Position numbers and translations under genes: made by a program. Below are positions 1-24,135 of a stretch of DNA of 24,135 nucleotides, piece by piece. A model generated the notes under the pieces. That model saw only the letters and a program-made list of their open reading frames with translations. It was not told the origin of the DNA and did no database searches. This DNA comes from a virus. The stretch covers positions 1 to 24,135 of the IMG/VR virus record IMGVR_UViG_3300045051_000983; one strand, written 5' to 3'. The stretch's first letter is position 1. Each line of letters opens with the position of its first letter.

Positions 1-269
1 TTCAAATCTGAGTTTCTGATTTTCAAGATATAGCTGAGTTGGAATTGGTAAGGGCTGCGTTCCGTCCGTCTGGGTTCTGGCTTGATGGTACCGTACTTTA
101 CGTGGTTCCTTACCGTATCAGGGTGAACTCCAATAATTTTGGCAGTGGTCTCAAGGTCGATCGTTCTTTCCTCGAATCGAGAAAAAACGATGTTTTCCAT
201 TTCAGGAAGGTTAAGGGCCTCTATTGCTCCTTCCCTTGCCGCTTCTTTAACAATTGCTTCGAAGTCCAT
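1..269 (-). CDS. HTH DNA-binding protein, excisionase-like (3' end outside window)
   Basis: The complement reads from ATG at 269 without a stop for 89 codons and leaves the window. An acidic N-terminal helix is followed by TTAKIIGVHPDTVRNHVKYG, which has the shape of a MerR/excisionase-type winged HTH (helix, turn GVHP, recognition helix TVRNHVK, then the wing GTIKPEPR). Small HTH proteins of this kind are common in Bacteroidota phages and integrative elements as excisionases or early regulators. It is the last visible gene of the leftward early operon, and its start overlaps the preceding 32-codon ORF by 23 nt, which suggests coupled translation. Which role it has (Xis or regulator) cannot be told from this fragment. 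Confidence 0.7.
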   Translation of the reverse strand, partial: MDFEAIVKEAAREGAIEALNLPEMENIVFSRFEERTIDLETTAKIIGVHPDTVRNHVKYGTIKPEPRRTERSPYQFQLSYILKIRNSDL

Positions 270-345
270 TTTCTAACAGTTTTTCGAGTTTTTCAATTAT
301 CGAATCCATCAGGTCTACTACTACTTGTAAATCCCTATTTTCCAT
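247..345 (-). CDS. Small 32-residue ORF in early operon
   Basis: ATG at 345, stop TAA at 247-249. It encodes a short, acidic/leucine-rich helical peptide (core VVDLMDSIIEKLEKLLENG). It overlaps the end of the LuxR-type gene by 11 nt and the start of the HTH gene by 23 nt, filling the only gap in a chain of overlapping genes. It may be a real small protein or only a translational bridge that carries ribosomes to the HTH start. I do not recognise a family. Confidence 0.4.
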   Translation of the reverse strand: MENRDLQVVVDLMDSIIEKLEKLLENGLRSNC

Positions 346-640
346 TGTGAATACATGATTGGATAGTCCCAGAAAGCTTTCTGAGTAATTCAATGAAATC
401 AATACCGGAGTAGGTTATTAACAGAATGGCGATCATAGCAATAACAATCACTTTTTCTGTCTTCAGGAACCAGACCACAAGGTCTATCTCATCCTTAGAA
501 TTGGTTTTTTTGATCATGTTTTGGAAGTGGGTTTTAATGGTTAATTCCGACCTGAAGGTTTTGTCCGCGATTTGCTTTCTTGAAAGCCCGGACACTCTCA
601 TTTCGATGATTTCCTTTTCAGTGTTACTCAGTAATTCCAT
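335..640 (-). CDS. LuxR-type HTH protein with a transmembrane helix
   Basis: 101 residues from ATG 640, which shares one base with the upstream TGA (TGATG). A GTG at 643 is an alternative start. Residues about 4-60 form a LuxR/GerE-type HTH: LSNTEKEIIEMRVSGLSRKQ is the family's opening, followed by a recognition helix around ELTIKTHFQNMIKK. Residues about 63-82 (VIVIAMIAILLITYSGIDF) are strongly hydrophobic and predicted to span the membrane. The protein has no receiver or sensor domain, so it looks like a minimal membrane-tethered transcription factor. Its place in the early operon suggests control of early or late phage transcription. That role is inference. Confidence 0.75.
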   Translation of the reverse strand: MELLSNTEKEIIEMRVSGLSRKQIADKTFRSELTIKTHFQNMIKKTNSKDEIDLVVWFLKTEKVIVIAMIAILLITYSGIDFIELLRKLSGTIQSCIHNGK

Positions 641-867
641 CACGCTACTTTTTCACCGGTGAAAGCATCAAAGCCGTATTTCCGCATGATGTGCGAAACC
701 ATAACTTCTTCCTTTTCAGTGAGGCATCTGGTACCGTTTTTCTTCATCGAGAATAGTTGCGACCAGTTCCAACCACAAGCCTTCATTATTTCGTCTTTTA
801 CCTCCTGTTGGATGTTTCCGGGAAGGTTCCCGAATGCTAACCCGAATGTTTTTACTTCTTTACTCAT
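640..867 (-). CDS. Small early protein, possible Cro-like regulator
   Basis: 75 residues, first gene of the leftward early operon and divergent from the S24 repressor. Its sequence is helical, with a central Trp-Asn-Trp segment, MKKNGTR and a conserved-looking tail YGFDAFTGE. Small proteins of similar pattern sit opposite repressors in other Bacteroidota mobile elements. A Cro-like role is inferred from position only, as I see no unambiguous HTH. Its stop overlaps the start of the LuxR-type gene. Confidence 0.6.
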   Translation of the reverse strand: MSKEVKTFGLAFGNLPGNIQQEVKDEIMKACGWNWSQLFSMKKNGTRCLTEKEEVMVSHIMRKYGFDAFTGEKVA

Positions 868-1076
868 ATTTAAGTATTGTTTATGTTGTTAACTGTTCTT
901 ACTTTTGATGCTTAACCAAGTCCGGGTCGGGTAATTAATTTACCCGCTCCGGTTTGCTTGCTTTAACCACTCAATAGTGGTCTTAAGTCGTGGTGGACGG
1001 TGACCATTATTCGACTGGTTAAAGCTTTGGTTATTCAAGTTTCGACTTGTAACGCCTCATTGTTTAGCAGAACGAT
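868..1076 (-). promoter_or_regulatory. Hairpin-rich 5' leader of the early operon
   Basis: About 209 nt separate the predicted transcription start (near 1076) from the first early ATG at 867. No credible gene lies here. Perfect inverted repeats occur at 928-946 (CGGGTAA, 5-nt loop, TTACCCG), 966-981 (ACCACT, CAAT loop, AGTGGT) and 1036-1049 (CAAGT, TTCG loop, ACTTG). None is followed by a T run on the minus strand, so they are not obvious terminators. They could be leader RNA structure or extra operator sites. Confidence 0.45.
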
Positions 1077-1080
1077 GATA

Positions 1081-1113
1081 CAAATATAAACAAACATTTC
1101 AGTTTTTTACAAA
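1081..1113 (-). promoter_or_regulatory. Bacteroidota-type promoter for the leftward early operon
   Basis: On the minus strand the -33 element TTTG (1113-1110) is followed by 21 nt and then TATATTTG (1088-1081). This matches the known Bacteroidota sigma consensus TTTG / N19-21 / TAnnTTTG exactly. The transcription start should lie near 1076. The repressor-side direct repeats cover the whole -33 to -7 interval, so repressor binding would block this promoter. Confidence 0.75.
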
Positions 1114-1122
1114 CATTTCAGT
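1090..1122. promoter_or_regulatory. Candidate operators: two 14-bp direct repeats
   Basis: ACAAACATTTCAGT occurs at 1090-1103 and again, identically, at 1109-1122. The 19-bp period is nearly two helical turns. Each copy contains the partial dyad AAACATTT. The pair lies between the early promoter's -7 box and the repressor ATG at 1132, so one bound repressor array could both shut the early operon and autoregulate the repressor gene. Confidence 0.65.
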
Positions 1123-1131
1123 ATTTAAATA

Positions 1132-1863
1132 ATGAATCTACCTGAAAATAATTATAGAATTAAGCAAGTTGTTGATTATAAGACAGGAGGAAATGTTTCT
1201 AAATTTGCAGAACTTATAGGCACATCTCAACAGAAGCTTAATAGAGTATTCAAAATAGATACTAGGACTGGCAAATTCCCAACTGTTCCTTCAGATATAA
1301 TATCCAGAATTACTGAATTGTTTGTAGACATTAATCCTTCTTGGTTGTTAACAGGAGAAGGTGAAATGCTTTTATCCGTTAATAAATCTGAATTAAAACC
1401 AAAGGAGTTCAATTCTCATATTGAAGTTAAGGTTGTTACATCAAAGGCTCGTGCCGGTTATTCCGATTCTTATTACTCAGATGAATACCTTGACGACATG
1501 CCAACCGTGCTTATCGAGGCAGATAGGGAATACAAGGGAAAATATCTTGCTTTCGAAGTTGATGGTGATAGCATGGAGCCAGAATACCACCCAGGAGACA
1601 TTGTCATTTGCAGGGAAATAAAACGTGATTTATGGAAGTACAAACTTCATTTCGAAGATTGGGATTTTGTAATTGCTCATGGAACAAAAGGCATAATGTT
1701 GAAGCAAATCACGAACCACAATGTTGAAACAGGTGAAATTATTTGCCATTCAATCAATGGATTTGAGCACACTGATTTTTCCCTAAACCTAAAAGAAGTG
1801 GCCTTCCTTTACAATGTGGTAGAGCATCGAATTTCAGGAAAAAACAAACGTAGATATAGATAA
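1132..1863 (+). CDS. Phage repressor, LexA/CI-like, S24 peptidase family
   Basis: 243 residues. The N-terminal part (about 8-75) is a CI/Cro-type HTH: KFAELIGTSQQKLNRVF is the two-helix core, and INPSWLLTGEGEM is the phrase that typically ends this domain in Bacteroidota repressors. The C-terminal half is a LexA-type S24 domain: Ala108-Gly109 (KARAGY) is the self-cleavage site, Ser147 lies in DGDSMEP, and the general-base Lys191 lies in IMLKQI. It maintains lysogeny by binding operators, and RecA-stimulated self-cleavage would induce the phage. It is divergent from the early operon, and two direct repeats lie immediately upstream. Confidence 0.93.
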   Translation: MNLPENNYRIKQVVDYKTGGNVSKFAELIGTSQQKLNRVFKIDTRTGKFPTVPSDIISRITELFVDINPSWLLTGEGEMLLSVNKSELKPKEFNSHIEVKVVTSKARAGYSDSYYSDEYLDDMPTVLIEADREYKGKYLAFEVDGDSMEPEYHPGDIVICREIKRDLWKYKLHFEDWDFVIAHGTKGIMLKQITNHNVETGEIICHSINGFEHTDFSLNLKEVAFLYNVVEHRISGKNKRRYR

Positions 1864-1893
1864 ACTAAATAATACCCTTTATCCCAAATCATT

Positions 1894-2559
1894 ATGAAAA
1901 AAAGTATTGTATTTACATTGATCGCTATTTCTCTGTTTTCCTGCGTTCGCTTCAACGCTGATATTTTTAAAAAAGAGATCGAAACATACGATTTTAAATT
2001 TATCAGTGCTGAATATTCTGATGGCGTTTTTAAGGCAACTCTCCAGTCTAACATAGACACAACTGGTGGGGCCAGCCCTTTTGCAACCGCAATTATTATA
2101 TCCGATAGGTTGGTTGGAGTGTTATATGATTTTGAACCAAAGAAAATAGTTTTAAGTGTTGTATTAAAAGGAATCTCTACACCATATATTGTAAGCTGTG
2201 ATTTTCACAAACCAGTAAGTTATACTGTTGAACAAAACGGAACAACAATATGGCCTAAAATCGTAAAAGTAGAATCAAAGCCAACCACCCCTTATGTTTC
2301 CCCAACCGATAAATTGAAAAAATTAATGGCAGAAGAACCCAGCGTAAAGGATTTCGTACTTACAGAGGCAAAGGTATTGTATATCTCTGTAATTAGCGAT
2401 GGAACGCGCCGTGATGGACTAGCATCCTATTTTTGTCAGCAGATGAAAGACAATGGCATTTCTGTTGACCAGGTAAAAATTATAAAATTTGGTTCTCAAA
2501 ACCATCCTGATAGAGATAATGCTTATGGTATTCTATTGGGAGAAAGTTGGTGCAAATAG
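1894..2559 (+). CDS. Putative lipoprotein, unknown function
   Basis: 221 residues, starting 30 nt after the repressor stop. The N-terminus MKKSIVFTLIAISLFSC is a type II signal peptide with Cys17 as the lipidation site. A beta-rich middle part follows, then a Lys/Pro linker around SKPTTPYVSPTDKLKKL. The C-terminal domain contains VLYISVISDGTRRDGLASYF and ends YGILLGESWCK. I do not recognise a named family. It is probably anchored in the outer membrane facing the periplasm. Being next after the repressor in the same direction, it may be expressed in the lysogen. Confidence 0.75.
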   Translation: MKKSIVFTLIAISLFSCVRFNADIFKKEIETYDFKFISAEYSDGVFKATLQSNIDTTGGASPFATAIIISDRLVGVLYDFEPKKIVLSVVLKGISTPYIVSCDFHKPVSYTVEQNGTTIWPKIVKVESKPTTPYVSPTDKLKKLMAEEPSVKDFVLTEAKVLYISVISDGTRRDGLASYFCQQMKDNGISVDQVKIIKFGSQNHPDRDNAYGILLGESWCK

Positions 2560-2561
2560 CC

Positions 2562-3254
2562 ATGTTCACATTGAGTTTTGGATATAGCGCTTCTAAGAAC
2601 TACCGGAAAGCCCTTGAAATAGCTCACAGCCTCGGTGGAAAAATGGAAAAAGGAACAATGATCATTGAATTTCATGATTATGAACTCCTGTACACTTATG
2701 ACAAAGCAACCCCTCTACTTGGAATCATTCAAAAATGGAAAACCGTAGCTGGGGACTACAATGGAAAAAGAGTTGATCCATTCAGGTTTCTTTTTGGTTT
2801 GTGGAGGAATGTTGCCGAATGCGCCCAGGAAAGGAACAACTCTTGGGATCAACGCCATTGCTGGCTTAACCGGGACAATGAAGGCTGGGGGTGCAAATTG
2901 GTAAATCCATTTTCAGCTTTCAACTATGGTGATGGGATGTACCGGCGCTCCGATCGCTTCTGGTACAATTTTGGCGAATACAAGGACATTGATACATGGA
3001 AAGTCAACAAACAGCTGATCTTCGAAAAACTTCAAAAAACGATTGAAAACAGTCATGTAAGCCTGTGTCCTTTTTTTGATATTGAGAGGATCCGTAGGAC
3101 TGTCGAAAATCTGCCCGGTATTATCAAGCTCGACGCTGAAGATTATATCCCATACTATGGGGAAGAGAGGCACCGGATCAATATCCGACACCTCCCAAAG
3201 TTCGAAAACGAAAACAACCCAATAATGACAATTCCAAAGCTATGTTCAAACTAA
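2562..3254 (+). CDS. Hypothetical protein, aromatic and Cys/His-rich centre
   Basis: 230 residues from ATG 2562. The reading frame is open further upstream (TTG 2547), but that would overlap the previous gene, and ATG two bases after its stop is the natural start. No signal peptide or membrane segment is apparent. The centre is unusually rich in Trp, Arg, Asn and Cys (RNNSWDQRHCWLNRDNEGWG), followed by FSAFNYGDGMYRRSDRFWYN. The C-terminus is charged and ends by overlapping an upstream alternative start of the next gene. I do not recognise the family. It looks cytoplasmic and richer in G+C than its cargo neighbours. Confidence 0.7.
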   Translation: MFTLSFGYSASKNYRKALEIAHSLGGKMEKGTMIIEFHDYELLYTYDKATPLLGIIQKWKTVAGDYNGKRVDPFRFLFGLWRNVAECAQERNNSWDQRHCWLNRDNEGWGCKLVNPFSAFNYGDGMYRRSDRFWYNFGEYKDIDTWKVNKQLIFEKLQKTIENSHVSLCPFFDIERIRRTVENLPGIIKLDAEDYIPYYGEERHRINIRHLPKFENENNPIMTIPKLCSN

Positions 3255-3259
3255 CCAGT

Positions 3260-3973
3260 ATGAAAAATAAAATTTGGATACTGATAGCACTTTGTGCTTT
3301 GCTTGTACCAGGAAGCATTATTTGGTGTATAAGTATCCTATCTAATAATTCCCCGAGTCTTTTCTGCATATCTGATTGGGGGAATTTCGGATCATTGGCA
3401 AGTGGAACGATTGGCTTAGCCATTGCTTTACTAAATCTTATCGCGTTCATTTTTCTCACAATTGAAGTTTCCAATCTTCAAAAAGAATTCAATTCACAGC
3501 AGTTAAAAATTCAAAATGACATCAATGAACGGCAGCTGGAATTTCAGAAGAAATCAATTTTTGCACAACTTCGGAGTGAGCGAATTTCAAAGATTTCAGA
3601 CGATTTATTTCTTCTGACAGATTCAATAAAAAACATCATGAATGAAAGTTTTGATTTAGCAAATTCAAAAGAACCAAATGAAATTTCAAAAACTCAAAAT
3701 ATAAAAGTCAGGCTATTATCTGAATTCTCCTTAGGCATGTCTAAAATAAATTCATTCATAAAATCGAATGAAGGCTTATTTATTATCGATGAAAAAATTA
3801 ATTCAAGTCTGATCAATATTTTGAAAGACATTTCTAATACAATTGAAAAAATGCTAGTATTTGAGCCTACCATTGAATATACAATGAAATTTTACTCTTT
3901 TATAAATGAAAGAGATCAATTCATAAAAACCATAACTGATTTAATGTTAGTTGATATTAAAAACACCAACTAA
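3260..3973 (+). CDS. Two-TM coiled-coil protein, putAbiC-like
   Basis: 237 residues from ATG 3260, the first ATG after the previous stop. An in-frame ATG at 3242 would overlap that gene. TM helices lie at about 5-27 and 49-70. Between them is DWGNFGSLASGTIGLAIALL, whose WGxFG..SG..G pattern is typical of the N-terminus of putative phage abortive-infection proteins of the putAbiC type. A charged coiled coil (about 71-110: NLQKEF...QLEFQKKS) and a helical cytoplasmic domain follow. The family is named from phage-exclusion contexts, and the function of this copy is not shown by sequence. The context with a nuclease and a sensor-TM gene supports a phage-exclusion role. Confidence 0.65.
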   Translation: MKNKIWILIALCALLVPGSIIWCISILSNNSPSLFCISDWGNFGSLASGTIGLAIALLNLIAFIFLTIEVSNLQKEFNSQQLKIQNDINERQLEFQKKSIFAQLRSERISKISDDLFLLTDSIKNIMNESFDLANSKEPNEISKTQNIKVRLLSEFSLGMSKINSFIKSNEGLFIIDEKINSSLINILKDISNTIEKMLVFEPTIEYTMKFYSFINERDQFIKTITDLMLVDIKNTN

Positions 3974-4012
3974 AAATTTGATAAAGAATTCTAACATTAT
4001 AATCTTAACTGT

Positions 4013-5053
4013 ATGAAAAAAATCCTTCTACCACTTCTCACATCACTATTCCTTCTCTCGCTAAATGCTTGCGGGCAGGAAATAGTAAATCATACAATCG
4101 GAGACCTCACTCCCAAGTACTCGAAAGGGGAAATAGTAAAACACACCTATTACACCCTCTCCTACTCCGAAGAAAACGAACAACCTTATTGGGTATTCTA
4201 TAAGCTGACTCCCGATTTTCTTAACAGCTCAATCGATCGAACTGATGATTTCCGTCCGGATCCATCGGTTTCGTCCGGATCAGCTGCCCTATCTGATTAT
4301 TCAGGATCGGGATACGATCGCGGACATCTTGCACCTGCAGCAGACATGAAGATAAACGACACTTCAATTTCAGAATCTTTTTTCCTTTCAAATATGTCTC
4401 CCCAACTTCCCGGGTTCAATCGTGGGATTTGGAGTAAACTTGAGAGTCTTGTCAGAACTTGGTGTACAAATGAAGATACTATCTACGTAGTCACTGGACC
4501 CGTTTTCAAAAATAATATTGGAACCATCGGAGCTAATCAGGTGACTATTCCTGGTTATTACTACAAAGCCATTCTTGACATTACTGATGAAAGGAAAATG
4601 ATTGCTTTGGTGCTTCCTAATGCTTCAAGCTCGGCGGATCTTTCCTCGTTTGTTATTTCCATTGACAGCCTCGAATCACTCACAGGAATTGATTTCTTCC
4701 CCGGGTTGCCGGACAATATTGAAACTACTCTTGAGAAGAAATCTAATGCTTCTCAATGGACTTGGACGTCCACTGTTTCGTCAACAAATCCGACTACCAA
4801 ATCAGGATCAGTTCAAGAAAAATCGACTGGGTCCACACAATGCCTTGGCACTGCATCGTCTACTGGACAACAATGTAAAAACATGACCACAAATACTAAT
4901 GGCTATTGCCATGTTCACCAAAACCAAGCCCCGGGATATGTGAAGCCAGCATCCACTGGTTATGCTGGCCAGTGCTGTGCAACCACCAAGGCCGGGACAA
5001 GGTGCAAGCGACAGGCATCTGACGGCACAAAATACTGCTGGCAACATCAATAA
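4013..5053 (+). CDS. DNA/RNA non-specific endonuclease, lipoprotein, with two C-terminal Cys/His repeats
   Basis: 346 residues. The type II signal peptide has its lipobox at LNAC20. The beta-beta-alpha-metal nuclease domain spans about 30-235: the DRGH signature is at 102-105 (YDRGHLAPAADMK, catalytic His105), followed by SNMSPQLPGFNRGIW with the metal-binding Asn136 and Glu144. A Ser/Thr-rich linker (about 240-275) leads to two repeats of the form C-x7-GxxC-x(8-9)-YC-xx-H at about 277-302 and 321-345 (CLGT...QQC...GYCHVH and CATTKAGTRC...YCWQH), probably metal-binding. It should act outside the cytoplasm, anchored to a membrane, where it could cut incoming or extracellular nucleic acid. A weak own promoter may exist: TTTG at 3977-3980, 19 nt, TAATCTTA. 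Confidence 0.9.
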   Translation: MKKILLPLLTSLFLLSLNACGQEIVNHTIGDLTPKYSKGEIVKHTYYTLSYSEENEQPYWVFYKLTPDFLNSSIDRTDDFRPDPSVSSGSAALSDYSGSGYDRGHLAPAADMKINDTSISESFFLSNMSPQLPGFNRGIWSKLESLVRTWCTNEDTIYVVTGPVFKNNIGTIGANQVTIPGYYYKAILDITDERKMIALVLPNASSSADLSSFVISIDSLESLTGIDFFPGLPDNIETTLEKKSNASQWTWTSTVSSTNPTTKSGSVQEKSTGSTQCLGTASSTGQQCKNMTTNTNGYCHVHQNQAPGYVKPASTGYAGQCCATTKAGTRCKRQASDGTKYCWQHQ

Positions 5054-5078
5054 AAACCTAAATATAATCTCACCAACT

Positions 5079-5576
5079 ATGAAACTAAAGTTCTTACTCG
5101 TTATAGCATGTACAGTCGCATTTATTCAAATAGGATTTAATGCTCAAGGTCAAAGTGATCTAGGTGAATTCTGTTACTATGAATCAGTTGATGGACAAAA
5201 AACTGAAAGTGTTGCAATCCCATATTTGAAAAATGAACGTATTGAGATTAAGTTTAAAAGCAGTTATCAGATTACTATCAAATCATCTGAAAAGCAATTG
5301 ATATCTGATATTGCCAAAAATATTAAAACAGACACAAAAGAGAAGATTAAACTTGGGACATATAAACCCGAATCAATTTCTTGTAGTTCTAAAACTGGAT
5401 CCAAATACTCAAAAATTATAGATGGGAGTGGTGAACTGACTTTTTACTTTGATGGAAAAAATCTGATAATTGACATTCCTGAACTACATGACATATTCGA
5501 TGGAAACATCGGGGAAAGTCATATTATTTATATTCCATCTAGATGTATTAATGATTTTCAGAATTGCTTAAAATAA
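5079..5576 (+). CDS. Secreted protein of unknown function
   Basis: 165 residues from ATG 5079. The frame is open further upstream, but only across the end of the nuclease gene. A cleavable signal peptide ends near FNAQGQ (about residue 25). The mature protein is Lys/Ser-rich and predicted beta-rich, with three or four Cys (including FCYYES, SISCSS and SRC...NCLK) that could form disulfides. It lies 25 nt after the nuclease stop and 18 nt before the next gene, so it is probably co-transcribed. An accessory or inhibitor role for the nuclease is possible but unsupported. Confidence 0.65.
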   Translation: MKLKFLLVIACTVAFIQIGFNAQGQSDLGEFCYYESVDGQKTESVAIPYLKNERIEIKFKSSYQITIKSSEKQLISDIAKNIKTDTKEKIKLGTYKPESISCSSKTGSKYSKIIDGSGELTFYFDGKNLIIDIPELHDIFDGNIGESHIIYIPSRCINDFQNCLK

Positions 5577-5594
5577 CATCTTAAAAACCTAACT

Positions 5595-5807
5595 ATGAAA
5601 AAATTAATTCTCTTAATATCCATATTGCTAATTTTTATTATTAGCCCTACGTGTACATCAGATATTGATGATACACCGTCTCAAACAGAATGGAAGTGTG
5701 GCACCTATAACGGCAAACAGCTTTACACCGGGCCAAAAGGAGGTTGCTACTACATCAACAGCAACGGGAATAAAACATACGTCGATAGAAGTAATTGTAA
5801 TTGTTAA
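5595..5807 (+). CDS. Small lipoprotein-like protein with PBCV basic-adaptor-type motif
   Basis: 70 residues. The hydrophobic N-terminus ends at Cys20 (ISPTC), compatible with a lipoprotein signal. Residues about 44-63, YTGPKGGCYYINSNGNKTYV, match the short GPKGGxYYxNxxGxKxYV pattern of the PBCV-specific basic adaptor family, which is found in chlorovirus, phage and bacterial proteins. The C-terminus is Cys-rich (SNCNC). The motif's function is unknown. Here it would be displayed outside the cytoplasm. Confidence 0.65.
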   Translation: MKKLILLISILLIFIISPTCTSDIDDTPSQTEWKCGTYNGKQLYTGPKGGCYYINSNGNKTYVDRSNCNC

Positions 5808-5824
5808 ACTAAACTATTTAACCT

Positions 5825-7015
5825 ATGATAAATTTGAATGAGTACTTTGGATCAAATGTTCCATTTATTTCTAATGAAACGAATTATTGGATGATTAGAA
5901 CATCATCAGGAATATATTATGAAGAATTTGTAAAAAATAGCTATATCGCTATTGGATGGAATGAGGTTACGATCACTGATTTACATGAAATAAACATTTC
6001 CCCAAATAATAAAGGATTGGTAGATAGTGTGAAACAAAAGATTGAAGCAAGTCATGATGTTTTCCTTGACCAACATGAGGAAGACCTTATTTATGACCCA
6101 GATGAAAAGGGAAATAAAGGAATAAAAGCAAGACAATCAAAAGCATTATCTCAAATGCTAAAATTCGTGTATGATTTAAATGCCGGTGATATAGTGGTTA
6201 TTCCAAGTGAATCTTCTAATTTCTTGTCTTTTGGAGAAGTATTAGAAGATCATTGCTATATAGGAAATGGAAACGAACTTGAGAATTGCAAATTTTACAA
6301 AAGAAGAAAAATCCACTGGATAAAAAAGGATATTCGAAGAGGGTCGTTAGATTCAGTTCTTTTAAAATTCATTTATGCCCATCAGACTCTTTTCAGCATT
6401 AATGATTATAGAGATTATATAAATTCAACACTTTATGATTTTTATCTTTCACAAGAAAAAGCTTCATTAGTTTTAAGAATTAAACAATCATCTGGATTTA
6501 ATCCTTTTGAAATTAGGCAGTTTTATAATGACCTAACTTATTTCATAGAAGAATTTACTGATTTTCTAGGAGAGGATATAAATAAAGAAAATATAGAAGT
6601 AAAATTCAATTTGCAATCACCTGGAACAATTGTTTTTATTTGCACAGCAATTGGGGCAATTGCTTTTGCCGCAATTGGAATTATGACCATATTAGCAGGT
6701 GGGGAACAAGAACAAACAATAGATCCTTCAACTGGACAGTTAAAAGGTAAGTTTAAATCTAATTCCTTATTAGATAAGATTTCTGATTTTCTTGACAGAA
6801 AATCTCTACGGAGGCAAAATGAATTAGACAGAGAGCAACAGAGAACTTTTAATAGTATAGAATTCTTTTCAAATCTTAAGAAAATGGAAGTTGCACCAAA
6901 CGAGGAATTAAAACAACTAGTGTCTTCTGATGTTGAGTATTTTGAAAATTACATCAATGAAAATCCAATAGATATTTCTAAAGTTAATGATGACAATTAT
7001 GAAAGCCAGAACTAA
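5825..7015 (+). CDS. EVE/PUA-like sensor domain fused to a membrane segment
   Basis: 396 residues. Residues about 20-150 carry the pattern of the PUA/EVE-like N-terminal module found on restriction-type proteins: YWMIRTSSGIYYEEF, then YIAIGWNEV (40-48), a helix ending ALSQMLKFVYDL, and AGDIVVIPS...LSFGEVLEDHCY (120-145). A linker domain (150-260) has HQTLFSINDY and SLVLRIKQSSGFNPFEIRQF. One long hydrophobic helix follows (about 266-292, GTIVFICTAIGAIAFAAIGI). The C-terminal about 100 residues are charged and probably cytoplasmic. PUA/EVE-type domains bind modified bases or nucleic acid. A sensor joined to a TM element suggests a membrane-damaging defence effector, which is inference. I know no named system with this exact architecture. 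Confidence 0.7.
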   Translation: MINLNEYFGSNVPFISNETNYWMIRTSSGIYYEEFVKNSYIAIGWNEVTITDLHEINISPNNKGLVDSVKQKIEASHDVFLDQHEEDLIYDPDEKGNKGIKARQSKALSQMLKFVYDLNAGDIVVIPSESSNFLSFGEVLEDHCYIGNGNELENCKFYKRRKIHWIKKDIRRGSLDSVLLKFIYAHQTLFSINDYRDYINSTLYDFYLSQEKASLVLRIKQSSGFNPFEIRQFYNDLTYFIEEFTDFLGEDINKENIEVKFNLQSPGTIVFICTAIGAIAFAAIGIMTILAGGEQEQTIDPSTGQLKGKFKSNSLLDKISDFLDRKSLRRQNELDREQQRTFNSIEFFSNLKKMEVAPNEELKQLVSSDVEYFENYINENPIDISKVNDDNYESQN

Positions 7016-7189
7016 TGAGGCCAAGGTTAATCTAACATCATCAACTTTTAAAGTAAATTTCAAAGGAAAATATATTAGTCCATAATAGAATGTTAATCCG
7101 GAAAAAAGACTTCCGAGAAGGAAAATTACAAATTGAAACTTGGCTTTCATCCTTTTAAATATTCCCGATTGTGTATGCAAATTAAACAT
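6917..7189 (-). CDS. Possible small two-TM membrane protein, antisense overlap
   Basis: 90 residues from ATG 7189 (alternative ATG 7150). There are two clear hydrophobic helices (FVIFLLGSLFSGLTFYYGL and LTLASLVLAFIIVIINF), and basic residues flank them in a sensible topology. It fills an otherwise empty gap but overlaps 99 nt of the 3' end of the sensor-TM gene on the opposite strand. Antisense AT-rich DNA can mimic TM helices, so this is only moderately supported. Confidence 0.4.
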   Translation of the reverse strand: MFNLHTQSGIFKRMKAKFQFVIFLLGSLFSGLTFYYGLIYFPLKFTLKVDDVRLTLASLVLAFIIVIINFRNIYWIFIDVIFKILNIRRH

Positions 7190-7223
7190 TTCTAATTTAA
7201 AAAGTTCGAAAAAATTAAAGAAA

Positions 7224-7460
7224 ATGAAATCATATAATTATAAAATCAGAAAACACTTTTTAAATGACAATCCATTAGAAGTGGATGCTTCAATACAGAC
7301 CGGTGATGATGAAGATTCCATAGAAAGCATAAGAACAGAAATACTTAAAACAATCAGTAGGACATTAAATAATTCTAATGATAAATATCTCTTCAAGATT
7401 GAACTTATTGACGAGTCAATAAAAGAAAGTAATTATATTATTTCAGATAATATTGGCTAA
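7224..7460 (+). CDS. Small hypothetical protein
   Basis: 78 residues from ATG 7224, preceded by an A-rich stretch as is usual for Bacteroidota starts. The frame is open upstream to about 7140 but without an ATG. Soluble, acidic and helical (DDEDSIESIRTEILKTISRT). No family is recognised. It is the last rightward cargo gene and converges on the integrase, with 29 nt between the two stops. A short AT palindrome (7473-7485) lies in that gap. Confidence 0.55.
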   Translation: MKSYNYKIRKHFLNDNPLEVDASIQTGDDEDSIESIRTEILKTISRTLNNSNDKYLFKIELIDESIKESNYIISDNIG

Positions 7461-7489
7461 GATTTACAATAACAATATAATATTGATTA

Positions 7490-8788
7490 TTAATTGAAGA
7501 AAGAATGCTTTGCTAGCATCTCGGCATTCTCCTCTGCGCTAATCTTAATATACTTCAAAAAGCTTTTTTCAGTCCGATGCCCGGTGATCTTCATTATTGA
7601 AATGCTTGGAATACCAGCTTTAAACATATTGGTTGCACCTGACCTTCTGGCCGTGTGGGTGGTCACCAGTTGCCATTTCGGGTAAACCCTTTCAATCTGC
7701 TTACCACCTTCAGTCCGGGTGATTGAAATCATTTCATCGATTCCAACTACCCTGCAAATTTCCTTTATCCATTGGTTGATGTCCTGTTCGTACATTTTCT
7801 TCTCAAGATCAAATCCAGAATCAAGAATTGACCTTACTACTGGATGAATTGGGATGATAACGTCAACGTTCTTTTTAACCCCTTTTTTCGGCTTAATCCT
7901 TATGAACCCATCCTTGACATTCACCAAGTCGATCCGCTTGAAATCTGACACCCTAAGGGCCGTATAACAACCGATAAGGAACCGACTCTTGACGTTGCTT
8001 ATAATGCCAATGGTTCTTTCGAGGTTGTGCAATCTCGCCTCCTTGGTGAATTGGATAATATTCTCCATCGATGGAATAAAATCAATAATCTTCTTCAGTT
8101 CGGATTCGCTCAAATAAACAGAATCGCTTTCCTCTGCTTCGGTTTTAAATTGCCGATCGCTAACATCTCCTGGAACGTCAAATTCTTTCCCAGCCCCTTT
8201 CAATACTACTTTCAAACATTTGATGATGGAACCAAAGTAATTCAATGAGTAATGACGGATTTCAACAACGTCCCGGACCTTCTTTTCATACGTCTGGGAA
8301 TTGAACCACCTTTTAAAATGATTGTACCATTCCAAATCAATATCCGAGGTCGTTAACTTTGTCCGGTTCTTTTTCTCGTAAGCTTCGATCCAGTGAAGAG
8401 TTGTAATGTATTTTTTCTTTGTCTCAATGTCGTAATGGGATTTATCAACGTGGGATTTGACAATATCTGTCAAAAAAGACCTTTCCTTTTCTTCACCGGT
8501 AAAGTCATTGTTGAACATCACTTTTGTTGGAACTATGTCTTTAAGTTCATAATCTGAAAAGATGGATTTTAGTTTGACTTCGAATTGCTCAAGCCTTGAA
8601 TTGATAATTCTGGATTCTGGATATTCGCGCACATTCCGGCACCGGTGTTCATCCGGATTCCAGAACCTGCTTTCAAGAGAAAGTCCGGTTGAAAGTTTGA
8701 AACGTTCACCCCTGAATCTTATGATCGCTTCGATCGAAGTCTGATTCTTTTTTTTATCTTTGAGAAAGAAGTTAACCCGCATATCCAA
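7490..8788 (-). CDS. int: Tyrosine recombinase (phage integrase)
   Basis: 432 residues. An N-terminal arm-type domain (about 1-95, opening with MRVNFFLKDKKKNQTSIEAI as in other Bacteroidota integrases) is followed by a SAM-like core-binding domain (about 105-205). The catalytic domain (about 225-430) has Arg279 (TALRVSD), a Lys in the KPKKGVKK beta-hairpin, His378-xx-Arg381 (THTARRSG), His404 (TGHRTEK) and nucleophile Tyr413 (LKYIKIS). All catalytic residues are present, so it should be active. A -7-like box TACCTTTG (8798-8791) abuts the start codon, and GGGAACG repeats lie just upstream. It would catalyse integration and, with an excisionase, excision. Confidence 0.95.
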   Translation of the reverse strand: MDMRVNFFLKDKKKNQTSIEAIIRFRGERFKLSTGLSLESRFWNPDEHRCRNVREYPESRIINSRLEQFEVKLKSIFSDYELKDIVPTKVMFNNDFTGEEKERSFLTDIVKSHVDKSHYDIETKKKYITTLHWIEAYEKKNRTKLTTSDIDLEWYNHFKRWFNSQTYEKKVRDVVEIRHYSLNYFGSIIKCLKVVLKGAGKEFDVPGDVSDRQFKTEAEESDSVYLSESELKKIIDFIPSMENIIQFTKEARLHNLERTIGIISNVKSRFLIGCYTALRVSDFKRIDLVNVKDGFIRIKPKKGVKKNVDVIIPIHPVVRSILDSGFDLEKKMYEQDINQWIKEICRVVGIDEMISITRTEGGKQIERVYPKWQLVTTHTARRSGATNMFKAGIPSISIMKITGHRTEKSFLKYIKISAEENAEMLAKHSFFN

Positions 8789-8790
8789 AC

Positions 8791-8823
8791 CAAAGGTAAA
8801 AAAAGGGAACGAATTAGGGAACG
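8791..8823 (-). promoter_or_regulatory. Possible integrase promoter overlapped by GGGAACG repeats
   Basis: TACCTTTG at 8798-8791 matches the Bacteroidota -7 consensus TAnnTTTG, but I see no clear TTTG at -33. Transcription would start almost at the ATG, giving little or no leader, unless the in-frame ATG at 8782 is used. Two GGGAACG repeats (8805-8811, 8817-8823) lie in the would-be spacer, so a protein bound there could control int. Confidence 0.35.
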
Positions 8824-9009
8824 TTTATTTCATAAAGAATGATAATTTTGATATGAACCAAGCAGCTATCTTTAACAAATTCAATTGATTTTCATAGCAG
8901 AGACAAGTAATAAAAAGATATATAGTGCTCCTGTTTTGGGCACAAAAAGAAAGCCTTACTAATTGACAGTAAGGCTTTTCTATTTCAATAGGGAACGAAT
9001 TGGGGAACG
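8805..9009. repeat. Paired GGGAACG direct repeats upstream of the integrase
   Basis: GGGAACG occurs four times: 8805-8811, 8817-8823, 8991-8997 and 9003-9009. Within each pair the period is 12 bp, and the two pairs are 186 bp apart. The full 20-bp blocks (8804-8823 and 8990-9009) differ at only one base. Duplicated short direct repeats beside a tyrosine integrase gene are what arm-type integrase or excisionase binding sites look like in attP regions, so this is a candidate attP arm region. The core was not identified. Confidence 0.5.
8950..8978. terminator. Strong stem-loop terminator, probably bidirectional
   Basis: AAAGCCTTACT (8950-8960), a 7-nt loop and AGTAAGGCTTT (8968-8978) form a perfect 11-bp stem. 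T-rich sequence follows on the plus strand (TTTTCTATTT). On the minus strand the stem is followed by CTTTTTG-like sequence. It ends the leftward tail operon after the gene at 9027 and insulates int from it. Confidence 0.8.
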
Positions 9010-9026
9010 CTAGCCCTAATTTTGAC

Positions 9027-9386
9027 CTATTCTCGGATAAGTTCGAAGATATCAAATGCTTCACCGTTGGGCCTGAACTCTCTCATTTGCTCCTCCGTTA
9101 TCTTAATTTTTGCAAGCTCAATTGTGGATGGCTTGTTGAGAATTTCGGAAACTCCTGGAGTGTTTCTTTTCCACCCTTCACCGAACGACTCTCTCATTGA
9201 TTCGAGAATGTTTTTTGCCTCCGTTACGATCCGGGGTTCATTGTCACGAATGTTCTTCTGAACATCATAATCACGAACATAGCTAATTGAGAAACGAAAG
9301 AATGTTTTTCCCCCTGTTTGTGGGATGACTGTTGCCAACCTCAGGATATCATCATTTGTTGGCTGCTTTTTGATTTCTGTTTTCAT
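9027..9386 (-). CDS. Hypothetical protein at end of tail operon
   Basis: 119 residues, soluble and charged, with TGGKTFFRFSISYVRDYDVQ near the N-terminus, GEGWKRNTPGV in the middle and a helical acidic tail ending FDIFELIRE. It lies 20 nt after the LRR fibre gene, is last in the tail operon, and the terminator follows. Genes in this position often encode fibre chaperones or small virion proteins, but nothing in the sequence identifies one here. Confidence 0.65.
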   Translation of the reverse strand: MKTEIKKQPTNDDILRLATVIPQTGGKTFFRFSISYVRDYDVQKNIRDNEPRIVTEAKNILESMRESFGEGWKRNTPGVSEILNKPSTIELAKIKITEEQMREFRPNGEAFDIFELIRE

Positions 9387-9406
9387 TTATATTGATTTTA
9401 TGGTAA

Positions 9407-11530
9407 TTATGCTGTTGTTACTGACCAACCCCTTGCTATCAACGTCGCCTTATCGACTAACCCTTGTGCCGATGGAGCCACATTAAGTGCTCCACCACTC
9501 CCTGAGTTACCAAGGTTGAGTGTGCAGCTTGTATCTACCAAACTAATCGCAAGGCATTGGTTGAGTATGTTGTCAACCCTCGCCTGAGTTAAACCACTGC
9601 GCATGAATTGAATTGATGCAACACTTGTTAATTGGCTCAATGCTGGAGGAGTTAGGGAGTTGACTGAGTAAACTAAAAGCGATTGGCAATTAGTGACACT
9701 ATTCATTGGCACACTTGATAAGCTTGTTGACGAATAGGCTCGTAAATTTGTAATAGTGGTTGCACTTCCACAATTTATGCTTGTCAATGATGGGCATGAA
9801 TAGGCGTAAAGGTTAGTCATTGTCATGACTCCGCTTGGGATTGTAATAGAGGTCACCCCACATGTTTGGGCATAAAGATTAGTGATCGCTGTCAATGCCG
9901 GTAAATTAAGGGTGCTCATAGCCGTATTACCACTAACATTGAGCGTTGTCATAGTGCGTACTGAGGCTGGAACCGTCAATGATGTCAATGATGTGCAATT
10001 GTTCGCTAGATAACTAGAAAGAGCAGTTGAAGTATATCCAGCAAAACCAACACTTGTCAATAGTGGATTGTTATCAATAGAAATTCCTGCTGATGCCGTG
10101 AGTGAATTAGCATTAATAGTTGTTAGTTGTGAATTGTAATTCACGTAGAAATAACATGATGAACCCCCAGTAATATAGGTTGTAAGGCTCGGTATCTTTG
10201 TTGAGTAGACTCTGAAATTACCATTGCATGTAACAAGGTTATTGATAGACAGGGAAGTCTGATTTGTATTATTATAACAATCGAAAGCTGCAACACTTGT
10301 AAGATTGTTGGCTGTTAATGAAACAAGACTCGGATTGTTTTCTGCTCTGAAACCAAGGGCAGAACCCCCGGTAATATATGTTGTAAGGCTCGTTAATTTA
10401 TTTGAATAGACATAAAAATCACTTGTACACGTCGTAAGATTATTTATTGATAATGAGGTAAGATTAGCATTTGTATGAACCCTGAATCGAGAACAAGTCG
10501 CCAACGCATTTGCATTTATTGATGTTAAAGCTGAATTACCATAACAATAGTAATCGCCTGCTGAATGACCAGAAAAATATGTAGTTAAACTTATTAACCC
10601 TGTATTGTAGCAAGAAAATACAGGACAATAAGTTAAGTTATTAAGATTGATTGATGTCAAAGCTGAATTTAGCTGCATGTACAATGATGCAACTGCCGTT
10701 AATGAAGACAAATTAGCAGATGATAAATTTATGTTATTATCAATTCTACAAATTAAATTTACACTCCCTGGAAAATAAGTTGTAATGGACGTCAGATTTG
10801 TACTGTTAACAGAAAAGTTTGAATTGCACGTTGTTAGATTTGAAACGTCAATTGAGGATATGGCCGTATTATTAACCCTAAAATCGTTACAAGTTGCGAG
10901 ATTACTAACATTAATCGATGTTAATAATGCACATGAATAAGCATAAAATTTATCTGTTATAGAAGTAATACTGCTAATATTAACTGAAGTCAAAGATGCA
11001 CACGAATATAATTGTATGTCAGTCATAGATGTAATGGTTGATGGGATCGTGAAAGAAGTAACCCCAGACGAATACAACCTAACTGTTTTAAGCGCTGTAT
11101 ATTCAGATGGAATTGAAAAGGAGGTGAGTTGAATATTTCCGTTGAAATCCAAAGAGAACATACGAGTACACTCAGGGGCAAGGAAAACTGATTTTACCGA
11201 CTGATTTGCACAAAAAATGTAAGTTACTTGAGTGACATCACCTGTTAACGTCACATTAAAATCTCCAGAACTTGAATAGGTGTGTGTTTTGGACGTATTG
11301 TTATTGACAAGGGTTGAGCTTCCATCTCCCCAATTAATTGTCACTGTGTTATAACTATAACAATAAACTTGAATTGTAAAGTTTGTTTGTTTGTTGTGAG
11401 TGATTGTAGGAGGTGTAAAAGCTGGAGCTTTTTGCCAAACTAACTGATCACCAAAATATACTTTACCCATTTTAGTATCACCGAAATTAACTTCAGCCAT
11501 ATTGTTGCTATCTCCGTAGTGTATTGCCAT
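9407..11530 (-). CDS. Receptor-binding tail fibre with PKD-like domain and BspA-like leucine-rich repeats
   Basis: 707 residues. The N-terminus has three short tandem GD units (HYGD, NFGD, YFGDQLVW; residues 3-32), a likely anchoring element. Residues about 36-105 are PKD/Ig-like (TINWGDGSSTLV...THTYSSSGDFNVTLTGD). From about 110 to 640 the protein consists of BspA-like LRR units of about 22 residues (LTSINxxxLTxCxxF). The C-terminus (about 670-707, LNLGNSG...GLVDKATLIARGWSVT) is the cap typical of such Bacteroidota surface-type LRR proteins. It is rich in Ser/Thr/Asn and lacks a signal peptide, as expected for a virion protein. It lies one base after the Tal/fibre gene. Likely the host-recognition protein. 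Confidence 0.8.
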   Translation of the reverse strand: MAIHYGDSNNMAEVNFGDTKMGKVYFGDQLVWQKAPAFTPPTITHNKQTNFTIQVYCYSYNTVTINWGDGSSTLVNNNTSKTHTYSSSGDFNVTLTGDVTQVTYIFCANQSVKSVFLAPECTRMFSLDFNGNIQLTSFSIPSEYTALKTVRLYSSGVTSFTIPSTITSMTDIQLYSCASLTSVNISSITSITDKFYAYSCALLTSINVSNLATCNDFRVNNTAISSIDVSNLTTCNSNFSVNSTNLTSITTYFPGSVNLICRIDNNINLSSANLSSLTAVASLYMQLNSALTSINLNNLTYCPVFSCYNTGLISLTTYFSGHSAGDYYCYGNSALTSINANALATCSRFRVHTNANLTSLSINNLTTCTSDFYVYSNKLTSLTTYITGGSALGFRAENNPSLVSLTANNLTSVAAFDCYNNTNQTSLSINNLVTCNGNFRVYSTKIPSLTTYITGGSSCYFYVNYNSQLTTINANSLTASAGISIDNNPLLTSVGFAGYTSTALSSYLANNCTSLTSLTVPASVRTMTTLNVSGNTAMSTLNLPALTAITNLYAQTCGVTSITIPSGVMTMTNLYAYSCPSLTSINCGSATTITNLRAYSSTSLSSVPMNSVTNCQSLLVYSVNSLTPPALSQLTSVASIQFMRSGLTQARVDNILNQCLAISLVDTSCTLNLGNSGSGGALNVAPSAQGLVDKATLIARGWSVTTA
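9989..10789 (-). repeat. Four 66-67-codon super-repeats within the fibre gene
   Basis: Residues 248, 314, 381 and 448 each begin S-[IL]-TTY-[FI], at steps of 66, 67 and 67. Each unit is three LRR turns. At the DNA level, blocks at about 10161-10191 and 10362-10392 are nearly identical (two mismatches in 31 nt) and exactly 201 bp apart. Such tracts can recombine and change the number of repeats. Confidence 0.7.
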
Positions 11531-11531
11531 T

Positions 11532-14500
11532 TTATTCCGGTATGAAGTAAAACTTTGACGGTCTTCCAGTACCTAAACCATCATAATAGGTTTGTGTACA
11601 AACCTCGTGATCAACTTGACCTAAGGATTTGAGAGCGTTCCACAGTGCAGAGTTGTCGGTAACAATGCCATAAGTACCAGCTGCCATTCTTTTCATCAAA
11701 CCATTGCTGGTGAAATCGCCATCGACAAGCACATCGCTAGGCAATTGCCATTCAGCCCATGAAACGCCTTTAATGCCAGGACTCGTTTCAATAATCGTAA
11801 GAATATCGCCAACAGTTGTGCCTTGAATCTGGGAGTACAGGAGTTCTGTTAGCAGAAATTCATCAGTACTTACCCCCTGTTGGCCAACAACGTTTCTGTA
11901 CAGTTTTCCAACGGCTGAAAGTTCAATACTTCCATCATCGTGAAACATGATTGCACTGTCAGAAACTCCATCCTTCGATAACTCTAAATGATCATCCCAA
12001 TGCCACAGCCCCCAATTTGCGCTGTCATCAGCACTGATAGCAATATGATTCTTTGCTTCAATTTCAAACTCTGTCTTAAGTACAATACCGTCAAATCCAA
12101 GGATAAGCGCATTAGCCCCCTGCAACCTTCCATTGCCTATGATTGAAAAGAACTGCTCACCTTCGAAAATATCGAAAGCATTATTGATTTGAAACTCGAT
12201 CGATGCAGCACCATAAGCCTCGTTTGTGTTTTCAATCCAAAGCGACTGTAAAGGGTTGGCAGATTTCAGCCTTGTATTGATTGATGTTAGATAGTAGTCC
12301 TGATCTGGCGTTGTTTCGTGCCAGTAGCAATTTCCAACGGTAGAAATGTCTAGCCAAGTAGCAATGCCATGCTCATCTACCAATTGAACGGAAGCAGCAC
12401 CTGGCAATGAATTAAGCAACGAATATGGAGTGTACCCCATTTGGTGCTCACTGGTAGCAATCATGGCTGAATTATGATACCCCAAAGAATTATACCAAGC
12501 GGGAACCGGATCGACAGGGAGCGTCATAATCTCAAATTCATCGTCCGCATTGAATGTAAGTGCACCGGCAAATTCGATTTCACTGGCATAACCACGAATG
12601 ACATCAATTCCTCCAAGGTTAATGCACAGATAGCCGTCCAAGCCATCATCGACAATGTCAGCTCCAGCTCCTATGAGTATGTTTGACGAGCTATGGAAAA
12701 TGCCATTTCCAACCCCTGAACCTATTGCTGTATTGTCTTCACCATCAATGAGGTTCGCTATCCCATCTGGTGTCAATGTTACGTTTCCGTCAACTGGGTA
12801 GGCATCTAAACCAGCTCCACGGCCAATGTAAAGAGAATCCCCGCGCCAATTGGCCGAGAATGTTGAAGCTGTGCCGTTATAGGTTTTGCCAAGCAATTGC
12901 GGATAGTTCATGGGCACTTCACCAACCACCTCCGGACAAAGGCTTTTAATCCAAAAATAGCCTCCGATCTCAGGACTGTGCGCTCCATAGACAGGGGCGA
13001 ATATAATTGAGTGAACGCCTCCGAAATAGCCAACAGTGAGGCCGCGTTCGTTGGTATCGTTGTATAGTGAGTCAAGCCAACTATCAGGGGTTTCGTCAAT
13101 GCTCAGAAAAGAGTGATTGTGACCAGTCAGCGCATAGCCTGAATGTGTGTGGTTGACCTTTGCATAACCTGATAGATCGATCGAAATTTCCTGACCGTTA
13201 AGTCCAAGTATGGTTTGCGATCCGGATGAAATACTTACTGGGTCGTGACCAACTCCACCGGAACCAGATGCACCCCAAAGAACCCTTAACTTTCTTGCAC
13301 CGCCTACATTCGTGCCCAACTCGCCTAACTTGTACAACACATAATCAGGAATAGACTTAGCCCATAAATGATTGTCATTAAAAACAACCGTTGCAGTGCT
13401 TCCGTCTACCGGTAATTTAAGGTAAACAAAAAAAGCTTTCCCACTCATCAGGTCTGTCGATCCCGATGCAAGAGTCCAAGTTTTAGTGGGGTTATATGAG
13501 CCTCTAACGGCTTCAATGATTGACCGTTTTTTTGCATTGAAAGAATGGTGTATCACCGTTCCACCAGTCCAAGAAACCACATCGCCAACCGATGAAAACT
13601 CAATACCTGATATTGAAAACTGAATCTCACCGCTATCCAAAGCCAACATGTAAGGATCCAGACTTTCCGGACGATTGTTTTCCGGGATGAAATAATTATC
13701 CTTAAAATCAAAAACAGTAGACTTTAACTCAGAAGTTGATTTCTGATTGCGTTGAACTTTTTCAACTGTGTTGATCCTGCTTACCTTGATGGCCTTTTGA
13801 GATCTTGATTGTGCAATAGCTCTCTTCCTTCCTATAACAGCAAATCTAACATCCGAAAGTTTCATGGTCACATCATGAACATCGGCAAGCGGGAAGTCAA
13901 TAGCAATTATCCTGCATGTTGATGAAATATCAAGGTCGAGATCATTAACAGTAACTGCATCTCCCAGGTTGACTGAAAGGCTATTTGCAGCCCAAAATGA
14001 AGGGTTGCTATTAATCGTATAAGAAACGCGAGGCACTGACTGTTCTGCTAAATATTCTGATGCTGCTGCATCGAGTCGTGAAATTGCATCGTCTATATAG
14101 CTTTGAGGTAAACGTATGTCAAGGATGACATATTTGTCAGTTGCTGCGGGCTTCACATTCTCATTTGGAACCCTATAACCTGATTCGTTGTCGAAAGGAA
14201 TGAATTTAATTGTTTTGGACACATGATCATAATCCAAAATATCGAAGGTATAACCGGCACAATCGCCAGTTAAAAAGTTGATTTTTGGCTTTGTTTCTGG
14301 AATCCAGTATATGGTATTGCCGTCAATATCTTCTGCTTTCAGATCGAACATAGAAGAATCAACCAGTTTGTAATCCTCATCCTCTGTTATTTCGAATGAT
14401 GTTACAATTCCGACCCTCTCAGGTGTCACATCGAAGTTTACAGTTGCTTCCCTATAATCTGTATCTGTATTGGCTTCTATATAGTCAACTGTTCCTCTAA

Positions 14501-15200
14501 GTCGATCATGGGCGTAATCAAGTGGCAAATTCCGATCGCTTCCACGGTAATACAACCGAGTTATCATTTTGTCAACATCTACATTTGATCTTGTGATATT
14601 GGATAGAGGCTTATCTTTCCCATATTCCAATACAACCTCTGATTCATTGCCTATTTTCTTTTTCAGATTTATAAAGGCTTGTACATGCTCATATTCTAAG
14701 TCAAATTCATCACAGATGATGTTCAGCGCACCCAGGCAATTCACCTCTGAATATTGAATGTTTTTGTATTCATCTGTCGGGGCTGTTCCTTTTGTAAAGC
14801 TGTCAGGTATTGCACTGCCAACCCTTGTGAGATTGTCAAAAATGATTTGTAGGTGATCGCTGGCCGTACCATTATAAAAGAAGTCTCCTTCTCCATTAAT
14901 GTTCACCAATGAAACCTTTTCCAGGCTGAAGATAGGACTTCTGAAAGTGAAGTTGTAAACATGCTCAACGTCGCTCTTTTTCTCATAATTAGGTAACTCC
15001 TGAAGCCTATACATCCACGTACCTGCTTGTGTAGTTATTCGGATGGATGACTTGATAGGTATATCCAAATAAACAGTGCTTTTGGCAGAAAAGGTGATCT
15101 GGTCTTTTCCGCAAAGCTCCCTACTTACCTTTGCATCGGCTGTTTCAAGGCTCACAATTGCGCCTTCAACTATTCCTTCTGTGTAAATATCTACTATCAT
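11532..15200 (-). CDS. Tail-tip hub (Tal-like) fused to a fibre region
   Basis: 1222 residues. The first about 450 are a beta-rich hub of the Tal/prophage-tail type: a start like MIVDIYTEGIVEGAIVSLE, a loop-insert domain around EFDLEYEHVQAFINLKKKIG and a closing segment NLGDAVTVNDLDLDISSTCR. Residues 455-500 are a basic helical linker. The remainder is a fibre: YAKVNHTHSGYALTGHNHSF (679-698) carries HxH repeats seen in phage tail fibres, where they often bind metal, followed by long beta-structured Gly/Asn-rich sequence and YRNVVGQQGVSTDEFL. No endopeptidase motif was recognised. It overlaps Dit by 4 nt (ATGA) and precedes the LRR fibre. Confidence 0.8.
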   Translation of the reverse strand: MIVDIYTEGIVEGAIVSLETADAKVSRELCGKDQITFSAKSTVYLDIPIKSSIRITTQAGTWMYRLQELPNYEKKSDVEHVYNFTFRSPIFSLEKVSLVNINGEGDFFYNGTASDHLQIIFDNLTRVGSAIPDSFTKGTAPTDEYKNIQYSEVNCLGALNIICDEFDLEYEHVQAFINLKKKIGNESEVVLEYGKDKPLSNITRSNVDVDKMITRLYYRGSDRNLPLDYAHDRLRGTVDYIEANTDTDYREATVNFDVTPERVGIVTSFEITEDEDYKLVDSSMFDLKAEDIDGNTIYWIPETKPKINFLTGDCAGYTFDILDYDHVSKTIKFIPFDNESGYRVPNENVKPAATDKYVILDIRLPQSYIDDAISRLDAAASEYLAEQSVPRVSYTINSNPSFWAANSLSVNLGDAVTVNDLDLDISSTCRIIAIDFPLADVHDVTMKLSDVRFAVIGRKRAIAQSRSQKAIKVSRINTVEKVQRNQKSTSELKSTVFDFKDNYFIPENNRPESLDPYMLALDSGEIQFSISGIEFSSVGDVVSWTGGTVIHHSFNAKKRSIIEAVRGSYNPTKTWTLASGSTDLMSGKAFFVYLKLPVDGSTATVVFNDNHLWAKSIPDYVLYKLGELGTNVGGARKLRVLWGASGSGGVGHDPVSISSGSQTILGLNGQEISIDLSGYAKVNHTHSGYALTGHNHSFLSIDETPDSWLDSLYNDTNERGLTVGYFGGVHSIIFAPVYGAHSPEIGGYFWIKSLCPEVVGEVPMNYPQLLGKTYNGTASTFSANWRGDSLYIGRGAGLDAYPVDGNVTLTPDGIANLIDGEDNTAIGSGVGNGIFHSSSNILIGAGADIVDDGLDGYLCINLGGIDVIRGYASEIEFAGALTFNADDEFEIMTLPVDPVPAWYNSLGYHNSAMIATSEHQMGYTPYSLLNSLPGAASVQLVDEHGIATWLDISTVGNCYWHETTPDQDYYLTSINTRLKSANPLQSLWIENTNEAYGAASIEFQINNAFDIFEGEQFFSIIGNGRLQGANALILGFDGIVLKTEFEIEAKNHIAISADDSANWGLWHWDDHLELSKDGVSDSAIMFHDDGSIELSAVGKLYRNVVGQQGVSTDEFLLTELLYSQIQGTTVGDILTIIETSPGIKGVSWAEWQLPSDVLVDGDFTSNGLMKRMAAGTYGIVTDNSALWNALKSLGQVDHEVCTQTYYDGLGTGRPSKFYFIPE

Positions 15201-15919
15201 ATCACTTCAATTGTACCGTTTCTTAAAAAGTTCTGAGCTTCAATTAACCCCGATGCATCTTCATTCAGTTGAACTAGGGTTATGTCATCAATGTTGCCTG
15301 TTATAACCATGGGGTAATTTTTTGCGGAAACAGTGCCCGCAAATACATAATCCTCTTTTTCGATGTTGTGATCCGTGACAGTACCGTTGAACCAAACATT
15401 AATATAGCTCTGCTTATGACTTTCACCAGTGTGAATTCGCGGGCTTTTTTTAATTGCGATGCTTACTTCCTTGTCGGCTTCCCTAGCATCCCAGCGAACT
15501 TGAAAATTGAATGGCTGAGGCTCTTCAAATACCATTTTAAATTCTGCCACCGTTTCATTTCCCCTGAAGTAAGTGAATGGTTTTGCAATCGTCGTTTTTT
15601 GCAGGAACACAACATAACCCCGATTTGAAACACCCGGGCATTGTAGCAACTTTAAATCCGAGTGCGTTAAAACCGATCGCAACCCGGTCAACTTTTGTTG
15701 AAGGTTTGTCCAGCTACTTGCAGTAATGAAGCAATCAAGTGTAATTAACCTGTTCCCATATTGCATATCAATAAGTCTTGACGGGGCTTCTGTGTAATTT
15801 TGATCTGTCCAATCAACGCCTTGTTTTTTCAATGCAGGTAGATCGAAGAGACCACTATATCCGTCTCGTTTTACGAATAGCCCGTACTGGGAAAAATCAA
15901 CTCCGTTCAAACTAATCAT
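15197..15919 (-). CDS. Distal tail protein (Dit-like)
   Basis: 240 residues. The opening MISLNGVDFSQYGLFV is the usual start of the Dit N-terminal ring domain. RLIDMQYGNRLITLDCFI, an approximately 30-residue helix and VAEFKMVFEEPQPF at about 133 complete that domain. A C-terminal galectin-like beta domain (about 145-240) follows. The hexamer joins the tail tube to the hub. It sits between a smaller Dit-like protein and Tal, the canonical position, and overlaps both. Confidence 0.8.
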   Translation of the reverse strand: MISLNGVDFSQYGLFVKRDGYSGLFDLPALKKQGVDWTDQNYTEAPSRLIDMQYGNRLITLDCFITASSWTNLQQKLTGLRSVLTHSDLKLLQCPGVSNRGYVVFLQKTTIAKPFTYFRGNETVAEFKMVFEEPQPFNFQVRWDAREADKEVSIAIKKSPRIHTGESHKQSYINVWFNGTVTDHNIEKEDYVFAGTVSAKNYPMVITGNIDDITLVQLNEDASGLIEAQNFLRNGTIEVI

Positions 15920-16307
15920 TTGACTTTAATATTTTGATTGTTATTACTGCCGTATAGCTCCCATGATATATTTCACTCTTGGCCCCATTGTGTACAAATC
16001 CTTTAACTGACACCGATTGTGAGTTTCCAGATATTTCAAAAGTCTTTTCCCCTGTCGTTACTATCTTACCATAAAGGCTGCAAATAGCCTCTTCCCTTTC
16101 GGATATCGAACCAAACCAACCTACCAACTGGATCGATGGCTCAGGGCTTGCTTTTCGGCTTGCAAACGGATAAGCATTCATTGAAGAGTATTGATCTGAA
16201 GTACCACCAGTTGGTTTTCTTTCGTCGATGGTCAAGAACCCATCAAACGCCATCAGCGAGAATCCAAGGCTGGCAATGTCAATATTGTCGATCTTACATA
16301 ATACCAT
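15912..16307 (-). CDS. Small tail protein resembling a Dit N-terminal domain
   Basis: 131 residues from ATG 16307, chosen because AGGAGG lies 8 nt upstream, an unusually clear Shine-Dalgarno for this genome. Starting further upstream would lie inside the tape-measure end. Its pattern (IDNIDIASLGFSL..., IQLVGWFGSISEREEAICSL, a helix, then YHGSYTAVITIKILK) parallels the first about 135 residues of the next gene (Dit) strand by strand. I infer a single-domain tail-tip or collar ring protein. It overlaps the tape-measure stop and the Dit start. Confidence 0.65.
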   Translation of the reverse strand: MVLCKIDNIDIASLGFSLMAFDGFLTIDERKPTGGTSDQYSSMNAYPFASRKASPEPSIQLVGWFGSISEREEAICSLYGKIVTTGEKTFEISGNSQSVSVKGFVHNGAKSEIYHGSYTAVITIKILKSND

Positions 16308-19300
16308 AGTCACCCCCTCCTGTTTGAGGTTTTGTTTTAATATCGTCAAGCAACTTATTCACGTCCTTGAGTAATCTCACAACGTCTGGCATTGATTCAA
16401 GGTGGAAATTATAACTTGTATTGTGAGCGATTTCGGCAAGGTGCATGATTTGTTTGTTCATCAAATCCCTCATGCCAATTACGTTATACTGGATTGAAGA
16501 AATTGAACCCTCAAGAACACCGGCTGTTTTTTCGGTGATGCCTTGAATAGAGCCTTTCATGGAATTAGCAGAAGCTGCTGCATCGGTAAAATCGCCAAAC
16601 ACGTTCGACCAGTTTTCAGCCATTTTATTGCCATATTCTACAGCTTGCCTGTATGTATCCTGCATGGCCAATAGTTCTTTCTCTGAAACCTTGAAGCCCT
16701 CATCTGAATCAAGGGACATGGCCGATGTCATTTGTCGTTGAATTTTTGTAAAGTACTGATTATTGAATGATGACAATATTGCATTTCGTGCAGCTTTCTT
16801 CATCAATTCCTCAAACGATCCTGCGAAATCTCCAAGATCATCTTTTCCTAACTTCAAGCCTTCTGCAATTCCATCAACAACTGAACCAACAAGATCACTG
16901 TTTGTAAAGCCAATAAACTGCTCTTGGATAGAATTGATCTTCCCTTCGATTTCGGTCAGTCCCTTAATAAATTCAGTTGTAGTTGTTGAGTCAAAATTAG
17001 TTGACCAAAACTCAGTTTCCGAGTCCCAAATGGTGCCAGTTGTTAACGACATAAATTGCGTCATTAATCCGTTTACGTCATCCATGGCTCTGAATAATTC
17101 TTCTGCTCCCCAGTCTTTACCATAAACAGCGTCCATAATTTCAGTTAACCGATAGCCGACATTCCTTTTGACCTCATTCATTTGACTATCGTAACCTGTG
17201 ATTTGAATAGATACACCAGTATTTATTGTCTGCTTATAAAGGTCTATCTCCTCCCTCAATTGTCTCAATGATTCTGTCGCGCCTTCTGTGGGGCTTAATA
17301 TACCTGCTTTGACAAGAAGGTCAACCTGTTCTTGTAGTAACTTATTGTACTCGATTTGCTTTTCAATAATTCTCTTTTGCTTTTCATTATTGAGATCGAG
17401 AACCTGACCTATTAATCCTAGGCCGGACATAATTGCACCAACCCAATCACCACTGGCCAACGCCCCGGCAAATGTCCCAGCTTGTCCAACTAAATTGGCC
17501 ATGTCTTTTCCTGACTCGCCAAGCCCCTCGTTAAGGAATGAAACTGCATCAAAAAGAGCATTTCCTATATCGGCTGATGTGATTGCTATTTCGGAGAATC
17601 CTTCCAAACCATCTTTAACCGACTCTTTAAAGTTTATGCTTTTATCGATCCTTTCCTGGTCCTGTTTTAGATGGTTGGCTTGTTCTGTGGTAATTTGTTT
17701 TACGGCTGCCAGATTAAACTTCGATGACTCCTTGCTTACCCTAGCTTTCTCAATCTCATTATTAACCTGTTTTTTCTGCTCATCGGTAAGTTTTTGAGCT
17801 TGTGAATAACCAAGCTTTGCATAAGCATCTGAAACAAGCTTCTGTTCATCAGTGGTTGATATTTGCTTGACTGCCTTCTCGTTCATTTTAGGGATGATCG
17901 TAAACTGGTCATCCTTTGACATCATTGCTATTTCGAGCTTTCGACGCTCTATTTCGTCAAGTAGTTCCTTTATCTTGTTGGCATTTTCAACCTCTTTTTT
18001 AGGATCAATGAATGACCACTGCTTGTCTTGGAGTTTTTTGACCTGTTCCTCAAGGTATTTTACAGAACCAACAGCAGCCTCTTTTGCTGCTTTATCGGAT
18101 TCTTTCTTAGTCACTCCTGTAAGAGTTGCCAGCTTATCCTGAAGACTTTTGATGTTCTTCTCGGCATCTTCAATCTCTTGTGTTGTTGCAGTTGAAGTTT
18201 TTACATTCCTAAGTGATTTTAAGTTTTCTTGTTGTTTTGTTATTTCAGCATTAATGGCATCAATCTGATCACCGACTGTTTGCTTGATGGCTGCCTTATT
18301 GTTTCCTGTGGCCATATTGTCCGTTACGGTGACAGTCATTGGTATTTCTAATCCAAGTGTCTGTTTTAAGCCGTTAACGGTTTCCTTGTACTTTTCTATC
18401 TCTTCGGAAATCTTCAATACTTCAGCCGCTGCTTTAGCTCTCTCCTTTCCGGTCCTTTCGACAACTGTCGTTGTCCCTGGTCCCATACCCGACGCAATAT
18501 AAACCTCTTTCGTTTCAGAAGTTTTCCCTTGAGCCGATGCAAGTTTCTTGTTCAGCTTTATAAGAGCATCTTCAGCTTCTTTCAATTGCTGTTCAGCAAC
18601 AAGCTTGATTGCACCCTTTTGCTGTTCATTGTATGCTTTGAGTTTGTCAGAGTTCAACCCCAATACCCGGCCATGTTCATCAATTTTTCCTGTTGCTTCA
18701 GGAATTTTCTTTGATAATTCATCGATCAACCGGTTGTACTCTGCCTGTTCCTCGTTTGTTTTACCCTGTTTTGTAGAAAGCTCATTATATCTGTCAATCA
18801 TCTTGCTGGTAGAATCAACATCTTTTTGTTGATCCTTCAGCTTATTAAACTCTTCCTGGGCTTCGGTAGCTGATTTTGTGGATTTATGCAGTAGCGCGAA
18901 TGCAAGAACAAGTCCTGAGATAGCAGCGGTGATCAATCCGATAGGAGAAGCTTTTGTCACTAATGAGAAAGCAACCTGAGCGTCCTTGGCTGTTTTAATG
19001 CCTCTTGCAAGCTCAAACCATGCCTGTACATTGCCGGCAATGGCAGAAGCTTTCTGAACCGCTGCTGTAACCATGATTGCTGCCTTGTACGCTCCGTAAG
19101 TTGCAACCAGGATACCAATGACCTTGATAATTTCTTCGTAGTGTTCAATGATGGTAGAAACTCCTCCAATGGTATCAGAAATAAGCCCACTGTTGGCCTG
19201 TCCAATTTTATTGAACATCTTGTCTATCGTATCGCCAAGGTTCGAAATTTGGCCACCAATTGTCTTGGATATCGCTTCCATTCCACCACGAACACCCTCC

Positions 19301-19977
19301 ATGTCTCCTAGGCTTGCAAGATATTGCTGAATATCGGTTGCATTGTTCTTAACAACCGTTGCCTGTTCTTTGAAAGTGAAAGTGATCTTATCTCCCTCTT
19401 TTGCTGCATTGATTCCAAATTCTTTTAATCGCTCAAATTGGCCTGTTACTGCATCGGCAGCGGCCTCGGCCAATTGGTCGAATCCCTTTCCAACCGATGA
19501 AGCAAGATCTCCATATTGCCTCATTTGCTCCATGGTCGGTTGAAGACCATAGTTAGTAAGCTTCACATAAGCTCCGGTGAGTTCCGATAGTGAGAAAGGA
19601 GTCATGGCCGCGAACGTCTGAAGGTCTTTCATGACCCTGTTTGCTTCATCCTGACTGCCCAATGTATTGGCGAGAACCGCCTGATACTTCTGAAACTCTG
19701 CTGTTACGTCGATAATCCCGGAACCAAGCTGCTTTAATACAGCAATTCCGGCTCCAACCGATGCAATAGGTAGGAGTTCTTTCATGAACCCTCCCAATTT
19801 ACTTTGGGAATTAGCAGCCTCATCACTTACGCCCTTAATTCCTTTTTCAACCCTATTTAGTGGGCCATACGTGTTATTGACTGCGTTTGTGAGTGCGACC
19901 AAATGGTTATTCATCAGATTTATTGTCTGAAAAAAATTATTTGGATCTATCGAGGCATCGAACCTTAGGCTTGACAT
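16294..19977 (-). CDS. Tail tape measure protein
   Basis: 1227 residues. The N-terminal region matches the tape-measure core: FQKYQAVLANTLGSQDEANR, TFAAMTPFSLSELTGAYVKL and LAEAAADAVTGQFERLKEFG (about 96-190). Hydrophobic segments at about 67-90, 284-307 and 345-363 could insert into the host membrane during DNA entry. A long Lys/Glu/Gln-rich coiled-coil region spans about 370-800. At about 1.5 angstrom per residue, the usual scaling, the tail would be near 180 nm. It lies directly downstream of the G/GT chaperone genes, as in other siphophages. Confidence 0.93.
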   Translation of the reverse strand: MSSLRFDASIDPNNFFQTINLMNNHLVALTNAVNNTYGPLNRVEKGIKGVSDEAANSQSKLGGFMKELLPIASVGAGIAVLKQLGSGIIDVTAEFQKYQAVLANTLGSQDEANRVMKDLQTFAAMTPFSLSELTGAYVKLTNYGLQPTMEQMRQYGDLASSVGKGFDQLAEAAADAVTGQFERLKEFGINAAKEGDKITFTFKEQATVVKNNATDIQQYLASLGDMEGVRGGMEAISKTIGGQISNLGDTIDKMFNKIGQANSGLISDTIGGVSTIIEHYEEIIKVIGILVATYGAYKAAIMVTAAVQKASAIAGNVQAWFELARGIKTAKDAQVAFSLVTKASPIGLITAAISGLVLAFALLHKSTKSATEAQEEFNKLKDQQKDVDSTSKMIDRYNELSTKQGKTNEEQAEYNRLIDELSKKIPEATGKIDEHGRVLGLNSDKLKAYNEQQKGAIKLVAEQQLKEAEDALIKLNKKLASAQGKTSETKEVYIASGMGPGTTTVVERTGKERAKAAAEVLKISEEIEKYKETVNGLKQTLGLEIPMTVTVTDNMATGNNKAAIKQTVGDQIDAINAEITKQQENLKSLRNVKTSTATTQEIEDAEKNIKSLQDKLATLTGVTKKESDKAAKEAAVGSVKYLEEQVKKLQDKQWSFIDPKKEVENANKIKELLDEIERRKLEIAMMSKDDQFTIIPKMNEKAVKQISTTDEQKLVSDAYAKLGYSQAQKLTDEQKKQVNNEIEKARVSKESSKFNLAAVKQITTEQANHLKQDQERIDKSINFKESVKDGLEGFSEIAITSADIGNALFDAVSFLNEGLGESGKDMANLVGQAGTFAGALASGDWVGAIMSGLGLIGQVLDLNNEKQKRIIEKQIEYNKLLQEQVDLLVKAGILSPTEGATESLRQLREEIDLYKQTINTGVSIQITGYDSQMNEVKRNVGYRLTEIMDAVYGKDWGAEELFRAMDDVNGLMTQFMSLTTGTIWDSETEFWSTNFDSTTTTEFIKGLTEIEGKINSIQEQFIGFTNSDLVGSVVDGIAEGLKLGKDDLGDFAGSFEELMKKAARNAILSSFNNQYFTKIQRQMTSAMSLDSDEGFKVSEKELLAMQDTYRQAVEYGNKMAENWSNVFGDFTDAAASANSMKGSIQGITEKTAGVLEGSISSIQYNVIGMRDLMNKQIMHLAEIAHNTSYNFHLESMPDVVRLLKDVNKLLDDIKTKPQTGGGDYGIM

Positions 19978-19980
19978 GGC

Positions 19981-20696
19981 TTAAAACTTTAGTGACTTTA
20001 ACAGTTTTGTTGCTTCATCTGGGTCCGTGACCCTAATTGGCGGTTTCTCTTTTTTTTCTTCTTTTTCTGATCCAACATATTTCAACTTATCGTAGATCAA
20101 GAGGGTCAAGTTTCTCCAATCCACACTATCCAAAGCACCATCAAACGACATGCTTGGAAATGCCTCCATTATTCCTGCAATGGTTCCCCAGATACTGTCA
20201 CTACCTTCGTAGCCGGTGCGAGTATTCTGAGGGCTCCTAACTGGCTTATAGAGTTCAAAAAAAAATCTGCATTTGTTTGGCTCATCACCACATCTGTCAA
20301 TTGTTTCAGTTCAATTGCAGATAAGTTGTTAATGATCTTTTGTTGAAGTTCTTCGATCTGTTTATCCTTTGTTTTTTTGATGGTGCGATAGATGCCCGGA
20401 ATGATTGTTTTTACACGCTCCTTTTTTGTTTCTGCCTTCTGGAGAATAGCAATTGCGATGATCTTTGCAGCAGGTATCGAATCGCTAGCCCTGTCTATGA
20501 TCTCATACACTTTTGTGGGTTCTTTCTCAAATCTTTGAATAGTTGCTGACTCTTCATTGATCTGAATGAGCGTTCGAAGCGTAAGTGGCTTAACTTCAAG
20601 TTCACCTATGTTTTCGATGGTGAACTTTATTCCACTACTCAACAATGCTCTTGCAGCTTCAATTTGTAACTCAGCATCTGTTTTTTTCTCAGCCAT
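19981..20696 (-). CDS. Tail assembly chaperone GT, -1 frameshift product (238 aa)
   Basis: The G gene (from 20696) contains GAT TTT TTT TTG at codons 144-147. Slipping back one base within this T9 run puts ribosomes in a frame that stays open across the G stop (20169-20171) and ends at the stop at 19981. The product is about 146 residues of G plus 92 new residues (opening FELYKPVRSPQNTRTGYEGS). A 62-codon ORF starting at ATG 20169 is the tail of this frame and need not be separate. G/GT frameshifting just before the tape measure is conserved in long-tailed phages, where GT helps load tail subunits onto the tape measure. Confidence 0.8.
20169..20696 (-). CDS. Tail assembly chaperone G-like protein (zero-frame product)
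   Basis: 175 residues, starting MAEKKTDAELQIEAARALLS. It is soluble and mostly helical, with a beta opening (KFTIENIGELEVKPLTLRTL) like other gpG-type chaperones, and lacks TM or signal segments. It lies immediately upstream of the tape-measure gene. It ends TAATG, sharing a base with the ATG at 20169. The ratio of this product to the frameshifted GT form is normally important for tail assembly. Confidence 0.8.
   Translation of the reverse strand: MAEKKTDAELQIEAARALLSSGIKFTIENIGELEVKPLTLRTLIQINEESATIQRFEKEPTKVYEIIDRASDSIPAAKIIAIAILQKAETKKERVKTIIPGIYRTIKKTKDKQIEELQQKIINNLSAIELKQLTDVVMSQTNADFFLNSISQLGALRILAPATKVVTVSGEPLQE
20257..20265 (-). promoter_or_regulatory. Slippery T9 run for -1 frameshifting
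   Basis: On the minus strand, nine T form the zero-frame codons GAT TTT TTT TTG. This contains T TTT TTT and T TTT TTG, both X XXY YYZ-type heptamers. The -1 frame is open on both sides of it, and the conserved G/GT position fits. Confidence 0.78.
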
Positions 20697-21082
20697 TACT
20701 TATCAATTAAATTTTTGATTTCGCCTTTTATTTCCTCGATATTTTCAGGCGTGATCTTATCGAGTAGTTTTGCAATCCTTCCAGTAATACATGTCAGCTT
20801 CTTTACCTGCTCTGATAGTTTATCGATCTGTAAGGCCAATTCATCACGTTTTGCTCGAGAATCTGCAAGTTCTAATTTCAGACTTTCAGCCATCTCCCTC
20901 CATATCTTTATCGCCTTTTCAACATTGTTCAGTTCTTGACCTTCTGCAATTGCCTCGGCATTTTGAGCTGTCGCGGCCGCCTCCTTTTTTTTGCTTTTCA
21001 ATGTGAAAAGATACATTGCACCACCACCCAGGAAGGCACTTATGAATGATGACAAAAGCATCCAAATACCGTAACTTCCCAT
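20696..21082 (-). CDS. Membrane-anchored coiled-coil protein, possible inner-membrane spanin
   Basis: 128 residues. One N-terminal TM helix (about 7-27, WMLLSSFISAFLGGGAMYLF) and a basic stop (KSKKK) are followed by a long coiled coil (about 45-110, NVEKAIKIWREMAESLKLEL...) and a charged tail. The layout resembles Rz-type inner-membrane spanins or other phage lysis accessories. It shares the A of TAATG with the endolysin gene just upstream, which supports a lysis role. No paired small outer-membrane spanin lipoprotein is embedded or adjacent, so the assignment is open. Confidence 0.7.
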   Translation of the reverse strand: MGSYGIWMLLSSFISAFLGGGAMYLFTLKSKKKEAAATAQNAEAIAEGQELNNVEKAIKIWREMAESLKLELADSRAKRDELALQIDKLSEQVKKLTCITGRIAKLLDKITPENIEEIKGEIKNLIDK

Positions 21083-21537
21083 TATGCAACAAACATTTGA
21101 TAGTGATTAATATACTCCTGAACAATACCCTTTCCCATGTATGTATTATACACCCGCTTCCAATATTCCGCCTGACCATATAATGAATCAGGGATAGGCT
21201 GTGGATCTCTCAGATATTTAATCCTCGCCATACAAGCAGCATAAACATCATTTGTTTCCAAAGCTCCTGCATTAGGCGAAAACATCCCTGAAACTGATAG
21301 TATTTTTTGAGAAAGTACAGGATTGTAGTTGAGATAATTCACCCAACAGTCATCATGAGTATACGGTTCCATTTGAAACAATCCTAATGCTGGTCCATTA
21401 CCTAATTGCCGTCTATACTGCCAACCTAGCGATTCATGAGCACTGGTACCCATCAGCAACTGGACTGCACTTTCAGAATACAAATCGATCGACAAAAGGG
21501 TATTTGAAATTATTCCTTTGATTGTGTATTTGTCCAT
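21082..21537 (-). CDS. Endolysin, lysozyme/transglycosylase-like
   Basis: 151 residues without signal peptide. The motif MGTSAHESLGWQYRRQLGNG (30-48) has the candidate catalytic Glu35 (AHES), and ALGLFQMEPYTHDDCW (50-65) is the GLFQ-type substrate-cleft segment of lysozyme-fold muramidases and transglycosylases. Lack of an export signal means it needs the holin to reach the peptidoglycan. It follows the terminator after the major tail gene, so it may rely on read-through or its own promoter. Confidence 0.8.
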   Translation of the reverse strand: MDKYTIKGIISNTLLSIDLYSESAVQLLMGTSAHESLGWQYRRQLGNGPALGLFQMEPYTHDDCWVNYLNYNPVLSQKILSVSGMFSPNAGALETNDVYAACMARIKYLRDPQPIPDSLYGQAEYWKRVYNTYMGKGIVQEYINHYQMFVA

Positions 21538-21552
21538 AGTGTTATATCAAAA

Positions 21553-21570
21553 GCCCCCGGTTAAGGGGGC
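21553..21570 (-). terminator. Intrinsic terminator after the major tail protein
   Basis: GCCCCC/GGGGGC forms a perfect 6-bp GC stem with a 6-nt loop. On the minus strand it is followed by TTTTGATAT. It lies 27 nt after the major tail stop, so it should lower transcription of downstream genes relative to the abundant tube protein. Confidence 0.75.
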
Positions 21571-21596
21571 ATTAGACAATAGGTGAGTTATCTCAA

Positions 21597-22121
21597 TTAA
21601 GCAGGATCAGGGTAAATAATTTTGAAAGCGTCTGTGTTGGCCTTAGTTGGAGCCAATATGGTAATTTTCACTTTCAAACGTCCAAGGTCTGACCTTGTGA
21701 ACGCCCAATCAAAGTTTGATGACAGCTTACCCCTGACAACCTCGAAGATATGACCGGTGTCGGTTGTCAATCTAATAGAGCGCTCAATGTCCTGGGTTGT
21801 TGATGGTGGGGTATATGTTGCATGAACAACAGGAGGCCCAGCAGCATATGCTGTGGCAGTTCCACCCATAAATGCAGCCAATACAGACCCAGACATGTCG
21901 TACATCCCTAACTCAATTGTTTTAACCGAATCCTTGGTGGTGATGATCTTGATTGGATCAACCTTTTCATTTACCAAAAATTCCTTTGTTTCAGGATCCG
22001 TTGAAGTCAACTTCACAGTGTCCTTTTCGGTGTCTGCATACTGAGTTAGAGATGTTCCCATCCCTCCATCGCCAGCCACTTCACCGAATTCTATTTTTGT
22101 AAGACCGAAAACTAATTCCAT
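21597..22121 (-). CDS. Major tail (tube) protein
   Basis: 174 residues, beta-rich, with no signal or TM segment. An N-terminal segment (VFGLTKIEFGEVAGDGGMGT) is followed by strands around VDPIKIITTKDSVKTIELGM and MSGSVLAAFMGG, which resembles the tube-protein core, and a C-terminal strand DLGRLKVKITILAPT. Assignment rests mainly on position (after the tail terminator, before the chaperones and tape measure), size and the dedicated terminator after it. Confidence 0.72.
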   Translation of the reverse strand: MELVFGLTKIEFGEVAGDGGMGTSLTQYADTEKDTVKLTSTDPETKEFLVNEKVDPIKIITTKDSVKTIELGMYDMSGSVLAAFMGGTATAYAAGPPVVHATYTPPSTTQDIERSIRLTTDTGHIFEVVRGKLSSNFDWAFTRSDLGRLKVKITILAPTKANTDAFKIIYPDPA

Positions 22122-22133
22122 GATAGAAATTTG

Positions 22134-22508
22134 TTATTTGTTCAACATTACAACATGGTACTTCAGGTTCAATGAATGGAACCCATCTTCCTGAAACACC
22201 TGTTCATTTCTTAACTCGAATGAAATAAAATCACTCTGATCATCGTTGCTGGTGATTATCTTAGCCTTAATGTATTCTCCGATTTCAAAAAGCCTCTTAT
22301 TATCAATGAGGCATTGTTTATCCTTCACGTTGATGTTAATATTTACAAAGCCCTGGGCCAAAACACTATCGGGAAACCCGAGTGTATTAACACAGATGTA
22401 TTCAGGGTCTGTGATGTCCTTTTTTACCGTGTGTGGGTAAACAGGAACCTGTGGCACTGCTGCCTTAACCGCTGAAATAGCCCTTGTAACTGCATCCTGT
22501 GAGTTCAT
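22134..22508 (-). CDS. Tail terminator / head-tail joining protein
   Basis: 124 residues, alpha/beta: an N-terminal helix (AVTRAISAVKAAVPQVPVYP), then YICVNTLGFP, VNININVKDK, a helix (RLFEIGEYIKAKI) and paired strands ending LNLKYHVVML. This matches the tail-terminator layout (lambda gpU / SPP1 gp17 type). Its place just before the major tail protein is conserved. It overlaps the candidate spanin gene by 4 nt (ATGA). Confidence 0.65.
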   Translation of the reverse strand: MNSQDAVTRAISAVKAAVPQVPVYPHTVKKDITDPEYICVNTLGFPDSVLAQGFVNININVKDKQCLIDNKRLFEIGEYIKAKIITSNDDQSDFISFELRNEQVFQEDGFHSLNLKYHVVMLNK

Positions 22509-22969
22509 ATCGGAAGTATTTTTTTGACTTTATATAATACGATAACCACCAAGGAAGTCAGAGAAATAACACCCGTTAAGGCTAGGATAATAAGCCATTT
22601 CGGGTACACTTTTTGAATTTGAACCTTCACTTCCTGCTGATCGATACTGCTCGACGTATGAACTTCCTTCCATTTAATGTAAACCTGTTCAGAGTCTATC
22701 TTAACTGAGGCACTTAGCCAGTTGTCCCGGAATTGGATCACCGGTTTCAACTTGCGCCCTTCGATCGTTTCCAGCTTAGACATGACGACACGATTAAATG
22801 AATCACATTCGAACCAAGCATTGAACAAGGCAGAATCAGCCGGAATGACAATTAAAGAATCCCTGAAAACTATCAGAGTATCATTCTCAACGATCGTGGT
22901 TGAAAGTTCTTTGCAAGGCCTACACGAGGCCAGCACAACAAACAGTAATATGATCAGGAAGCGGTTCAT
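22505..22969 (-). CDS. Candidate unimolecular spanin (lipoprotein plus C-terminal TM)
   Basis: 154 residues from ATG 22969, one base after the holin stop. In-frame sequence upstream lies inside the holin gene. MNRFLIILLFVVLASC is a type II signal peptide with Cys16 lipidated. A beta-rich periplasmic span (about 25-120) follows, then a C-terminal TM helix (about 125-147, WLIILALTGVISLTSLVVIV) with a basic end (YKVKK). Outer-membrane lipid plus inner-membrane helix in one chain is the defining topology of u-spanins such as T1 gp11, which join the two membranes at lysis. Location after a holin fits. Confidence 0.72.
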   Translation of the reverse strand: MNRFLIILLFVVLASCRPCKELSTTIVENDTLIVFRDSLIVIPADSALFNAWFECDSFNRVVMSKLETIEGRKLKPVIQFRDNWLSASVKIDSEQVYIKWKEVHTSSSIDQQEVKVQIQKVYPKWLIILALTGVISLTSLVVIVLYKVKKILPI

Positions 22970-22970
22970 G

Positions 22971-23360
22971 TTATTTACCCTTTTTATTGACCAAGGATAA
23001 TAGACCGCTAATGATACCAATATCAAATATTCCATTACCAGCCAGTCCAGCCGCTAAAGCATAAAGCAAAGCCCAATACCATTGAAGCCCGGCAAATATC
23101 CCGAATTGAAGGAACCATCCAGCAAACGCTAAAGCAACCGCAACAATCCATGAAAGGAATCGGGAAGCAAAACCGGAAGTTTTAAACAGGTATTTTTTAA
23201 GGAATTCAGTGACGGCCATTACAGCAGCGACAAATCCACCTAAAGTTAAAAACCATGTTCCTGGTTCGATAGTACCGGTGTCACCACCCTGAGCAAACAA
23301 ACACATTGGCGCTATCATTATGACGGCCAACATTAAAATGTATTTGATGAAATTTTTCAT
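22971..23360 (-). CDS. Holin-like membrane protein
   Basis: 129 residues. The N-terminal hydrophobic segment ends MCLFAQGG and looks like a signal peptide. Three more helices follow: about 36-55 (WFLTLGGFVAAVMAVTEFL), 66-89 (RFLSWIVAVALAFAGWFLQF) and 95-116 (YWALLYALAAGLAGNGIFDI), with a basic tail NKKGK. Size, helix number and Gly/Ala-rich composition fit a Bacteroidota phage holin, which releases the endolysin. It overlaps the gp10-like gene by 4 nt. Confidence 0.75.
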   Translation of the reverse strand: MKNFIKYILMLAVIMIAPMCLFAQGGDTGTIEPGTWFLTLGGFVAAVMAVTEFLKKYLFKTSGFASRFLSWIVAVALAFAGWFLQFGIFAGLQWYWALLYALAAGLAGNGIFDIGIISGLLSLVNKKGK

Positions 23361-23761
23361 AACTTGTTTTTTAATGATTCTAAATCCCCCTTCAGGAGAT
23401 CAATGATTTGAATAGTTTGATTTGATATGACATTGTAGCCTTTTGCTTCAACAGCTGCTGCATAATTCATCCCGGCAACACCGATCAGGTAGTAAACACC
23501 AGCATCTTTAGGAATTTCATTCAAGACTGATCGTGCAGTTTCATCTCCATCACCAACAAGCAACGTATTGCCTTTGAAAACGAAATAACCCAAGGAAGCC
23601 CGGAGATTGCCGGTTTGATCCTGATATGTCCTTTCATTCCTACAATCGGAAAGAAACTGCTCGCCTCGTCTGGTCATCATCGACAGAATCAACCCTTCAA
23701 GAACCTCTTTCGACTTGTTCAATTGATCGATTACACCTGAAACGCCAGACAATTTTATCAT
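23357..23761 (-). CDS. HK97 gp10-like neck/tail completion protein
   Basis: 134 residues. A helical N-terminus is followed by FLSDCRNERTYQDQTGNLRA (an arginine-rich helix and the DxTGxLRxS motif) and YYLIGVAGMNYAAAVEAKGY (the conserved Y-x-x-hE-xxG segment), both hallmarks of the HK97 gp10-like family. It acts at the head-tail joint. It overlaps the head-closure gene by 4 nt, and order within the neck module is canonical. Confidence 0.82.
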   Translation of the reverse strand: MIKLSGVSGVIDQLNKSKEVLEGLILSMMTRRGEQFLSDCRNERTYQDQTGNLRASLGYFVFKGNTLLVGDGDETARSVLNEIPKDAGVYYLIGVAGMNYAAAVEAKGYNVISNQTIQIIDLLKGDLESLKNKL

Positions 23762-24075
23762 AACCAGATTCTTGAATTTAGCTGACCGTTCTCGTGCCTC
23801 TTGACCTTTGCTTTTATTTCACGGGTACCGGAAATCTTCAAAGTACAATCGACACCAAAAGGGATTTCAATGTCCATTTTAGGAAGGTAAACAGTAAACT
23901 CAAACACCACCATTTCACCAGACTGAGAGAGTATTGTCTTGTTGCCTGAATTTGGTTCGGCCCGACAAACAAACTCCGTCGATGTAACGCCACTGAAAAC
24001 CCACTCCCCATTAACCTGTACAGGATGGGAAGTAGGTAGTTCAATGACAAGGATATGAGGATACTGAGCAACCAT
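23758..24075 (-). CDS. Head-closure (stopper) protein
   Basis: 105 residues from ATG 24075. A GTG at 24087 is a weaker start that would extend the protein by 4 residues. Predicted all-beta small barrel: HILVIELPTSHPVQVNGEWV, FVCRAEPNSG, MVVFEFTVYLPKMDIEIPFG and ending HENGQLNSRIWL. This matches the SPP1 gp16 / HK97 head-closure fold, and position next to the gp10-like gene supports it. Confidence 0.65.
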   Translation of the reverse strand: MVAQYPHILVIELPTSHPVQVNGEWVFSGVTSTEFVCRAEPNSGNKTILSQSGEMVVFEFTVYLPKMDIEIPFGVDCTLKISGTREIKAKVKRHENGQLNSRIWL

Positions 24076-24080
24076 ATTAA

Positions 24081-24135
24081 TTACCACTGATTGGTAGCAT
24101 CACGAATGACAGGGTTTGAGACATTGTAACTTTCA
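24081..24135 (-). CDS. C-terminus of an upstream neck gene (partial)
   Basis: The last 17 codons (ESYNVSNPVIRDATNQW, stop at 24081-24083) enter from the right edge, 5 nt before the head-closure ATG. By gene order it should be the head-tail adaptor (HK97 gp6 / SPP1 gp15 type). The fragment is too short to confirm either the frame or the family. Confidence 0.4.
   Translation of the reverse strand, partial: ESYNVSNPVIRDATNQW

What the first reader, a model, noticed from the sequence alone, without database searches (positions are those of the whole stretch)
1081..1122. Compact genetic switch: repeats cover the early promoter and abut the repressor start
The identical 14-bp repeats at 1090-1103 and 1109-1122 occupy the -33 box and spacer of a perfect Bacteroidota promoter on the minus strand, while ending 9 bp before the repressor ATG. 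A single operator pair could repress early genes and autoregulate the repressor. Few operator sites are defined for Bacteroidota phages.
Basis: partly seen in the sequence, partly recalled or inferred. Interest (0 to 1): 0.55.

Follow-up and report, generated by a model that had tools for sequence, protein, structure and literature searches.

The report
Repressor gene carrying its own operator
The two repeats look like landing sites where a phage's dormancy repressor shuts off the early promoter, and a third copy of the same site lies inside the repressor's own gene, a three-site layout that also turns up in many other phages and prophages of the Bacteroidota group.

Summary
Two identical 14-bp repeats (1090-1103, 1109-1122) cover the spacer and the -33 TTTG of a minus-strand Bacteroidota promoter and end 9 bp before the start of an S24/CI-like repressor gene. 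Comparison supports reading them as the repressor's operators: in 61 non-redundant relatives the same promoter spacer holds a site whose sequence follows the repressor's DNA-binding domain, and 26 of 61 show a significant second copy, mostly 2, 3 or 4 helical turns away. This is no oddity: the own spacer operator recurs within the first 400 nt of the own repressor gene in 27 of 60 loci (1.9 expected after swapping operators) and in 8 of 27 new loci (1.4 expected). A promoter-free test at one fixed slot, about 30-40 nt before a conserved Trp codon, found it in 67 of 162 (14.8 expected). So the switch appears to have three operators: two over the early promoter and one intragenic. Binding, transcript ends and the job of the intragenic site (roadblock autoregulation or looping) are inferred, not shown.

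The parts
1090..1103 (+). Operator copy 1 (O1), in the spacer of the early promoter
   Evidence: exact repeat; same register in relatives
1109..1122 (+). Operator copy 2 (O2), contains the -33 TTTG of the early promoter; 9 bp before the repressor ATG
   Evidence: exact repeat
1312..1325 (-). Intragenic operator copy 3 (O3), inverted, 13/14 (15/16 with one flanking base each side), 30 nt before the codon of Trp71
   Evidence: same slot in relatives
1081..1088 (-). -7 element TATATTTG of the early promoter
   Evidence: consensus match; divergent promoter enriched in relatives
1110..1113 (-). -33 element TTTG, 21-bp spacer
1132..1863 (+). Repressor: N-terminal HTH domain plus S24 peptidase domain; Ala108-Gly109, Ser147, Lys191
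   Evidence: Pfam PF00717, phrog_4; alignments; AF2 model matches LexA and lambda CI
640..867 (-). First early gene, 75 aa, candidate Cro-like second regulator
   Evidence: hhalign 89.5% to a small early protein family beside other repressors; AF2 pLDDT 93, weak matches to HTH/XRE folds
868..1074 (-). Leader between early promoter and first early gene, strongly structured as RNA
   Evidence: -61.5 kcal/mol, z -6.3, 0 of 200 shuffles; no Rfam family at gathering score
335..643 (-). Second early gene, LuxR-type HTH (GerE)
   Evidence: Pfam PF00196
3..269 (-). Third early gene (runs off the window), excisionase/MerR-like HTH, weak
   Evidence: phrog_66, E 7e-4

Best explanation
The repeats are operators O1 and O2 of the phage's own CI-like (HTH + S24) repressor. 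Bound there, the repressor covers the spacer and the -33 element of the minus-strand early promoter and keeps RNA polymerase off it, holding the lytic genes silent. The site at 1312-1325 is a third operator, O3, inside the repressor gene. The most likely job of O3 is negative autoregulation: repressor bound there blocks RNA polymerase travelling through its own gene and so limits the repressor level. A loop to O1/O2 is the main alternative. Shown here by sequence: the three sites, their positions, their recurrence at matching places in relatives, and the tracking of operator sequence with the DNA-binding domain. Inferred: binding, promoter use, repression, roadblock, and induction by self-cleavage.
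For: Repeat pair rare by chance. Repressor identity: S24, phrog_4, LexA and lambda CI as best solved structures. Promoter in divergent orientation in 46 of 116 non-redundant upstream regions, 18 of 116 in the same orientation. Dyads in the spacer just upstream of the -7 box: best dyad at centre 14-17 in 23 of 46 loci, 10 of 64 control promoters. Second copy significant (p<=0.05) in 26 of 61, spacings mostly 19-22, 29-33, 42-44 bp, Rayleigh p about 1e-4. Operator sequence follows the DNA-binding domain: Mantel r 0.244, 0 of 5000 permutations, control flank r 0.138, 31 of 5000; partial r 0.236, 0 of 5000. O3: own operator in own repressor gene 27 of 60 vs 1.86 expected by swaps, 0 of 20,000 permutations; new loci 8 of 27 vs 1.42, 1 of 20,000; among scanned upstream segments only those at O1 and O2 stand out (29 vs 1.3; up to 17 vs 2.1), the other segments give 0-5 vs 0.8-2.4; fixed slot 67 of 162 vs 14.8, 13/14 or better 30 vs 1.6, control slots 7-19 vs 7-11. 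Roadblock by an intragenic site is demonstrated for C.Kpn2I (PMC6237814, abstract and passages read).
Against: No binding or transcript data exist for this phage. The window's repeats are much less palindromic than most relatives' sites (lowest 9% for spacer dyad), although asymmetric operators are known in other phages (PMC1934351 passages). No relative with the same operator sequence was found; the closest DNA-binding domain, L171 (48%), has no comparable repeat. Many loci lack a detectable O3 (33 of 60, 19 of 27); it was missing from L002, L078, L121, L126, L130 and L248 (6 of 13), although L121 and L114 (the same phage as L002) reach 12/14 in the looser slot test. The window's O3 alone is only moderately unlikely by chance: 15 of 5000 synonymous shuffles for the 16-mer, 111 of 5000 for the 14-mer.
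Confidence: 0.75

Rival explanations
1. O1/O2 and O3 are all real operators, but O3 works by DNA looping: repressor at O3 joins repressor at O1/O2 about 200 bp away and strengthens repression, as lambda CI does between OR and OL.
For: Distance from the -7 box to O3 is fairly constant (median 211 bp, quartiles 194-228). S24 repressors of the lambda type can join distant dimers (recalled). In L128 and L126 a candidate copy lies 222 and 262 bp from the -7 box although the gene starts further away.
Against: The O1-O3 distance shows no helical phasing (Rayleigh p 0.6 at 10.5 bp, 28 loci), while O1-O2 does. The position is tied more tightly to the gene: 27 of 34 sites start 27-43 nt before the Trp codon.
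Confidence: 0.3
2. The repeats bind another protein, such as the early LuxR-type or excisionase-like protein or the 75-aa early protein, and not (or not only) the repressor.
For: Three HTH-type proteins are encoded in the divergent early operon. A Cro-like protein would be expected to share the repressor's operators.
Against: Operator sequence tracks the repressor's DNA-binding domain and the same site recurs inside the repressor gene. The small early protein is found beside some repressors only (6 related proteins among 201 divergent ORFs from 128 loci, in which the window's own was not detected).
Confidence: 0.12
3. The repeats are a chance AT-rich duplication in a promoter, without a regulator.
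For: Both copies contain TTTG on the minus strand, so part of the likeness could be promoter-like sequence; one such promoter match is expected by chance.
Against: 2 of 20,000 shuffles give such a pair. Relatives have different sequences in the same places. Own-gene copies exceed swaps many-fold.
Confidence: 0.04

Closest known systems
Lambda-type CI/Cro switch (OR region; recalled)
   Same: Divergent repressor and early genes, several operators for a LexA/CI-type (HTH + S24) repressor over the early promoter, a small HTH-like protein encoded first in the early operon.
   Different: Bacteroidota -33/-7 promoter; two promoter operators at two, three or four helical turns; a further operator inside the repressor gene at a fixed codon slot; no relation of the 75-aa protein to Cro shown by sequence.
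C.Kpn2I controller of the Kpn2I restriction-modification system (PMC6237814)
   Same: HTH regulator represses a divergent promoter by masking its upstream element and has a binding site inside its own coding region, where it blocks elongating RNA polymerase.
   Different: That is a restriction-modification controller; here the sites belong to temperate-phage repressors, most with an S24 domain. The roadblock is demonstrated there, only inferred here.
Phages with asymmetric operators (mycobacteriophage L1/L5, B. subtilis phi105, P1; PMC1934351 passages)
   Same: Short operators of low symmetry, several copies.
   Different: Different repressor families; L5 operators are spread over the genome, here copies cluster at the promoter and in the repressor gene.
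Hankyphage RepC of Bacteroides (PMC12135933 passages)
   Same: CI-like master repressor of a Bacteroides temperate phage, shown genetically.
   Different: No operator is defined in the passages I read.

Membership tests
LexA/CI-type self-cleaving phage repressor | N-terminal HTH plus C-terminal S24 peptidase domain | tested here: met
   PF00717 E 2e-6; phrog_4 E 7e-19; AF2 model matches LexA 3k2z and lambda CI 3bdn/2ho0, Foldseek probability 1.00
LexA/CI-type self-cleaving phage repressor | Ala-Gly cleavage site and Ser/Lys catalytic pair | tested here: met
   Ala108-Gly109, Ser147, Lys191; Ser and Lys invariant and Gly nearly invariant in 16 aligned relatives. Residue roles are recalled from LexA
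LexA/CI-type self-cleaving phage repressor | RecA-stimulated self-cleavage | not testable with these tools
   needs protein
Bacteroidota housekeeping (sigma-ABfr) promoter | TAnnTTTG at -7 and TTTG near -33 | tested here: met
   consensus as given in PMC7366714 and PMC2483708 passages
Bacteroidota housekeeping (sigma-ABfr) promoter | mapped transcription start just downstream of the -7 element | not testable with these tools
   needs RNA
Lambda-type genetic switch | multiple operators for the repressor over divergent promoters | tested here: inconclusive
   sites present by sequence and comparison; binding and a repressor promoter not shown
Lambda-type genetic switch | Cro-like second repressor | tested here: inconclusive
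   75-aa early protein, weak HTH/XRE structural matches, Z up to about 6, Foldseek E about 1
C.Kpn2I-type controller | controls a restriction-modification system | tested here: not met
   no restriction or methylation gene among the window proteins given to the family searches (10, 10, partly the same); those with matches are phage genes
C.Kpn2I-type controller | binding site inside its own coding region acting as elongation roadblock | tested here: inconclusive
   intragenic site present; roadblock needs experiment

The most novel reading that the evidence does not exclude
Temperate phages of the Bacteroidota share a three-operator switch in which a copy of the phage's own operator is written into the repressor coding sequence at one fixed codon slot (about 30-40 nt before the conserved Trp of WLLTGEGEM), co-evolves with the DNA-binding domain, and limits repressor synthesis by blocking transcription of the repressor gene from within.
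Probability: 0.5. Interest if true: 0.78.

Novelty: new variant of a known kind. Interest (0 to 1): 0.66.

Why it matters
Lysogeny is common in gut and environmental Bacteroidota (recalled), yet in the open-access searches made here I found no defined operator for these phages. The comparison gives predicted operators for dozens of them from sequence alone, pairs them with their DNA-binding domains, and points to an operator inside the repressor gene that can be removed with synonymous codons. Whether roadblocking or looping tunes lysogeny becomes a simple reporter experiment, and the operator/domain pairs could serve as orthogonal repressor parts for Bacteroides.

Tried and rejected
Looked for the exact operator pair in viral contigs (none) and the 14-mer in 256 loci (only the window itself), so no second phage with this operator supports it directly. 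A plus-strand promoter for the repressor: no TTTG-N19-23-TAnnTTTG on that strand, only weak sigma-70-like matches near the shuffle mean. Helical phasing of O1-O3 was tested and not found. Sequence searches with the 75-aa protein gave no known domain; fold matches to HTH proteins are weak. The leader RNA has no match in phages and only short matches, best E 0.001, in 10 of 395 genomes; its sub-threshold Rfam matches are eukaryotic families and were taken as chance. L257-L259 (relatives of the 75-aa protein by short matches) were not used: L257 was read and looks like a tail-gene region with an unrelated match; L258 and L259 were not read. A like-for-like test of 45 non-redundant S24 loci outside the Bacteroidota-type set (where named, mostly Firmicutes) found no own-gene copies at 13/14 or better (0, 0.48 expected), against 25 of 87 (2.45 expected) in the Bacteroidota-type set. 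Dropped before counts: near-duplicate promoter segments and loci without a promoter match (61 kept of 148; 27 kept of 120), genes shorter than 300 nt (60 of 61). The fixed slot was chosen from the earlier sets and that set contains them, so one search is the cleaner replicate. Chance tests do not correct for shared ancestry among loci; swapping operators between loci is conservative for that, the Rayleigh test of O1-O2 spacing is not.

Full report
What is there. The window is the whole of a 24,135-base IMG/VR virus record, possibly a fragment. At 1090-1103 and 1109-1122 stand two identical 14-mers, ACAAACATTTCAGT, 19 bp apart. They are the only exact 14-mer pair at 14-60 bp spacing in the window, and 2 of 20,000 shuffles of the intergenic region give one. 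On the minus strand they overlay TTTG-21 bp-TATATTTG, a perfect Bacteroidota promoter; since 1.3 such matches are expected by chance, the promoter needs other support. To the right is a 243-aa repressor with an S24 peptidase domain whose AlphaFold model best matches LexA and lambda CI. To the left, on the minus strand, are a 75-aa protein, a LuxR-type HTH protein and an excisionase-like HTH protein.

Relatives keep the layout but change the letters. Among 11 close S24 relatives (L002, L003, L078, L121, L124-L130), 9 have a divergent TTG/TTTG-19-21-TAnnTTTG promoter upstream of the repressor; L078 has a one-mismatch -7 box (by eye), and L124 lacks the -33. The spacer site differs from phage to phage: GAACAATGTTC in both L078 and L126, whose recognition helices are nearly identical; GCAATGC or its complement in L002 and L125; AAAGGAATCCTTT in L121; ACAACCTTTTTGGTTGT in L128 (by eye). 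Across a wider set of 116 non-redundant upstream regions the promoter is found in divergent orientation in 46 and in the same orientation in 18. A second sample, anchored on the small early protein instead of the repressor, shows the promoter in 13 of 24 loci, four of which are loci of the first sample.

The spacer site is an operator of the neighbouring repressor. The best dyad between positions 10 and 60 is centred 14-17 from the start of the -7 box in 23 of 46 loci and in 10 of 64 control promoters. Operator similarity follows similarity of DNA-binding domains (Mantel r 0.244, 0 of 5000 permutations; control flank r 0.138, 31 of 5000; partial r 0.236, 0 of 5000). A second copy is significant in 26 of 61 loci, about 3 expected, at spacings of mostly 19-22, 29-33 and 42-44 bp, that is two, three or four turns of the helix (Rayleigh p about 1e-4; the loci are not fully independent). 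The window shares its exact arrangement, a 19-bp direct repeat in the same register to the promoter, with L174. The window's copies are less symmetric than most: it lies in the lowest 9% of the set for the spacer dyad; by eye, 5 of 8 pairs match about a centre at 1096.5. Asymmetric operators are known from other phages (PMC1934351, passages).

A third copy lies in the repressor gene. At 1312-1325, inverted, 13 of 14 letters match, 15 of 16 with flanks. Alone this is moderately unlikely (15 of 5000 synonymous shuffles for the 16-mer, 111 of 5000 for the 14-mer). A first look at 13 loci found such copies in 7 at p<0.02. A swap-controlled test on 60 loci found the own spacer operator (12/14 or better) within the first 400 nt of the own gene in 27, against 1.86 when operators are exchanged between loci; at 13/14 it is 15 vs 0.2, at 14/14 5 vs 0.0; 0 of 20,000 permutations reach the mean. 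Along 1200 bp either side of the -7 box, hits concentrate at the promoter and at +150 to +300 (29 vs 0.85); the other bins outside the first 100 bp sum to 12 vs about 7.5. With the same criteria on loci not used before (prophages in unnamed Bacteroidota genomes and named phages) the result is 8 of 27 vs 1.42, 3 vs 0.12 at 13/14, 1 of 20,000 permutations. One of the eight is a Porphyromonas phage (L316), with 14 of 14.

The place is fixed in the gene. In a scan of 18-mers across the upstream region of 87 loci, own copies stand out for segments at O1 (29 vs 1.33) and O2 (up to 17 vs 2.07), while segments elsewhere give 0-5 vs 0.8-2.4. In 27 of 34 cases the intragenic copy starts 27-43 nt before the codon of the conserved Trp of the WLLTGEGEM motif; in the window it is 30 nt, 1312 to 1342. 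The other 7 of 34 lie elsewhere. Its distance from the -7 box has a median of 211 bp, without helical phasing to O1. A promoter-free test at this slot gives 67 of 162 loci vs 14.8, 30 vs 1.55 at 13/14 and 8 vs 0.05 at 14/14, while eight control slots in the same genes give 7-19 vs 7-11. The slot was chosen from the earlier sets, which are included, so this is an estimate of extent and not an independent test. In Bacteroides phage BF1-TP2 (L312) the three sites can be read by eye: ATGCAATTGCAT, ATGCTTTTGCAT and, inside the repressor gene, ATGCTATTGCAT. S24 loci of the other type, where named mostly Firmicutes, showed none at 13/14 (0 of 45, 0.48 expected; 25 of 87 vs 2.45 in the Bacteroidota-type set by the same test).

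How it most likely works. Repressor dimers on O1 and O2 mask the spacer and the -33 element and keep the early operon off. O3 is about 200 bp away and cannot be part of that mask. Its fixed place in the gene, its indifference to orientation (16 inverted, 12 direct) and the lack of phasing favour a roadblock on the repressor's own transcription, as demonstrated for C.Kpn2I (PMC6237814; abstract and passages), over a loop. This step is inference. The 75-aa early protein is a distant relative of small proteins encoded at the same place in other phages (hhalign probability 89.5%), and its confident model (pLDDT 93) resembles HTH/XRE proteins only weakly, so a Cro-like role is possible but unproven.

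Novelty. Phage repressors with several operators, asymmetric operators, and a regulator with an intragenic site are each known. The combination, an operator copy held at one codon slot of CI-like repressor genes across many Bacteroidota phages and prophages, I did not find in ten searches of an open-access library (listings and the passages named above); subscription papers are not held there.

Noticed in passing
window 868-1074 (-): The 207-nt leader between early promoter and first early gene folds far better than shuffles as RNA (-61.5 kcal/mol, z -6.3, 0 of 200), has no Rfam family at gathering score and no clear relatives. L002, L003 and L078 have only about 75-90 nt there.
   Followed up: partly
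window 1132-1863 and L002, L003, L078, L121, L124-L130: Repressors share a strongly conserved C-terminal part while the N-terminal DNA-binding domains differ widely, as if the domain and its operators are exchanged as a module.
   Followed up: partly
L171 1968-2501, L174 1983-2492: Related DNA-binding domains sit on proteins without an S24 domain, yet L174 keeps the 19-bp direct-repeat operators and an intragenic copy, so the layout does not depend on self-cleavage.
   Followed up: partly
L315 (Leeuwenhoekiella phage Arctus_1) 1243-1255 and 1443-1455: An exact 13-bp inverted pair, one copy just before and one inside the S24 repressor gene.
   Followed up: partly
L126 about 2800-2840: A separate plus-strand TTG-21-TACTTTTG promoter candidate downstream of the operators and about 80 nt before the repressor, so in that phage the repressor may not be transcribed from the operator region (by eye).
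   Followed up: no
window 4013-5053 (+): Gene for a DNA/RNA non-specific endonuclease (PF01223, E 1e-53) downstream of the repressor in the phage.
   Followed up: no
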